NCBI GenBank assembly: GCA_021774625.1
Contig: JAJFIV010000027.1
Location: 124,001-188,000 of the forward strand
Reading direction: 5' to 3'
Source: Alphaproteobacteria bacterium
GTDB taxonomy: Bacteria > Pseudomonadota > Alphaproteobacteria > Sphingomonadales > JAKSBY01
Length of the DNA: 64,000 bases
Shown here: piece by piece, positions 1 through 64,000 of the stretch
Position numbering within the stretch: the stretch's first letter is position 1
Layout of the letters: the number at the start of each line of letters is the position of its first letter
Translations under genes and position numbers: made by a program
The notes under the pieces: generated by a model
What the model was told of the DNA's origin: nothing
Seen by the model: the letters and a program-made list of their open reading frames with translations, nothing else
Database searches by the model: none

Positions 1-251
1 CACAACCTGCGGTTCCCATTAAAAAATCCATTGCGCCGGACCATATTGTGTGTCTCGAGGACGGCAGAAAGCTGAAAATGCTTAAGCGGCATCTCAAGAC
101 CCGTTACGGCATGACGCCCGATCAGTATCGGGAACGTTGGGGCCTGGCCGCGGATTATCCCATGGTCGCCCCCAATTACGCCAAACAGCGGCGCGCCCTT
201 GCCAAAAAGATCGGCCTAGGAAAGTCGCGGCAAAAGACGGTAAAAAAATAG
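1..251 (+). CDS. mucR: Ros/MucR-family transcriptional regulator, C-terminal part (truncated by window edge)
   Basis: The open frame runs in from the left edge with no start codon inside the window; 82 residues are visible. The segment CLEDGRKLKMLKRHL followed by GMTPDQYRERWGL and DYPMVAPNYA is the hallmark of the Ros/MucR zinc-finger DNA-binding domain, which represses or activates exopolysaccharide, motility and virulence genes in alphaproteobacteria. In Ros the metal ligands follow C-x2-C-x9-H-x4-H; here those positions read Cys, Asp, His and Tyr, so only two classical ligands remain, as in the zinc-poor MucR-like relatives. The basic C-terminal tail (KKIGLGKSRQKTVKK) is typical. The family is certain; the exact regulon cannot be read from the sequence. 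Confidence 0.88.
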   Translation, partial: QPAVPIKKSIAPDHIVCLEDGRKLKMLKRHLKTRYGMTPDQYRERWGLAADYPMVAPNYAKQRRALAKKIGLGKSRQKTVKK

Positions 252-327
252 CGCATTGTTTGGCTTTTATTTTTGGAACGGCTATTCTGTTGGCGGATGG
301 CTGAGCGCGCTCCATAAACCAAATCAT

Positions 328-356
328 TTGGGGTTGAATGCGAAACACGTTATAGT
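328..356 (+). promoter_or_regulatory. candidate sigma70 promoter of fur
   Basis: TTGGGG at 328-333 and TATAGT at 351-356 are separated by 17 bp, in the 140-bp gap between mucR and fur. The -10 matches five of six consensus positions; the -35 matches only in its TTG. This is a pattern match only. Confidence 0.4.
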
Positions 357-391
357 GGACGGTATGGCAATATTTTAACGGGACTGATTCT

Positions 392-829
392 ATGGAAAGC
401 CTGACACTGGATATCGAAGCGCTGTGTGTTGACAAAGGCATGCGGATGACGGACCAGCGCCGCGTCATTGCGCAGGTTTTATCAACCACGACCGATCATC
501 CGGATGTGGAGGAAGTTTACCGCCGGTCGACAAAGATCGACCCTAAAATCAGCATTGCAACTGTCTACCGGACGGTGCGCCTGTTCGAAGAGGCGGGTAT
601 TCTCGAGCGCCATGATTTTCGCGATGGCGGCCGTGCCCGCTATGAACCGGTGTCGGATGAGCATCACGACCACCTGATTGACCTGGATACGGGCAAAGTT
701 CATGAATTCCATAATGACGAGATTGAGCAGCTGCAAAAGATCATTGCCGAGAAAATGGGTTTTCGTCTGGTCGACCACCGGATGGAACTTTACGGTGTAC
801 CTCTGTCGCGGGATAAAAAAGACGATTGA
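392..829 (+). CDS. fur: Fur-family metalloregulator (Fur/Mur type)
   Basis: At 145 residues this has the length of a Fur monomer. It has the winged-helix half (MTDQRRVIAQVL, then the recognition-helix region ISIATVYRTVRLFEEAG near residues 50-66) and a metal-binding dimerisation half with the HHDH motif and LVDHRMELYGVP. The only cysteine is near the N-terminus, so the C-terminal CxxC structural zinc site of gammaproteobacterial Fur is absent. That is common in alphaproteobacterial Fur/Mur proteins, several of which respond to manganese instead of iron. It would repress iron or manganese uptake genes when loaded with metal. It stands between mucR and an acyltransferase gene and probably has its own promoter. 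Family assignment is firm; Fur versus Mur is not resolvable here. Confidence 0.9.
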   Translation: MESLTLDIEALCVDKGMRMTDQRRVIAQVLSTTTDHPDVEEVYRRSTKIDPKISIATVYRTVRLFEEAGILERHDFRDGGRARYEPVSDEHHDHLIDLDTGKVHEFHNDEIEQLQKIIAEKMGFRLVDHRMELYGVPLSRDKKDD

Positions 830-884
830 CGGCTGCCTGCTCTGGGAGCGGGCCGGTGAACAGCAATGAAGGCCGGCCACTGAG

Positions 885-1727
885 ATGTCCGACTATCAGC
901 AATTCCAGGAAATCCGCACACAGCTTAACTGGAACCTGAAGGCTATCGGGTCGGTTGCCGGGCTGGTGACGCTCAGCCTTACCCTGATCCCGCTACAACT
1001 CATTCTGGTGAAAATAGCGCCCGGACAATCGGCCCGGCTGCCCTCGCTGTGGCATAAAATTGCCTCCAGGCTGATCGGCCTGGAAGTGGATGTGGTAGGC
1101 GCGCCCGTGCGCTCCGGTCCGGTTCTTTTCGTTTCCAATCATGTATCCTGGCTGGATATTGTTACTTTGGGGAAAACCCTGAAAGTGAGCTTTATCGCAA
1201 AGCGGGAAGTGGCGGACTGGGGTGTTTTCGGCACCCTGGCACGGCTGCAGCAAACGGTTTTTATCGACCGGACGCGGCGCGCCGCCAGCAAGGGGCAGCG
1301 TTCCGCCCTGAAGGACCGGTTGCTTGAAGGCGGCAGCCTGGTGCTGTTTCCGGAAGGAACGTCAACCGACGGAATTTCTGTCAGACCCTTTAAGTCGGCC
1401 CTTTTCAGCGTAGCTGAAATGTCATTTGACGGCCATGAGAACGAACCGATTATTCAGCCTGTAACTATCCGTTACACAAGAATAAACGGTATACCCTTAG
1501 GCCGCTCACAGCAGCCCCTGGTCGCCTGGTATGGCGATATGGAACTGACCAGCCATGTCTGGCGTCTGCTCGGGGCCGGGCGGGTAAGGGCGACACTGGT
1601 TTTTCATGAACCGGTCCCGGTTGGGTTGCATTCGCGAAAGGATCTGGCGGTGATGTGCCATCAGAAAGTTATGGCGGGCCTGGCCGAAGCCCGGACTCGG
1701 CCGCGTCTTATTGACAGACCCGCTTGA
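885..1727 (+). CDS. plsC: 1-acyl-sn-glycerol-3-phosphate acyltransferase family protein (PlsC-like)
   Basis: The 280-residue protein has a hydrophobic N-terminal segment (about residues 20-45) followed by the PlsC acyltransferase domain. The catalytic HX4D motif is present as NHVSWLD (H86, D91), and the glycerol-phosphate binding motif appears as FPEGTSTDG around residues 150-158. It would transfer an acyl chain to lysophosphatidate at the inner membrane during phospholipid synthesis. Related enzymes in alphaproteobacteria (OlsA) instead acylate lyso-ornithine lipid, and the sequence alone does not exclude this. It lies 55 bp after fur and 67 bp before miaB on the same strand. Confidence 0.85.
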   Translation: MSDYQQFQEIRTQLNWNLKAIGSVAGLVTLSLTLIPLQLILVKIAPGQSARLPSLWHKIASRLIGLEVDVVGAPVRSGPVLFVSNHVSWLDIVTLGKTLKVSFIAKREVADWGVFGTLARLQQTVFIDRTRRAASKGQRSALKDRLLEGGSLVLFPEGTSTDGISVRPFKSALFSVAEMSFDGHENEPIIQPVTIRYTRINGIPLGRSQQPLVAWYGDMELTSHVWRLLGAGRVRATLVFHEPVPVGLHSRKDLAVMCHQKVMAGLAEARTRPRLIDRPA

Positions 1728-1794
1728 CAAGCGGGTGGCTGGTGATAGGTTCGCGCACCCCTTTTAAAGATTTTTGGAGATTGGCGCCGGCGGC

Positions 1795-3219
1795 ATGGGA
1801 AAGAAAGTTTACATCAAGACATATGGCTGTCAGATGAATGTTTATGATTCGGGCCGCATGCTGGATATTCTCAAGCCCCGGGGTTTCGAGCCGGTCGCAA
1901 GCGCCGACGGAGCCGATCTGGTTATTCTGAATACCTGTCATATCAGGGAGAAGGCGTCGGAAAAGGTTTATTCGGATATCGGTCGGATCAGGCGAGCCGA
2001 AAAGCCCGCGGCCGGGACTCCGGTGATTGCGGTGGCCGGTTGCGTCGGTCAGGCGGAAGGAGCGGAAATTATGCGCCGCGCACCATCCGTCGAGCTGGTT
2101 TTCGGCCCGCAGACCTACCACCGCTTGCCGGATTTTCTTAAAACCGTGGAAAGGCAGCGGGCAGCAGGAAAAAGGGCGCGGGTCTTTGACGGCGATTTTC
2201 CCGTTGAGGAAAAATTCGATCAATTGCCAAAAATCCATCAGGCCGCCGGGGCGAGCGCTTTTCTGACCATCCAGGAAGGCTGCGATAAATTCTGCACTTT
2301 TTGCGTCGTTCCCTATACCCGCGGCGCTGAATTTTCCCGGCCGGTAGACGCCATTGAAAGCGAAGCGCAGGAACTGGCGGCCATGGGTGTTTGCGATATC
2401 ACCCTGCTCGGTCAGAATGTCAGTGGATACCACGGCGCCGGGGAAAAAGGCGATGCATTCGGACTCGGCGCGCTGATCCGCCGGCTCGCTGAAATTCCCG
2501 GCCTCGAGCGCATCCGCTATACCACATCGCACCCCCGGGATATGGATGACGATCTGATCGCCGTTCACACGGAGGTGCCGCAATGCATGCCTTATCTGCA
2601 CCTTCCGGTCCAGTCGGGATCGGACCGGATATTGGCGGAAATGAACCGTGGGCACAGCGCCGATCAGTATCGGGACTTTATCGGCAGACTGCGGTCAGCG
2701 CGTCCCGATATCGCACTGTCCAGCGATTTTATTGTTGGCTTCCCCGGCGAGAGCGATGACGATTTTCAGGCAACCATGCAACTGGTCCGCGATATCGGTT
2801 TTTCTCAGGCCTATAGTTTTAAATACAGCCCCCGCCCGGGTACGCCGGCGGCGGAACGGAAGGACCAGATTCCGGACAGCGTGCGGTCTGAGCGGCTGGC
2901 GGAACTGCAGGCCGAGTTGAACCGCCAGCAATTGGAGTTCAATATGGCGGCGGTGGGCAGGACAATGCCCGTCTTGCTGGACCGTCCGGGCAACCGTCCC
3001 GGCCAGCTGGTGGGGCGCAGTCCCTATATGCAAGCCGTCCATGTCGGTTTTCCGGGCGCGGGAAATATGGAAGAGCCAACACACCCCGATATAGACGCCG
3101 CGGCCCGATCCCCTTACAGTGACCGGATTGGCCGGTTGATGATGGTTGAAATTATGTCCGCCGGACCCAATAGTTTAGAGGGCCGCCCGGCAGACCATTT
3201 CAGCGAAACGGCCGCTTAG
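1795..3219 (+). CDS. miaB: tRNA-2-methylthio-N6-dimethylallyladenosine synthase
   Basis: A radical-SAM methylthiotransferase that converts i6A37 to ms2i6A37 in tRNAs reading UNN codons. The N-terminal UPF0004 domain carries three cysteines for the second 4Fe-4S cluster (GCQMN, NTCH, GCVG). The radical-SAM motif is CDKFCTFC, and a C-terminal TRAM domain follows. Length is 474 residues, as usual. The ATG at 1795 opens [15 protein letters not shown], the standard MiaB N-terminus; an in-frame TTG at 1774 would add seven residues, so the start is a choice. phoH follows after 26 bp, and the miaB-phoH-ybeY-corC-lnt order is the classical one. Confidence 0.95.
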
Positions 3220-3245
3220 GGTCAGCCCCAGGAAGAGAGACGAGC

Positions 3246-4298
3246 TTGACAGTCGGTTTTCAGCCAGAAAAGGCGGATGCGCCCGCAAGGTGCCGGGTCG
3301 ATTTCGATGATAACAGTCTGCTTGTTCCGCTATTTGGCGAGCATCATCAGCACCTTGCCAGTATTGAGCAGGCGCTGGACGTCTCCATTGCAAGCCGCGG
3401 CAACCGGCTGGTCATAGAAGGGACTGCGGCCGATTGCGGGGCGGCGGAATATGTGCTGCAGGATTTGTACGGCCGTCTCAAAGCGGGCGGGGTGATAGAG
3501 CCGGGTGACGTGGATGGCGCCCTTCGAATGATAAAATCAAGCAAACTTATTGCTGACGGTGACCGGCCGCCGGGCGGTGCGTTCGTCCCGGCCGGGCCCA
3601 GCCATCAGATCCGCACCCGCAACCGCGTGGTCAGCCCGAGATCTGTCAATCAGGCGCGCTATATTCGGGCGCTTCAGGAAAAAAACCTGACCTTTGGCAT
3701 TGGCCCGGCGGGGACCGGAAAGACCTACCTTGCTGTCGCCATGGCTGTTTCGAAAATGCTGAGCGGTGATATCGACCGGATTATCCTGTCGCGTCCGGCC
3801 GTCGAAGCAGGGGAAAGGCTTGGCTTTTTGCCCGGGGATATGCGGGAAAAGGTCGATCCTTATCTCAGGCCGCTTTATGACGCGCTTTATGATATGATGC
3901 CTGCGGGCCAGGTTGAAAAACGGTTCGAGACCGGACAGATTGAAATCGCCCCGCTGGCCTTTATGCGGGGCAGGACATTGGCTAATGCGTATATCATTCT
4001 GGATGAAGCGCAAAACACCACACCCATGCAGATGAAAATGTTTCTGACCCGCTTCGGGGAAAACAGCCGCATGGTGGTCGCCGGCGACGACAGTCAGGTG
4101 GATCTGCCCAGCGGCGAGAAATCGGGTCTTTTTGATGCCCATCAGAAACTACGGAACATCCCCGATATTGCCTTTCTTCATTTTGATAAAAACGATGTGG
4201 TCCGCCATCCGCTGGTTGGCAGGATTGTCGAGGCCTATGACCTTGATGGCGGCAATAGCCCGAACAGGGTCACAAGCGCGCGAAAAACAGATGGCTGA
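3246..4298 (+). CDS. phoH: PhoH-like ATPase (YbeZ type)
   Basis: A 350-residue P-loop ATPase of the PhoH/YbeZ family. An N-terminal KH-like region precedes the ATPase core, with Walker A GPAGTGKT at about residues 153-160, the RPAVEAGERLGFLPGD segment, and Walker B ILDEAQNTT. It works with YbeY in 16S rRNA processing and ribosome quality control. The start is TTG at 3246, supported by the purine-rich GGAAGAGAG a few bases upstream. The stop overlaps the ybeY start by 8 bp (ATGGCTGA), indicating translational coupling to its functional partner. Confidence 0.95.
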   Translation: MTVGFQPEKADAPARCRVDFDDNSLLVPLFGEHHQHLASIEQALDVSIASRGNRLVIEGTAADCGAAEYVLQDLYGRLKAGGVIEPGDVDGALRMIKSSKLIADGDRPPGGAFVPAGPSHQIRTRNRVVSPRSVNQARYIRALQEKNLTFGIGPAGTGKTYLAVAMAVSKMLSGDIDRIILSRPAVEAGERLGFLPGDMREKVDPYLRPLYDALYDMMPAGQVEKRFETGQIEIAPLAFMRGRTLANAYIILDEAQNTTPMQMKMFLTRFGENSRMVVAGDDSQVDLPSGEKSGLFDAHQKLRNIPDIAFLHFDKNDVVRHPLVGRIVEAYDLDGGNSPNRVTSARKTDG

Positions 4299-4860
4299 TC
4301 ATTTGAGAATCCCAGACGCAGCACCGACAATGCCGCCGCCGATGCTTGATATTATTATCAAAGATGATCGCTGGTCCTTGGCAATGCCGGATTTGCAACA
4401 ATCCGCCATCAAAGCCGCGGCGCAGGCGCTGGTGTCAGGATGGACTATGGAACTTCACGGTGGCCCGTGTCTGTGCGAAATTGCAATTCTGTTTGCCGGG
4501 GATGGGTTCGTCCGTGACCTGAATGCCCGCTATCGGCAAAAGAACCGGGCGACCAATGTCTTGTCTTTTCCCGCGCAAAGCGCCAATGATTTTGCCCGTC
4601 GCGCGGAGGGCCCTTTGGCGCCATTGCTTCTTGGAGATATTGTCCTCGCCTATGATTATATTGTTCAAGAAGCGGATGAAAATCATATTCCGCCAGCCGC
4701 ACATGCCCGGCATTTGATTGTTCACGGAATTCTTCATCTTCTGGGGTATGATCACATCGATAATGACGACGCAGAAAAAATGGAACAGCTTGAGACCATG
4801 ATTTTACATTCTTTGGGCGATCCCGATCCGTATGGACGGGAAAGCAGGCCGGTGCGATGA
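4291..4860 (+). CDS. ybeY: endoribonuclease YbeY (rRNA maturation factor)
   Basis: A zinc-dependent single-strand endoribonuclease needed for 16S rRNA 3' end maturation and 70S quality control. The metal site is the H3xH5xH motif HGILHLLGYDH (H145, H149, H155). An RATNVLSFP segment precedes it, as in all YbeY proteins. The chosen ATG at 4291 overlaps the phoH stop and gives 189 residues. The same frame stays open further upstream inside phoH, but that part is unlike YbeY and would need a long gene overlap. Internal ATGs at 4330 or 4342 are alternatives, since many homologues begin close to LDIIIKDDRW. The 3' end overlaps corC by ATGA. Confidence 0.93.
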   Translation: MADHLRIPDAAPTMPPPMLDIIIKDDRWSLAMPDLQQSAIKAAAQALVSGWTMELHGGPCLCEIAILFAGDGFVRDLNARYRQKNRATNVLSFPAQSANDFARRAEGPLAPLLLGDIVLAYDYIVQEADENHIPPAAHARHLIVHGILHLLGYDHIDNDDAEKMEQLETMILHSLGDPDPYGRESRPVR

Positions 4861-5768
4861 GCAGCGGATCTTCCACTCAGGTGTCCGGCAGTCCGGGCGA
4901 TCAATCGAAATTGCGCCTCTTTTTTCGCCAGCTTCTGAAACCTTTCGGGTTTGCAAAGGACGTCGAGACCTCGCTTAGGGAAAGTATTGAAGAAGCCATT
5001 GTCGAGCATGACGATCAGGAGGGGGCGGAGCCGCTTGGCGATGAAGAGCGCTCCATGCTCATCAATATTCTCAATTATGGCGACCTCCGGCTGGATGATA
5101 TTATGGTGCCGCGGGCGGATATAGTGGCCATTGACGGCGCGGCGCCGTTCAGCGATCTGATCAAGGCCCTTGTTAAGGCCGCCCATTCGCGGCTGCCGGT
5201 TTACCGGGGCGCTCTCGACGATATTATCGGCATGGTTCATGTCAAGGATGCGTTGCGGGTCTGGGCGGAATGCGAAAACAGCGAGGACGACCCAAAAATC
5301 ATCGATATTCAGCGTCCTGTTTTATTTGTAGCCCCCTCGATGAGGCTGATGGACCTGCTCGCCCGCATGCGCGCCAGCCGGACCCATATGGCGATTGTGG
5401 TGGACGAATATGGCGGCACGGACGGCCTGGTGACCATTGAGGATCTGGTGGAACAGATTGTCGGCGATATTGAGGATGAACATGACGAGGAGTCGCCGGT
5501 CGAGCTGATTGCGGTGGGGGACAATATATTTGACGCGGACGCCAGGGTGCCGATTGATGATCTGGAAACCGTGCTCGGCTGCGATTTGCTGCCGGATGAG
5601 CGGGATGAGGATGTGGATACCGTGGGCGGTCTGGTCGCCTCGCTCAGTGGCCAGGTGCTGGAAATAGGCGACATTATCGACCATCCGGACGGCTTCCGGT
5701 TTGAAGTGCTGGACGCCGACCCCCGGCGTCTGAAACGGGTGCGTGTGCATGGCCCTAAGCCGGAATAA
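4857..5768 (+). CDS. corC: hemolysin C/CorC-family CBS-domain protein (TlyC)
   Basis: A 303-residue cytoplasmic protein with two CBS domains (about residues 80-200; IMVPRADIVAID and HMAIVVDEYGGTDG are typical) followed by a C-terminal CorC_HlyC domain. It is annotated variously as a magnesium/cobalt efflux factor or hemolysin C. It has no transmembrane segments, so it is the short CorC type, not the CNNM-like long type. Its conserved place between ybeY and lnt suggests a link to envelope or ribosome homeostasis, but the biochemical role is unsettled. Start ATG overlaps the ybeY stop (ATGA). Confidence 0.92.
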   Translation: MSSGSSTQVSGSPGDQSKLRLFFRQLLKPFGFAKDVETSLRESIEEAIVEHDDQEGAEPLGDEERSMLINILNYGDLRLDDIMVPRADIVAIDGAAPFSDLIKALVKAAHSRLPVYRGALDDIIGMVHVKDALRVWAECENSEDDPKIIDIQRPVLFVAPSMRLMDLLARMRASRTHMAIVVDEYGGTDGLVTIEDLVEQIVGDIEDEHDEESPVELIAVGDNIFDADARVPIDDLETVLGCDLLPDERDEDVDTVGGLVASLSGQVLEIGDIIDHPDGFRFEVLDADPRRLKRVRVHGPKPE

Positions 5769-7347
5769 GGCGCAATTCTCATCCCCGGGGCGTTTGGCCC
5801 GTCTGGTTGAAACGATCAGCGCTTTGGCGGGCTTTAAATACGCGCTCTTTGCCTTTCTTCTCGGAGCATTCACGGCGCTTGCTTTTGCGCCAGTCCATTT
5901 TTTCCCGGCTTTTTTTATTGCCGTTCCGGTTCTTCTGCTGATGCTGTCGCGAACGGAAGGGAAATGGCAGGCCTTCAGGCTGGGCTGGCTTTTCGGATTT
6001 GGCCATTTTCTGGCCGGGCTTTACTGGATCGCGGAATCCTTTTATGTCCAGACCGCCGTGCCTGGCTGGGCCGGCCCTATTGCGGTTATTCTTCTGACCG
6101 CCACCTTTGCGCTCTATCCGGCGCTGGCCCTTCTGGTAACCCGGATTTTCTGGCGGCCGGGCCTGAGCGGCATTCTGCTTTTTACTTTAATGTGGCTGGC
6201 GGCTGAATGGCTGCGGGGGCATTTATTCACCGGCTTCCCCTGGAATTTAAGCGCTTATATCTGGACTTTTTCGGACGCCATGATGCAGCCTGCCGCATTG
6301 ACTGGCAGTTATGGTTACAGCCTTTTGACGATCTGGCTGGCTGCGGCCCCTGCCCTGTTTTTTTTCAGGCCGGCGAACGGTCCCGGGATCAGATTGAGCG
6401 TGGCGGCTCCCTTTATACTGTTCGGCCTGATTTTTCTGTTCGGTCTCTGGCGCTTGCCGGGAGGTGTCCTGGAAAATACCGGGCTGAAGGTCCGCATTGT
6501 CCAGGCAAATATCGCGCAAGTGGATAAGTGGGATCCGGAAAAACGGCCGCAGAATTTCGCCAAATATCTAACTATGAGCGGCGAGGGCCTTGAAGACTGG
6601 CGGCCGGATATTATCATCTGGCCTGAGGCCGCCGTTCCCTATGCCTTAAAAACCGACCGCAATGCGCGCGCCGCCATTGCGGGCGTAACTCCGCCCTCCG
6701 GCCTTCTGATCACAGGCGCCCCCCGGCTTGCGCGGAACGGTGATAATATTTCTCTCTGGAACAGTCTGTTTGTTTTAGACTCAGCCGGTGAAATTAAGGC
6801 GTCTTACGACAAAACACATCTGGTGCCGTTTGGCGAATATCTGCCTTTGCGCCGTCTCCTGAATAAACTTGGCATTGACAAACTCGCCGCGGGAGCGGTG
6901 GATTTTTCGCCCGGTCCCGGCCTTGTCACGCTTGAAGGGCTGGGCATACCGGCCTTCTCCCCCCTGATCTGTTATGAAGTTATCTTTCCCGGCAACGTTG
7001 TTGCACCGGCGGCGCCGCGTCCTTCGTGGCTGCTGAACATGACCAATGACGCCTGGTTCGGTTCCAGTTCCGGCCCTTATCAGCATTTCGCGCAGAGCCG
7101 GATGCGGGCTGTTGAGGAGGGTCTGCCGCTGGTGCGGTCGGCGGGGACCGGCATATCGGCAATGATCGACCCTTACGGCCGGGTTGTGAGCGATCTCGGC
7201 CTTAATAAGACCGGCATTCTGGATGCGTATTTGCCGCAACCGTTGAGTGTGCGCCCGCTTTACGTTAAGTTCGGGGATGCAATTCTTCTTATAATTGTAT
7301 TAACCTTTGGTTCTCTATTCTTGATCACTGTCCGCCGCGAACCATGA
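5749..7347 (+). CDS. lnt: apolipoprotein N-acyltransferase
   Basis: Lnt performs the last step of lipoprotein maturation in the inner membrane, N-acylating the lipid-modified cysteine. The 532-residue protein has several N-terminal membrane segments (residues about 25-240) and a periplasmic nitrilase domain. Its Glu-Lys-Cys triad is visible as E293 (WPEAAVPYA), K355 (YDKTHLVPFGEYLP) and C408 (LICYEV). A C-terminal membrane anchor completes it. I chose the ATG at 5749, which overlaps corC by 20 bp; a GTG two codons earlier is possible. It is the last gene of the miaB-phoH-ybeY-corC-lnt run. Confidence 0.95.
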   Translation: MALSRNKAQFSSPGRLARLVETISALAGFKYALFAFLLGAFTALAFAPVHFFPAFFIAVPVLLLMLSRTEGKWQAFRLGWLFGFGHFLAGLYWIAESFYVQTAVPGWAGPIAVILLTATFALYPALALLVTRIFWRPGLSGILLFTLMWLAAEWLRGHLFTGFPWNLSAYIWTFSDAMMQPAALTGSYGYSLLTIWLAAAPALFFFRPANGPGIRLSVAAPFILFGLIFLFGLWRLPGGVLENTGLKVRIVQANIAQVDKWDPEKRPQNFAKYLTMSGEGLEDWRPDIIIWPEAAVPYALKTDRNARAAIAGVTPPSGLLITGAPRLARNGDNISLWNSLFVLDSAGEIKASYDKTHLVPFGEYLPLRRLLNKLGIDKLAAGAVDFSPGPGLVTLEGLGIPAFSPLICYEVIFPGNVVAPAAPRPSWLLNMTNDAWFGSSSGPYQHFAQSRMRAVEEGLPLVRSAGTGISAMIDPYGRVVSDLGLNKTGILDAYLPQPLSVRPLYVKFGDAILLIIVLTFGSLFLITVRREP

Positions 7348-7485
7348 TAAGGCAACGTATATCAATACTTTAATGCCTAATGCCGCTTGACCGGATAAGT
7401 GGTGGCGGGTACACACTATTGGTGTAATATGGCGAAAAATGCGAAGCAACGGACGATCATCTTTCTATTATAAGGGGCAGGTGCA

Positions 7486-7908
7486 ATGACAGCAAATCCC
7501 GATCCGATAGATATTCATGTCGGCTTCAGGGTTCGTATGCGGCGAACTTTATTGGGTATCAGTCAGGAAAAACTCGGGGATGGGCTCGGACTTACGTTTC
7601 AGCAGATTCAAAAATATGAACGGGGGGCCAATCGCATCGGCTCCAGCCGCCTCTATAAGCTTTCACAAATTCTCGATGTGCCGGTTTCTTTCTTTTTTGA
7701 TGATATGCCGGCGAAATCAGCACGAAAACGGAAAGGGCTCAGTGACAATCAGGCCGTCCCGTTTGAAGCAAACCAGCTCGCCAGGCGGGAAACTCTGGAA
7801 CTGGTGCGGGCCTATTACCGGATTCAGGAACCCGCTGTCCGCAAACGGATTTTTGAGCTGGTAAAATCCATCGCCCAGAGCGAGAGCGCCAGAAAGCGCA
7901 AATCCTAG
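7486..7908 (+). CDS. XRE-family regulator of the PhrR/PraR type
   Basis: A 140-residue DNA-binding protein with a Cro/C1 helix-turn-helix at about residues 12-70 (GISQEKLGDGLGLTFQQIQKYERGANRI). The opening DPIDIHVGFRVRMRRTLLG and the SRLYKLSQILDVPVSFFFD segment closely resemble rhizobial PhrR/PraR and related alphaproteobacterial regulators linked to stress, biofilm formation and symbiosis. The C-terminal helical part ends in a basic tail. It is monocistronic, about 140 bp after lnt, with a possible -35 TTGACC at 7387. It lies just upstream of metK, but nothing shows that it controls metK. Family firm, function inferred. Confidence 0.85.
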   Translation: MTANPDPIDIHVGFRVRMRRTLLGISQEKLGDGLGLTFQQIQKYERGANRIGSSRLYKLSQILDVPVSFFFDDMPAKSARKRKGLSDNQAVPFEANQLARRETLELVRAYYRIQEPAVRKRIFELVKSIAQSESARKRKS

Positions 7909-7965
7909 GGCCCATCCTGCAATTCACCCGGCCAGCTTCCGCGGCCTGCCCCGGTTATATTGAAA

Positions 7966-7983
7966 CATAAAGATTTCTTTATG
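7966..7983 (+). promoter_or_regulatory. 18-bp palindromic operator upstream of metK
   Basis: CATAAAGATTTCTTTATG is an inverted repeat with a single central mismatch. A perfect version of the same 18-mer lies at 54030-54047 before ahcY. It ends one base before the metK -35 hexamer, so a bound protein would touch or block RNA polymerase. It is probably the site of an S-adenosylhomocysteine- or methionine-responsive repressor such as ArsR-family SahR; that assignment is from memory of the regulon, not from a search. Confidence 0.75.
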
Positions 7984-7984
7984 C

Positions 7985-8013
7985 TTGTTATCTAGGTTCC
8001 CATCCTGTATGAC
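7985..8013 (+). promoter_or_regulatory. sigma70 promoter of metK
   Basis: TTGTTA at 7985-7990 and TATGAC at 8008-8013 are 17 bp apart. The arrangement with the operator (palindrome, one base, -35, 17-bp spacer, -10) is identical to that at ahcY, which strengthens both. Predicted transcription start is near 8020, leaving a leader of roughly 60 bases. Confidence 0.65.
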
Positions 8014-8083
8014 ACCGCCTTGTTTTTATTGATGCCACAATCCATTGCGAATGCTGGCTGGCGGTCAGACAAGGAGCCTGATT

Positions 8084-9250
8084 TTGACAAAAGAGATATT
8101 CCTGTTCACAAGTGAATCCGTTTCCGAAGGCCACCCCGATAAAGTGGCCGACCGCATTTCCGATGCCGTAGTGGACCGGTATCTGTCGGCTGATCCGCAT
8201 TCGCGGGTGGCGGCAGAAACCATGGTCACCACCAACCGCATCATTCTTGCCGGTGAAGTCAGGGGCCCGGATACGGTCACCCCCGATATGCTGGAAGAGG
8301 CGGCGCGCGCCGCGGTGCGGGATATCGGCTATGAACAGGAGGGGTTTCACTGGGAAAATGCGGATTTCTCCTGCTACATTCATTCCCAGTCGACGGATAT
8401 TGCCATGGGTGTTGATGCGGCGGGCAATAAGGATGAGGGGGCCGGTGATCAGGGCATTATGTTTGGTTATGCCTGCCGGGAAACCCCGGAACTGATGCCT
8501 GCTCCCATCCAGTTTTCCCATCAGATTCTCCGTTCACTGGCGGAAGCGCGCCACAGCGGCGCAGCATCCGAGCTGGAACCCGACGCCAAAAGCCAGGTGA
8601 CGCTGGAATATCAGGATGGCAGGCCGGTGCGCGCAACCTCCGTGGTGGTTTCGACCCAGCACAAGGCCGATGTAAACCAGGATGAATTGCGCAATCTGGT
8701 TCGCGGACATGTCATGAACGCTCTGCCGGAGGGCTGGATGTGTCCCGAAGAGGAATTTTATGTGAACCCCACCGGCCAGTTTATTATCGGCGGTCCCGAT
8801 GGCGATGCCGGCCTGACGGGACGGAAGATCATTGTCGATACCTATGGCGGGGCGGCGCCTCATGGCGGCGGGGCTTTTTCCGGCAAGGACCCGACCAAGG
8901 TGGATCGTTCCGCTGCGTATGCCGCGCGTTATCTGGCGAAAAATGTCATTGCGGCCGGGCTGGCGGAACGCTGCACGATCCAGCTCGCCTACGCCATCGG
9001 CGTCTCGAAACCCCTGTCGCTTTATGTCAATATGCATGACACAGCGGAAGTGGAAGAGGCCCGGGTGGTTAAAATTCTCGGCGAAATGATGGATTTAAGT
9101 CCCCGCGGCATTCGCGAGCATTTCGGTCTCAGCCGGCCTATTTATGAAAGAACCGCGGCTTATGGTCATTTTGGCCGCACGCCTGATGCGGATGGCGGCT
9201 TTTCCTGGGAAAAAACTGATCTGGCGGATGCATTGAGATCGGCGTTTTAA
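8084..9250 (+). CDS. metK: S-adenosylmethionine synthetase
   Basis: Makes S-adenosylmethionine from methionine and ATP. The 388-residue protein shows the MetK signatures [14 protein letters not shown] near the N-terminus, GAGDQG around residue 122, and the glycine-rich [16 protein letters not shown] loop. The start is TTG at 8084, seven bases after a strong AAGGAG (8071-8076); the frame is open upstream to a TTG at 8045 and an ATG at 8051, but these lack a ribosome-binding site and add a non-conserved extension. Control is suggested by the palindromic operator shared with ahcY, so the synthesis and recycling halves of the SAM cycle appear co-regulated. trmB follows after 10 bp. Confidence 0.96.
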
Positions 9251-9260
9251 TTGCCGGCCA

Positions 9261-9995
9261 ATGGGGTCTCATTCGCAAAAAACCGAGTCCGGGAATAAGC
9301 TCTTTGGCCGGAAAAAAGGCCACGCCCTTTCCGCCCGCCAACAGTCCCTCATAGAGACTTTGCTGCCGGTTCTTTCCCTATCCTTGCCTGGGGATGATTC
9401 CCTGCCCCTTGAACCTGCCTCGCTTTTTGCCGATGCGGTCAAAGAGGTCTGGTTTGAGGTCGGATTCGGCAAGGGCGAGCATCTGGCGGAACAGGCCCGG
9501 CGACATCCGGAAATTGGCTTTATCGGCTGTGAGCCGTTCATCAACGGAACCGCGAGCCTGCTCTCCCTGATCGATGAAAAGGGTCTCGGCAATATCCGCA
9601 TCCATTCGGATGATGCGTGGGATGTCCTGGCGCGGCTGCCGGAAGCCAGCCTTGGGCGATTCTTCCTGCTGCATCCGGACCCGTGGCCAAAAAACAGACA
9701 TGCAAAGCGCCGCTTTGTGAACAGGGAAACGCTCGGACGCCTTGCTTGTCTCCTGATGGATGAGGCAGAGCTGAGGATCGGCACCGATCATCCGGTTTAT
9801 TGCCGGTGGATCATGCAGGAAATGAACCATTGCCCTGATTTTGACTGGATAGCAGAAACGGCGGCTGATTGGCGTTCCCCCCCCTCTGACTGGCCGACCA
9901 CACGCTACGGAAAAAAAGCAAAGGCGGAAGGCCGGGCAACGGCCTATCTTTCTTTCCGGCGGAAAGCCCGTGAGGGCGTGGCTGAAAACGCTTGA
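9261..9995 (+). CDS. trmB: tRNA (guanine-N7-)-methyltransferase
   Basis: TrmB methylates G46 in the variable loop of tRNA using S-adenosylmethionine, which fits its position directly behind metK. The 244-residue protein has the SAM-binding EVGFGKGEHL motif, FIGCEPF, the conserved HPDPWPKNRHAKRR block containing the catalytic aspartate, and a C-terminal TTRYGKKAKAEGR segment. The ATG at 9261 is 10 bp after the metK stop, so the two are probably cotranscribed. The last bases of the gene also carry the -35 element of the rimP promoter. Confidence 0.94.
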   Translation: MGSHSQKTESGNKLFGRKKGHALSARQQSLIETLLPVLSLSLPGDDSLPLEPASLFADAVKEVWFEVGFGKGEHLAEQARRHPEIGFIGCEPFINGTASLLSLIDEKGLGNIRIHSDDAWDVLARLPEASLGRFFLLHPDPWPKNRHAKRRFVNRETLGRLACLLMDEAELRIGTDHPVYCRWIMQEMNHCPDFDWIAETAADWRSPPSDWPTTRYGKKAKAEGRATAYLSFRRKAREGVAENA

Positions 9996-10019
9996 AAGGC
10001 GCGGCCTAAAAGGTATATA
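9992..10019 (+). promoter_or_regulatory. sigma70 promoter of the rimP-nusA-infB operon
   Basis: TTGAAA at 9992-9997 and TATATA at 10014-10019 are separated by 16 bp. The -35 overlaps the trmB stop codon. Transcription would start near 10026 and immediately run into the terminator-like hairpin at 10057. Confidence 0.6.
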
Positions 10020-10056
10020 AGGGCGATGCTTCTTCACAAGTTCCGGGTGATTTCAG

Positions 10057-10080
10057 AAGTGGGCGACAGCCCACTTTTTT
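10057..10080 (+). terminator. terminator-like hairpin in the rimP leader (candidate attenuator)
   Basis: An 8-bp perfect stem, AAGTGGGC (10057-10064) and GCCCACTT (10069-10076), with the tetraloop GACA is followed by an uninterrupted run of T. This is a textbook intrinsic terminator. Because a good promoter lies just upstream and rimP starts 50 bp downstream, it probably acts as a leader attenuator of the nusA operon, not only as the end of metK-trmB. Confidence 0.75.
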
Positions 10081-10130
10081 ATTGAGCGAGAGAAATCCCC
10101 CGAAAAAGATGATGAATTGAGTTTGCCGGG

Positions 10131-10613
10131 ATGAAAACGGCCGAGGAAAAAAAGATAGAGAAAATTGTGGCGCCGATTGCCTCTGCGCTGGGATTTGAGC
10201 TGGTTCAGGTTCGGCTGCTGGCGTCAGGCCGGCGGACGCTGCAGATTATGGCGGAACGCCCGGACGGGACCATGACCATTGAGGATTGTGCCAGACTCAG
10301 CCGGGAAATATCGGCTTTAATGGATGTGGAAGACCCGATCACCGGCGAATATCTGCTTGAGGTCAGTTCGCCGGGCATTGACCGGCCGCTGACCCGGCAG
10401 AAGGATTTTGAGCGATTCAAGGGCTTCGACGCCAAGCTTGAAACCCTGGAGCCCATTGATGAGCGGCGCAGATTCAAAGGTCTTTTATTGGGCGTGAAGG
10501 AAAATCGGGTGGAAATAGATATCGACGGCACGATCGTTTCGATCCCCTTTGATGCTGTTTCCAAGGCAAAATTAATCATGACGGATGCGTTATTGAAGGC
10601 GCATGGTGCATAA
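10131..10613 (+). CDS. rimP: ribosome maturation factor RimP
   Basis: RimP assists assembly of the 30S subunit. The 160-residue protein has the two-domain layout of the family: an N-terminal alpha/beta domain (KKIEKIVAPIASALGFELVQV, then the ISALMDVEDPI segment with EVSSPGIDRPL) and a C-terminal Sm-like barrel (RFKGLLLGVKENRVEIDIDG). It is the first gene of the rimP-nusA-ylxR-infB-rbfA-truB-rpsO-pnp run, in its canonical place before nusA. It begins with ATG at 10131, after a leader with a terminator-like hairpin. There are 49 bp to nusA. Confidence 0.95.
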   Translation: MKTAEEKKIEKIVAPIASALGFELVQVRLLASGRRTLQIMAERPDGTMTIEDCARLSREISALMDVEDPITGEYLLEVSSPGIDRPLTRQKDFERFKGFDAKLETLEPIDERRRFKGLLLGVKENRVEIDIDGTIVSIPFDAVSKAKLIMTDALLKAHGA

Positions 10614-10662
10614 CGATAGGCGGGCAGTATGAAATGTCCCAGAGAGAGAATGGAGTGAGAAA

Positions 10663-12249
10663 ATGGCTACAGCAGTGAGCGCCAACAGACTGGAATTGCT
10701 GCAGATTGCAGACGCGGTGGCGCGGGAAAAATCGATCGACAAGGAAATTGTGATCGGCGCCATGGAGGAGGCCATCCAGAAGGCGGCCCGCTCGCGCTAT
10801 GGTGCGGAAAATGACATCCGGGCGCAAATCGACCGCACAAACGGCGACACCCGGCTTTTCCGGATGATGGAAGTGGTCGAGGAGGTGGAAGACCCGTTTA
10901 CACAGGTCACCCTGCCCGAGGCGCTTAAAGACAAATCCGACGCGGAAATCGGCGACTTTCTGGCTGATCCGCTGCCGCCGGTTGATTTTGGCCGGATCGC
11001 CGCCCAGACGGCCAAGCAGGTTATCGTCCAGAAAGTGCGGGATGCGGAGCGTGAGCGGCAGTATGAAGAATACAAGGACCGGATTGGCGAAATTGTCACC
11101 GGCGTTGTCAAGCGGGTTGAATATGGCAATGTGATCGTGGATCTGGGGCGGGCCGAAGGCATTATGCGCCGGGACCAAGTTCTGCCCCGCGAGCATGTGC
11201 GCAACGGTGACCGCATCCGGGCCTATATCCAGGACGTCCGGCGTGAACCGCGCGGCCCGCAGATTTTCCTTTCCAGAACCCACACGGATTTCATGGCCAA
11301 ATTATTTGCCCAGGAAGTCCCGGAAATATACGACAGCATTATCGAGATTAAATCCGTTGCCCGCGACCCTGGCAGCCGGGCGAAAATCGCGGTGCTTTCC
11401 CATGAATCCAATATCGACCCCGTAGGAGCCTGTGTCGGCATGCGGGGAAGCCGCGTGCAGGCCGTGGTCAATGAATTACAGGGTGAAAAGATCGATATCA
11501 TCCAATGGTCGCCCGATCCGGCAACTTTTATCGTCAACGCCCTGGCGCCGGCGGAAGTGGCGAAAGTTGTTCTGGATGAGGATACCAAGCGTATCGAGGT
11601 TGTGGTGCCCGATGAACAATTGAGCCTTGCCATCGGCCGCCGGGGCCAGAATGTCCGGCTCGCCTCGCAGCTTGCCGGCTGGACCATCGATATCCTGACC
11701 GAGGCGGAAGAATCAGAACGCCGCCAGCAGGAGTTTGTCAATCAAAGCGCCATGTTTGTGGCCGCCCTGGATGTGGACGAAACCCTTGCCCAGCTTCTTG
11801 TTGCCGAAGGCTTTACCGAACTGGAGGAAGTGGCGTATGTGGAGCTTGGCGAGCTTGCCGGCATTGAGGGGTTTGATGAGGATCTGGCGGCCGAACTGCA
11901 GCAGCGCGCCGTTGAGGCCCTGGAAAGCAAGGATAAGGAGGCCGACGCCAAACGCACTGAACTGGGCGTTGCGGATGAAGTGGCGGCCATTGAGGGCCTG
12001 ACACCGGCCATGCTGGTGGTTCTGGGGGAAAAAGATGTGAAGTCGCTGGAGGATTTCGCTGGTCTCGCCGGGGATGAGCTGTCATCCCCCGCCGACGGGA
12101 TCCTAAAGAGTTTCGACCTGACGGAAGAGGACGCAAACACCATGATTATGGCAGCCCGCCGGAGCGCCGGCTGGCTGGAAGAGGAGGAGCCTGCCGCTGC
12201 AGCGGAAGCCGAAGGCACGGAAACGGAAGATAAGGCGGAAGAGGAATAG
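10663..12249 (+). CDS. nusA: transcription elongation/termination factor NusA
   Basis: NusA binds RNA polymerase and nascent RNA and modulates pausing, termination and antitermination. The 528-residue protein shows the N-terminal polymerase-binding domain (residues 1-130), an S1 domain ([21 protein letters not shown]), two KH domains ([21 protein letters not shown] and [18 protein letters not shown]) and a long C-terminal part. That part has two acidic helix-hairpin-helix repeats, as in gammaproteobacterial long NusA, and ends in a Glu/Ala-rich tail. The start is ATG at 10663 after a GGAG. NusA is known to regulate its own operon in Escherichia coli, relevant to the leader hairpin before rimP. 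Confidence 0.96.
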
Positions 12250-12257
12250 GAAAAATT

Positions 12258-12899
12258 TTGCAGGCAGCCCTGAAATCAACCATGCCAGAACGGCTTTGCA
12301 TTCTGACCGGCGAGGTGGCGGAAAGCGATCATCTGATCCGCTTTGCCCTGTCGCCGGATGCCAGGATTGTGCCGGATATTGCCGCCAAGCTTCCGGGCCG
12401 GGGATTTTGGATTACGGCCGATAAGGGTTTGATTGATCAGGCGGTTGCCAGTGGAAATTTTGCCAAAAGGGCGTCAAGGGCGTTGAAGCAACCTGTCTCG
12501 GCTTCTGCCGTTGCGCCGGATATGGCGGACGTGATTGATCGTCTGCTGCGTGACCGTTGTCTGAATTTGCTCGGCCTTGAGCGGCGAAAAGGGACCCTGG
12601 TTTTGGGGTTTGACAGTGTTGCGGAAACGGTTCGCGCCGGCAGGGCCGCCATGTTGATCGAAGCAGCGGACGGCGCTGCGGACGGCCGGTCCAAATTAAA
12701 GGCGCTGGCGGAAAAATCACCGCGGCCGGTGCGGATGATTGATTTATTTTGCCGGGCAGAATTGAGCTTGGCATTGGGCCGGGAAAATGTGGTACATGCT
12801 GCTGTAAAGTCCGGCGGCGTAGCGAAGGCGCTGGTGAAAGATCTGGCGCGACTGGCCGCATACCGGCATAAAATGCCGGCTTTAGGGGCCGGAATTTGA
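12258..12899 (+). CDS. YlxR-domain RNA-binding protein fused to an L7Ae/L30e-like domain
   Basis: The first part (residues about 9-90) is a YlxR/DUF448 domain, recognisable from [16 protein letters not shown] and [10 protein letters not shown]. The second part (about 95-190) fits the L7Ae/L30e fold ([17 protein letters not shown], a likely RNA-binding region). This two-domain form is typical of alphaproteobacteria, where it sits between nusA and infB. YlxR-type proteins are thought to act in ribosome assembly or RNase P function. The start used is TTG at 12258, seven bases after an AGG; an ATG at 12282 is an alternative that trims eight residues. Confidence 0.88.
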
Positions 12900-12915
12900 A
12901 GGATTATTGAACGAT

Positions 12916-15456
12916 ATGAGTGACGAAAAGAAGCTCACGCTTTCCAACCGATCAAAACTCGGCCTTTCCAAAGGGGTCGAGACGGGGCAGGTGCGGCAAA
13001 GCTTCAGCCATGGCCGCAGCAAGGCGGTTGTGGTGGAGCGCAAAAAACGCCGGATCCTGAAACCGGGCACGCCGGTTGTGACCGAACAGGAAGAAAAGCA
13101 GAAGAAAAAACCTGCAAATATTCCTGCGCCCGCCCAGCGCGAGGAAGCGGAGAATCTGACCAACAGGGAGCGGGATGTCCGGGCCGAAGCGCTGAAGGGC
13201 GCCATTCGGCGGGCGGAAGAAGAACGCATGCGCGCGGCCGAGGAAAAGCGGCTGCGGGAAGAAAAAGAGCGGCTTGATGCCCTGAGCGAGCAAGAGAAAA
13301 AATCCTCGCGCCAGGAAAAAGAAGAGGCTGAAGCCGAAGCCAAGCGCAAGGCCGAGGAAGATGCGAAGCGCATGGCGGAAAAAGTCGCGCGGGAAAAGGC
13401 CGAAGAAGCGGCGCGCCTGTTGCTGGCCGAAGATGAAAGTAAAGCCGTAAAAGCCAAAAAAGCCCATCCTGATCACAAAGTTGACGCTGTTTCGCGCGCG
13501 CCGGAGAGAGAAGAGAAGGAAAAGGAAGAAAAGGCACCACGCCCGCGCCGTGTGGAAGAGCGGCGGCGCAGCGGCAAATTGACCGTCAATACGCTATCGC
13601 TGGATGAAGATGGCGAAGAGAGCCGGCCGCGCAGCCTCGCCGCCTTCAAAAGGGCGCAGGCCAAGAAAAAGGCCGCCAACAAAGGCTCGGGGGGTGGCCA
13701 GAAGAAGGTCCGCGAAGTCACCATTCCTGAGGTGATTACAGTGCAGGAGCTCGCCAATCGCATGGCCGAGAAAGCTTCCGCAGTGATCAAGACCCTGATG
13801 AATATGGATGTGATGGCGACCATCAACGATAACCTCGACCCCGATACGGCGGAGCTTGTGGTTCAGGAGTTTGGTCATATGGTCAAGCGCGTGAGCGCGG
13901 CCGATGTGGAAATCGGCCTGATCGGCGAGGATGACGATACGGAAAATTTAGTGCCGCGCCCACCGGTGATCACCGTGATGGGACATGTGGACCATGGCAA
14001 GACGTCGCTTTTGGACGCAATCCGCAAAGCTGATGTTGTCAGCGGTGAAGCCGGCGGCATCACCCAGCATATCGGGGCCTATCAGATCACCACAAAGTCC
14101 GGTCAGAAGGCGACCTTTATCGATACGCCGGGCCATGAGGCCTTCACGCAGATGCGCGCCCGCGGCGCCAGCGTCACCGACCTTGTCATTCTGGTCGTGG
14201 CGGCGGACGACGGAATCATGCCGCAGACGGTGGAGGCGATCAATCACGCCAAGGCGGCGGAGGTTCCGATCATTGTCGCCATCAACAAAATGGACCGCGA
14301 CGGCGCCGATGCGGACCGGGTCCGCCAGGAACTGCTGCAGCATGAGATCATTGTCGAAAAACTTTCCGGCGACGTTCTGGATGTGGAGGTTTCAGCCCTT
14401 AAGAAAACGGGCCTAGATAAACTGGAAGATGCCATTCTCTTACAGGCGGAACTTCTGGAATTAAAGGCCAATCCCGACCGGTCGGCGGAAGGCATCGTGA
14501 TCGAGGCGGAACTTGACAAAGGCCGCGGATCGGTGGCGACGGTTCTTATTAAACGCGGAACGCTCAATGTGGGTGACATCGTTGTTGCCGGAACGGAATG
14601 GGGCAGGGTCAAGGCGCTGGCAGATGACCGCGGGCAGCAGATCAAGAAGGCGCTGCCGTCACAGCCGGTGGAAATTCTCGGTCTTGGCAGCACGCCGTCC
14701 GCAGGCGATGTGTTCAGTGTGGTCGAAAACGAGGCCCGCGCGCGGGAAGTCACCGGTTACCGCAAGGCGCAGATCGGCAAACACAAAGGCGCCGCGCCGG
14801 TCAGTCTTGAAAATATGTTCTCCGCCATGAAAGAGGCGCAGGCCAAAGAGATTCCGATTGTGGTCAAGGGTGATGTCCAGGGGTCGGTGGAAGCCATCAC
14901 CTCCGCCATCGATAAACTGGGGACGGATGAGATCAGAACCCTGGTGCTGCATTCGGGGGTCGGCGGCATTACGGAATCCGATATTACCCTTGCCCAGGCG
15001 TCGGGCGCGCCGGTGATCGGCTTTAATGTCCGCGCCAACCGTCAGGCCCGGGATGCGGCGGAGCGCGATGGCGTGGCGATCAAATATTATTCCGTCATTT
15101 ATGACCTGGTGGACGATATCAGGGCGGCGATGATCGGCGAGCTTGGTCCGGCTTATGACGAGAAGATATTGGGGGTTGCGGAAATTCGCGACGTCTTTGC
15201 CGCCGGCAAAACCGGTAAGGCAGCCGGTTGTCTGGTGATTGACGGCGTTGTTCGCCGCGATGCCAAAGCCCGGCTGCTGCGTGACGATGTGGTGATTTAC
15301 GAAGGTGATTTATCTTCGCTGCGCCGCTTTAAGGATGATGTGAAGGAAGTCAAGGCCGGGACCGAGTGCGGCATGGCTTTTGAGAATTATCAGGACATTA
15401 AAACCGGAGATCAGATCGAGGTGTTCGAGCTGATTGAGCGCGAACGGACCCTTTAA
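12916..15456 (+). CDS. infB: translation initiation factor IF-2
   Basis: IF-2 is the GTPase that delivers initiator fMet-tRNA to the 30S subunit and promotes subunit joining. The roughly 846-residue protein has a long charged, Glu/Lys/Ala-rich N-terminal region (residues 50-230, likely coiled coil), an IF2_N domain, and a G domain with [16 protein letters not shown] and NKMD. EF-Tu-like domain 2 and the IF-2 C-terminal domains follow. ATG at 12916 is used; an in-frame TTG at 12907 would add three residues and lies very close to AAGGA. rbfA starts 15 bp after the stop. Confidence 0.96.
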
Positions 15457-15471
15457 CCTGATATTGATCCG

Positions 15472-15876
15472 ATGAAAAAAGAAACGCATACACCGCGTTC
15501 GGTGCGCCTGCTGAAAGTCGGCGAAACCATTCGGCATGCCCTTTCCGCCATATTCCAGCGGGAAGAATTTCGCGATCCGGCATTGAAAGGCGTCTCGGTG
15601 ACGGTTTCCGAAGTCCGGGTCAGCCCCGATCTGCGCAATGCCACGGCTTATGTGGTGCCCTTGGGTGGTAATCACCAGGATGACGTGATTGCGGCGCTCA
15701 ATCGGGCGGCCGCTTTTCTGCGCGGCTGTCTGGGCCGATCAATCCGCCTCAAATATACACCCGGTCTTCATTTCGAACTGGATGACAGTTTCGATCAGGC
15801 CGGGCATATCCATAAACTGCTGGAAACGCCCGTGGTACGCCGGGATCTCGGCCGCGCCCCTGACGAGGCGGACTGA
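15472..15876 (+). CDS. rbfA: ribosome-binding factor A
   Basis: A 134-residue KH-like protein that binds the 30S precursor and helps mature the 5' end of 16S rRNA. Family features are the N-terminal RSVRLLKVGETIRHALSAIF helix, the VSEVRVSPDLRNATAYVVPLGG strands and RSIRLKYTPGLHFELDDSFD near the C-terminus. It is in the standard place between infB and truB. Start ATG at 15472; the stop is 4 bp before the truB start. Confidence 0.95.
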   Translation: MKKETHTPRSVRLLKVGETIRHALSAIFQREEFRDPALKGVSVTVSEVRVSPDLRNATAYVVPLGGNHQDDVIAALNRAAAFLRGCLGRSIRLKYTPGLHFELDDSFDQAGHIHKLLETPVVRRDLGRAPDEAD

Positions 15877-15880
15877 CCCC

Positions 15881-16789
15881 ATGGGAAAACGCAAAGGCCT
15901 GCCGGTTGACGGGTGGCTCGCCCTCGACAAACCCGCGGGTTTAAGTTCCTCAAGGGCCGTTCTGAAGGCCCGTTTTCTGCTGAATGCACGCAAGGCCGGA
16001 CATGGCGGCACGCTGGATCCGCTGGCAACCGGCATTCTTCCCATCGCCTTTGGGGAAGCGACAAAGACGCTGTCATATATCACGGAAACGGATAAAGAAT
16101 ACCGCTTTACCATTCGTTGGGGCCAGACAACGGAAACCGACGACCGGGAAGGCAGGGTGACGGCTGAAAATTCTCACCGGCCGGACAGAGCCGCTATCGA
16201 AGCCGCCTTGCCGGCCTTCATCGGAGACATAGAACAGACACCGCCCGCCTATTCCGCGATCAAGATCGATGGAAAAAGGGCCTATAAGCTGGCGCGGGAT
16301 GGCGAGGCTCCGGATATCAAGTCCCGGATTGTGACGGTTAAAAATGCCACACTGGTGGATTGCCTTGACGAAGACCATGCAGAATTTCATATCACGTCGG
16401 GAAAAGGCTTTTATGTCCGCGCCCTGGCCCGTGATTTGGCCCGCGCACTGGGTACCGAAGGCCATATTGCCGCTCTTCGCCGCACCCGCGTGGGTCCGTT
16501 TGATGAAAGTTGCGCGATTTCACTGGAAAAGCTCGAACAATTGAGCCATAGTGCGCGCGCTGAAGAGACTTTACTTCCGCTCATGACCGCGCTGGCCGAC
16601 ATCCCGGCGGTGGCCGTGACTGCCGGTGAAGCTGACCGAATGAGACAGGGTCAGACCCTCCGGCTTCCAACTGCAAAGGCTGGAACCGTCATCGTGATAA
16701 ATGCTGAAAAGCCTGTGGCAATCGCATTTATCAAAGATGGCGCTGCCAGGCCTTTGCGTGTGTTCAATCTCAATGGAAAGGATGGATGA
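15881..16789 (+). CDS. truB: tRNA pseudouridine-55 synthase
   Basis: TruB isomerises U55 in the T-loop of tRNAs. The 302-residue protein has the TruB opening [17 protein letters not shown], the catalytic aspartate in [32 protein letters not shown], and a C-terminal PUA-like extension. The same frame is open upstream inside rbfA, but the ATG at 15881 just after the rbfA stop gives the conserved N-terminus. Its TGA overlaps the rpsO start region (ATGATG), so translation of rpsO is likely coupled. Confidence 0.95.
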
Positions 16790-17058
16790 TGTCGATTGAA
16801 GCAGAAAGAAAACAAACCCTTGTTTCAGAATATGCCCGGGATGAAGGCGACACGGGGTCGCCGGAAGTTCAGGTTGCGATCCTGACGGAACGCATTGTCA
16901 ATCTGACCGAGCATTTCAAGCAACATAAAAAAGACAATCATTCCCGGGTTGGTCTTCTAAAAATGGTCAATCGCCGGCGCAGTCTTCTCACTTATCTCAA
17001 AAGAAAAGATGAGAAACGCTATTCCGCATTGATCAGCAGTCTGGGCCTTCGCAAGTAA
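16789..17058 (+). CDS. rpsO: 30S ribosomal protein S15
   Basis: S15 binds the central domain of 16S rRNA and helps form intersubunit bridges. The protein is 89 residues, the exact family length, with the conserved [29 protein letters not shown] and [10 protein letters not shown] blocks. Two adjacent ATGs occur (16786, 16789); the second gives MSIEAERK and the standard length with AAAGGA at good distance. It precedes pnp, as in most bacteria. Confidence 0.96.
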
Positions 17059-17108
17059 AGTGTTGTTGCGGGATCCAAATATGACTCAAATTATGCATTA
17101 AGCAGGAA

Positions 17109-17129
17109 GGTGCGGGAATGGCCCGCACC
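17109..17129 (+). promoter_or_regulatory. 8-bp hairpin in the pnp leader
   Basis: GGTGCGGG (17109-17116) and CCCGCACC (17122-17129) form a perfect stem with the loop AATGG in the rpsO-pnp gap, 40 bp before the pnp start. There is no T-run, so it is not a terminator. In Escherichia coli a stem-loop in this place is cut by RNase III and then used by PNPase to repress its own translation; the same role here is inference. Confidence 0.6.
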
Positions 17130-17168
17130 ATTGGCATGCGCGCAGCGCGGCCATTAGAAGGTTTAAAG

Positions 17169-19310
17169 ATGTTTAATATTACACGAAAAGAAATTATGTG
17201 GGGCGGGCGCAAGCTTGTCCTGGAATCGGGCCATATTGCCCGTCAGGCCGACGGCGCCGTTGTTGCAACATACGGCGAAACCTCGGTTTTATGTACAGCG
17301 GTTGCGGCAAAAAAAGCGAAAGCCGATCAGGGCTTCTTCCCGCTGACCGTTAATTATCAGGAAAAAACATATGCCGCCGGTAAAATCCCGGGCGGCTTTT
17401 TCAAACGCGAAGGCCGGCCTTCCGAAAAGGAAACGCTGACCAGCCGGCTGATTGACCGGCCGATCCGCCCGCTTTTTCCCGAAGGATTCCGCAATGAAAC
17501 CCAGGTCATCACCACCGTGCTCAGCCACGATCTGGAGAATGATCCGGATATTGTTGCGCTGATTGGCGCCAGTGCGGCCCTGACCATTTCCGGTATTCCC
17601 TTTTTCGGTCCCATTGCGGGCGCCCGCGTTGGTTATATCGATGGCAATTATGTTCTTAATCCGGCCCAGGAAAGCCTGACAGACAGCCAGTTGAATCTGG
17701 TTGTGGCAGGGACCGGGGAAGCGGTTCTCATGGTGGAATCGGAAGCCTCCGAACTGTCCGAAGAAGTAATGCTCGGCGCCGTGACATTCGGCCATCGCGA
17801 GATGCAGCCGGTGATCGACATGATCATTGCCATGGCGGAGGAATGCGCCAAGGATCCCTGGGTTCTGGAAGAAAAAGAAGACCACGCGGATCTTATGAAA
17901 AAGATCAACGATATGGCGGAAGCAGATTTGCGCAGCGCCTATCAGCTCACAGTCAAGCAGGACCGTGTGGCCAAACTCAGTGAAGTGAAAGCAAAAATTC
18001 AGGCCGCCTTTGCCGGGGATGAAGAAGTCTCCGAACAGCTGGTGGGCGATTGCCTTAAATCCCTTGAAAAAAATATTGTCCGCGGGTCCATCCTGAAAAC
18101 CGGGGGCCGCATCGATGGCCGCGCTCTGGATACGGTCCGGCCAATCCTTGGAGAAGTTGGCATTCTGCCGCGCTCCCACGGTTCCGCTCTTTTTACCAGA
18201 GGAGAAACCCAGGCGCTGGCGGTGACCACATTGGGCACCGGCGAAGATGAGCAGTTCATTGACGCGCTGGAAGGAACCTACAGGGAAAATTTCATGCTCC
18301 ATTATAACTTCCCGCCTTTTTCGGTCGGTGAAGCGGGCCGGGTCGGTTTTACCGGACGGCGTGAAATCGGTCATGGAAAACTGGCGTGGCGGGCTCTGAA
18401 AGCGATCATGCCGGGCAAGGAAGATTTTCCCTATACCATCCGGATTGTTTCGGAAATCACCGAATCCAACGGTTCGTCCTCCATGGCGACGGTTTGCGGC
18501 GCGGCGCTTTCCATGATGGATGCGGGCGTTCCCATTGCCCGGCCGGTCTCCGGCATTGCCATGGGCCTGATCAAGGAAGGCGAAGATTTTGCCGTTCTTT
18601 CTGATATACTTGGCGATGAGGATCACCTCGGCGATATGGATTTCAAGGTGGCCGGTACCGATAAAGGTATCACCGCGCTGCAGATGGATATCAAAATCAC
18701 CGGTATTACCGAAGAAATCATGCAAAAGGCCCTGGAACAGGCCAATGCCGGCCGGATGCACATTCTCGGCGAAATGGCCAAGGCGCTTTCCAGCGCCCGC
18801 GAGGAAATGAGCGAGCATGCGCCCAAGATCAAATCCTTTATCATTGCCAAGGATAAAATCCGTGAAGTCATCGGCACCGGCGGCAAGATCATCCGTGAAA
18901 TTGTCGAAACCACCGGCGCCAAGGTCAATATAGACGACGACGGAACAGTCAAAATTGCCAGCTCCGATGCCGAGGCGATTGATGCGGCCTATCAGTGGAT
19001 TTACGGGATTGTCGCCGAGCCTGAAGTCGGGATGATTTATGACGGGAAAGTCGTTAAAGTCATGGATTTCGGTGCCTTTGTGAACTTTATCGGCAGCCGT
19101 GACGGTCTTGTGCATATCAGCGAACTGGCGGCCGAAAGGGTCGAAAAAGTCGGTGATATCGTGAATGAGGGCGACAGCGTCAAGGTCAAGGTGCTCGGCA
19201 TTGATGACCGCGGTAAAATCCGCCTTTCCATGCGGGTTGTCGACCAGAAAACCGGTGAGGATATTGAAGATACATTGCCGTCAAAAGGCGGGCGCAGCAA
19301 AAGCGCCTAA
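17169..19310 (+). CDS. pnp: polyribonucleotide nucleotidyltransferase (PNPase)
   Basis: A 3'-to-5' phosphorolytic exoribonuclease and degradosome component. The 713-residue protein has two RNase PH domains. The first has the [27 protein letters not shown] block, and the active second domain has RRTGREIGHG-like and [12 protein letters not shown] segments. A KH domain ([23 protein letters not shown]) and an S1 domain ([15 protein letters not shown]) follow. The start ATG at 17169 follows AGAAGG by seven bases; an upstream ATG at 17118 lies in the leader hairpin region and would add a non-conserved tail. It is last in the rimP-pnp run. Confidence 0.96.
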
Positions 19311-19398
19311 GGTAATTTTCACTTCTTGACTGGACAATGAGGAGCGGATTTCCCATTTTAGGGATAGGTATGTCGGAGTATGATGTAGGAGTTGCCTC

Positions 19399-20796
19399 GT
19401 GAAAACGCTAAATGCTGTCAGGCTTGCCGGCCGGGATGTTCTGCCGCTGATCGAAGGCGGAAAAGGGATTTCGATCACATCCGGGGTTTCCTCAGGTCTG
19501 TGGGCGGCGGCGGGCGGCGTTGGCACTGTTTCGGCGGTCAATGCCGATTCCTATGACCGCGGCGGCAATCTCATCCCGCAGATTTATCACGGCCGGACCC
19601 GGCGGGACCGCCATGAAGAACTGGTCAAATATTCGGTCGACGGCGCTGTCGCCCAGATCAGAAAAGCCCATGAATTGAGGGGCGACGGCGGCAGCCTCAA
19701 TATTAATATCCTGTGGGAAATGGGCGCCGCGGAACGGATTTTGAATGCCGTTCTGGATAAGACCAAGGGTCTTGTCCACGGCGTCACCTGCGGGGCCGGC
19801 ATGCCCTATAAGCTTTCGCAGATTGCGGCGGAATATGGGGTTCATTACTATCCCATTATCTCTTCGGCCCGGGCATTCCGGGCCTTGTGGAAACGGGCCT
19901 ATCATAAATTTTACGAATGGATGGGCGCCGTTGTTTACGAAGACCCATGGCGCGCCGGGGGCCATAACGGGCTGTCCAATAGCGAGGACCCCGCGGTGCC
20001 GGAAGATCCCTATCCCCGGGTCAAGCTGCTCAGGGACCAAATGCGGGAAATGGGTGTCGGGGAAATCCCCATCGTTATGGCGGGCGGGGTCTGGTTTCTC
20101 CGGGAATGGCAGGACTGGATTGATAATGACGAGCTGGGACCGATTGTTTTTCAGTTCGGAACCCGGCCGCTGCTGACCAAGGAAAGCCCGATCTCGGATG
20201 AGTGGAAACAGACCTTGCTGTCGCTTAAAAAAGGCGATGTTTTTCTTCATCGTTTCAGCCCCACCGGGTTTTACTCATCGGCCATAAAAAACGATTATCT
20301 GCGGGAACTGGCGGAACGCAGTGAACGGCAGATTCCGTTCAGCGTCGACCCGGTCGGCGAGCATCAGGCTCAGCTTGATGTCGGAGCGCGGAAACGCCCG
20401 ATCTATGTCACCGAAAAGGACCGCAAGCATGCTCTTGAATGGTTGCGGACAGGGTTTACGGAAACCCTCAGGACCCCGGATCAGACCCTGATATTCGTCA
20501 CTCTGGAAAAACGGGATGAGATTCGCAAGGATCAGGCAGACTGTATGGGCTGCCTTTCCCAATGTCTGTTTTCCAACTGGGCGGATAATGAAAAAAACTC
20601 CACCGGCCGCAAGGCGGACCCCCGCAGTTTCTGTATCCAGAAAACGCTGCAGGACATCGCGCATGGCGGCAGTGTTGAAAATAATCTCGCCTTTGCGGGG
20701 CATAATGCCTACCGCTTTTCCGAAGACCCGTTTTATTCCAACGGCTTTATTCCGTCGGTCAAGGAACTGGTAAACCGGATCATGACCGGCGACTGA
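19399..20796 (+). CDS. NAD(P)H-dependent flavin oxidoreductase, nitronate monooxygenase family, with C-terminal cysteine cluster
   Basis: The 465-residue protein has the FMN-binding TIM-barrel of the 2-nitropropane dioxygenase/nitronate monooxygenase family (HGVTCGAGMPYKLSQIA, IVMAGGVWFLREWQ, QFGTRPLLT). It is longer than the classical enzyme (about 320-370). It carries a C-terminal extension with C382-x2-C385-x3-C389 and C412, a spacing suited to an iron-sulfur cluster or zinc. True substrate unknown; nitronate monooxygenase is only the family name. Start is GTG at 19399, seven bases after AGGAG. It stands alone between pnp and the minus-strand moeB group, ending 5 bp from the convergent SH3 gene. 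Confidence 0.8.
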   Translation: MKTLNAVRLAGRDVLPLIEGGKGISITSGVSSGLWAAAGGVGTVSAVNADSYDRGGNLIPQIYHGRTRRDRHEELVKYSVDGAVAQIRKAHELRGDGGSLNINILWEMGAAERILNAVLDKTKGLVHGVTCGAGMPYKLSQIAAEYGVHYYPIISSARAFRALWKRAYHKFYEWMGAVVYEDPWRAGGHNGLSNSEDPAVPEDPYPRVKLLRDQMREMGVGEIPIVMAGGVWFLREWQDWIDNDELGPIVFQFGTRPLLTKESPISDEWKQTLLSLKKGDVFLHRFSPTGFYSSAIKNDYLRELAERSERQIPFSVDPVGEHQAQLDVGARKRPIYVTEKDRKHALEWLRTGFTETLRTPDQTLIFVTLEKRDEIRKDQADCMGCLSQCLFSNWADNEKNSTGRKADPRSFCIQKTLQDIAHGGSVENNLAFAGHNAYRFSEDPFYSNGFIPSVKELVNRIMTGD

Positions 20797-20801
20797 CAAA
20801 C

Positions 20802-21335
20802 CTAATTGACGTCCTCATAGGCGAAAACGCCCCAAAGATGATTTTTGGGAATCCAGGCGTTCATGTCCTCTATATCGATTTCACACCAGTCCCGCCGGCA
20901 GCGCTCTATCTTACCAATGACGCCAGCCTCCGCCTTTAAAACAGGTTCGGATGCACTGTCGGCCTTTGCATAAAGCGTCCTGGTTTGTTCGGCAATCAGG
21001 GCGGTCCGGTTGCCCGACAAGAGGGCGGAATGAACCCAGCCGATGGTGCCGTCCACATCCCGGATGCGCCGCCAGACATCATATTCTGCGGTAATTTCCA
21101 CCGGCAAACCTTCCCGGACATAAACCCAGAGAATAGGATATTGATCGCCGGGGCCGGTGCGAAGATTAATCTCGTCAGAGCCCAGTGACAAAAAGCGCGG
21201 AATGGGGAAACCCGACTGGCCGGTCACCGTCTGTTGCGGCTCCGCCTGCTGGCCAAGGCTGAGACCTTCCACGGCCGTAAAGGCAATCAGAATGGCTGCC
21301 AGAGCATAAAATAACGGACTTTTATTCATTTTCAT
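20802..21335 (-). CDS. secreted SH3-domain protein
   Basis: A 177-residue protein with an N-terminal signal or anchor segment (PLFYALAAILIAFTAVEGL) followed by two bacterial SH3 repeats. The first is evident from INLRTGPGDQYPILWVYVREGLPVEI and DGTIGWVHSALLSG; the second is TRTLYAKADSASEPVLKAEAG and RRDWCEIDIEDMNAWIPKNHLWGV. Such proteins act in the periplasm and may bind peptidoglycan; the function is not known. Start ATG at 21335 overlaps the moeB stop by 14 bp, and a second ATG at 21329 is equally good. It is the last gene of the ubiE-ubiB-coaBC-dut-moeB run. Confidence 0.8.
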   Translation of the reverse strand: MKMNKSPLFYALAAILIAFTAVEGLSLGQQAEPQQTVTGQSGFPIPRFLSLGSDEINLRTGPGDQYPILWVYVREGLPVEITAEYDVWRRIRDVDGTIGWVHSALLSGNRTALIAEQTRTLYAKADSASEPVLKAEAGVIGKIERCRRDWCEIDIEDMNAWIPKNHLWGVFAYEDVN

Positions 21336-22086
21336 CCCGGCAACTTGCACAGGCCGGATCCCGGGGCAGGGAAATGGTCCGGAAACGGCCCCCAAGAGCA
21401 TCGTATAAAAGAAGCTTTCCCGCAAGCCCTTCGCCCAGATCCAATAACTCTTTCAGAACTTCCGTGGCCTGCAGAGATCCCATGACACCGGCGACAGCGC
21501 CTAAAATACCGATATCGGCGCAGCTTTCCCCTTCTTCCGGCGGCGCCATCGGGACAAAACAGCGATAGCAGGGATAATCCGGGGCTGCATAGGGTTTGAA
21601 TGTGCCGATCTGCCCCTCAAATCCGCGAACGGCGGCGGAGACCAGCGGTTTTTTTAAGGCAACACAAGCATCGCTGATCAGCAGTCTTGTCGCAAAATTG
21701 TCACAGCCGTCGGCGACCAGATCATAGGGGGCAATGATGGCGGCGGCATTGTCGCGGGTCAGTTTTTCTGCATGCGGCGCCACCTTCACATCAGGATTGA
21801 TGGCGCCCAGCATTTCGAAAGCGCTGTCGGTCTTGAGACGGCCTATATCGGCGGTGGTGTGAATAATCTGGCGCTGCAGATTGGACAGGGAAACCATATC
21901 GAAATCCGCAATCCCAAGGGTGCCGACACCGGCGGCGGCGAGATAGGCAAGCAGCGGCGAGCCGAGCCCGCCCGCGCCAACAACCAGAACTTTCGATTCT
22001 AAAAGCCGCTTTTGTCCGGCGCCACCCACTTCTTTCAGGACGATGTGGCGGGCATAGCGTTCAAGCTGATCGCCGGTAAATTCCAT
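21322..22086 (-). CDS. moeB: HesA/MoeB/ThiF-family adenylyltransferase
   Basis: An E1-like enzyme that adenylates the C-terminal Gly-Gly of a sulfur-carrier protein (MoaD for molybdopterin or ThiS for thiamin). The 254-residue protein has the nucleotide-binding VVGAGGLGSPLLAYLAAAGVG, the SLSNLQRQIIH loop containing the conserved arginine, DGCDNFATR and zinc-binding pairs CYRC and CASC. There is no C-terminal rhodanese domain, so it is the short MoeB form. MoeB and ThiF cannot be told apart from this sequence alone. It is 2 bp downstream of dut. Confidence 0.85.
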   Translation of the reverse strand: MEFTGDQLERYARHIVLKEVGGAGQKRLLESKVLVVGAGGLGSPLLAYLAAAGVGTLGIADFDMVSLSNLQRQIIHTTADIGRLKTDSAFEMLGAINPDVKVAPHAEKLTRDNAAAIIAPYDLVADGCDNFATRLLISDACVALKKPLVSAAVRGFEGQIGTFKPYAAPDYPCYRCFVPMAPPEEGESCADIGILGAVAGVMGSLQATEVLKELLDLGEGLAGKLLLYDALGGRFRTISLPRDPACASCRDENE

Positions 22087-22088
22087 AC

Positions 22089-22568
22089 TCAGCCTGCCGG
22101 TCTGGCCCCGGTTCCGGTTGAGCCGAAACCGCCCGCGCCCCGCACCGTTTCCGAAAGACCGGCCACTTCCTGCCAGACGGCCTGCGGTACCGGCGCGATG
22201 ACCATCTGCGCAATGCGCATGCCGCGGGTGATGGTGAAGGCTTTTGCACCGTGATTGATCAGCAGAACCTTCACTTCGCCCCGGTAATCCGCATCCACGG
22301 TGCCGGGGCTGTTGAGCACGGTGACCCCGTTTTTGTGGGCAAGACCCGAACGCGGCCTGATCTGTGCCTCATACCCTTCCGGCAGAGCAACAGAAAATCC
22401 GGTGGGAACAAGCGCGCGCTCACCGGATTTAAGGATCATGTCACCCTCGACCGCCGCCGCAATGTCCATCCCGGCGCTTGCCGGGGTCTCATAAGCCGGG
22501 GTCGCGAGATCGCTGCCATGTGGCAGTTTGAGAATTTCCACACCTATTCGCTTTGCTTGACCGGTCAC
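22089..22568 (-). CDS. dut: deoxyuridine 5'-triphosphate nucleotidohydrolase
   Basis: dUTPase hydrolyses dUTP to dUMP, keeping uracil out of DNA and feeding dTMP synthesis. The 159-residue protein has all five trimeric-dUTPase motifs: [44 protein letters not shown] and the glycine-rich C-terminal GAGGFGSTG. Start is GTG at 22568, overlapping the coaBC stop by GTGA, so the two are translationally coupled. coaBC-dut adjacency is a very common arrangement. Confidence 0.95.
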
Positions 22569-23773
22569 ACGGGCTCCTTTTGAAAATATTCACTGATTCG
22601 CTTTGCCAGCGCTCTGGCGACACCCTCCTTTGTATCCTCCGGCCAGGATTCTATTCCTTTGTCCGTGATCAGATGAACACTGTTGCGCGCGCCGCCCATG
22701 GTTTCCGTGCCGGGGGACACATCATTGGCAACGATCCAGTCGCAGCCTTTTTTACCGCGTTTTTTCTGGCCGTTTTTTACTATATTTTCCGTCTCTGCCG
22801 CAAACCCGATCACCAGGCCCGGGCGCATTTTTCCGGATTTTGACAGCGTTTGCAGAATATCCGGGTTGGTTGTCAGCTTTAATGCGGGCGGGTTCTTGCC
22901 GTTTTTTTTGATTTTGTGTTCCACTGCTTTTTCCGCCCGCCAGTCAGCTACGGCGGCCACACAGACGGCGATATCTGCCGGCAGTTCCGCCATGCTTGAT
23001 TCCAGCATCTGATCGGCGCTTTCCACATTAATCCTGTGGACATTGAAAGGGACCGCAAGACTTGTCGGGCCGGATATCAGCGCCACTTCCGCGCCCGTCG
23101 CCGCCAGGGCCGCGGCAATGGCATAGCCCTGCTTGCCCGAGGACCGGTTGGCGATATAACGCACGGGATCAATAGCCTCATAAGTCGGGCCGGCCGTAAC
23201 CAGCGCCTTTTTGCCTGTTAACATCCCCGGCCGGTCAAAAAAAAACTGAGCCGCCTTCACAATATCGGCAACATCCGCCAGCCGCCCCTGCCCCACTTCA
23301 CCGCAGGCGAGATCGCCGGCAGCCGGGGCGACGACCTGGATACCGTCTTTGCGCAGAACGTTCATATTCCGTTTGGTAGCCGGATGGTTCCACATTTCCA
23401 CATTCATCGACGGGCAGATCATCACGGGGACATTGGCCGCCAAGAGAACAGTGGTGGCCAGATCGCCGGCAAGACCGGCGGCCATCTTCGCCATCAGATC
23501 GGCGGTGGCCGGGGCGACGAGAATGAGATCGGACTCGCGGGACAAGCGGATATGCCCCATCTCGGCTTCATCGGTCAGGGAAAAAAGATCGCTATAGGTT
23601 TTCTCGCCCGTCAGGCTTGAGACGGAAAGCGGTGTAATGAATTCAGCCCCGCCGGCGGTGAGGAGGGCCTGAACCTTCGCCCCCTGTTCCCTGAGGCGGC
23701 GGATCAGATCAAGGCTTTTATAGGCGGCTATGCCGCCGCCAATGATCAACAATATGCGTTTATTCTGTATCAT
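22565..23773 (-). CDS. coaBC: bifunctional phosphopantothenoylcysteine decarboxylase / phosphopantothenate-cysteine ligase
   Basis: Carries out two steps of coenzyme A synthesis. The 402-residue fusion has the flavoprotein CoaC domain first (residues 1-180; [16 protein letters not shown], the [19 protein letters not shown] region, PSMNVEMW, and the active-site ACGEVGQGR). The CoaB ligase domain follows ([33 protein letters not shown] and the KIKK motif). Start ATG at 23773. It lies 36 bp downstream of ubiB on the minus strand and overlaps dut by 4 bp. Confidence 0.95.
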
Positions 23774-23809
23774 GAGCAGACTTTAGGCGGGCTTTATAAA
23801 AAGCGCAAA

Positions 23810-25357
23810 TCATCCCGTGAGCCAGACCGTAAGCAGGACAGCGATCAGCGCACCGGAAAGGAAAGAAGCAATAAGTGTGGCCCTGCTCGTTTGGGCGGGC
23901 ACATTATCTGGTTGCTCTTTTTGTTTTTCGGGGTCGAATTCGGTTAGAATCTGCTCCGCCTTTTCGGCAAGTTCCGGCAGCAACCCGGCAAACCGGATCA
24001 CGTTATGAATCGAATCAGCCAGTTTCGCCTCCGGCCCGAGTTCTTCCCGTATCCAGCTTTCGATCACCGGCCGCGACAGCTCCCACATATTGGCCCCGGG
24101 ATCAAGCTGCAAGGCGAGGCCTTCCGCCATCACCATAGTGCGCTGCAGGATCAGCAGATGGGGCTGGGTCTGCATGGAAAAAGTCTCGGTCGTGGCTAAA
24201 AGCTGGGCAAATAGCCGGCCGAAGGAAATTTCATTGGCCGGGCGGCCCAAAATAGGCTCGCCAATGGACCGCAGCGCCTGGGCAAACCGGTAAACGGACT
24301 GATCTTTCGGGATATAGCCCACTTCAAAGTGAATTTCCGCCACCCGGTGATAGTCGCGCTCCAGAAAGCCCCACAGGGTTTCCGCCAGAAAATGCCGGGT
24401 TTTGCGGTCCAGCCTTCCCATAATGCCGAAATCGATGGCCGCCAGCGTGCCGTCTTCCTCGATAATCAGGTTGCCCTGATGAAGATCGGCATGAAAAAAA
24501 CCGTCGCGCATGGCCTGCAAAAGAAAGACCCGGATGATGGTCGCGGCAAGCCCGGCTTTGCCATAGGGGATGGCCTCAAAAGCCTTGCGGCCGGAAAGGC
24601 GGATGCCACGGACGCGCTCAATGGTCAGCACCCGCCTGGATGTGCGCTGCCAGTCGATGGCGGGAATGCGGTAGCCCCGCTCGCCCATCATGTTTTCCTG
24701 TAATTCCGAAGCGGCGGCGGCTTCGAGACGGAGGTCCATTTCCGCCCGCACCGATTCGGCCAACGTGCGGACCATGGCAACGGGCCTGAGGCGGCGCATG
24801 GCGGGGCGTCGGCGCTCGGCCAGCCGGGCCAGCCACAGAAAGGTGTCGAGATCCCTGGCGAAGGCTTTTTCCACATCAGGCCTTAAGACTTTGACGGCGA
24901 CATCCCGGCCGTCCCGTGTCGTCGCCCAGTGAACCTGGGCAATGGAGGCGGCGGCGACGGGGTCATCGTCAAAAGCCGCAAACAGATCGTCAATGGAGGT
25001 GTTGAATTCCTGTTCGATGGTGGCGCGGGCTTTTTCAGTGGGAAAGGGCGGCAGGCGATCCTGCAGACTGGTTAAATCCTCCGCGATTTCCAGGCCGACA
25101 AGATCGGGCCGCGTCGCCAGCGTCTGGCCGAGTTTGATATAGGCGGGGCCCAAATCCTTAAGCGCCCGGGCCAGCCGCTCTCCGGCGCTACCATTGGATT
25201 TTTTGCTGAAAAGCGCCGTCAGCCGCGCCAGGACAAGAATGAACCGGATGATAAAAGGTGGATTTTCTATCTGTTCCAGCGGATGCCAGGCGCGGTGCCG
25301 CGCCAAAGTCCGGAAGACGGATATCAGCCGCAGGATATGATGGACCGAAGCGAACAT
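23810..25357 (-). CDS. ubiB: ubiquinone biosynthesis protein UbiB (atypical kinase)
   Basis: A membrane-anchored ABC1/ADCK-type protein-kinase-like ATPase needed for ubiquinone synthesis. The 515-residue protein has the KxGQ motif in AYIKLGQTLATRPDL, the alanine-rich AAASIAQVH loop, the VAVKVLRP lysine, the catalytic FHADLHQGNLI loop and AIDFGIMG. Two hydrophobic helices at the C-terminus (TLIASFLSGALIAVLLTVW) anchor it. It is 3 bp from ubiE, reflecting the shared pathway. Confidence 0.95.
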   Translation of the reverse strand: MFASVHHILRLISVFRTLARHRAWHPLEQIENPPFIIRFILVLARLTALFSKKSNGSAGERLARALKDLGPAYIKLGQTLATRPDLVGLEIAEDLTSLQDRLPPFPTEKARATIEQEFNTSIDDLFAAFDDDPVAAASIAQVHWATTRDGRDVAVKVLRPDVEKAFARDLDTFLWLARLAERRRPAMRRLRPVAMVRTLAESVRAEMDLRLEAAAASELQENMMGERGYRIPAIDWQRTSRRVLTIERVRGIRLSGRKAFEAIPYGKAGLAATIIRVFLLQAMRDGFFHADLHQGNLIIEEDGTLAAIDFGIMGRLDRKTRHFLAETLWGFLERDYHRVAEIHFEVGYIPKDQSVYRFAQALRSIGEPILGRPANEISFGRLFAQLLATTETFSMQTQPHLLILQRTMVMAEGLALQLDPGANMWELSRPVIESWIREELGPEAKLADSIHNVIRFAGLLPELAEKAEQILTEFDPEKQKEQPDNVPAQTSRATLIASFLSGALIAVLLTVWLTG

Positions 25358-25360
25358 CCG

Positions 25361-26146
25361 TTAAATCCGCCAGCCCGCATGCAACGCGACAATGCCGCCG
25401 GACAGGTTGCGGCAAGTGACCCGCTCGAACCCCGCTTCGCGAATCATAGCGGTAAAGTGCGCCTGATCGGGAAAACGGCGAATGCTTTCGACAAGATACT
25501 GATACGACTCGCGGTCTTTGGTGATCCATTGCCCAAGGGCCGGTATCAGACGAAAGGAATAGGCTTCATAGAGCCGGTCGAACCCCGGAATGGCGAGGTG
25601 AGAGAATTCCAGACACAGAAACCGGCCACCGGGTTTCAAAACCCGGAAGGCTTCGCTCAGCACCCGGTCAATATGGGTGACATTGCGGATGCCGAAAGCG
25701 ATGGTATAGGCATCCACACTGCGCGACGGCAGCGGCAGGCTTTCCGCATCGGCGCACAGCCAGTCAATCTTGTCCGCGCAGCCCTTTTTGGCGGCGCGTT
25801 TTTTCCCGACCTGCAGCATTTCCCGGTTAATATCGCAGACGGTGATATCCGCCTTCTTCCCTTTAAGGGCCGCCAGCGTGCGAAAAGCGATATCCCCGGT
25901 GCCGCCGGCAACGTCCAGATGCGCCATTTCCGGAAAGGGCCGCAACTGATCGATCAGGGATGTTTTCCAAAGCCGGTGCAACCCGCCGCTCATCACATCG
26001 TTCATCAGATCATAGCGGTTTGCGACCGAATCGAAGACGGAACGGACAAGACCGGATTTATCCCCCGCGGCCACCGTCTGAAAGCCGAAATGAGTTTCTT
26101 CGGTCCTCGCTGCCGTTTTCGCTGCTTGTGGCGTTTTGCCGGTCAT
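25361..26146 (-). CDS. ubiE: ubiquinone/menaquinone C-methyltransferase
   Basis: A SAM-dependent methyltransferase that adds the ring C-methyl group during ubiquinone synthesis. The 261-residue protein has FDSVANRYDLMNDVMSGGLHRLWK, the SAM-binding DVAGGTGDIAFR, the CDINREMLQVGKKR region, AFGIRNVT and GGRFLCLEFS. The frame stays open upstream for another 307 codons antisense to mutM, but the ATG at 26146, preceded by AGGG, gives the normal length and N-terminus. It begins the minus-strand ubiE-ubiB-coaBC-dut-moeB-SH3 run and is divergent from mutM. Confidence 0.95.
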   Translation of the reverse strand: MTGKTPQAAKTAARTEETHFGFQTVAAGDKSGLVRSVFDSVANRYDLMNDVMSGGLHRLWKTSLIDQLRPFPEMAHLDVAGGTGDIAFRTLAALKGKKADITVCDINREMLQVGKKRAAKKGCADKIDWLCADAESLPLPSRSVDAYTIAFGIRNVTHIDRVLSEAFRVLKPGGRFLCLEFSHLAIPGFDRLYEAYSFRLIPALGQWITKDRESYQYLVESIRRFPDQAHFTAMIREAGFERVTCRNLSGGIVALHAGWRI

Positions 26147-26147
26147 C

Positions 26148-26207
26148 CTATGGTCCCTTTTGATTCGGTGCGACCATAGCCCAGCGGTCTGGGCTGCGCC
26201 AGCGCAG
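26148..26207. repeat. three consecutive inverted repeats between ubiE and mutM
   Basis: CTATGGTC at 26148-26155 pairs perfectly with GACCATAG at 26172-26179. Overlapping it by two bases, AGCCCAG and CTGGGCT (26178-26195) form a 7-bp stem with the loop CGGT. CTGCGC and GCGCAG follow at 26194-26207. Together they fill most of the 72-bp divergent intergenic region. They may be an operator plus 5'-UTR hairpins of mutM; the role is unknown. Confidence 0.55.
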
Positions 26208-26218
26208 ATAGGTGATTT

Positions 26219-27052
26219 ATGCCGGAACTTCCCGAAGTCGAAACGGTGCGTCAGGGTCTTATCCCCGTGCTTGAGGGACGAAGGCTTGTCCAGGTTACGG
26301 CAAGAAGGCCCGATCTGCGCCGGCCCCTGCCGCCGGACTTTTCCGCCAGGCTGGAAGGCGAGCGAATCATCCGGGTGGGTCGCCGCGCAAAATACCTGCT
26401 GGTTGAGACGGAAAGCGGGCCGGTCCTGATTGTTCATCTCGGTATGTCGGGCCGGATGGTGCTGGGCAGTGGAGAGGACCGGCGCCCTTTCGGCAAGCAT
26501 GATCATGTTATTTTTATAACCGACAAAGGCGCCCGGATTGTTTTCAACGATCCCAGACGATTCGGTTTGATGACATTCGCGGAAAAGGATCAGCTTGGGG
26601 CGCACCCTTTGCTCTCGGGCATCGGACCGGAACCTCTCGGCAATGAATTTCATCTGGACCATCTGCAGAAAGGGCTGAAGCGGCGAAAGACCAATATGAA
26701 AGCTGCGCTGCTTGACCAGAAACTGGTGGCCGGGCTTGGTAATATCTATGTCGCCGAAGCCCTGTTCCGTGCCGGGATCGATCCACAAAGGAAGACGCAG
26801 AAAATTTCGCGCAAGCAATTGGAACGGCTGGTTTTTTCGATCCAAAATGTGCTGCGGGATGCCATTGCGGCCGGCGGTTCGAGCCTCAGGGATTACGCGC
26901 ATATTGACGGCGAACTGGGCTATTTTCAGCATTGCTTTCAAGTCTATGCCCGGGAGAATCGGCCCTGCATGAAAGCGGGCTGCAAGGGCACGATAAAGCG
27001 AATTATCCAGTCCGGCCGGTCCAGCTTCTATTGCCCGGTCTGCCAGCGTTAA
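26219..27052 (+). CDS. mutM: formamidopyrimidine-DNA glycosylase (Fpg)
   Basis: A bifunctional DNA glycosylase/AP lyase that removes 8-oxoguanine and formamidopyrimidines. The 277-residue protein starts MPELPEVETVR, giving the catalytic Pro2 and Glu3 after removal of Met. It has the H2TH region (LLDQKLVAGLGNIYVAEALFRAGI) and a C-terminal zinc finger C-x4-C-x16-C-x2-C ending in CPVCQR, with the damaged-base-binding QSGRSSF. The ATG is therefore certain. Its 5' region holds several inverted repeats shared with the divergent ubiE promoter region. Confidence 0.96.
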   Translation: MPELPEVETVRQGLIPVLEGRRLVQVTARRPDLRRPLPPDFSARLEGERIIRVGRRAKYLLVETESGPVLIVHLGMSGRMVLGSGEDRRPFGKHDHVIFITDKGARIVFNDPRRFGLMTFAEKDQLGAHPLLSGIGPEPLGNEFHLDHLQKGLKRRKTNMKAALLDQKLVAGLGNIYVAEALFRAGIDPQRKTQKISRKQLERLVFSIQNVLRDAIAAGGSSLRDYAHIDGELGYFQHCFQVYARENRPCMKAGCKGTIKRIIQSGRSSFYCPVCQR

Positions 27053-27142
27053 CCATTGTTTGAACATGAAAGGCTTTGCAAATGCCCCGTGAGAGGATAG
27101 TTAGGAACACTTCGATTCTGGGCAGCCGATGGAGAGAATGCC

Positions 27143-27919
27143 ATGTCCTATGAGACAATTTTGCTGGATAAAAAGGGTGCGGTGGGTCTTGTCACCCTGA
27201 ACCGCCCTGAAGCGCTGAATGCGCTTTGCAACCAGTTGATGGATGAACTGACGGCGGGACTGCGTGAATTAGAGGCGGATGACGAGATCGGCGCCATCGT
27301 TTTGACAGGCAGCGACAAAGCCTTTGCAGCAGGCGCCGATATCAAGGAAATTGCCGGTAAAGACTATATGGATGTCTTTTTCGAGGAATTTATTACCGCC
27401 AATTGGGAAGAGCCGACCCGCTGCCGCAAACCGATTATTGCGGCTGTTGCCGGCTATGCCCTGGGCGGCGGCTGCGAGCTGGCGATGATGTGCGATTTTA
27501 TCCTGTGCGCAAAAAACGCCAAATTCGGCCAGCCGGAAATCAAACTGGGGGTCATACCGGGCTCCGGCGGGACTCAGCGCCTGACCCGTTTTATCGGCAA
27601 GTCAAAGGCCATGGACATGATCCTCACCGGCCGCATGATGGATGCCGAAGAGGCGGAGCGTTCAGGCCTGATCAGCCGTATTTTCCCGACCGAAGATCTG
27701 GTCGAAGAGGCTCTGAAAATTGCCGAAACCATCGCGGACCTGTCCCGCCCCGCCGTGCTGATCGCCAAGGACGCCGTCAACCGGGCCTATGAGACCACGC
27801 TTGCCGAAGGCGTTCTCTTTGAACGCCGGGTGTTCCACTCGCTTTTCGCGACCGAAGACCAAACCGAAGGCATGGCGGCTTTTGTCGAGAAACGCAGCCC
27901 CAATTTCAAAAACAAATAA
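27143..27919 (+). CDS. enoyl-CoA hydratase (crotonase)
   Basis: A 258-residue crotonase that hydrates trans-2-enoyl-CoA in fatty acid beta-oxidation. The oxyanion-hole segments [11 protein letters not shown] and [14 protein letters not shown] are present, as are both catalytic glutamates of classical crotonase (in GCELAM and [17 protein letters not shown]). The other crotonase-fold gene in the window (48098) lacks these residues. The ATG at 27143 follows GGAGAG. It lies between mutM and rpsT, in the dnaA neighbourhood of many alphaproteobacteria, without other fatty-acid genes nearby. Confidence 0.92.
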
Positions 27920-27932
27920 TGTGAAATCACGG

Positions 27933-27961
27933 TTGACCCGGCGGGTTTCGGGCGTTATACA
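27933..27961 (+). promoter_or_regulatory. sigma70 promoter of rpsT
   Basis: TTGACC at 27933-27938, a 17-bp spacer and TATACA at 27956-27961 form one of the best consensus promoters in the window. It lies 66 bp before the rpsT start. Confidence 0.7.
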
Positions 27962-28026
27962 CCGCCACCGGTAATTTGAGCGGCACCGATCCGTTCTCGG
28001 ATGATGCTGTCAAAAAAGGATTTAAA

Positions 28027-28293
28027 ATGGCCAATTCGCCGCAAGCAAGAAAACGTATCCGCCGGAATGCGCGCCGGACAGAAATTAACGGTGCCCGCAC
28101 CAGCCGTATCCGCACCTATATACGCAAGGTGGAAGAAGCAATTGAAACCGGCGACGCCAAAGCCGCCCGGTCAGCCTTGAGTGCAGCGGAGCCGGAAATC
28201 ATGCGCGGCGCCGCCAAGGGCATCCTGCATAAAAATACCGCAGCGCGAAAAGTTTCCCGTTTGCAAAGACAGGTGAATTCGCTCGCGTCCTGA
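28027..28293 (+). CDS. rpsT: 30S ribosomal protein S20
   Basis: S20 binds the 5' and 3' minor domains of 16S rRNA. The 88-residue, very basic protein opens [17 protein letters not shown] and ends [20 protein letters not shown], as in all S20 proteins. ATG at 28027 is preceded by AAGGA at six bases; the frame is open further upstream, but those residues are not S20-like. It has its own promoter and a short terminator overlapping its stop codon. rpsT next to dnaA is common in alphaproteobacteria. Confidence 0.96.
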
Positions 28294-28302
28294 CGCGTTT
28301 TT
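28284..28302 (+). terminator. short intrinsic terminator of rpsT
   Basis: CGCGT (28284-28288), loop CCTG, ACGCG (28293-28297) and then five T form a compact terminator overlapping the rpsT stop codon. A second weak hairpin with a T-rich tail (ACGGC/GCCGT, 28356-28383) could serve as a backup. Confidence 0.5.
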
Positions 28303-28809
28303 CCCGAGTCGCAGCCGATCCGGCTGTGCCCCCTATCCGCTCTTCCTGATAAAGAACGGCTCCGGTTCGCCGTGAATTTTTTATTGCCGGTTTTTCCCGC
28401 TTCCCGCGGCCCGGGAATCCAGATTTTGTGGCTGATGTTCGGTCAAGCCCCAAGATGAAAATATATTTCGGATTCCCTGTTTCTTTTTATTGTCATAAAC
28501 CGATCCACACGGTATTTTCATCGGATCGACGGAATGATCTGCGATCATAATAATAAACTGAAAATAACTATAAAATAATATTTGCTGATATGGCTTGATT
28601 TATTGGAGATTTCTCTGTCGTTACTTACATTTTTAAGTAAAGAGTAAATCCGTCATCCCGGTAGGTCGGGGCCCGCGCGCGCAGAGGGGTACGCGGCGCG
28701 GGCATCATAAAGAAAGAGATAAACTTGCGGGGCGGTATTTGGCGCCTCCCTCAAAGCTGCTTTCTTTGTCTGGCGGGAAATAAAAATAACAAAAAATGGG
28801 CTGAATAAA
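28303..28809. other. 507-bp non-coding region upstream of dnaA
   Basis: No gene is visible between rpsT and dnaA. The stretch holds three GANTC sites (28306-28310, 28415-28419, 28471-28475), which are CcrM methylation targets in alphaproteobacteria. It also has one weak DnaA-box-like CGATCCACA (28501-28509), an AT-rich tract at about 28545-28600, and a TTACTTA/TAAGTAA inverted repeat (28621-28640). That repeat overlaps a CtrA-like TTAA-N7-GTAA (28633-28647), and a GC-rich hairpin follows at 28671-28703. It is most likely the dnaA promoter with cell-cycle control elements. With a single poor DnaA box there is not enough to call an origin. Confidence 0.6.
28671..28703. repeat. GC-rich inverted repeat in the dnaA leader
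   Basis: GCCCGCGC at 28671-28678 pairs perfectly with GCGCGGGC at 28696-28703, with a 17-base loop. It lies 107 bp before the dnaA start, in otherwise AT-rich DNA. It follows CGTCATCCCGG-like sequence resembling dispersed palindromic elements of alphaproteobacteria, but no second copy is in this window. Confidence 0.5.
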
Positions 28810-30267
28810 ATGGCGTCTTTGCAGGAAGGAAACGGGAAAGGACAGGGCAATGAAAAAGCCCCGGACGGTTTGAACAGGGATAAGGCGGATGGGGATCATA
28901 TTTCTGAGCATCACTGGCTAAGCGTCAAGGACAAGCTGCGGGCCGAACTGGGCAGTCAGGCGTTTGAAACCTGGCTCAAGGGGCTCGATTTTCACGGTAT
29001 TGACGGCAATATTGTCTCCCTTGCCGCAAAAACCCCCTTCATCCGCGACTGGGTGCGCCGCCATTACGCGGATCGCATCCGGGATTTCTGGCGGCAGGAT
29101 AATCCCAATATCGCCGCCGCCGAAATTCACGTTGCAAAATCAAATCCGGCGCCAGCGGCCGGGGCGCAGGCGGCAGGTGACAAGCGGGGTCGCCGGGCGG
29201 CGCAGGGCGGATCATCGGCAAAGCCTCATATGACCGACAGTTTCGGCAATATACTGGACCCCCGTTACCATTTCGACAGCTTTATCGTCGGAAAATCCAA
29301 CGAGCTGGCCCACGCGGCGGCACAAAGGCTGGCCGAAGGATCGTCCGTGCCGTTCAATCCGCTGTTTCTGCATGGCGGCGTCGGACTGGGAAAAACCCAT
29401 CTGATGCATGCCATCGCCAACGAGACGCTGATCCGGCACCCCAAACGGAAAGTACTCTATCTTTCAGCCGAACGCTTCATGTTCCAGTTCATCAGCGCGC
29501 TGCGGCACAAGGATACGGTTGCCTTCAAGCAACAGTTCCGTTCGGTCGATCTGCTGATGATCGACGATGTGCAGTTCATCGCCCATAAAAATTCAACCCA
29601 GGAGGAGTTTTTCCATACCTTTAATGCCCTGATTGACAACCGCCGTCAGGTGGTGATTTCGGCCGACCGTTCGCCGACGGATTTGCAGGGGATTGAGGAA
29701 CGGATCATCTCGCGTCTTGGCTGGGGCCTGGTTGCAGATATTCACCCCACCGATTACGAGCTGCGGCTGGGTATTTTACAGTCAAAGGCGGAACAGGTCA
29801 GTGAAATCGAGATTCCCTGCGACGTTCTGGAATTTCTGGCCCGTAAGATCACCTCCAATATCCGGGAACTGGAAGGGGCGATGAACCGGGTCGTCGCCTA
29901 TGCGACCCTGGTCGGACGTCCGGTCTCGCTGGAAGTGACCAGGGACGTTTTGCGGGATCTGTTGCGGGCCAATGACCGGCGTGTCAGCATCGACCAGATT
30001 CAGCGTCAGGTCGCCGATTATTACAATATCCGGCTGGCCGATCTGCTGTCAGCGCGACGCACCCGGCAGATTGCCCGGCCGCGGCAGATTGCCATGTATC
30101 TGGCAAAGCAGATGACCCCGCGTTCCCTGCCGGAGATCGGCCGGAAATTCGGCGGGCGGGACCACACCACGGTGATGCATGCCGTGCGGAAAGTTGACGA
30201 TCTGCGGCAATCCGATCATGCGATTGATGACGATCTCAACCGGCTGAGCCGGCTTTTGGAAAGCTGA
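28810..30267 (+). CDS. dnaA: chromosomal replication initiator protein DnaA
   Basis: DnaA binds and opens the replication origin and acts as a transcription factor. The 485-residue protein has domain I (residues about 35-95, W-x-x-F-x-T-W-like [10 protein letters not shown]), a linker, the AAA+ core with Walker [16 protein letters not shown] and Walker [11 protein letters not shown], and domain IV with the signature [16 protein letters not shown] hydrophilic 30-residue extension precedes domain I. ATG at 28810. It heads a dnaA-dnaN-recF-gyrB series, the ancestral bacterial order. Confidence 0.97.
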
Positions 30268-30485
30268 TCTTTGCCCGCGGATGCGACTCGGCGGAATCTC
30301 TTTGATTATGGCCGCTGAAAATATGAAAAAAAGTGCGCAAAATGTGAAGATTTTGCTAGGGCGAACGCCAAGTTTGGCCTATCTTGCACCAAGCGGATTT
30401 CCGGGGCGGAAAGACAGCGGAAGAACGTGGTTTTTTCGGTCCTGAAATCGCCACCTTTTGGGATGAAACAAAATAGCTCGGGCTT

Positions 30486-31598
30486 ATGAAACTTACCATT
30501 GAAAGAAGCGCCTTCCTCAAATCACTGGGTCATGTGCAAAGCGTCGTGGAGCGCCGTAACACCATACCCATTCTGTCCAATGTCCTGATCGAAGCCGGCG
30601 GCGGAAAAGTTGCCCTGACGGCAACGGATCTGGACCTTGCCATTATTGAAAATGCCGATGCCTCCATCGAGCGGGATGGGGCGACAACGGTGCCGGCGCA
30701 CACTCTGTTCGATATTGTCAGGAAACTGCCGGAAGGATCGGAAGTCAGCCTGTCGCTGGGGGATGATCAGAAGCTTTCGGTCACGGCCGGACGATCGCAA
30801 TTTACCCTGGCGTCCCTGCCCAAAGAGGATTTTCCGGTCATGTCTGCCGGGGACCTGCCGCATAATTTCTCCCTGCCGTCGAAAGAATTAAAGCGGCTGG
30901 TGGATAAGACCCGCTTTGCGGTCTCGACGGAAGAAAGCCGGTATTACCTGACCGGTATTTATTTTCATGTGGCCGAAGGCGGCACTCCCACTTTGCGGGC
31001 TGTGGCGACGGACAGCCACCGGCTGGCGCAGGCGGAACTGGCGGTGCCCGATGGCGCAGCCGGCATGCCGGGAGTCATTATCCCGCGCAAGACAGTGGCG
31101 GAACTGCGCAAGCTGATCGAAGATTTTGACGGTGACATCGGTCTTTCTCTGTCGGATACAAAAATCCGCTTTTCCTTTAATGATGCGGTGCTTACATCCA
31201 AACTGATTGATGGAACTTTCCCGGATTACCGCCGGGTCATTCCCGAAAAGAATGAGAAGATTCTTGAAATCGACTGCCACGCATTCGCGGAAGCGGTGGA
31301 CCGGGTTTCCACCATTTCTTCGGACAAGACGCGGTCTGTGAAACTGGCGCTGGAAAGCGGGCGGCTTGTTCTCTCTGTAACCAGCCCGGAAAATGGCACC
31401 GCGACGGAAGAAGTGTCGGCGACCTACAGTGCCGACGCCATGGAAGTCGGCTTCAATTCCCGTTATCTGCTTGATGTTCTGGGACAGATTGAGGGCGATA
31501 GTGTGGAAATGCGGCTGGCCGACCCCGCAGCGCCCACGGTTATTTACGACCCATCGGATGCGGGGGCGCTTTATGTTCTTATGCCGATGCGCGTTTAG
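30486..31598 (+). CDS. dnaN: DNA polymerase III beta subunit (sliding clamp)
   Basis: The clamp that tethers DNA polymerases to DNA. At 370 residues it has the three-domain beta-clamp layout, with N-terminal MKLTIERSAFLKSL, the central AVATDSHRLA hallmark and a C-terminal TVIYDPSDAGALYVLMPMRV that is typical of clamp ends. It begins 218 bp after dnaA. That gap holds a GCCAAGTTTGGC palindrome (30367-30378), with no clear promoter seen. recF follows after 8 bp. Confidence 0.97.
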   Translation: MKLTIERSAFLKSLGHVQSVVERRNTIPILSNVLIEAGGGKVALTATDLDLAIIENADASIERDGATTVPAHTLFDIVRKLPEGSEVSLSLGDDQKLSVTAGRSQFTLASLPKEDFPVMSAGDLPHNFSLPSKELKRLVDKTRFAVSTEESRYYLTGIYFHVAEGGTPTLRAVATDSHRLAQAELAVPDGAAGMPGVIIPRKTVAELRKLIEDFDGDIGLSLSDTKIRFSFNDAVLTSKLIDGTFPDYRRVIPEKNEKILEIDCHAFAEAVDRVSTISSDKTRSVKLALESGRLVLSVTSPENGTATEEVSATYSADAMEVGFNSRYLLDVLGQIEGDSVEMRLADPAAPTVIYDPSDAGALYVLMPMRV

Positions 31599-31606
31599 CG
31601 CATTTC

Positions 31607-35328
<3,722 letters not shown>

Positions 35329-35353
35329 CCACTGGGCGAACGGCAGTGCCGGT

Positions 35354-38125
35354 TTAATGCGCCTCGTCCCAATTGAGGCCGGTGCCGATATCGACCGTTA
35401 AGGGCACGGATAGTTCAGCGGCAGGTTTTACAGCATTGACCATGGTCTCCCGGATCACGCCGGATGCTTTTTTTATATCCCCCTTGGGCAGTTCGAACAC
35501 TAGTTCATCATGGACCTGTAACAGCATCCGGACCTGATCCAGCCCGGCATCCTTCAGGGCGCCGGGAATGCGGATCATGGCGCGCCGAAGGATGTCGGCG
35601 GCCGAGCCCTGAATGGGCGCATTGATCGCCGCCCGTTCGCCAAAGGCCCGGTGCGCAGGATTCTTGTCATTAATGGCGCGGATATGACAGCGCCGGCCAA
35701 AGATGGTTTCCACATAGCCGTGATCATGACAGAAGGACTTTGTCCGCTCCATATAATCCCGAATGCCCGGAAACCGTTCGAAATAGGCGTCGATATAAGC
35801 CTTGGCTTCGCCCCTGGAGACTCCGATCTGATTGGCGAGTCCGAAGGCGGAAATACCGTAAATAATACCAAAATTGATGGCTTTGGCCTTCCGCCGGACC
35901 ATGGGGTCCATACCTTCCATGGGAACGCCAAAGACCTGCGATGCGGTCATGGCGTGAATATCGAGACCCTGTTCGAAAGCGTCGCGCAAGGCGTCAATCT
36001 CCGCCATATGGGCGAGAACCCGAAGCTCGATCTGGCTGTAATCAGCGGCAAGCAGCCGGTAGCCTTCCTCTGTAATAAAGGCCTTGCGGATTTTCCGGCC
36101 CTCGGCCGTGCGGATCGGGATATTCTGCAGATTCGGGTCATTGGAGGAAAGGCGGCCGGTCGAGGTGGAGGCCAGGGCATAGGAAGTATGCACCCGCCCC
36201 GTCCGTCCATTCACCTGTTTTTGCAGGGCATCGGTATAGGTGCTTTTCAGCTTGGAGAACTGCCGCCATTCCAGTACCTTGACCGGCAATTCATGGCCCT
36301 CGGCGGCAAGGTTTTCCATGACATCCACACTGGTGGAATAAGCGCCCGTCTTACCCTTTTTACTGCCCTTCAGACCCATTTCATCGAACAGCACTTCGCC
36401 AAGCTGCTTGGGCGACCCGATATTGAAGGGCCGCCCGGCCAGTTTGTGGATTTCCGTCTCCAGCGCGGCGATGCCTTCGGCAAATTCATTGGAAAGCCGG
36501 GCGAGTCTCGCCTTGTCCAGCTTGATTCCGGCCCGTTCCATATCCGCCAGTATTGGCACCATGGGCCGTTCCAGGGTTTCATAGACGGTCATCAGCCGGT
36601 CATCTATCAGGCGGGGCTTTAGAATCCGGAACAGGCGGCCGGTGATATCCGCATCTTCCGCTGCATAATGCGTGGCTTTCTCCAGCGGCACATAATCGAA
36701 GGTGATCTGTTTTTTGCCGGTTCCGGCGACCTCTTTGAAAGGCACGGGCGTGATGCCGAGATGCAGCTCTGAAAGTTCATCCATCCCATGATTATGCAGC
36801 CCGCATTCCAGCGCATAGGACATCAGCATAGTGTCGTCCATGGCCTGAAGCCGGATACCGTTTTCAGCAAAAACAGCAAAGTCATATTTCAGATTCTGGC
36901 CGACCTTCAGGATGGATGCGTCTTCCAGCACGGGCTTCACCGCGGCGATCGCCTCCTCAAAGGGAATCTGTTCCGGCACCCCGTCGCCAAACTGCAGACC
37001 GTCGCCATCCGATCCCTTATGCCGGAGCGGAATGTAACAGGCTTTGCCTGCCTCTACTGAAAGCGAAATGCCGACCAGGTCCGCCTCCATAGGATCGAGC
37101 GATGTGGTTTCCGTATCCACCGCCACAATCCCGGCTTTGTAAATTTCGTCAATCCAGCCCTTCAGGGCAGATAGGTCTGTCACACAGTCATACTGAATAT
37201 CCTTAACAGCAATTTCCGCCTGTGCCGGGTCGGGTTTGACCTCCTCAATTCCGAAGGTGGCGGCGACTTTGGACTTCAGGGATTTAAATCCGTGGAGATC
37301 AAGAAAGCCGATCAACCCCTCCGGTTCCGGCAGGCAGATGCGGAAATCTTCCAGAGGAGCCGGCAGCGGCACATCGGTTTTCAGAGTGACCAGTACCTTG
37401 GAAACCCGCGCCTGATCGGCAAAGTCAATCAGATTCTGCCGTCGTTTCGGTTGCCTGATTTCTTCCGCCCGGCCCAGCAAGGTTTCCAGATCGCCATATT
37501 GCCGGATCAGTTCCGCCGCACCCTTCGGCCCGATACCGGGAACGCCCGGCACATTATCGGCGGAATCCCCCATCAGCGCCTGAACCTCGATCACTTTTTC
37601 CGGTCCCACGCCGAATTTTTCCCGCACGGCTTCGGCGTCCAGATGGCGGTTTTTCATGGTATCCAGCATATCGACGCCATCGCCGATCAATTGCATCAGA
37701 TCCTTGTCCGACGACACAATTGTGACCTTGAACCCCGCGTTCCGGGCCTCGACCGCATAGGTGGCGATCAGGTCGTCGGCCTCAAAACCTTCCAGTTCAA
37801 TGCAGGGTAAGGACAAGGCGCGGGTGGCGTCCCGCACCAGCGAAAATTGCGGGATCAGATCCTCCGGCGGCGGGGGACGATGGGCTTTATAATCCGGGTA
37901 AATATCATTGCGGAACGACTTCCGCGCCACATCGAAAATCACCGCCAGATGGGTCGGATGTTCCGCATCATTCAGATCCTGCTGCAGTTTCAAAAGCATG
38001 GTGGTGAAGCCATACACTGCCCCCACCGGCGTTCCCTCCGGGTTGGTCAGGGGCGGTAATTTGTGATAGGCGCGGAAAATATACCCCGACCCATCCACCA
38101 GATACAAATGCTTGTCTTCAGCCAT
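35354..38125 (-). CDS. polA: DNA polymerase I
   Basis: A repair and Okazaki-fragment processing polymerase of 923 residues. The N-terminal 5' nuclease domain begins LYLVDGSGYIFRAYHKLPPL. The 3'-5' exonuclease domain is intact, with VAVDTETTSLDP carrying the D-x-E metal ligands, so proofreading should work. The polymerase domain shows DPNLQNIPIRT, RLLAADYSQIELRVLAH and QVHDELVFE. The frame is open 47 codons upstream, but ATG at 38125 gives the standard start. It is convergent with gyrB and downstream of a small zinc-finger gene. Confidence 0.96.
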   Translation of the reverse strand: MAEDKHLYLVDGSGYIFRAYHKLPPLTNPEGTPVGAVYGFTTMLLKLQQDLNDAEHPTHLAVIFDVARKSFRNDIYPDYKAHRPPPPEDLIPQFSLVRDATRALSLPCIELEGFEADDLIATYAVEARNAGFKVTIVSSDKDLMQLIGDGVDMLDTMKNRHLDAEAVREKFGVGPEKVIEVQALMGDSADNVPGVPGIGPKGAAELIRQYGDLETLLGRAEEIRQPKRRQNLIDFADQARVSKVLVTLKTDVPLPAPLEDFRICLPEPEGLIGFLDLHGFKSLKSKVAATFGIEEVKPDPAQAEIAVKDIQYDCVTDLSALKGWIDEIYKAGIVAVDTETTSLDPMEADLVGISLSVEAGKACYIPLRHKGSDGDGLQFGDGVPEQIPFEEAIAAVKPVLEDASILKVGQNLKYDFAVFAENGIRLQAMDDTMLMSYALECGLHNHGMDELSELHLGITPVPFKEVAGTGKKQITFDYVPLEKATHYAAEDADITGRLFRILKPRLIDDRLMTVYETLERPMVPILADMERAGIKLDKARLARLSNEFAEGIAALETEIHKLAGRPFNIGSPKQLGEVLFDEMGLKGSKKGKTGAYSTSVDVMENLAAEGHELPVKVLEWRQFSKLKSTYTDALQKQVNGRTGRVHTSYALASTSTGRLSSNDPNLQNIPIRTAEGRKIRKAFITEEGYRLLAADYSQIELRVLAHMAEIDALRDAFEQGLDIHAMTASQVFGVPMEGMDPMVRRKAKAINFGIIYGISAFGLANQIGVSRGEAKAYIDAYFERFPGIRDYMERTKSFCHDHGYVETIFGRRCHIRAINDKNPAHRAFGERAAINAPIQGSAADILRRAMIRIPGALKDAGLDQVRMLLQVHDELVFELPKGDIKKASGVIRETMVNAVKPAAELSVPLTVDIGTGLNWDEAH

Positions 38126-38198
38126 GCCGCATCTATAGCGCGGTGGGTCAGGCTTGTGAATGGAGAAAGCAGGAAATGGAAAATTTCCCAGTGCATTA

Positions 38199-38366
38199 TT
38201 AATTCGACGTCTTTTCCAAAACGAACAGCCGGTCGCAATAGGGACATTCGACCTGGCCACTGTCATCCATGTGGAGAAAAACCCTGGGGTGGCCGAGAGC
38301 GCCGCCGCCGTCGCAGGCGACAGTGGTTTCGGTGACCCTGACGGTTTCCGGCGGGGCTATGGGCAT
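38199..38366 (-). CDS. 55-residue zinc-finger domain protein (CHCC type, NDUFS6-like)
   Basis: A small gene easily missed by length cut-offs. Its 55-residue product reads MPIAPPETVRV at the start and carries C18, H26, H32, C41 and C44 in the pattern ACDGGGALGHPRVFL followed by VECPYCDRLFVL. This is the zf-CHCC family, conserved in alphaproteobacteria and related to the mitochondrial complex I accessory subunit NDUFS6. An AAGGA lies eight bases before the ATG at 38366, and the stop is at 38199-38201, 73 bp upstream of polA on the same strand. A role as a zinc-binding complex I assembly or accessory factor is inferred from the mitochondrial relative. Confidence 0.85.
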   Translation of the reverse strand: MPIAPPETVRVTETTVACDGGGALGHPRVFLHMDDSGQVECPYCDRLFVLEKTSN

Positions 38367-38508
38367 GGTTGTTTTCCTTCTGCAAAAGCGGATTTCTTAT
38401 AGCGAAGCTTTGTGCTTCACACAATATTGAAGCGCAGGGGTGTGCGATCATTGACCGGACGGCGCAGCAGTGATACCGATGCCGCCTCACCTTTTTCGGG
38501 AGCGATGT

Positions 38509-39441
38509 GTGACCGCGGCGGCAATCAAAGTCGAAGGACTGCAAAAAATTTACCGGGGCTATGGCAAGTTTCCCGATAAGGAAGCCCTGAAATCCATCGA
38601 TCTGGAAATCCCCAGGGGCTCTATGTTTGCCCTGCTGGGGCCCAATGGCGCCGGAAAATCCACTTTCATCAATATCCTGGCGGGGCTGGTGAACAAAACC
38701 GGCGGCACGGCGTCGGTCTGGGGCTTCGATATCGACAAGGATCCGCGCAATGCAAAAAACGCGATCGGCGTGGTGCCCCAGGAAATTACCTTCGACGCCT
38801 TTTTCACGCCCCGGGAAATGCTCGAATTGCAGGCGGGCATGTATGGGGTGCCGAAAAGCGCGCGCCGCAGCGATCAGTTGCTGCGCGCCATGCGGCTTGA
38901 GGATAAAGCGGACGCCTATTCCCGCACCCTGTCCGGCGGCATGAAACGCCGGCTGCTGATCGCCAAAGCCCTGGTCCATTCGCCGCCCGTCATTATCCTG
39001 GACGAACCGACCGCGGGCGTCGATATCGAACTGCGTCAGCAATTATGGGGTTATGTGCGGGAACTGCACGCGAAAGGCACGACCATTGTGCTGACCACCC
39101 ATTATCTGGAGGAAGCGGAGGAATTGTGCGACCGCATCGCCATCATCAATCACGGGGAAGTGGTGGCGTCCGATACCAAAACCGCGCTTCTAAGCCGCAT
39201 CGATGAAAAGGAAATCATGATCGAGGTGGCCGAGACTTTAGACAAGATTCCGGCTTCTCTTGCCGGATTTTCCGCAAGCATCGCACCGCCCAATAAGCTC
39301 GCCATCCAGATCAGCAAGACCACATCCGATATGGGCGGCATCATCAATGCGCTCAGCCGGTCGGGTCTCACCATCAAGGATATCGCCACCAATGAGACTG
39401 ATCTTGAGGATATTTTTCTGCAACTGACCAATGGCGGGTGA
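38509..39441 (+). CDS. ABC transporter ATP-binding protein without a visible permease partner
   Basis: A 310-residue ATPase of the ABC-2 exporter type (YadG/CcmA-like). It has Walker [19 protein letters not shown], the Q-loop VVPQEITFD, the signature [17 protein letters not shown], Walker [13 protein letters not shown] and the H-loop [10 protein letters not shown], then a C-terminal regulatory part (ITIMIEVA-like, ending [12 protein letters not shown]). Start GTG at 38509 lies six bases after GGGAG; a GTG at 38470 and ATG at 38479 are alternatives. An ABC-2 permease normally follows such a gene, but nadB follows here, so the membrane partner must be elsewhere. Substrate unknown. Confidence 0.88.
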
Positions 39442-39442
39442 G

Positions 39443-41059
39443 ATGGCGGAAAAAAATGGCGGGCATATCTTCGATGTGCTGGTGCTGGGATCAGGCGCCG
39501 CCGGTCTGACCGCCGCTCTGAAAGCCTCGGAAAATCTGTCGGTTGCCGTTCTTTCCAAGGGCAAATTATCAGCCGGCTGCACCAATTGGGCGCAGGGCGG
39601 CATTGCCGCCGTTCTGGAAAAGGGCGACACCGTCGAATCGCATATTCAGGATACTTTGGTGGCCGGGGCCGGGCTGTGTGACCCTGAGGCCGTGCGTTTT
39701 ATTGTCGAACGCGGAGCGGAAGCGGTTTCCAAACTCATCAGGATGGGCGTCAAATTCAGCAAGGATGATGCCCCGGAAGATGGCTATGGCTACCACCTGA
39801 CCCGGGAAGGCGGCCACAGCCATCGGCGCGTGATCCATGTCGCCGATGCCACCGGCAAGGCGCTGCAGAGAACGCTGGAGCGGCATGCCAAAAAATCGGA
39901 CAATATCAGCCTTTATGAACATCATATCGCGGTTGATCTGATCACCGGGCGGCATCTGAAACGCGCCGCATCCGCACCCGGTAAAATCTGCTATGGCGCG
40001 TATGTGCTGAATACCAAAACCGGCCAGGTGGAGGCTTTTCGGGCAAAAGCGGTGGTGCTGGCGACCGGCGGGGCAAGCAAGGTTTACCTTTACACCTCCA
40101 ATCCCGACGGTTCCAGCGGTGACGGCATCGCCATGGCGTGGCGGGCCGGATGCCGGGTCGCCAATATGGAGTTTAACCAGTTTCACCCGACCTGCCTTTA
40201 TCATCCCGACGCCAAATCCTTCCTGATTACGGAAGCGTTGCGCGGCGAAGGCGCCCGTCTGCTGCTGCCGGGCGGCAAGCCTTTCATGACGCGATTCGAC
40301 AAAAGAGGCGAACTTGCCCCCCGGGATATTGTTGCCCGCGCCATCGATCATGAAATGAAGCGGCTTGGGACCGAACATATCTATCTTGATATCAGTCACA
40401 AGGACCCGGATTTCATCATCGGCCATTTTCCCACCATTTACCGGCGCTGTCTCGACTACGGCATTGATATCACGGCGGAACCGATCCCGGTGGTGCCGGC
40501 GGCGCATTATACCTGCGGCGGGGTGATGTCGGATCTGAACGGCAGGACCGAGATCGCGGGTTTATATGCCGTCGGCGAATGTGCTCATACCGGACTGCAC
40601 GGCGCCAACCGTATGGCGTCCAATTCCCTGCTGGAATGTCTGGTGATGGGAGAAGCTGCCGCCAGCGATATTCTTGAGAAAGTCAGTGAGGACAGAAAAC
40701 TTCCCGCCATCCGGCCCTGGGATGAAAGCCGGGTGACGGATTCGGATGAAGAGGTTGTGGTGTCCCATAACTGGGGCGAACTTCGCCGGTTCATGTGGGA
40801 CTATGTGGGCATTGTGCGGACCGACAAGCGGCTGGAACGGGCCAAGCGCCGGGCCGATCTTCTGGCGCTTGAGATTGAAGAATATTACAGTAATTTCCGT
40901 GTCACAGGCGATCTTCTGGAGCTTCGGAATCTGGTAACGGTCGCGGCGCTGATTATCCGTTCCGCCCAGCTGCGGGAGGAAAGCCGGGGTCTTCATTATA
41001 CCCTGACTTACCCGGAATCAGCGCCCAAAGCGAAAGACACGGTTCTGGTTCCCTGGTGA
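39443..41059 (+). CDS. nadB: L-aspartate oxidase
   Basis: The FAD enzyme that makes iminoaspartate for de novo NAD synthesis. The roughly 538-residue protein has the FAD-binding [15 protein letters not shown], the [14 protein letters not shown] motif, the [12 protein letters not shown] active-site arginine region, HYTCGGV and [20 protein letters not shown]. The C-terminal helical domain is complete. ATG at 39443 is used; ATG at 39431 overlaps the ABC gene and would add four residues. The usual partners nadA and nadC are not in the window. Its stop abuts that of the convergent stress protein with no base between. Confidence 0.94.
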
Positions 41060-41896
41060 TCAATGCATCACAAAGAGCGGGATTTGCGCGTCATTGATCA
41101 TGTGGCGGGTCACACCGCCAAAAATGATTTCCGTCAGGCGGCTGCGGCTGTAAGCCCCCATCACCAGAAGATCCAGTCCGTGACCGGCCATTGCCTTTTC
41201 AATCAATTCCTCGGGCGCATCGTCCCCTTTTAGCCGGATCGTATTTGTTTTGATCCCGTGCCAGCCAAGATATTGCGCCATATCCCGGGGTTTGGGACCC
41301 AGTTTGATTTCGGAGGAAGCCTCGAGAAAGGTCACGGTTTTCGCCTGATGCAAAAACGGAATGGCCAGTTTCACAGCGCGCGCCGCTTCCGCCCCCCGGT
41401 CCCATGCAATGGCGACATTCTGTCCGACCACCGGTCCTTTTTTTTGCGGCAGGATCAGAACCGGCCGCCCGGTATTCAACATGGCTTCCGTCACAAACTG
41501 TCTGGCCAGCCGGCCGCCCTTTTTCGTCGGCCGGGAGACAATAACCAGATCGGCTGTCCGCCCTATAATGGGAAAAATATGAGGAATATCCCCCACCATC
41601 TCCTTCCAGGAGGCACTGGCTTCGGTTCCACCGCGCGGCTTGTCGGCTTTCGGCAGATTAAACTCGGCGGCCAGCGTCTCAAAAAGCTTTGCGGCAGACA
41701 GCGCATTGGCTTCCAGCGTCTCCGACTGTTCGCGTACAAGATCTTTTGGCAGTTCGACAGTCATATCTGTTTGGGGACGAATATGACAGCCGGTGACATT
41801 GGCTCCGAGACTTTGCGCCAGCCGAAATGCGGTATTCAGGGCAATGGCGCATTCCGGACGGTCGGCTACCGGAACAAGAATATTGCGAACGGTCAT
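41060..41896 (-). CDS. tandem universal stress protein
   Basis: The 278-residue protein contains two UspA-type domains. The first (residues 1-150) opens MTVRNILVPVADRPECAIALNTAFRLA and ends ARQFVTEAMLNTGRPVLILP. The second (about 160-278) ends LDLLVMGAYSRSRLTEIIFGGVTRHMINDAQIPLFVMH. The second domain has a degenerate ATP-binding G-2x-G motif. Tandem Usp proteins help bacteria survive respiratory or oxygen stress. An AAGGAG precedes the ATG. A likely FNR/FixK-dependent promoter at 41930-41971 suggests induction under low oxygen. Confidence 0.9.
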   Translation of the reverse strand: MTVRNILVPVADRPECAIALNTAFRLAQSLGANVTGCHIRPQTDMTVELPKDLVREQSETLEANALSAAKLFETLAAEFNLPKADKPRGGTEASASWKEMVGDIPHIFPIIGRTADLVIVSRPTKKGGRLARQFVTEAMLNTGRPVLILPQKKGPVVGQNVAIAWDRGAEAARAVKLAIPFLHQAKTVTFLEASSEIKLGPKPRDMAQYLGWHGIKTNTIRLKGDDAPEELIEKAMAGHGLDLLVMGAYSRSRLTEIIFGGVTRHMINDAQIPLFVMH

Positions 41897-41929
41897 GATC
41901 TAAGCTCCTTCGGTCGGTGAATATTTCTA

Positions 41930-41971
41930 ATTTTATCCGCCCGCGCCGCTGCCGTCCTAGATTTAGATCAA
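41930..41971 (-). promoter_or_regulatory. candidate class II FNR/FixK-type promoter of the universal stress protein gene
   Basis: TAGATTTAGATCAA at 41958-41971 matches the FNR/FixK/Anr consensus TTGAT-N4-ATCAA with one mismatch. On the minus strand TAAAAT (41935-41930) is a good -10, and 22 bp separate it from the box. With the transcript starting near 41923, the box is centred at about -41.5, the class II activator position. Confidence 0.55.
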
Positions 41972-42026
41972 AAACAAGCATTTTACAGGCCGTGTGCGGG
42001 TGCTATGCTATTAAAAAAGGAGGGGT

Positions 42027-42288
42027 ATGTCTAAGGCAAATTTTTGGAAAGCAGGTTCAAAAATATACGGGCCGGCTATTCTTCCGGTTGTGGCGGCATT
42101 TCTCCTTGCCGTTCAGTTTGCGGAACCGGCGCCATATCGATGCGGCGACAGCGCTGGCGGAGGATATGGATAAAGTTCTTGCGGAACTGGAGCAGATCAA
42201 GGGGAAGTCCGTCAGGCGGGTGGCCTTATTAACTGCGCCTTCATATCCAGTTTTTGAAACGAAAATTAACCGCTCAAAGGATGTCTGA
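42027..42288 (+). pseudogene. possible frame-shifted small membrane protein gene upstream of the glutamate synthase-like gene
   Basis: AAAAAAGGAGGGG (42014-42025) is the strongest Shine-Dalgarno in the window and precedes ATG at 42027. The frame reads MSKANFWKAGSKIYGP, then a hydrophobic segment ILPVVAAFLLAVQF, and stops at 42173 after 48 codons. From about 42130 the +1 frame instead looks coding (HIDAATALAEDMDKVLAELEQ, amphipathic helix) and ends at 42288, two bases before the next start. A single extra base near 42125-42140 would explain both, giving an intact product of about 86 residues. The alternative is a genuine 48-residue membrane peptide. No family recognised. Confidence 0.35.
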
Positions 42289-42290
42289 TT

Positions 42291-43880
42291 ATGCGCTATT
42301 TTGCCTTTCTTCTTGTCTTGGCCCTCGCGGTTATTTTTGCACTGTTGGGTCAGTTCAGCCGTCCGGTTTTTTTCTGGCCGCTGGTGCTGATCGTGCCTCT
42401 CTCCCTGCTCGGCATTTGGGATGTCCTGCAAAAATCCCACAGTGTGCTCCGCAATTATCCCATAATCGGCCATTTGCGCTGGTTGCTTGAAAGTGTCCGT
42501 CCCGAGTTGCGGCAATATTTCTTCGCCAGTGATACCGGCGAGGAGCCCTTTAACCGCGAGGAACGATCGCTGGTTTACCAACGGGCCAAGAATGAAGAAA
42601 GCAATATGCCGTTTGGCACCCAACTCGAACTTTATGAGGAAGGCTATTCCTGGATCAATCATTCGATCAATCCATCAACGGTGAATGAGGGCGCCTGCCG
42701 CATTAAAATTGGCGGAAAAGAGTGTAAAAAACCCTATTCCTCCTCGGTTCTGAATGTTTCCGCCATGAGTTTTGGCTCTCTGAGCAGCCACGCCATTCAG
42801 GCCCTGAACAAGGGAGCAAAGAAGGGCGGCTTTGCCCATGATACGGGAGAAGGCGGCATCAGCCGTCATCACAGACATGGCGGTGATCTGATTTGGGAAA
42901 TCGGTTCCGGCTATTTCGGGTGCCGCAATCGCGATGGCAGCTTTTCACCGGAAAAATTTACTGAAAAAGCGGCTGATGATCAGGTGAAAATGATTGAACT
43001 TAAACTGTCCCAGGGCGCAAAACCGGGCCATGGCGGCATTCTGCCCGGCGCCAAAGTAACAGAGGAAATCGCCGAGGCGCGCGGTGTCGAGATTGGCGAG
43101 GATTGTATATCCCCGAACGCCCACTCCAGTTTTTCAACACCAATCGAGATGATGGAATTTCTGGCCCGGCTCCGGGACCTGTCCGGCGGCAAGCCCACCG
43201 GATTTAAACTATGCGTTGGCCATCGCTGGGAGTTCATGGCAGTAGCCAAGGCCATGCGGGAAACCGGGATAGTTCCGGATTTTATTGTGGTCGATGGGGC
43301 AGAAGGGGGGACCGGGGCTGCGCCGCGGGAATTTTCCAACCATATCGGAACCCCGCTCAGTGAAGGGCTCGCTTTTGTTAATAACGTATTGGTGGGAACT
43401 GATCTTCGCGATCAGATCAAGATTGGGGCATCGGGCAAAGTGATTTCCGCCTTTCATATGGTGCGCCTGATGTCGCTGGGGGCGGATTGGTGCAATGCGG
43501 CGAGGGCTTTTATGTTTGCGCTGGGTTGTATTCAGTCTCAATCCTGTCATACCAACCGCTGTCCTGTCGGCATTGCCACTCAGGACAAAAAAAGAGTCCG
43601 CGCGCTCGTCGTGGAAGACAAAGCGGAACGGGTCTATCGTTTTCATCATAATACGGTTCACGCTTTTGAAGATGTGCTTGGAGCCGCCGGGCTGACGCGG
43701 CCAAGCGATATTCGCCATCATCACTTTTTTATCCGTGATGGTGACCGTCTCATTCGCTCCGGCGAAGACTGGACCGAATGGCTGGAGACTGGTGAATTGC
43801 TGAATGGGACAAAGCACGAGGATTTCTCCCGCAATTGGGATATGTCTCAGGCCGGAAGTTTTTCACCCAGAGCGCTATAG
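42291..43880 (+). CDS. membrane-anchored FMN-binding glutamate synthase-like protein
   Basis: The 529-residue protein has two N-terminal transmembrane helices (about residues 3-45) and then the FMN/3Fe-4S domain of glutamate synthase. It has NVSAMSFGSLSSHAIQALNKGAKKGG, LSQGAKPGHGGILPG, DFIVVDGAEGGTGAAP and the cluster ligands C413-x5-C419-x4-C424. There is no glutaminase domain and no central domain, as in the stand-alone YerD-type family. The electron donor and true substrate are unknown; ammonia-dependent glutamate synthesis is only the family's nominal reaction. Its stop shares a CTATAG palindrome with the stop of the convergent MurF-like gene. Confidence 0.88.
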   Translation: MRYFAFLLVLALAVIFALLGQFSRPVFFWPLVLIVPLSLLGIWDVLQKSHSVLRNYPIIGHLRWLLESVRPELRQYFFASDTGEEPFNREERSLVYQRAKNEESNMPFGTQLELYEEGYSWINHSINPSTVNEGACRIKIGGKECKKPYSSSVLNVSAMSFGSLSSHAIQALNKGAKKGGFAHDTGEGGISRHHRHGGDLIWEIGSGYFGCRNRDGSFSPEKFTEKAADDQVKMIELKLSQGAKPGHGGILPGAKVTEEIAEARGVEIGEDCISPNAHSSFSTPIEMMEFLARLRDLSGGKPTGFKLCVGHRWEFMAVAKAMRETGIVPDFIVVDGAEGGTGAAPREFSNHIGTPLSEGLAFVNNVLVGTDLRDQIKIGASGKVISAFHMVRLMSLGADWCNAARAFMFALGCIQSQSCHTNRCPVGIATQDKKRVRALVVEDKAERVYRFHHNTVHAFEDVLGAAGLTRPSDIRHHHFFIRDGDRLIRSGEDWTEWLETGELLNGTKHEDFSRNWDMSQAGSFSPRAL

Positions 43881-45491
43881 CCGGATTTTGGCCTCATAAA
43901 GATCGGGCAGGTTGTTTTCGAACAGGATGACGTCATCCGGCCCGCTGTTGGTCTTGAGCCAGGCCTCGGCCTCTTTCTGTGTGGAAAACTCGAGTAGCAG
44001 CGTGTCCGGCGGCGCCGTTTCCCGGAAGCCTTCGACAAATGTCGGAATACGTTTGCTGTCCACCGCCAGAGTGATATCAGTCGAACGGCCGGCGATGCGG
44101 CCGATTTGTTTGTGTTCCTCGGCGTGCCGGGCACCCAGTTCGACCATGCCAGGGGTGATTAATATGCGCCGCTTTTTACCGCCGCTCAGGATATTCAGAA
44201 CATCAAGCGCCGAGCGGAATCCGACGGGATTGGAATTATAGGCGTCGTCGATAATGACGGGCCCGCCCTGTTTTCCGGTTACTTCCAGCCGGTGGCGGGT
44301 CTGGGGCAGCGTGAAAACCGCCCCCCGGATCAGTTCATCCGGCACGCCCAGGCCTTTTGCGGCGATGGCGGCCAGGGCAATATTGCAGGCCTGATGCAGG
44401 CCGAAGACCGGGGCTTGCAAATCCAGCTGACTGCCGTCAGTGAATTGTACGGTCAGTTCAATACCGTTTTCAGTCTGTTTAACGCCTGACACAGTTACAG
44501 GAGGCCGGGAGGCAGGCCCTTTTCCGCCGCACAGAAGAAAAGAAGAATTATCGGCAAGACCGCGTTTTTCCATCAAACCCTCTGGTATATCATCCGCATT
44601 GACAATCACCTGGCCGCCATTCTGAATGACGCCGTCCGCCAGCTCGAATTTTGCCCTGAAGACGGTTTCAATGGATTTGAACCGCTCGTAATGCGCGGTT
44701 CCAATTGCCGTGATGATGCCAAGTTTCGGCGGCGCCAGCCGGCACAGACGGGCAATGGAGCCCGGACCATACGCCCCCATTTCGACGATAAAATAGCGGT
44801 GCCGCGGCTCCAGCTGTTCGCGAATGATGCGGGTGATTCCCATATCGGTATTGACACTGCCGGGCGTTGCGAGCGTCGGCGCGGCGCTTGAAAGAATATG
44901 CGCCAGAATATGCTTGGTGGAGGTTTTGCCGTAGGAACCGGTAATGCCGATGACAAAGGGCTTAAGTTCGCGGATTTTGGATTTTGCCTCCGCGCGAAGC
45001 CGGCGTTTGACGCGGTATTCAAAGGGTCCCAAAAGACCGTTTGCCGCCAGCAGATAGACCGGCGCCAACTGGAGAGCAAGAAAGAGCGAGACGGCATCAA
45101 AAGCCAGATAGAACAGCGCGGAAAAAAACAGAAAGAGAATAAGGGTCACCATAAAAATCCGCCGGGCACGCATGGTCATAACCAGCGGTTTTTTGGGGGA
45201 CTTCAGAATCTTCCGGCTGCGCGCAATACCGACACTCATCGCCAGGGCGGCAAGATAGAAAAACCAGGGGCTCCGTGCCCCAACCAGCCAGGAAAGCCCG
45301 AAGACCAGCAGCAATAACAGGGTGGCGCTGAGATCGACAGCCCTGTTTTTCAGCAGCCACGCCAGGAACCGTTTTGCGTCATATTCTTCCTGCTGAAAGA
45401 AAGTCAGATAGACTTTGACCCTGAAAAAACCGAACCCCAGCAGCATCAGCGCCAGCAGGAACTGTCCGGCATATGCGATCCATTCAGTCAT
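43875..45491 (-). CDS. membrane-anchored Mur ligase, MurF-like
   Basis: A 538-residue protein with an unusual architecture: about five transmembrane helices (near residues 5-25, 55-70, 74-92, 112-130, 133-153) followed by a Mur ligase with P-loop GITGSYGKTSTK (182-193). MurF-type motifs are TAIGTAHYERFKSIETVFRAKFEL and DDAYNSNPVGFRSALDVL. MurF adds D-Ala-D-Ala to UDP-MurNAc-tripeptide and is normally soluble and N-terminally different, so this is a paralogue whose acceptor may be membrane-bound. ATG at 45491 overlaps the hydrolase stop (ATGACTGA). The Ddl-like gene at the head of the same run would supply the dipeptide. Confidence 0.85.
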   Translation of the reverse strand: MTEWIAYAGQFLLALMLLGFGFFRVKVYLTFFQQEEYDAKRFLAWLLKNRAVDLSATLLLLLVFGLSWLVGARSPWFFYLAALAMSVGIARSRKILKSPKKPLVMTMRARRIFMVTLILFLFFSALFYLAFDAVSLFLALQLAPVYLLAANGLLGPFEYRVKRRLRAEAKSKIRELKPFVIGITGSYGKTSTKHILAHILSSAAPTLATPGSVNTDMGITRIIREQLEPRHRYFIVEMGAYGPGSIARLCRLAPPKLGIITAIGTAHYERFKSIETVFRAKFELADGVIQNGGQVIVNADDIPEGLMEKRGLADNSSFLLCGGKGPASRPPVTVSGVKQTENGIELTVQFTDGSQLDLQAPVFGLHQACNIALAAIAAKGLGVPDELIRGAVFTLPQTRHRLEVTGKQGGPVIIDDAYNSNPVGFRSALDVLNILSGGKKRRILITPGMVELGARHAEEHKQIGRIAGRSTDITLAVDSKRIPTFVEGFRETAPPDTLLLEFSTQKEAEAWLKTNSGPDDVILFENNLPDLYEAKIRL

Positions 45492-46284
45492 GCACAGCAC
45501 CAAATTCTTTTGCTAAAAACCGCCGGATCAAGGTTTCGCACTGATATTTCCCCCGGTTGAGGATATCATTGTGACCATATCCTGACAGAATCTTCAACTC
45601 CGCATAGGGGAGACAGCCCTCGAATTTTCTGCCTATTTCAACCGGGGTCTCGGTATCTTCATCGCCATAAATCAAAAGAACCGGCACCCGAACGGCGCGG
45701 CAGCACTGGGTCAGGTTCTCATTCACCACCCGGACGAAGGTGGGCTGCAGGGGCCCGGCATTGCGGTAATCGGCGCTGCCGAAACGCCGGCTGTAGGCGA
45801 CAGCGAATGATGTCTTAAACCGGCTGTCGGCGAACCGGGCGGCCTTCCCTAAAAGCCTGAGCACGCGGGAACGGATTTTCCAGAATATGGACCGGCTCCT
45901 GGGAATGCCCGCCGCCGCGATCAAAACAAGTCCGTCGATAGTCTCCGGATGGTTTGCCGCGATCTGAATGGCCACCCGGCAGCCAAAGGAATGGCCGATC
46001 AGAATATGCTTCGCCGCCCGGGCCTGCCCCCGTTCCTTCAGCAGAATATTCGCATAATCCGCGCTGCCTGCACCAGTGGGCGGCAACGGGGATGCGCCAA
46101 AGCCGGGCAGATCATAAAGATGATTTTCCGCAACATTTTCAAACAACCCGGCGGCTGGCAGAAAAGCCCGATGGTCCTGGCCCCAGCCATGAAGCCAGGT
46201 CAAGAGGAAGCGCGGCGCATCCCGGTTGCCGGTTATCTTGCGGTAAAGGCCGGGATGATTTTCACGTGGCGCGTCAGAGGACAT
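45484..46284 (-). CDS. alpha/beta hydrolase
   Basis: A 266-residue alpha/beta-hydrolase fold protein with the HGWGQDHRAF oxyanion-hole segment, the nucleophile elbow GHSFG, an acidic residue in LLIYGDEDTETP and the histidine in SGYGHNDIL, so the catalytic triad is complete. No signal peptide, hence cytoplasmic. Substrate unknown. It lies between a Ddl-like ligase and a membrane MurF-like ligase, overlapping or nearly touching both, so it presumably acts on an ester, amide or thioester in the same pathway. I used ATG at 46284; a TTG at 46293 overlapping the ddl stop by TTGA is possible. Confidence 0.82.
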   Translation of the reverse strand: MSSDAPRENHPGLYRKITGNRDAPRFLLTWLHGWGQDHRAFLPAAGLFENVAENHLYDLPGFGASPLPPTGAGSADYANILLKERGQARAAKHILIGHSFGCRVAIQIAANHPETIDGLVLIAAAGIPRSRSIFWKIRSRVLRLLGKAARFADSRFKTSFAVAYSRRFGSADYRNAGPLQPTFVRVVNENLTQCCRAVRVPVLLIYGDEDTETPVEIGRKFEGCLPYAELKILSGYGHNDILNRGKYQCETLIRRFLAKEFGAVHD

Positions 46285-46289
46285 TCTGC

Positions 46290-47510
46290 TCAATCCCGCT
46301 GAAAAATGGCGCCGCCGCTTTTTACGACGTCGGTTTCAAGCCTTTTGGCGGCGGCTTCCCGGAAGCCTTCTTCAATCATGGCTGTAGCAAGCTCCGAAAA
46401 ACTGACCGCCGGGCTTGCCGCTTTCCAGAGGTAAAATGCGAAGGAGCCGGGGATGGAATTAATTTCATTGAGCCACAGACCGCCGGTTTTGGAATCACAG
46501 AGAAAATCGATGCGGACTATACCCGTCAGGCCGAAAACATCGAAGGCCTTCGCCGTGACGGCAAAAATAAGCGCCTGCTGGTCATCCGTCAGTTCCTCCG
46601 GATGTAAAACCCGGTTTTGCGCCGCCATCCCTTCCACCGGCGCGTCGTCCAGTTTCACACCGCCCGACCCGGCCAGATATTTATCCTTAAAGTCCAGAAA
46701 AGCGCTTTCCTGCAGGGGCCGCTCAATAGCGGACAGACGAAAATCCCCGAAGGCGCGGCTGGCGGAAATATTATATTCCACCAGATTGGCGACAAAGGGC
46801 TCGATCAAGGCAGTTTCATCGATCCGGAAGACGGAGATCAGGGCCGCGATCAGGCTGTCCCAGTCATTTGCCCGGGCTACACCGATGGAGGAGCCGAGAC
46901 GATGGGGCTTGACGCATAAAGGAAATGTTATTTCCGAGAACGCTTCCTGCAGGGCTTTTTCCACGTCCGACTTTTCCCAGAAACTGCCATCGGTCCGCCG
47001 GGACAATGCCGCATGGGCCAGCACCGGCACGCCGTGCTGCGCCAGGGTGGTTTTGGTGAAATTCTTGTCAATGGTGGCGGCGGAGCCCAGCATGCGGCAG
47101 CCGGCATAAGGAATATTCATAAATTCGAAAAGACCCTGCAGCGATCCGTCTTCGCCGTTTGATCCGTGAATGGCGGGGACCGCCAAATCAAAAGAAAGCG
47201 TGCTGCGGCTTTCCCCCAGCAATCCTTTTTTGACAACCGAGAACTTCGGCTTTCCGGCCTTACCCGCGCCGATATCCAGCGAGATGGCCGTAAGTTCTTT
47301 CTTCGCATCTTCTCCCAGCGGATAGCGGCTGCGTTTTTTGAGCAGATTTCCGGTCCAGAAGCATCCGTCCGGATCTACATAAACCGGCAGCCCGGCATAT
47401 CGATCCGGATCCAGCGCTTCGAGAAACTGCAGACCGGTCAGAACGCTGACATCATGTTCGACACTGCGCCCGCCGAAGAAGACGGCAATGGTTTTTCTGG
47501 ACTGGTTCAT
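46290..47510 (-). CDS. D-alanine-D-alanine ligase-like ATP-grasp protein
   Basis: A 406-residue ATP-grasp ligase, longer than E. coli DdlB (306). Ddl motifs are FGGRSVEHDVSVLTG near the N-terminus, HGSNGEDGSLQGLFEFMNIPYAG, KPHRLGSSIGVARA, and the metal-binding GLWLNEINSIPGSFAFYLW. The last differs from the usual N-T-M/L-P-G-F-T, so substrate preference (D-Ala, D-Ser or D-lactate) is open. It heads the ddl-hydrolase-MurF-like run. AGAGAGGGG lies before the ATG. It could be the cell's only Ddl or a second one; the dcw cluster is outside the window. Confidence 0.85.
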   Translation of the reverse strand: MNQSRKTIAVFFGGRSVEHDVSVLTGLQFLEALDPDRYAGLPVYVDPDGCFWTGNLLKKRSRYPLGEDAKKELTAISLDIGAGKAGKPKFSVVKKGLLGESRSTLSFDLAVPAIHGSNGEDGSLQGLFEFMNIPYAGCRMLGSAATIDKNFTKTTLAQHGVPVLAHAALSRRTDGSFWEKSDVEKALQEAFSEITFPLCVKPHRLGSSIGVARANDWDSLIAALISVFRIDETALIEPFVANLVEYNISASRAFGDFRLSAIERPLQESAFLDFKDKYLAGSGGVKLDDAPVEGMAAQNRVLHPEELTDDQQALIFAVTAKAFDVFGLTGIVRIDFLCDSKTGGLWLNEINSIPGSFAFYLWKAASPAVSFSELATAMIEEGFREAAAKRLETDVVKSGGAIFQRD

Positions 47511-47645
47511 AAACCCCTCTCTTGCAACAGAGCCCGGTCAATAGAAAGGAATTCCGGCGCTTCTGTGGTCATATCTTGGATTTGACGCATATTTAAGCCA
47601 CAATTGACCGCAAAGACGATACTGTGAATCATGGAAAGGCCCCTC

Positions 47646-48095
47646 ATGTCAAAATTTTTCCACCATGTCATTCCCCCCGTCTTTTTGATGCTTGCTGGAT
47701 GCGCGAACCTGGCGGACCGGGCCATCCCGCCGGATGTTAGCGTCACCGGCCTGCATCTTCGCGAGCAGAGCGGGCTTTTCGAACAGCGTTTTGCTCTTGA
47801 TCTTCGGATCGTCAATCCCAATGATTTTGGTTTTACACTGAACGGCCTTGCCTTTACTCTATATGTAAATGGCGAGAGATTCGCCACCGGTGTTGGGGAT
47901 CATAAAGTGACCATCCCGGCGCTTGGCGAAGGTGTGATGACGGTGGAAGCCTCTTCCAGCCTGTTCGGCCTGATCCGCCAGGTGAAAAATCTTGGCCGGG
48001 CAGATAGTCTGCATTATCGGATCGAAGGCCGGGCCCATGTACGCGGTGTGCGCAATCCGCTGCCTTATGAAAAGGAAGGGGAAATCAGTTTTTAG
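47646..48095 (+). CDS. LEA type 2 family lipoprotein
   Basis: A 149-residue protein with a lipoprotein signal (LMLAGC, lipobox cysteine near residue 20) followed by a water-stress/LEA14-like beta-sandwich: DVSVTGLHLREQSGLFEQRFALDLRIVNPNDFGFTLNGLAFTLYVNGERFATG. The motif NPNDF is characteristic. It would be anchored on the periplasmic side and is often linked to desiccation or envelope stress. ATG at 47646 has GGAAAGG at six bases; an ATG at 47631 would add five residues. It is divergent from ddl and followed 2 bp later by a crotonase-fold gene. Confidence 0.82.
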   Translation: MSKFFHHVIPPVFLMLAGCANLADRAIPPDVSVTGLHLREQSGLFEQRFALDLRIVNPNDFGFTLNGLAFTLYVNGERFATGVGDHKVTIPALGEGVMTVEASSSLFGLIRQVKNLGRADSLHYRIEGRAHVRGVRNPLPYEKEGEISF

Positions 48096-48097
48096 CC

Positions 48098-48871
48098 ATG
48101 GAAAACCTGATCGAAACAGAACACAAGGAGCGGGTTCTCCTGATTCGTCTCAACCGGCCGGAAAAACGCAACGCAATCACCGCCGCCATGTACCAGACGC
48201 TGGCGGATATTTTAGAAGAGGCCGCGGGGAATAGCAAAATCCGGGCCGTGGTTCTGACCGGCGCCGGTGACTGTTTCACGAGCGGCAATGATCTGCATGA
48301 TTTTCTCAATCATGGCCTTACCGGAGGCAACATGCAGGACCGGCCGGTGATCCGGTTTTTACGGCGGATCGCCACTTTCCCTAAACCCCTGATTGCCGCC
48401 GTCAACGGGGCCGCGGTGGGGATCGGCGTGACCATGCTGCTGCATTGCGATCTGGTTTACGCGGTGGCGGACGCTGCCCTGCAACTTCCCTTTGTCGATC
48501 TCGCCCTGGTACCGGAAGCCGCTTCCAGTCTCCTGCTGCCGAAACTGGCCGGGCATCATAAGGCAGCGGAACTGTTTATGCTGGGCGCAGCCTTCAGCGC
48601 CAGGGATGCCGTGGCGCTCGGGCTGGTCAATGATATCTGCCCGGATGCGGCCCTGATCGCTCAGGTTTTGCAAACAGCGCAAAATCTGGCCGGGAAACCG
48701 CCCGAAGCCCTGATGCGGACCAAAGCTCTGATGAAGGCGGATCAGACGGCTGTTCTGAAAGCTATTGAAACGGAAAGCAGGGTCTTTGCCGAACAACTGC
48801 AATCACCGGAAGCGCGGGAAGCCATACAGGCCTTTCTGGAGAAGCGCGCACCGGACTTCTCCCGTTTTTAA
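48098..48871 (+). CDS. enoyl-CoA hydratase/isomerase-family protein lacking crotonase glutamates
   Basis: A 257-residue crotonase-fold protein (LIRLNRPEKRNAITAAMY, oxyanion hole CFTSGNDLHDF and NGAAVGIGVTMLLHCD). At the two positions of the catalytic glutamates of classical hydratase it has non-acidic residues (GIGVTML and LPFVDLALVP). It keeps the LVPEAASSLLLP segment, as in delta3-delta2-enoyl-CoA isomerases. Hydration is therefore unlikely; isomerisation or another acyl-CoA reaction is more plausible. Starts at 48098, two bases after the lipoprotein gene. The intact hydratase elsewhere in this window is at 27143. Confidence 0.85.
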   Translation: MENLIETEHKERVLLIRLNRPEKRNAITAAMYQTLADILEEAAGNSKIRAVVLTGAGDCFTSGNDLHDFLNHGLTGGNMQDRPVIRFLRRIATFPKPLIAAVNGAAVGIGVTMLLHCDLVYAVADAALQLPFVDLALVPEAASSLLLPKLAGHHKAAELFMLGAAFSARDAVALGLVNDICPDAALIAQVLQTAQNLAGKPPEALMRTKALMKADQTAVLKAIETESRVFAEQLQSPEAREAIQAFLEKRAPDFSRF

Positions 48872-48960
48872 CGCGCAGTCCGCCGGTTGCCAAGTCAACC
48901 GGGCTGTGCCATTCTTTGCCAAGAATCAGGCATTTTAAAAAAGAAAGGATGGGCAGCGTG

Positions 48961-49845
48961 ATGCTTCATAAATTCACAGGGCTGATCATAGGGGTTGCAC
49001 TGGCGGGTGTGGCTTTTTCGGCGGCGGCACAGCAGAATCCCGATGATATCCAGGTCAAAGCGGACCATGTTCGCGGAAATATTTATGTTATTTTGGGGAC
49101 AGGCAGCGGTAATATCGGCATTTCCGCCGGTGAGGATGGTATCTTCCTGATTGATGACCAGTTTGCGCCGCTCAGCGATAAAATCCGTGCAGCCGTTGCG
49201 GAAATAAGCGATCAGCCGATCCGCTTTCTGATCAATACCCATTATCATGGCGATCACACCGGAGGAAATGAGAATTTCGGCAAGGCCGGAACACTGATCA
49301 TGGCCCATGATAATGTCCGGCAGCGGCTCGCAGCGCCTGCCAATGGCGATCCGAAACCCAGGGACGCCCTGCCGGTTATCACCTATAACGATCAGGCCAG
49401 CCTGCATATCAATGGCGATGATGCCCGCGCGGTCCATATGGCCAATGCCCATACCGATGGCGATACCATCATTCATTTCAAGAACGCCAATGTCATTCAT
49501 ATGGGCGATATTTTCTTCCGCGATCTGTATCCCTTCATTGATGTGGCCGGCGGCGGCAATGTGGATGGCGTGATCATGGCGGCGGAACGAGTGCTGGAAC
49601 ATGCCAACGCCGACACCATTATCATTCCCGGCCATGGCCCGGTGGCGACACCGGATGATCTGCGCCGTTATCGCGATATGCTGGCAGACACCCGCGCCAA
49701 GATCGCAGCCTTGATCGAAAAAGGCATGAGCGAGGATGAAGTGGCCGCGGCAGGTCCGACTGCAGATTATGATGAAAACTGGAACTGGCAGTTCATCAAT
49801 GGCGAGCGCTATACCCGCTCGCTCTATCAAAGTCTGAAAAAGTAG
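48961..49845 (+). CDS. periplasmic metallo-beta-lactamase-fold hydrolase
   Basis: A 294-residue secreted protein with signal peptide (HKFTGLIIGVALAGVAFSAAAQ) and a metallo-beta-lactamase fold. The H-x-H-x-D-H zinc motif is NTHYHGDHTGGN, with further ligands in ANAHTDGDT, HMGDIFF and IPGHGPV. It resembles the quinoprotein-relay and SoxH-like zinc hydrolases more than true beta-lactamases. Substrate unknown; antibiotic resistance cannot be inferred. ATG at 48961 is used; GTG at 48958 or ATG at 48949 are alternatives close to AAGGA. The S9 peptidase gene follows after 36 bp. Confidence 0.85.
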   Translation: MLHKFTGLIIGVALAGVAFSAAAQQNPDDIQVKADHVRGNIYVILGTGSGNIGISAGEDGIFLIDDQFAPLSDKIRAAVAEISDQPIRFLINTHYHGDHTGGNENFGKAGTLIMAHDNVRQRLAAPANGDPKPRDALPVITYNDQASLHINGDDARAVHMANAHTDGDTIIHFKNANVIHMGDIFFRDLYPFIDVAGGGNVDGVIMAAERVLEHANADTIIIPGHGPVATPDDLRRYRDMLADTRAKIAALIEKGMSEDEVAAAGPTADYDENWNWQFINGERYTRSLYQSLKK

Positions 49846-49881
49846 GGAGTTGGGCAAAAACGATTTTTTGAGGAGAGGATC

Positions 49882-51852
49882 ATGAGACGCCTTGGTGTGA
49901 TTTTAACGGCGGCGGCGCTATTGGCAGGATTTTCTGCCCTGGCGGCGGAGGTTGAAAGGGTCGAGCGGGGCAATCTGGTGATGGAGGGCATTCCCGATAT
50001 TCCGGAGGATATCGAAAGCCGTCTTCTGCAATATCAGAACACCCGCTCCGCCGGGTTTGCCGACTGGCACCCGGAGGGGGACGGCATTCTGATTGCCACC
50101 CGTTTCGGCGAAGTCGCCCAATTGCACCGGGTGAAAGTGCCTATGGGCGCACGGCAGCAGGTCACTTTTTACGAAGAACCGGTTGGTTCCGGCCAATATG
50201 CGCCGCAAGGCCGCAAGGCCTTTCTCTTTTCGCGGGATGCCGGCGGCAATGAAAATTTCCAGTTATATTTATACGACGAAGAGACGGGAGAAACCCGGCG
50301 GCTGACCGACGGCGCGTCCCGCAATCAGGCGGCGGCCTGGTCGAACGACGGGGCGATGATCGCCTTTCAGTCCAACAGGCGGAACGGGACCGAGTGGGAC
50401 GTCTATGTCCTGAACCCGGATGATCCGGATAGCCCCCGCATGGTGTTTTCCGAGAAAGGCTATTGGCTGCCCATCGAATTTTCCCCCGATAACAAGCGGC
50501 TGTTGATGATCAATTATATCTCGATCACCAACAGCGAACTGGCGGTGCTCGATCTGGAAAGCGGCGATGTAAGGCGGATCAATCCCGATATCGGCCCGGT
50601 CGCCTATGGCGAGGCGCTTTTCACCCGGGACGGCAACGGTCTTTATCTTGTCACCGACTGGCAGCGGGAAGTGCGCACGCTGCGCCATTATGATTTTGCC
50701 GGCGGCGAAATGACGGAACTGACCGCCGATATCCCGTGGGACGTGCAGGGCTTTGATCTCACGCCGGACGGTGCGGTTCTGGCCTTTGCCACCAATGAGG
50801 ATGGCCTGTCCCGCATCCATATCCGGCGGACCGCGGATAATGCGGCGCTTCCGGCCCCGGACCTGCCGCCCGGCATCCTGTCGGGCCTGCAATTTAGTCC
50901 GGAGGGCGGAAAACTGGGCTTTTCCTTCAATCAATCCCGTTCGCCAAGCGACGTCTATTCCTATGATCTGGCGCAGAATGAACTGACCCGCTGGACCAAA
51001 AGTGAAGTCGGCGGACTGAATGCGGAAAATTTTGTGGCGCCGGAACTGGTGCATTATCCGACTTTTGATCAGGCGGACGGCACGGCGCGGGAAATTCCCG
51101 CCTTCGTCTTCAGGCCGGATGGCGATGGTCCGCACCCGGTGATTATCTCCATTCACGGCGGACCCGAAGGCCAGTACCGGCCCGGCTATTCAGCAACCTA
51201 CCAGTTCTGGCTGAATGAACTGGGGACCGCGGTGATTGCGCCCAATGTCCGGGGCTCATCCGGGTATGGCAAGACCTATGTGTCCCTTGATAACGGCTAT
51301 AAACGGGAAGATTCTGTGAAGGATATCGGCGCGCTTCTCGACTGGATCGAGACCCAGCCGGACCTCGATTCCGGGCGGGTGGTGGTTTATGGCGGCTCCT
51401 ACGGCGGTTATATGGTGCTGGCCTCGATGGTTCATTATAATGACCGGTTGCTGGGGGCCGTGGATATTGTCGGCATTTCCAATTTCGTCACTTTCCTGGA
51501 AAACACCCAGGCCTATCGCCGCGATCTCCGGCGGGTGGAATATGGCGATGAGCGCGATCCTGACATGCGGGCTCATCTGGAAAAAATCTCGCCCTTAAAC
51601 AGTGCGGAAAAGATTACCAAACCGCTTTTCATCATTCAGGGTCGGAACGATCCCAGGGTTTCCTATACGGAATCCGAACAGATGCTGAAAATCGTGCGTG
51701 ATAATGGCGGCGACGTCTGGTATCTGATGGCGAAGGATGAGGGTCATGGTTTCAGAAAAAAATCCAACCGTGATTTTCAGAATGCTGCGACCGCGCTTTT
51801 CCTCGACCGGCTGTTTTCCGGTGAAGGAATCGGCGACGATACCGCCCCCTGA
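49882..51852 (+). CDS. secreted S9-family prolyl oligopeptidase-like peptidase
   Basis: A 656-residue periplasmic or exported enzyme with a signal peptide (RRLGVILTAAALLAGFSALAA). It has a beta-propeller of WD40-like repeats (residues about 55-380, with WSNDGAMIAFQSNR and FSPDNKRLL), and a C-terminal alpha/beta-hydrolase domain. Triad residues are the serine in YGGSYGGYM, the aspartate in QGRNDPRV and the histidine in DEGHGF. It would cleave short peptides, like dipeptidyl or acylaminoacyl peptidases. A peptide-binding lipoprotein gene lies downstream, suggesting a peptide-scavenging locus. ATG at 49882 follows GAGGAG. Confidence 0.9.
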   Translation: MRRLGVILTAAALLAGFSALAAEVERVERGNLVMEGIPDIPEDIESRLLQYQNTRSAGFADWHPEGDGILIATRFGEVAQLHRVKVPMGARQQVTFYEEPVGSGQYAPQGRKAFLFSRDAGGNENFQLYLYDEETGETRRLTDGASRNQAAAWSNDGAMIAFQSNRRNGTEWDVYVLNPDDPDSPRMVFSEKGYWLPIEFSPDNKRLLMINYISITNSELAVLDLESGDVRRINPDIGPVAYGEALFTRDGNGLYLVTDWQREVRTLRHYDFAGGEMTELTADIPWDVQGFDLTPDGAVLAFATNEDGLSRIHIRRTADNAALPAPDLPPGILSGLQFSPEGGKLGFSFNQSRSPSDVYSYDLAQNELTRWTKSEVGGLNAENFVAPELVHYPTFDQADGTAREIPAFVFRPDGDGPHPVIISIHGGPEGQYRPGYSATYQFWLNELGTAVIAPNVRGSSGYGKTYVSLDNGYKREDSVKDIGALLDWIETQPDLDSGRVVVYGGSYGGYMVLASMVHYNDRLLGAVDIVGISNFVTFLENTQAYRRDLRRVEYGDERDPDMRAHLEKISPLNSAEKITKPLFIIQGRNDPRVSYTESEQMLKIVRDNGGDVWYLMAKDEGHGFRKKSNRDFQNAATALFLDRLFSGEGIGDDTAP

Positions 51853-51911
51853 TTACTGAGGCCCGGCGTCGGGCCGTGCGCGGTCACAGCCCCAAAGTTG
51901 AAAGTAGGATC

Positions 51912-52379
51912 GTGCTCAATCAAGACCGCCTGAAATTCCGCCAAGCGCTCTCGCAATACGCAACCGGCGTGACGGTGGTATCGGCGCTGAAGACAGACGG
52001 TTCGCCGGCCGGGCTGACCGTGAACAGCTTTACGTCTGTCAGTCTCGACCCGCCGCTGATCCTCTGGTGTCTGGGACTTGATTCAAGCGCCTTCGATATT
52101 TTCAGCAACATTGACCGCTTTGCAGTCAATGTTCTGACGGCGGACCAGATGGATCTGGCGATTTTGTTTGCATCCAACCGCAAAGATAAATTCACGGGCG
52201 TTGCATGGCAGCCCGGCATTGGAGGTATCCCTCTGATCAAGGGTTCGCTTGCGACATTCGAATGCCGATTGGAAACCACCTATCCCGGCGGGGATCACAT
52301 CATTCTGCTGGGCCGTGTGGAATATTATTCAGTCAAGGAAGGAAAGCCGCTTTTGTTTCACAACAGCCGGTTTCAATGA
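51912..52379 (+). CDS. flavin reductase-like FMN-binding protein
   Basis: A 155-residue protein of the flavin-reductase domain family (HpaC/NtaB-like): QALSQYATGVTVVSA, AGLTVNSFTSVSLDPPLILWCL and the C-terminal GGDHIILLGRVE segment match. Such enzymes use NAD(P)H to supply reduced flavin to a monooxygenase; no monooxygenase is adjacent. GTG at 51912 is my choice; a GTG at 51876 is also in frame, and neither has a good ribosome-binding site. It ends 9 bp before the peptide-binding protein gene. Confidence 0.85.
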   Translation: MLNQDRLKFRQALSQYATGVTVVSALKTDGSPAGLTVNSFTSVSLDPPLILWCLGLDSSAFDIFSNIDRFAVNVLTADQMDLAILFASNRKDKFTGVAWQPGIGGIPLIKGSLATFECRLETTYPGGDHIILLGRVEYYSVKEGKPLLFHNSRFQ

Positions 52380-52388
52380 CAATTTAAA

Positions 52389-54017
52389 ATGGCCCGTCTA
52401 ACCGCCAGATTTTTCAGTATTTTAATTCTCTTTCTTTCTGCCTGCAGCGAAGATAAACGTCCCCGTGACACCCTTCCGTCAGCGGATACGGAAAAAATAC
52501 TCAGAATCGGCAACACGGCCGAACCCAAAACCCTTGATCCCGGCCTTTCGACCCTGGTCGCGGAAGCGGTCATTATCCAAAGCCTGTTTCAGGGCCTGAC
52601 GGATATGCGCCCGGACGGACAGATTATCCCGGGCCAGGCGGAAAGCTGGGTTATATCCGATGACGGGCTGATCTATACCTTTCGCCTCAGGGACGGCTTG
52701 ACCTGGTCGGACGGAGTCCCGATGACTGCTGACGATTTCGTTTATTCCCTAAGACGGGTTTTAAACCCTTCCGTGGGAGCTGAATTTGCCCCCTTTTATT
52801 ATCCCATCGAGAATGCCGAAGCAGTGCACAAGGGAGAATTGCCGCCGGGCAGCCTCGGGGTTGTGGCATTAGATGAGCGGGTCATCGAAATTGCGCTCGC
52901 CAAACCCAAACCCAGTCTGATTGAGCTGTTGAGCCACACATCGTCCTATCCCGTACCAAAGCATGTGGTGGAAAAGATGCGGGGCGGCAACTGGGCGCGG
53001 CCCGAAACCATAGTGTCAAACGGCCCCTATATTCTGCGCGACTGGCAGCCGGGCCACATTATTAAAGTGGAAAGAAACCCGCTTTTTTATGAGTCCGGAA
53101 ATGTTGCCATCGACAGGATTGAGTTTCTTCCCCTGGAGGAAGGCACGGAAGCCCTGGATCAGTTTATTGCGGGAACGATTGATGTCGTCCTGGCAATCCC
53201 GCAGGACCGCATGGACTGGATTCAGGAGAATCTGCCGGAGACCCTCCATATTGAGCCGCAATACGGTACCTATTATTACGTTTTTAACACGGCCCGGCCG
53301 CCCTTCGATGATGCCGGGGTGCGGCGGGCCTTGTCGTTGGCGATTGATCCGGCCGTACTGGTCGACACGGTTCTGAAGGATGCCGGTTTTCTGCCGGCTC
53401 ACAGTCTGGTGCCGCCGCTTCTTCCAAGTTACGAGGCGCCTCCGGAACCGCCCTGGCGTATTATGAGCCCGGAAGAACGCCTGCAACGCGCCCGGACGCT
53501 GCTGCAGGAGGCGGGATTTGGCCCCGGCCACCCCCTGAAATTCACTCTCGATGTGAATCTGGGAACGGATCACCGGGCTCTCGCAGAAGCGGTCGTAGCA
53601 ATATGGCGTGAAATAGACGTGGAGGCGGCTATAACCGTCCGTTCCTTCGTTGAGCATGACAATCGGATGATCGCCGGTGATTTTGATATGGCGCGGACCG
53701 GATGGCTTTCCACATTCGATTCCCCGGAATATTTTCTCAATCTTTTGCGCAGCGCGGCCGTTCCGCTGAATGCGGGCCGGTATAGCAATCCGGAATTCGA
53801 CCGGCTGATGAGTGAGGCCCTGACCGAGCCCCGCGCAGCGGACCGGGCCGCCCTGATGCGCCACGCGGAAGCGCTGGCGTTAAGCGAGGTGCCGATTATC
53901 CCGATTTATCATTATGTTTCGCGTGAGCTGGTTTCGCCACGGGTGATAAACTGGATCGGCAATCCGTCGGGACGGCATATGGTCCGGTTTCTGGATCTGG
54001 AACCCGCCCGGCAATAA
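52389..54017 (+). CDS. oligopeptide ABC transporter substrate-binding lipoprotein (OppA/DppA-like), orphan
   Basis: A 542-residue family 5 solute-binding protein with a lipoprotein signal (ILILFLSAC). It has the domain pattern of OppA: LRIGNTAEPKTLDPGLST, LFQGLTDMRPDGQIIPGQAESW, YTFRLRDGLTWSDGVPMTADDFVYSLRR and the DVNLGTDHRALAEAVVAIW region. Peptide-type binding is inferred from the GLTWSDGVPMTADDFVYS box. No permease (OppBC) or ATPase (OppDF) genes are near, so it must use components encoded elsewhere or act as a sensor or chaperone. It is 9 bp after the flavin reductase gene. Confidence 0.87.
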   Translation: MARLTARFFSILILFLSACSEDKRPRDTLPSADTEKILRIGNTAEPKTLDPGLSTLVAEAVIIQSLFQGLTDMRPDGQIIPGQAESWVISDDGLIYTFRLRDGLTWSDGVPMTADDFVYSLRRVLNPSVGAEFAPFYYPIENAEAVHKGELPPGSLGVVALDERVIEIALAKPKPSLIELLSHTSSYPVPKHVVEKMRGGNWARPETIVSNGPYILRDWQPGHIIKVERNPLFYESGNVAIDRIEFLPLEEGTEALDQFIAGTIDVVLAIPQDRMDWIQENLPETLHIEPQYGTYYYVFNTARPPFDDAGVRRALSLAIDPAVLVDTVLKDAGFLPAHSLVPPLLPSYEAPPEPPWRIMSPEERLQRARTLLQEAGFGPGHPLKFTLDVNLGTDHRALAEAVVAIWREIDVEAAITVRSFVEHDNRMIAGDFDMARTGWLSTFDSPEYFLNLLRSAAVPLNAGRYSNPEFDRLMSEALTEPRAADRAALMRHAEALALSEVPIIPIYHYVSRELVSPRVINWIGNPSGRHMVRFLDLEPARQ

Positions 54018-54029
54018 ATAATATACAGA

Positions 54030-54047
54030 CATAAAGATATCTTTATG
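54030..54047 (+). promoter_or_regulatory. 18-bp perfect palindromic operator upstream of ahcY
   Basis: CATAAAGATATCTTTATG is a perfect 18-bp palindrome. It has 17 of 18 bases in common with the site at 7966-7983 before metK. It ends one base before the ahcY -35 element. The shared site implies a common regulator of the SAM cycle, probably SahR-like. Confidence 0.8.
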
Positions 54048-54048
54048 C

Positions 54049-54077
54049 TTGCCCATAACAGGGAGCATTGCTATAAG
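54049..54077 (+). promoter_or_regulatory. sigma70 promoter of ahcY
   Basis: TTGCCC at 54049-54054 and TATAAG at 54072-54077 are 17 bp apart. The leader to the start codon would be about 70 bases. I saw no SAH-riboswitch-like fold in it. Confidence 0.7.
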
Positions 54078-54151
54078 CCACGCAAATTTAACCGTGCGGA
54101 AAGCTTTCTCCGGTTATGCCCCGTCATATCCCTGACCATAAGGAATTTTCC

Positions 54152-55555
54152 ATGACCAAAGAGACCGATTTTCAAGTTGCTGATTTATCACTTGCAGATT
54201 GGGGGCGGCGTGAAATTAATATTGCCGAAACGGAAATGCCGGGCCTGATGGCTCTGCGCGAGGAATATGGCGCGGCGCAGCCGCTGAAAGGCGCACGGAT
54301 TGCCGGCAGCCTGCATATGACCATTCAGACAGCCGTGCTGATTGAAACGCTGACGGCACTGGGGGCGGAAGTCCGCTGGGCGTCCTGCAATATTTTTTCC
54401 ACGCAGGATCATGCTGCAGCCGCCATCGCGGCGGCCGGTATCCCGGTTTTTGCCCATAAAGGAGAATCACTGGAGGAGTACTGGGATTTTGCGCACCGGA
54501 TTTTCGAATGGCACGATGGCGGAACCCCCAATCTGATTCTGGATGATGGCGGCGATGCGACCCTGATGATTGTTCTGGGCGCAAAGGCGGCGGATGATCC
54601 GTCTGCGATTGCCGGCCCGACCAATGAGGAAGAGGAAGTTCTCTTTGCCGCCATTGCCAAAACCAATAAGGAGCGGCCCGGCTGGTATGCGAAAAATCTG
54701 GCGGCGATCCAGGGAGTGTCCGAGGAAACCACCACCGGCGTGCTGCGGCTTTATCAGATGGCCAAGGAAGGCCGCCTGCCCTTCCCGGCGATCAATGTGA
54801 ATGATTCGGTCACCAAATCGAAATTCGATAATCTCTATGGCTGCCGCGAAAGCCTCGTGGACGGTATCCGCCGGGCGACTGATGTGATGCTGTCCGGTAA
54901 GGTCGCTGTCGTTGCCGGCTACGGCGATGTCGGAAAAGGCTCGGCGGCCAGCCTGCGCAACGGCGGCGCCCGGGTGCTGGTGACGGAGGTCGATCCCATC
55001 TGCGCCCTGCAGGCGGCAATGGAAGGTTATGAAGTTGTCACGATGGAACAGGCTGCCCCGAAGGCGGACATTTTTGTCACGGCGACCGGTAATGTGGATG
55101 TGATCACGGTCGATCATATGCGGGCCATGAAAGACCGTGCCATCGTCTGCAATATCGGCCATTTCGACAGCGAAATTCAGATCGGCGCTCTCAAGAACTG
55201 CAAATGGCTGCCGGTGAAGCCGCAGGTCGATGAAGTGGAATTCCCTGACGGCAAGCGGATCATCGTGCTGGCTCAGGGACGGCTGGTTAATCTCGGCTGC
55301 GCCACCGGCCATCCGAGCTTCGTGATGTCGGCCTCCTTCACCAACCAGACCCTGGCGCAGATTGAACTCTGGACCAATGGCGATGCTTATGAGAAGAACA
55401 GGGTCTATACGCTGCCCAAACATCTTGATGAAAAAGTGGCCGCGCTGCATCTTGCCAAGCTTGGCGTGCATCTCACGATGCTGACCGAAAAACAGGCAAA
55501 ATATATCGGTATCAGTGAAAAAGGGCCGTTCAAGCCTGATCATTACCGCTATTGA
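54152..55555 (+). CDS. ahcY: adenosylhomocysteinase (SAH hydrolase)
   Basis: Splits S-adenosylhomocysteine into adenosine and homocysteine, removing the by-product of methylation. The 467-residue protein has [15 protein letters not shown], the substrate-binding [34 protein letters not shown], the NAD-binding [13 protein letters not shown] and the ending [31 protein letters not shown]-type tail. ATG at 54152 follows AAGGA by seven bases; upstream in-frame codons have no such site. It shares its operator with metK, and divL follows 148 bp later. Confidence 0.97.
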
Positions 55556-55637
55556 CCACAACCTAGAGCCTTTTTTGATTGGCTTGAAGCTTGTCATTTA
55601 CGCTGAAAAGACTCTAATGTGCAGGCTGGGCGAAGCG

Positions 55638-55661
55638 CCGCTACGCCGCTCATCGTAGCGG
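55638..55661 (+). repeat. 8-bp inverted repeat between ahcY and divL
   Basis: CCGCTACG (55638-55645) and CGTAGCGG (55654-55661) form a perfect stem with an 8-base loop, 43 bp before the divL start. No T-run follows, so it is not an intrinsic terminator. It could act as a 5'-UTR structure or an RNA end. Confidence 0.5.
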
Positions 55662-55703
55662 GCGGCAGTACGCGCTGTCATCAGCGCAGCAGATATTAGG
55701 GTT

Positions 55704-58151
55704 ATGGACGCATCGGCAAATACATTGAGCCTGATTATCGCTATCATCGCCACCAGCGCCTGGCTGGTGATTGCGATCTGGGCCCTGATCGAGCGCAGCC
55801 GCGCTCTTGAGCGGGCGCGCATCGCAGGCGCCGAGGCTTTCTTCAATCGGATCCTGATCGATTCCGGCCCCAACGCCTTTATGCTTGCTCATCAGGATGG
55901 CCAGCTTTTTTGCTCGGACCGGCTGCGGGAATGGCTTGAACTTGAGCATCCGATTTACACGGCGGACGATTTTCGAAATGCCGGTTCTGGCGCCGGCCTC
56001 AACCAACGGGATGTGGAGAAGCTGCTGGAAAATATCCGCTGCCTGTCCGCGGATGGCCGGCCTTTTTCACACCGCATTAACTTGTCCGGAGGGCAGCGGC
56101 TGATTTCCGCTACCGGGCGGCGGGCGAAAGATGCGGAATCCGGAGGACATTTCGACCTTGTGTGGTTTCAGGATGCTTCGGTGGATAGGACAGCTTTATC
56201 AGCCGCGGAAAAGCGCCTCGCGGAAATTGAGAAGGAGCACCGCTGGCTCACCGACGCCATGAGCGCCGCGCCCTTCCCCATATGGCTGCGTGACAGGAAT
56301 CTTGATTTGAAATTCGTCAATAAGGCCTATGCCGCGGCAGTCGAGGCAGGCAGCGCGGAAGAGGCCGTGAATAACAGGGTCGAATTGCTGTCAGATGCGC
56401 TTGAGGGTTCGGCCCGCGACGCCGCAGTCCGCGCTCTGGAGCAATCGAAAGCCGTCCATAGCAGGCATTTTGCTGTGATCGACGGTCAGCGCCGGGCGCT
56501 CAACATGATTGATGCTCCCCTCGCGGGCGATGATGTTGGGACAGTAGGGTTCGCCATCGATATTACCGAGCAGGAGGAGGTTAAGTCCGAATTGCTGCGC
56601 TATCTCGATTCCCATTCGGAAACCCTCAATAAATTATCGACGCCGGTGGCGATTTTCGCCTCCGATAAAACCCTGCAATTCTTCAATTCGGCCTTTGCAT
56701 CGCTGTGGGAGCTGCCGGAGGAATGGCTGGAGGAGCACCCCCATCATTCCGAGGTGCTGGAGGCCATGCGGGAACGGCGCAAACTTCCGGAACAGGCGAA
56801 TTTTCTCGCCTGGAAACAGGAGGTTCTGTCCCATTATACGGGCCTTCTCGAACCCCTGGAGGAAATGTGGCATCTGCCGGATGGCACCGCTCTCCGCGTT
56901 GTGACCCAGCCGCATCCCCTGGGCGGGCTGCTGGTTTTGTTCGAGGATATGACCGACCGGCTGATTCTTGAACGTTCTTATAATACCCTGATTGCCGTAC
57001 AGCGGGAAACGCTGGACCATCTTTACGAAGCGGTTGCGGTGTTCGGCAGTGACGGCTGCCTGAAGCTGCATAATCCGAATTACGCAAAAATATGGCAGTT
57101 GAGTGAGGATGATCTGGCGGGCGAGCCGCATATCAGCAGCATTATCGATAACTCTAAGCCCCTTCTTTCCACCGCCGCCGGCTGGCCTTTGAAGCGCAAC
57201 AAGCTTTTGGGACAGGTGATGGACCGTCAGCGCATGTCGGGGCGCTTTACCCGGCCCGACGGCATGATCCTGGAATATGCCATTGTTCCCCTGCCCGATG
57301 GGGCGGTTCTTATCACCTATGTCGATGTCACCGACACCTACCATATCGAACAGGCGCTGCGCGACCGCAATGAAGCATTGGAGACCGCCGACCGGCTGAA
57401 GTCGCAATTTATCGCCAATATGTCCTACGAGCTCCGGACCCCGCTCAATTCCATTATCGGCTTCACTGAACTTCTGGATCAGGAATATTTTGGTCCGCTC
57501 AACCAGAAACAGGCCGAATATACCGAAAGCGTTTTGTTTTCCGCCCATGAACTGAAAGATATGATCAACGATGTTCTTGATCTGGCGGTGATTGAAGCGG
57601 GGGCGATGGAGCTTGAGTTGTGCGAGATAGATATCGCCGAAATTATTCAGAATGTTGCCGTGATGGTGACCGAACATGCCCGCAAGGAGCGGGTCAAAAT
57701 AAGAGTGAAAAGCCGGAAACCGGCGGGTATGATCAAAGGAGACATCCGGCTGATCCGCCAGGCCCTTTACAATCTTATGACCAACGCCATCACTTACACG
57801 CCGCCGGGCGGAACCGTCACCCTGCAGGCGCAGGGAACAAGAAATACCGTCGAGCTTGCGGTCAGCGACACCGGTATCGGCATCGGTCTTGACGAACAGG
57901 AAAAGGTTTTCGAAAAATTCCATACCGGCGAAGGTTCAAGCGAAGGCCATGGCGCCGGTCTGGGGCTGGCGCTGGTCAGAAGCTTTATCGAACTGCATAA
58001 CGGCAAGGTCAGTCTTGTTTCCGAGCCGGAAAAGGGAACCACAGTGACCTGTATGCTGCCGCGTAACCAGCCGGTTCCTCAGAAACGTTCGAACCGCTCC
58101 CCGCGCCCGGCGGCGGACGGTGAACATAAAGACGAAATCACAGTCGAGTGA
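55704..58151 (+). CDS. divL: DivL-type sensor kinase with tyrosine at the phospho-acceptor site
   Basis: An 815-residue membrane-anchored multi-PAS kinase: one N-terminal transmembrane helix (about 8-28), several PAS regions (about 180-290, 300-420, 430-540), a DHp domain and a GHKL ATPase. The H-box reads FIANMSYELRTPLNS with Tyr575 where other kinases have histidine, as in Caulobacter DivL. The ATPase keeps the N box (NLMTNAITYTPPGG), VSDTGIGIG, FEKFHTG and GHGAGLGLALV. In Caulobacter DivL binds DivK and controls CckA and thereby CtrA. Position after ahcY and before tsaE agrees with DivL. A role in cell-cycle control is inferred. Confidence 0.88.
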   Translation: MDASANTLSLIIAIIATSAWLVIAIWALIERSRALERARIAGAEAFFNRILIDSGPNAFMLAHQDGQLFCSDRLREWLELEHPIYTADDFRNAGSGAGLNQRDVEKLLENIRCLSADGRPFSHRINLSGGQRLISATGRRAKDAESGGHFDLVWFQDASVDRTALSAAEKRLAEIEKEHRWLTDAMSAAPFPIWLRDRNLDLKFVNKAYAAAVEAGSAEEAVNNRVELLSDALEGSARDAAVRALEQSKAVHSRHFAVIDGQRRALNMIDAPLAGDDVGTVGFAIDITEQEEVKSELLRYLDSHSETLNKLSTPVAIFASDKTLQFFNSAFASLWELPEEWLEEHPHHSEVLEAMRERRKLPEQANFLAWKQEVLSHYTGLLEPLEEMWHLPDGTALRVVTQPHPLGGLLVLFEDMTDRLILERSYNTLIAVQRETLDHLYEAVAVFGSDGCLKLHNPNYAKIWQLSEDDLAGEPHISSIIDNSKPLLSTAAGWPLKRNKLLGQVMDRQRMSGRFTRPDGMILEYAIVPLPDGAVLITYVDVTDTYHIEQALRDRNEALETADRLKSQFIANMSYELRTPLNSIIGFTELLDQEYFGPLNQKQAEYTESVLFSAHELKDMINDVLDLAVIEAGAMELELCEIDIAEIIQNVAVMVTEHARKERVKIRVKSRKPAGMIKGDIRLIRQALYNLMTNAITYTPPGGTVTLQAQGTRNTVELAVSDTGIGIGLDEQEKVFEKFHTGEGSSEGHGAGLGLALVRSFIELHNGKVSLVSEPEKGTTVTCMLPRNQPVPQKRSNRSPRPAADGEHKDEITVE

Positions 58152-58615
58152 GCAGATCGTTTGAGAGGAAAATACGGGTGAGAGCGCCTGAAGAAACGGC
58201 ACGGCTTGCCGGGGCGCTTGCGCAAAAGCTTGAGTGTGGCGATGTCCTGCTGCTTTCCGGCCCGCTGGGCGCGGGGAAAACCCATTTCGCACGGGCTTTG
58301 ATCCGCAGTCTGACCGGCAACAGCGAGGAAGAGGTGCCGAGCCCCACCTTCACCCTGGTTCAGCAGTATGAGCGGGCGCAGGGGCCGGATATCTGGCATT
58401 TCGATTTATACCGCCTGCAAAATCCTGATGAGGTTTTTGAATTGGGCATCGAGGACGCCTTTGAACATGGCATCAGCCTGATCGAATGGCCGGAGCGGAT
58501 GGAAAAGCTTATCCCTGCAAATGCCTTGCTGTTGACACTCGCTTTTGGCGGCGGAGAAGAGGAAAGGCATATTCATCTGCAGGGAACGGGCCGTTGGGAA
58601 AAAAAGGTGGCATGA
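58148..58615 (+). CDS. tsaE: tRNA threonylcarbamoyladenosine biosynthesis ATPase TsaE
   Basis: An ATPase required for t6A37 formation together with TsaB, TsaC and TsaD. The 155-residue protein has Walker A SGPLGAGKTHFARALI, the threonine-rich PSPTFTLVQQY switch region and DIWHFDLYRL with the conserved aspartate. Start GTG at 58148 overlaps the divL stop (GTGA). It overlaps the kinase gene amgK by ATGA, so the run divL-tsaE-amgK is translationally coupled. Confidence 0.95.
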   Translation: MSRSFERKIRVRAPEETARLAGALAQKLECGDVLLLSGPLGAGKTHFARALIRSLTGNSEEEVPSPTFTLVQQYERAQGPDIWHFDLYRLQNPDEVFELGIEDAFEHGISLIEWPERMEKLIPANALLLTLAFGGGEEERHIHLQGTGRWEKKVA

Positions 58616-59649
58616 CGGAACGCAATCAGCAGATTCTGGACTTTTTGCGCCAAACCGGGTGGTCGGCGGCCGAACGGGCGGCCCTTGCCGGCGATGCGTC
58701 CTTCCGGCGGTATGAAAGGCTGCGGCGGGGCGGCGAGACGGCTATGCTGATGGATGCGCCGCCGCCTGAGGAGAATGTCCGGCCGTTTGTCGCCGTTGCG
58801 GATTATTTGTGCGGCCTGGGTTACAGTGCGCCCAAAATTCTTGCCGCCGATCAGCCGAACGGTTTTTTGCTGCTGGAAGATCTGGGTGATGACCGGTTCA
58901 GCCGGGTCTTATCCGCCAGGCCTGGCCAGGAGCAGACTCTTTATGAAAATGCGGTCGATTTTCTGATTGATCTGCACCGGCAAAATACCCGGAATTCCCT
59001 GCCCGCCGAGGGAAAAACCCACACGCTGCCGCATTATGATGCGGCTCTGCTGGCGCGGGAGGCGGCGCTTTTCACAGACTGGTATCTGCCGCAAATGGAT
59101 GTGGAGGCAGGGGCGGTTGACCGCGACGCCTTTCTGTCATTGTGGCAGCCTTTTTTGCAGGCGGTTCAAACGGACACGCCCGGCATCGTGTTACGGGATT
59201 ATCATGCCGACAATCTGATGTGGCTGCCGGACAGATCAGGGCTGAAACGGATAGGTCTGCTTGATTTCCAGGATGCAGTAACCGGTCATCCTGCCTATGA
59301 TCTTGTCTCGCTGCTGCAGGATGCGAGGCGCGATGTGCCGCTTGAGTTGGAAGAGAAAATGATTGCCCGCTATCTGGCGGCAAGCACGATGGAAGAACAG
59401 GCTTTCCGCAAAGCCTATGCCATTTTGGGAGCGCAGCGGAATACCAAGATCATCGGTATATTTACCCGCCTTTGGCAGCGCGACCGCAAGCCGGTTTATC
59501 TGCCCCTGATCCCCAGGGTCTGGGGTCTGCTGGAGCGCGACCTTGCCCATCCGGCCCTGCAGCCGCTTAAGAATTATTTCGACGATTTGGTGCCGGCGGA
59601 CAGCCGAAACCGCATTTTCAGGGACGGCAGCCATGGCGCGACCGCCTGA
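58612..59649 (+). CDS. amgK: N-acetylmuramate/N-acetylglucosamine kinase (AmgK-like)
   Basis: A 345-residue aminoglycoside-phosphotransferase-fold kinase. The catalytic loop is LRDYHADNLMWL and the metal-binding segment LLDFQDAVTGHPAYDL. In pseudomonads and other bacteria AmgK phosphorylates MurNAc at the anomeric position, and MurU converts the product to UDP-MurNAc, bypassing fosfomycin-sensitive de novo synthesis. The partner gene murU follows, overlapping by 17 bp, which supports this call over antibiotic resistance. Start ATG at 58612 overlaps tsaE by 4 bp; the frame is open upstream but those residues are not kinase-like. Confidence 0.88.
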   Translation: MTERNQQILDFLRQTGWSAAERAALAGDASFRRYERLRRGGETAMLMDAPPPEENVRPFVAVADYLCGLGYSAPKILAADQPNGFLLLEDLGDDRFSRVLSARPGQEQTLYENAVDFLIDLHRQNTRNSLPAEGKTHTLPHYDAALLAREAALFTDWYLPQMDVEAGAVDRDAFLSLWQPFLQAVQTDTPGIVLRDYHADNLMWLPDRSGLKRIGLLDFQDAVTGHPAYDLVSLLQDARRDVPLELEEKMIARYLAASTMEEQAFRKAYAILGAQRNTKIIGIFTRLWQRDRKPVYLPLIPRVWGLLERDLAHPALQPLKNYFDDLVPADSRNRIFRDGSHGATA

Positions 59650-60373
59650 ATTCCCGCCAAAAACAGCAATGGTCCTTGCGGCCGGGCTTGGTCTGCGTAT
59701 GCGCCCGGTTACCGAAAGCATCCCCAAGGCTCTGGTGTCGGTTGCCGGCAGGACGCTGATCGACCGCACCCTGGACCGGCTTCATGAAGCCGGTATCGAA
59801 AAAGTCGTGGTTAATGTTCATTATCTTGCCGATATGCTGGAAGCTCATCTCGAAAAGCGGAAAACGCCAGAAGAAATCATCCTTTCCGATGAGCGGGATC
59901 AACTTCTGGAGACCGGCGGCGGCATCCGGAAAGCCCTGCCGTTACTCGGGGACGAGCCGTTTTTCGCCATCAACTGCGATATCATCTGGCAGGACAATTA
60001 CAAAAATACCCTGCGCCGTCTGGCCAGCCGCTGGTCCGATGGCTCTATGGATGCGCTGCTGCTGATGATCCCGACCATCCGGGCGGCGGGTTATGACGGC
60101 AATGGCGATTATCAGATTGAACAGGGCGGCCGCCTTGTGCGGCGGAAACCGCAGACAATTGCGCCCTATCTTTTCGGCGGCGTGCAAATACTGCATCCCA
60201 GGCTGTTTGAAGGATGCGGCGGGGATTCCTTTTCCCTGAACCGTCTTTATGACCGGGCGCAGCAAGGCGGGCGGCTGTTCGGTCTGCGCCATGAAGGACG
60301 CTGGATGCATGTGGGGACGCCCGCCCATATTGAGGAAGCCGAACAGATTTTGCAGCCGGGGAAACGCGTATAA
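59633..60373 (+). CDS. murU: N-acetylmuramate alpha-1-phosphate uridylyltransferase (MurU-like)
   Basis: A 246-residue nucleotidyltransferase with the sugar-phosphate-uridylyltransferase signature MVLAAGLGLRMRPVTESIPKALV, NVHYLADMLEAHL, LETGGGIRKALPLL, and a product-side HVGTPAHIEEAEQ. It acts after AmgK in peptidoglycan sugar recycling, making UDP-MurNAc. ATG at 59633 overlaps the amgK end by 17 bp; the frame extends upstream in amgK without homology. Its stop and the addB start share one base (TAATG). Confidence 0.88.
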   Translation: MARPPEFPPKTAMVLAAGLGLRMRPVTESIPKALVSVAGRTLIDRTLDRLHEAGIEKVVVNVHYLADMLEAHLEKRKTPEEIILSDERDQLLETGGGIRKALPLLGDEPFFAINCDIIWQDNYKNTLRRLASRWSDGSMDALLLMIPTIRAAGYDGNGDYQIEQGGRLVRRKPQTIAPYLFGGVQILHPRLFEGCGGDSFSLNRLYDRAQQGGRLFGLRHEGRWMHVGTPAHIEEAEQILQPGKRV

Positions 60374-63348
60374 TGCGCCCTCATGTCTATACCCTGCCGG
60401 CGGGCCTTTCCTTTATCGATATCCTGGCATCCGGGCTTTTGACGTCTTACGGCCGGGACCGGCTTGCCCTGGGCGATGTGCGCATCCTTCTGCCCACCCG
60501 CCGGTCCGTTCGCGCCCTGCGCGGCGCATTTTTACGCTTGAGCGGCGGCGAGGCCATGATCCTGCCAGCCATGCAGGCTATCGGCGATGTGGACGAGGAA
60601 GAAATGACCCTTGGCGGATCAATGAGGGATACTCTGACCGACGACCCGGCGCTTTTGCCGGCCATTGCGGAAACCCGCAGACAGTTTATCCTGACCCGGC
60701 TGATCCAGACCTGGTGCCGCAAAAGGGGGGTGGGCTCGAACAGCCTCTCCCAGGCAATGATGCTGGCAAAATCGCTGGCGCGGTTTCTTGATCAGGCGGA
60801 AACCGCCGAAGCCGGGTTTAACCGGTTGAAAGAGCTGGTGCCCGAGGATTATGCGGCGCACTGGCAGATCACCCTCGAATTTCTTGATATTGTCGGCATC
60901 CACTGGCCAGCCATTTTAAAGGCTGAGGGCTTTGTGGGTCCGGCAGAACGCCGGGTAAAGCTGCTGCGGCGTCTGGCGGTGCATTTAAAGGACCATCCGC
61001 CACAGGGTCCGGTTATTGCCGCGGGCTCGACAGGCTCCATCCCCGCCACGGGCGATCTTTTGAAAACCATCGCCCGTCTTCCGAACGGACAGGTGATTCT
61101 GCCGGGTCTTGATATTGAATGCGATGAGGCCAGTTGGGACGCGCTCGGCGAAACCCATCCGCAATATGCCATGAAACGACTTTTAGACCGCATCGGGATG
61201 GGGCGCGGCGAAGTGGATATCTGGCCGCTTTGCAGTGAGAAGGACGCGGCATCTGACTACCCCCGGGAACGCTGCCGGGCGATCGCGGAAGCCTTGCGGC
61301 CTGCGGAACAGCTTGCCGCCTGGTGCGGCATGAAATTCAATGCCGGAAAAAGCTTTGAAAATCTGTCCTGGATTGATTGCCAGAACCGCCATGAAGAGGC
61401 CGGCGTGGTTGCGCTGATTATGCGCCAGGCGCTGGAAACGCCGGGTCAAACCGCGGCCCTGGTGACAGCGGACCGCACCCTTGCCCGCTGGGTGACAGCG
61501 GAACTTGCGCGCTGGGATATCCGGATTGATGATTCCGCCGGCCAGCCTTTGGCAAACACGCCGCCCGCCGTTTATCTGCGGCTTTTGGCGGATGCGGTGG
61601 CGAGCCGGTTTGCGCCAGTTCCGTTCCTGGCTTTTCTCAAACATCCGCTGTGTTCGGGCGGGATGGAAAAGCCGGCGTTCCGCCGTCTGGTCAGAAAACT
61701 GGAGCGGGATATTTACCGGGGGCCACGGCCGGCGGGCGGGCTGCAGGCGCTGGAAAAAATCATCCGGGCCGATCCGGAAATAAAGCAACGGCTGAGGCCG
61801 TTCCTGTCCGTTATTACAGAACTGAAAAAACTGGAGCGGCTGTTTTCGGGCAGGGAAAGCCTGTTTCGCGATCTTCTGACAACGCATATAGAGGCCGCGG
61901 AGGCGCTGGCCGGGACCGGGACCCTGTGGCAGGGCCCGGCCGGTGATATGCTGGCGGTCCTGATTGCCGAGGCCGGTGATCACAGCGCTGTGCTTCCAAA
62001 GATGGAAAGTGCCGCTTATCCCGGTTTTTTTGATGCTTTCCTGGCGGGCCAGGTGGTGCGGCCAGCCTATTCCCAGCATAGCCGGCTTTTTATCTGGGGA
62101 ACGCTGGAGGCCCGGCTGCAACAGGCCGATGTGATGATCCTGGGCGGGCTGAATGAAGGCTCCTGGCCGCCGGAAGCCCCCGCCGACCCGTGGATGAGCC
62201 AGCCCATGCGCAAGGCTTTCGGGGTGCCGTCGGCGGACTGGCGCATCGGACAATCGGCCCATGATTTTGTTGCCGCCCTGGGCGCCCCCCGGGTGTTTCT
62301 GACAAGAGCGGAAAAAATCGACGGCACCCCCACGGTGAAAAGCCGCTGGCTCAGCCGCATCGCCGCCCTGACCGGTCTGAAGCCCCATCAAGGGCGGGGC
62401 GGACCCTGGCGCACATGGTTTGCAAGCCTTGACCAGCCGCAAAATGTCCGCCCGGCGCGCCCACCCGCCCCCCGTCCGCCTTTGGCGGCCCGGCCAAAAA
62501 TATTGTCTGTCACCGGGGTGGAACTGTGGATGCGCGATCCCTATGCCCTTTACGCCCGCGATGTGTTGAGGCTGAAGGCGCTTGATCCCATTGATGCAGA
62601 GCCCGGCGCAGCGGATCGCGGCAATTTCATCCATGAGGCCCTGGAAGAATTTGTCAAAAGGGATGTGAAACCGGATCAGCCCGATGCCCTGACGCAATTA
62701 TTGGCCCTTGGGAAACAGGCTTTTGGCGAGGCCCTGACGCGGCCCGCTGTCTGGTCCTTTTGGTGGCCGCGTTTTGTAAGGATTGCCGAAGATTTTATCG
62801 CAGAGGAACACAAGAGACGGGCCAGGGGAATATTTCCGGTCGCTACGGAAGTTAAGGCTAAATTGGATTTGCCGGGAACGCCTGTTCCGTTCCGGCTGAC
62901 CGCCACCGCCGACCGCATTGACCGGCTTCAGAACGGGGCGCTTGATATTATCGATTACAAGACGGGCGGGCTGCCGACAGCAAAACAGATCGCGGCGGGC
63001 TATGCGCCACAATTGCCGCTGGAAGGATTTTTAGCAGAAAGAGGCGCTTTTCAGACTATTAAAGCTGCGCCGGTCAAGGCCCTGAATTTCTGGCAGCTGA
63101 AAGGGGCCGATCCGGTTAAAAGAATCATGCCGATAAAAGATGTGGAGGAAAAAATTGCGGCGGCCGAGGACGGGCTTAGAAAACTGATCGCCGTCTTCAG
63201 CAAGCCCGAAACCCCCTATCTGTCACAGCCCAGGCCAGCCTTTGCGGGCTATGGCGATTATGATCATCTGGCGCGGGTGCGGGAGTGGCTGAGCGCAGAG
63301 GATAATGACAGCGCGGGCGATCCGGAGGACGATCCATGGACCGTATGA
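60373..63348 (+). CDS. addB: double-strand break repair protein AddB
   Basis: The nuclease-bearing subunit of the AddAB helicase-nuclease that processes double-strand ends for RecA loading. The 991-residue protein has an inactivated helicase-like N-terminal part (LLPTRRSVRALRGAFLRL) and a C-terminal PD-(D/E)xK nuclease domain with DRGNFIHEALEEFV and DIIDYKTGGLPTAKQ. This is the alphaproteobacterial AddB type. It overlaps murU by 1 bp and addA by 13 bp. Confidence 0.95.
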   Translation: MRPHVYTLPAGLSFIDILASGLLTSYGRDRLALGDVRILLPTRRSVRALRGAFLRLSGGEAMILPAMQAIGDVDEEEMTLGGSMRDTLTDDPALLPAIAETRRQFILTRLIQTWCRKRGVGSNSLSQAMMLAKSLARFLDQAETAEAGFNRLKELVPEDYAAHWQITLEFLDIVGIHWPAILKAEGFVGPAERRVKLLRRLAVHLKDHPPQGPVIAAGSTGSIPATGDLLKTIARLPNGQVILPGLDIECDEASWDALGETHPQYAMKRLLDRIGMGRGEVDIWPLCSEKDAASDYPRERCRAIAEALRPAEQLAAWCGMKFNAGKSFENLSWIDCQNRHEEAGVVALIMRQALETPGQTAALVTADRTLARWVTAELARWDIRIDDSAGQPLANTPPAVYLRLLADAVASRFAPVPFLAFLKHPLCSGGMEKPAFRRLVRKLERDIYRGPRPAGGLQALEKIIRADPEIKQRLRPFLSVITELKKLERLFSGRESLFRDLLTTHIEAAEALAGTGTLWQGPAGDMLAVLIAEAGDHSAVLPKMESAAYPGFFDAFLAGQVVRPAYSQHSRLFIWGTLEARLQQADVMILGGLNEGSWPPEAPADPWMSQPMRKAFGVPSADWRIGQSAHDFVAALGAPRVFLTRAEKIDGTPTVKSRWLSRIAALTGLKPHQGRGGPWRTWFASLDQPQNVRPARPPAPRPPLAARPKILSVTGVELWMRDPYALYARDVLRLKALDPIDAEPGAADRGNFIHEALEEFVKRDVKPDQPDALTQLLALGKQAFGEALTRPAVWSFWWPRFVRIAEDFIAEEHKRRARGIFPVATEVKAKLDLPGTPVPFRLTATADRIDRLQNGALDIIDYKTGGLPTAKQIAAGYAPQLPLEGFLAERGAFQTIKAAPVKALNFWQLKGADPVKRIMPIKDVEEKIAAAEDGLRKLIAVFSKPETPYLSQPRPAFAGYGDYDHLARVREWLSAEDNDSAGDPEDDPWTV

Positions 63349-64000
63349 CGCCGGAACAGGAGCGGGCAACCGACCCCGCCGCCAGTGTCTGGGTCGGGGC
63401 TTCAGCCGGGACCGGCAAAACCCATGTGCTGACGGCGAGGGTGCTGCGCATGATGCTGACCGGGACCGAGCCCGGCCGCATCCTGTGTCTTACCTTCACC
63501 AAAGCGGCGGCGGCGGAAATGGCCAACCGCATCCACGAAGTGCTGGCGGAGTGGGTGCGGCTTGGAGATGAGAAACTGGCCAATTCCATCCGTGCCCGCA
63601 CCGGCGAAAAAGCCGATGGCGGCATGCTGGAGCGGGCGCGGCAGCTTTTTGGTCATGTGCTGGACCTTCACGCCGGTTTGCAGATCCAGACCATTCATGC
63701 TTTCTGTCAGTCGCTGCTGGGACGCTTTCCTCTGGAGGCCGGGCTGAACCCCCATTTTGAAGCCATGGATGAGGGCGCCGCAAAGGAATATTTGCAAACG
63801 GCAATGGAAACGCTTTTGGCGGAGGCCATGACCGGAAAAAACGCTGCCCTGCAACAGGCCGTGGGCCATGTGGCGACGCGGTTGACGGAACAATCCTTTC
63901 AGGATCTGATGCAGGCGGTCATCCGCGAACGCGGCCTGATCCAGAAACTGCGTACCCGTTACAGAACCGCGGAGGGCATTGTAAAGGCGGTCCGGGGCGC
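63336..64000 (+). CDS. addA: double-strand break repair helicase AddA, N-terminal part (truncated by window edge)
   Basis: The open frame runs off the right edge; 221 residues are visible. They match the UvrD/Rep-type helicase start of AddA: Walker A GASAGTGKTHVLTARVLRM at about residues 21-29, CLTFTKAAAAEMANRI (motif Ia) and QTIHAFCQSLLGRFPLEAGL. ATG at 63336 follows GGAGG by seven bases, making the start secure. It overlaps addB by 13 bp, as expected for subunits of one complex. Confidence 0.95.
   Translation, partial: MDRMTPEQERATDPAASVWVGASAGTGKTHVLTARVLRMMLTGTEPGRILCLTFTKAAAAEMANRIHEVLAEWVRLGDEKLANSIRARTGEKADGGMLERARQLFGHVLDLHAGLQIQTIHAFCQSLLGRFPLEAGLNPHFEAMDEGAAKEYLQTAMETLLAEAMTGKNAALQQAVGHVATRLTEQSFQDLMQAVIRERGLIQKLRTRYRTAEGIVKAVRG

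Follow-up and report, generated by a model that had tools for sequence, protein, structure and literature searches.

Ddl and MurF are generally regarded as soluble, essential enzymes of nearly all bacteria, and as drug targets. In the window, i.e., the whole 64,000-nt stretch of DNA analysed here from a genome of the order Sphingomonadales, a Ddl-like enzyme (cDdl) is encoded together with a hydrolase (cHyd) and a MurF-type ligase carried in the membrane (cMurF) (Table 1). Is this cassette an addition to the normal synthesis of peptidoglycan precursors, or does it stand in for part of it? Genome comparison shows the cassette taking over the Ddl and MurF steps; judged from gene content, it is a replacement and not an extra module. 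Neither a membrane MurF nor a Ddl-hydrolase-MurF trio was found described in the open-access literature searched.

Table 1. Features of the cassette, with positions counted from the first nucleotide of the window
Feature	Position	Strand	Description
cDdl	46290..47510	-	ATG start, 406 aa; Pfam Dala_Dala_lig_N and Dala_Dala_lig_C
Signature PGSFAFYLW of cDdl (residues 354-362)	46425..46451	-	In place of canonical PG[MF]T..SL; acceptor (second D-Ala) pocket
cHyd	45484..46284	-	ATG start, 266 aa; Pfam Abhydrolase; soluble alpha/beta hydrolase
cMurF	43875..45491	-	ATG start; Pfam Mur_ligase_M and Mur_ligase_C; membrane-integrated MurF-type ligase
Membrane domain of cMurF, five helices	44964..45491	-	Where the UDP-binding Mur domain would be; AlphaFold model
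Cytoplasmic loop K104...R115 of cMurF	45159..45194	-	Invariant basic patch with Q37, Y41, P160, E162; inner membrane face
MurF central and C-terminal ligase domains of cMurF	43878..44963	-	Pfam, fold match
ENNLPD of cMurF (E529-D534)	43902..43919	-	In place of the canonical MurF KGS/KGA motif

The first-pass annotation of this DNA had described three minus-strand genes, the first for a protein of 406 aa, as Ddl-like, hydrolase and MurF-type. The open reading frames are located as it claimed, and Pfam and NCBIfam bear out all three identities (Ddl, alpha/beta hydrolase, and MurF-type ligase); the catalytic residues are intact in each. The genes are tightly packed head to tail on the same strand, and cMurF, read from its ATG, overlaps cHyd by 8 nt. 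Alternative TTG starts exist for cHyd (at 46293, upstream, which would make it overlap cDdl) and for cMurF (at 45503, giving 542 aa); residues of cMurF are numbered here in this 542-aa version. On either side of the trio, a glutamate-synthase-like gene (end at 43880) and a small lipoprotein-like gene (start at 47631) are found on the opposite strand. Since both flanking genes are oppositely oriented, the trio looks like a unit of its own.

The dcw cluster of the window's genome (2.99 Mb, 100% complete) is normal apart from the absent ddl: the start of ftsQ lies inside the end of murB, and the gene that usually intervenes is gone. No credible Ddl besides cDdl is found anywhere in this genome. 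With ddl missing from dcw and from elsewhere, cDdl is its only real Ddl. One Ddl-like gene on C33 and frames of the biotin-carboxylase or CarB type were rejected as a hidden housekeeping Ddl of this genome, as was a tandem Ddl-like pair on C27, which has no match to the Ddl N-terminal domain and scores far under the cut-off. At this C27 locus (G000:C27, L009:1138-4486), a gene for a KamA-like radical SAM aminomutase is followed by the pair, which encodes ATP-grasp proteins of 338 and 335 aa; similar tandem pairs are found at L188-L190. The set possibly belongs to a beta-amino-acid peptide pathway.

The same loss of ddl is seen in the cassette genomes of the order. Among 121 genomes surveyed, 45 have the cassette; those of good quality (at least 90% complete and at most 5% contamination) comprise 35 with and 62 without it, as tallied by hand. 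Canonical Ddl is present in none of these 35 and in all of these 62, and in nearly all of the cassette-free genomes inspected its neighbours are MurB and FtsQ. The exception is G142, which is 78% complete and thus outside the 35, where canonical Ddl and the cassette exist together. Across phyla, cDdl is the only Ddl in 33 of 36 cassette genomes. Two gut Bacillota with cassette MurF only (G036, locus L102; G035, locus L103) have a VanG-type D-Ala-D-Ser ligase as second Ddl; with scores of 487.7 (L102) and 536.1 bits (L103) against a cut-off of 495, one is just below it and one above.

Replacement of murF has gone less far in the window's genome, which has an intact canonical murF in dcw (C23:48271-49572; 366 bits, over an equivalog cut-off). 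By its gene content this genome is mid-way, with ordinary ddl lost and ordinary murF intact. The first-pass annotation had taken the trio for a separate module and had asked whether a second ddl and murF exist in dcw: murF does, normal and intact, but ddl does not, in dcw or elsewhere, and across phyla ddl, and usually murF, is replaced. Absence of any other ddl and murF, which that annotation named as speaking against its view, thus holds by half in the window's genome and fully in many relatives. Canonical MurF is missing from 12 and kept in 23 of the 35 good-quality cassette genomes of the order (in those 23 the two MurF types may divide labour), and is missing from 26 of 36 cassette genomes across phyla; many surveyed genomes are metagenome-assembled, and species counts are not phylogenetically independent. 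In Kordiimonas (G009), both murF and ddl have been cleanly excised from dcw, so that murE abuts mraY and murB overlaps ftsQ.

The two MurF types hardly ever co-occur in two other groups. In Lachnospiraceae, 11 genomes have the cassette only, 105 canonical MurF only and none both; the corresponding numbers for Micavibrionales are 37, 61 and 1. The single Micavibrionales genome with the cassette and an intact-looking dcw murF is G448 (L214, L215), possibly a recent acquisition of the cassette. Among the matches listed for Muribaculaceae, nearly all genomes have the cassette; of the five whose canonical MurF stands alone as a protein, at least four are without it. An apparent presence of both types in this family was rejected, as the second protein is a MurF/alanine-racemase fusion of 820-890 aa whose MurF domain has no DxYNxN, and it occurs whether the cassette is there or not. 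This fusion (L210, L213) co-occurs with either true MurF type, and to judge from the missing motif its MurF half may be inactive.

Some canonical MurFs retained beside the cassette have decayed. Catalytic residues are lost in three of nine examined from cassette genomes (in cMurF numbering, N218D and E241K in G074; N218H, H271R and R405H in G127; N218R and E241K in G145), and the active site is intact in the other six, as in all five from cassette-free relatives. The three substituted genes (L205, L206, and L208, respectively) are still full-length open frames; their products are probably inactive as enzymes and may have been retained as scaffolds.

How widespread is the cassette? Scanning of species genomes gave 75 cMurF loci in Pseudomonadota, Bacillota, Bacteroidota, Omnitrophota, and Actinomycetota, the groups being Alphaproteobacteria (Kordiimonas, Iodidimonas, Rhodothalassium, Eilatimonas, and Micavibrio-like bacteria), Omnitrophota, Bacteroidales, Clostridia/Bacilli, and Actinomycetota. 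cHyd adjoins cMurF in 66 of the 75 loci and cDdl in 55, an association of the trio far beyond chance; the co-occurrence across phyla that the first-pass annotation proposed to map thus extends to at least five of them. The gene order is Ddl-Hyd-MurF in most Alphaproteobacteria and Hyd-MurF-Ddl elsewhere, with a divergent Ddl in Micavibrio. Five Micavibrio-like loci have the complete trio within dcw, between murB/murC and ftsQ, the usual site of ddl. When 15 genomes were picked because cDdl had not been seen beside cMurF, 14 of them were found to have a Ddl with the cDdl signature elsewhere (in one, split over two frames), indicating that Ddl type tracks MurF type beyond mere location. In a clade of Clostridia (L084-L096), tsaE-tsaB-rimI-like genes are followed by hydrolase-cMurF, with an unlinked Ddl bearing PGS..YLF. 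None of the plasmid records has a full-length relative, and carriage of the cassette by plasmids or phages was rejected for want of a full-length annotated case. Unannotated faecal phage records give a few partial matches; in MT835658.1 and MT835503.1, partial relatives of cMurF (37% and 32% identity) extend as far as the membrane domain. These could be bacterial contamination.

What do the proteins themselves suggest? cDdl is an ATP-grasp enzyme like D-Ala-D-Ala ligase (Ddl; TIGR01205/NF002528, EC 6.3.2.4), with which it shares both domains (Pfam) and all catalytic residues: the E/S/Y triad, the arginine and the Mg ligands are present, and E18, S208, Y278, R333, E349, and N351 are invariant across the family. 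Its scores against TIGR01205 (223.9 bits; cut-off 245.65) and NF002528 (229.9 bits) are both under the cut-offs, which members from Bacillota and Bacteroidota do pass. The nearest solved structure is S. aureus Ddl, of the Gram-positive type. Unlike canonical Ddl, cDdl proteins (approximately 395-415 aa) have a long omega-loop insert and form a single clade of their own (support 99/98, with the signature masked). They have PGS-x(3)-[YF]-L-[WF] where canonical Ddl has PG[MF]T-x(2)-SL/SR, following the NSIPG/NTIPG loop, and the canonical acceptor-site motif is absent from the window's cDdl. From known Ddl structures, we take this to be a change in the dipeptide (acceptor) pocket; the equivalent of S281 is Y or F. 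The NSIPG loop, to which the first-pass annotation had drawn attention, was rejected as a meaningful change, since T and S alternate there within the family and NTIPG is the commoner form, found in most relatives.

cMurF shares with MurF (TIGR01143, EC 6.3.2.10) the central and C-terminal ligase fold and all catalytic residues (P-loop, carbamate lysine, and DxYNxNP, compared with 25 canonical MurFs). TIGR01143 is by far its best family, although its score of 214.6 bits does not pass the cut-off of 288.6. The best solved match of its AlphaFold model (pLDDT 92.8) is also MurF (4qf5, E 1e-22; A. baumannii and P. aeruginosa MurF). It differs from MurF in that five membrane helices (2-38, 58-74, 80-101, 111-134, and 147-180 in the model), as the first-pass annotation had estimated, precede the ligase domain in place of the UDP-binding N domain, and in that it is usually encoded outside dcw. 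The UDP-binding domain (PF01225) is absent from the four cassette members checked and present in the control MurF of the window's own genome; for the membrane domain itself, no Pfam family scores above cut-off. cMurF proteins form a single clade separate from canonical MurF (support 100/98). For the topology that the first-pass annotation proposed to predict, loop charges indicate N-out/C-in, with a mean K+R of 3.7, 3.6, and 5.3 for cytoplasmic segments versus 0.4 and 0.1 outside. All invariant residues of the membrane domain (Q37, Y41, K104, T110, R112, and P160) and the nearly invariant R115 and E162 are on the cytoplasmic side, where one would expect a pyrophosphate-sugar head group. Four positions, all in the C-terminal part, are fixed differently from the 25 canonical MurFs (A to S424, S to G428, L to T450, and K to E529) and presumably alter the dipeptide pocket, as read from known Mur structures.

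cHyd has the triad S99/D210/H238 and further invariant residues R103, which follows the nucleophile elbow, S170, and D172, which lies in the cap. A fold search finds only generic esterases, with BioH first. The invariant R103 and D172 would suit a zwitterionic substrate. cHyd is retained even in genomes of approximately 0.9 Mb.

These features lead to a model that we regard as likely as a whole, membrane joining included: the trio would be a self-contained alternative for finishing the stem peptide that displaces ordinary ddl and usually murF. That the set makes a dipeptide and joins it at the membrane had been judged rightly in the first-pass annotation. In this model, cDdl would synthesize the terminal dipeptide at the expense of ATP, most likely D-Ala-D-Ala or perhaps a close variant, and cMurF would use ATP to attach it, at the inner membrane face, to the stem tripeptide. 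cHyd would be an obligate helper whose substrate is probably small and zwitterionic, e.g., the dipeptide or a peptide end (editing or trimming), a role to which its residues only weakly point. The acceptor of cMurF would probably be lipid-linked (lipid I or II tripeptide) and less probably UDP-MurNAc-tripeptide, although belief and doubt in a lipid-linked acceptor are about equally balanced. As far as domain content goes, loss of the UDP-binding domain tells us just that the usual mode of UDP binding is gone, and the acceptor may be a soluble substrate. MurT/GatD, the lipid II isoglutaminyl synthase, acts on lipid II and is a precedent for a Mur ligase with a lipid-linked substrate. It is also a Mur-type ligase paired with a hydrolase-type partner; in the cassette, however, the partner is an alpha/beta hydrolase and not a GatD glutaminase, the ligase has five membrane helices, and the match is weak (22.7 bits). 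For the product of cDdl, D-Ala-D-Ala is reasonably favoured by the conserved active site. The altered dipeptide-side pockets (Y/F at the S281 equivalent in cDdl; E529 and G428 in cMurF) imply that it could differ. The VanG-type second ligase in two cassette-only genomes gives a hint that the normal terminus there is D-Ala-D-Ala.

Other readings share part of this evidence. cMurF might function as an ordinary MurF that uses UDP-MurNAc-tripeptide, its helices holding it near MraY and MurG with the pathway order unchanged. Its catalytic core is fully MurF-like, gene replacement would require no new order, and membrane association of soluble Mur ligases with MurG, MraY, and MreB has been reported (PMC6420597). 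We consider this quite possible, if short of an even chance: the entire UDP-binding domain is missing in every cMurF checked, and the six invariant cytoplasmic-side residues exceed the needs of a passive anchor. It is rather unlikely that the stem has a non-standard terminus other than D-Ala-D-Ala, with the hydrolase trimming or unmasking the product. The substitutions that are fixed in both enzymes on their dipeptide side, a Ddl signature that tracks cMurF even if unlinked, and the nearly constant hydrolase would fit such a terminus. However, cDdl retains R333, Y278, S208, and E18, dcw transpeptidases such as FtsI are ordinary, and canonical MurF, expected to need D-Ala-D-Ala, is kept in most genomes of the order with cDdl only. 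A VanG-type D-Ala-D-Ser ligase is likewise sensible if the normal terminus is D-Ala-D-Ala, the target of vancomycin.

The acceptor-modifying or peptidoglycan-variant set beside a complete normal pathway, as first proposed, is improbable. The intact dcw murF of the window's genome agrees with it, but normal ddl is missing there, cassette genomes of several phyla are without normal ddl and often murF, and the Micavibrio-like trio is inserted at the ddl site itself. A cassette for glycopeptide- or cycloserine-type resistance is very improbable. cDdl scores far under the cut-offs of all Van ligase models, its Y278 equivalent is of the D-Ala type, no plasmid record has a full-length relative, and Gram-negative marine bacteria and genomes of approximately 1 Mb have no Ddl but this one. 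In common with van clusters, where a variant ligase is accompanied by a dipeptidase and sometimes by an additional murF, the cassette combines dipeptide ligase, hydrolase, and MurF; unlike them, it is under every Van family cut-off and in many genomes serves as the only housekeeping set. Least credible of all is that the ligases build a poly-amino acid or a lipid modification outside peptidoglycan. Mur ligase domains do serve other polymers in PgsB and cyanophycin synthetase, but TIGR01143 is far ahead as best family, loci exist in dcw, and canonical ddl and murF are lost; no match of the cassette to the PgsB family (PgsB/CapB poly-glutamate synthase) is found in NCBIfam.

A cassette found across phyla thus replaces both Ddl and MurF, moves MurF into the membrane and has both dipeptide pockets altered. 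From this, precursor synthesis would be expected to follow another order, and the stem might also end differently. It is tentatively proposed, with doubt slightly outweighing belief, that bacteria with the cassette only have a pool of UDP-MurNAc-tripeptide and complete the stem after MraY, cMurF adding the dipeptide, possibly a non-standard one, to lipid I/II. If true, completion at the lipid stage would alter the order of steps that textbooks give for peptidoglycan synthesis, for lineages of at least five phyla and with them almost the entire gut family Muribaculaceae. Part of Lachnospiraceae and some cultured marine bacteria, e.g., Kordiimonas, have the cassette as well. The replacement would have consequences for pathway reconstruction, for lists of essential genes, and for the expected action of Ddl and MurF inhibitors in these bacteria.
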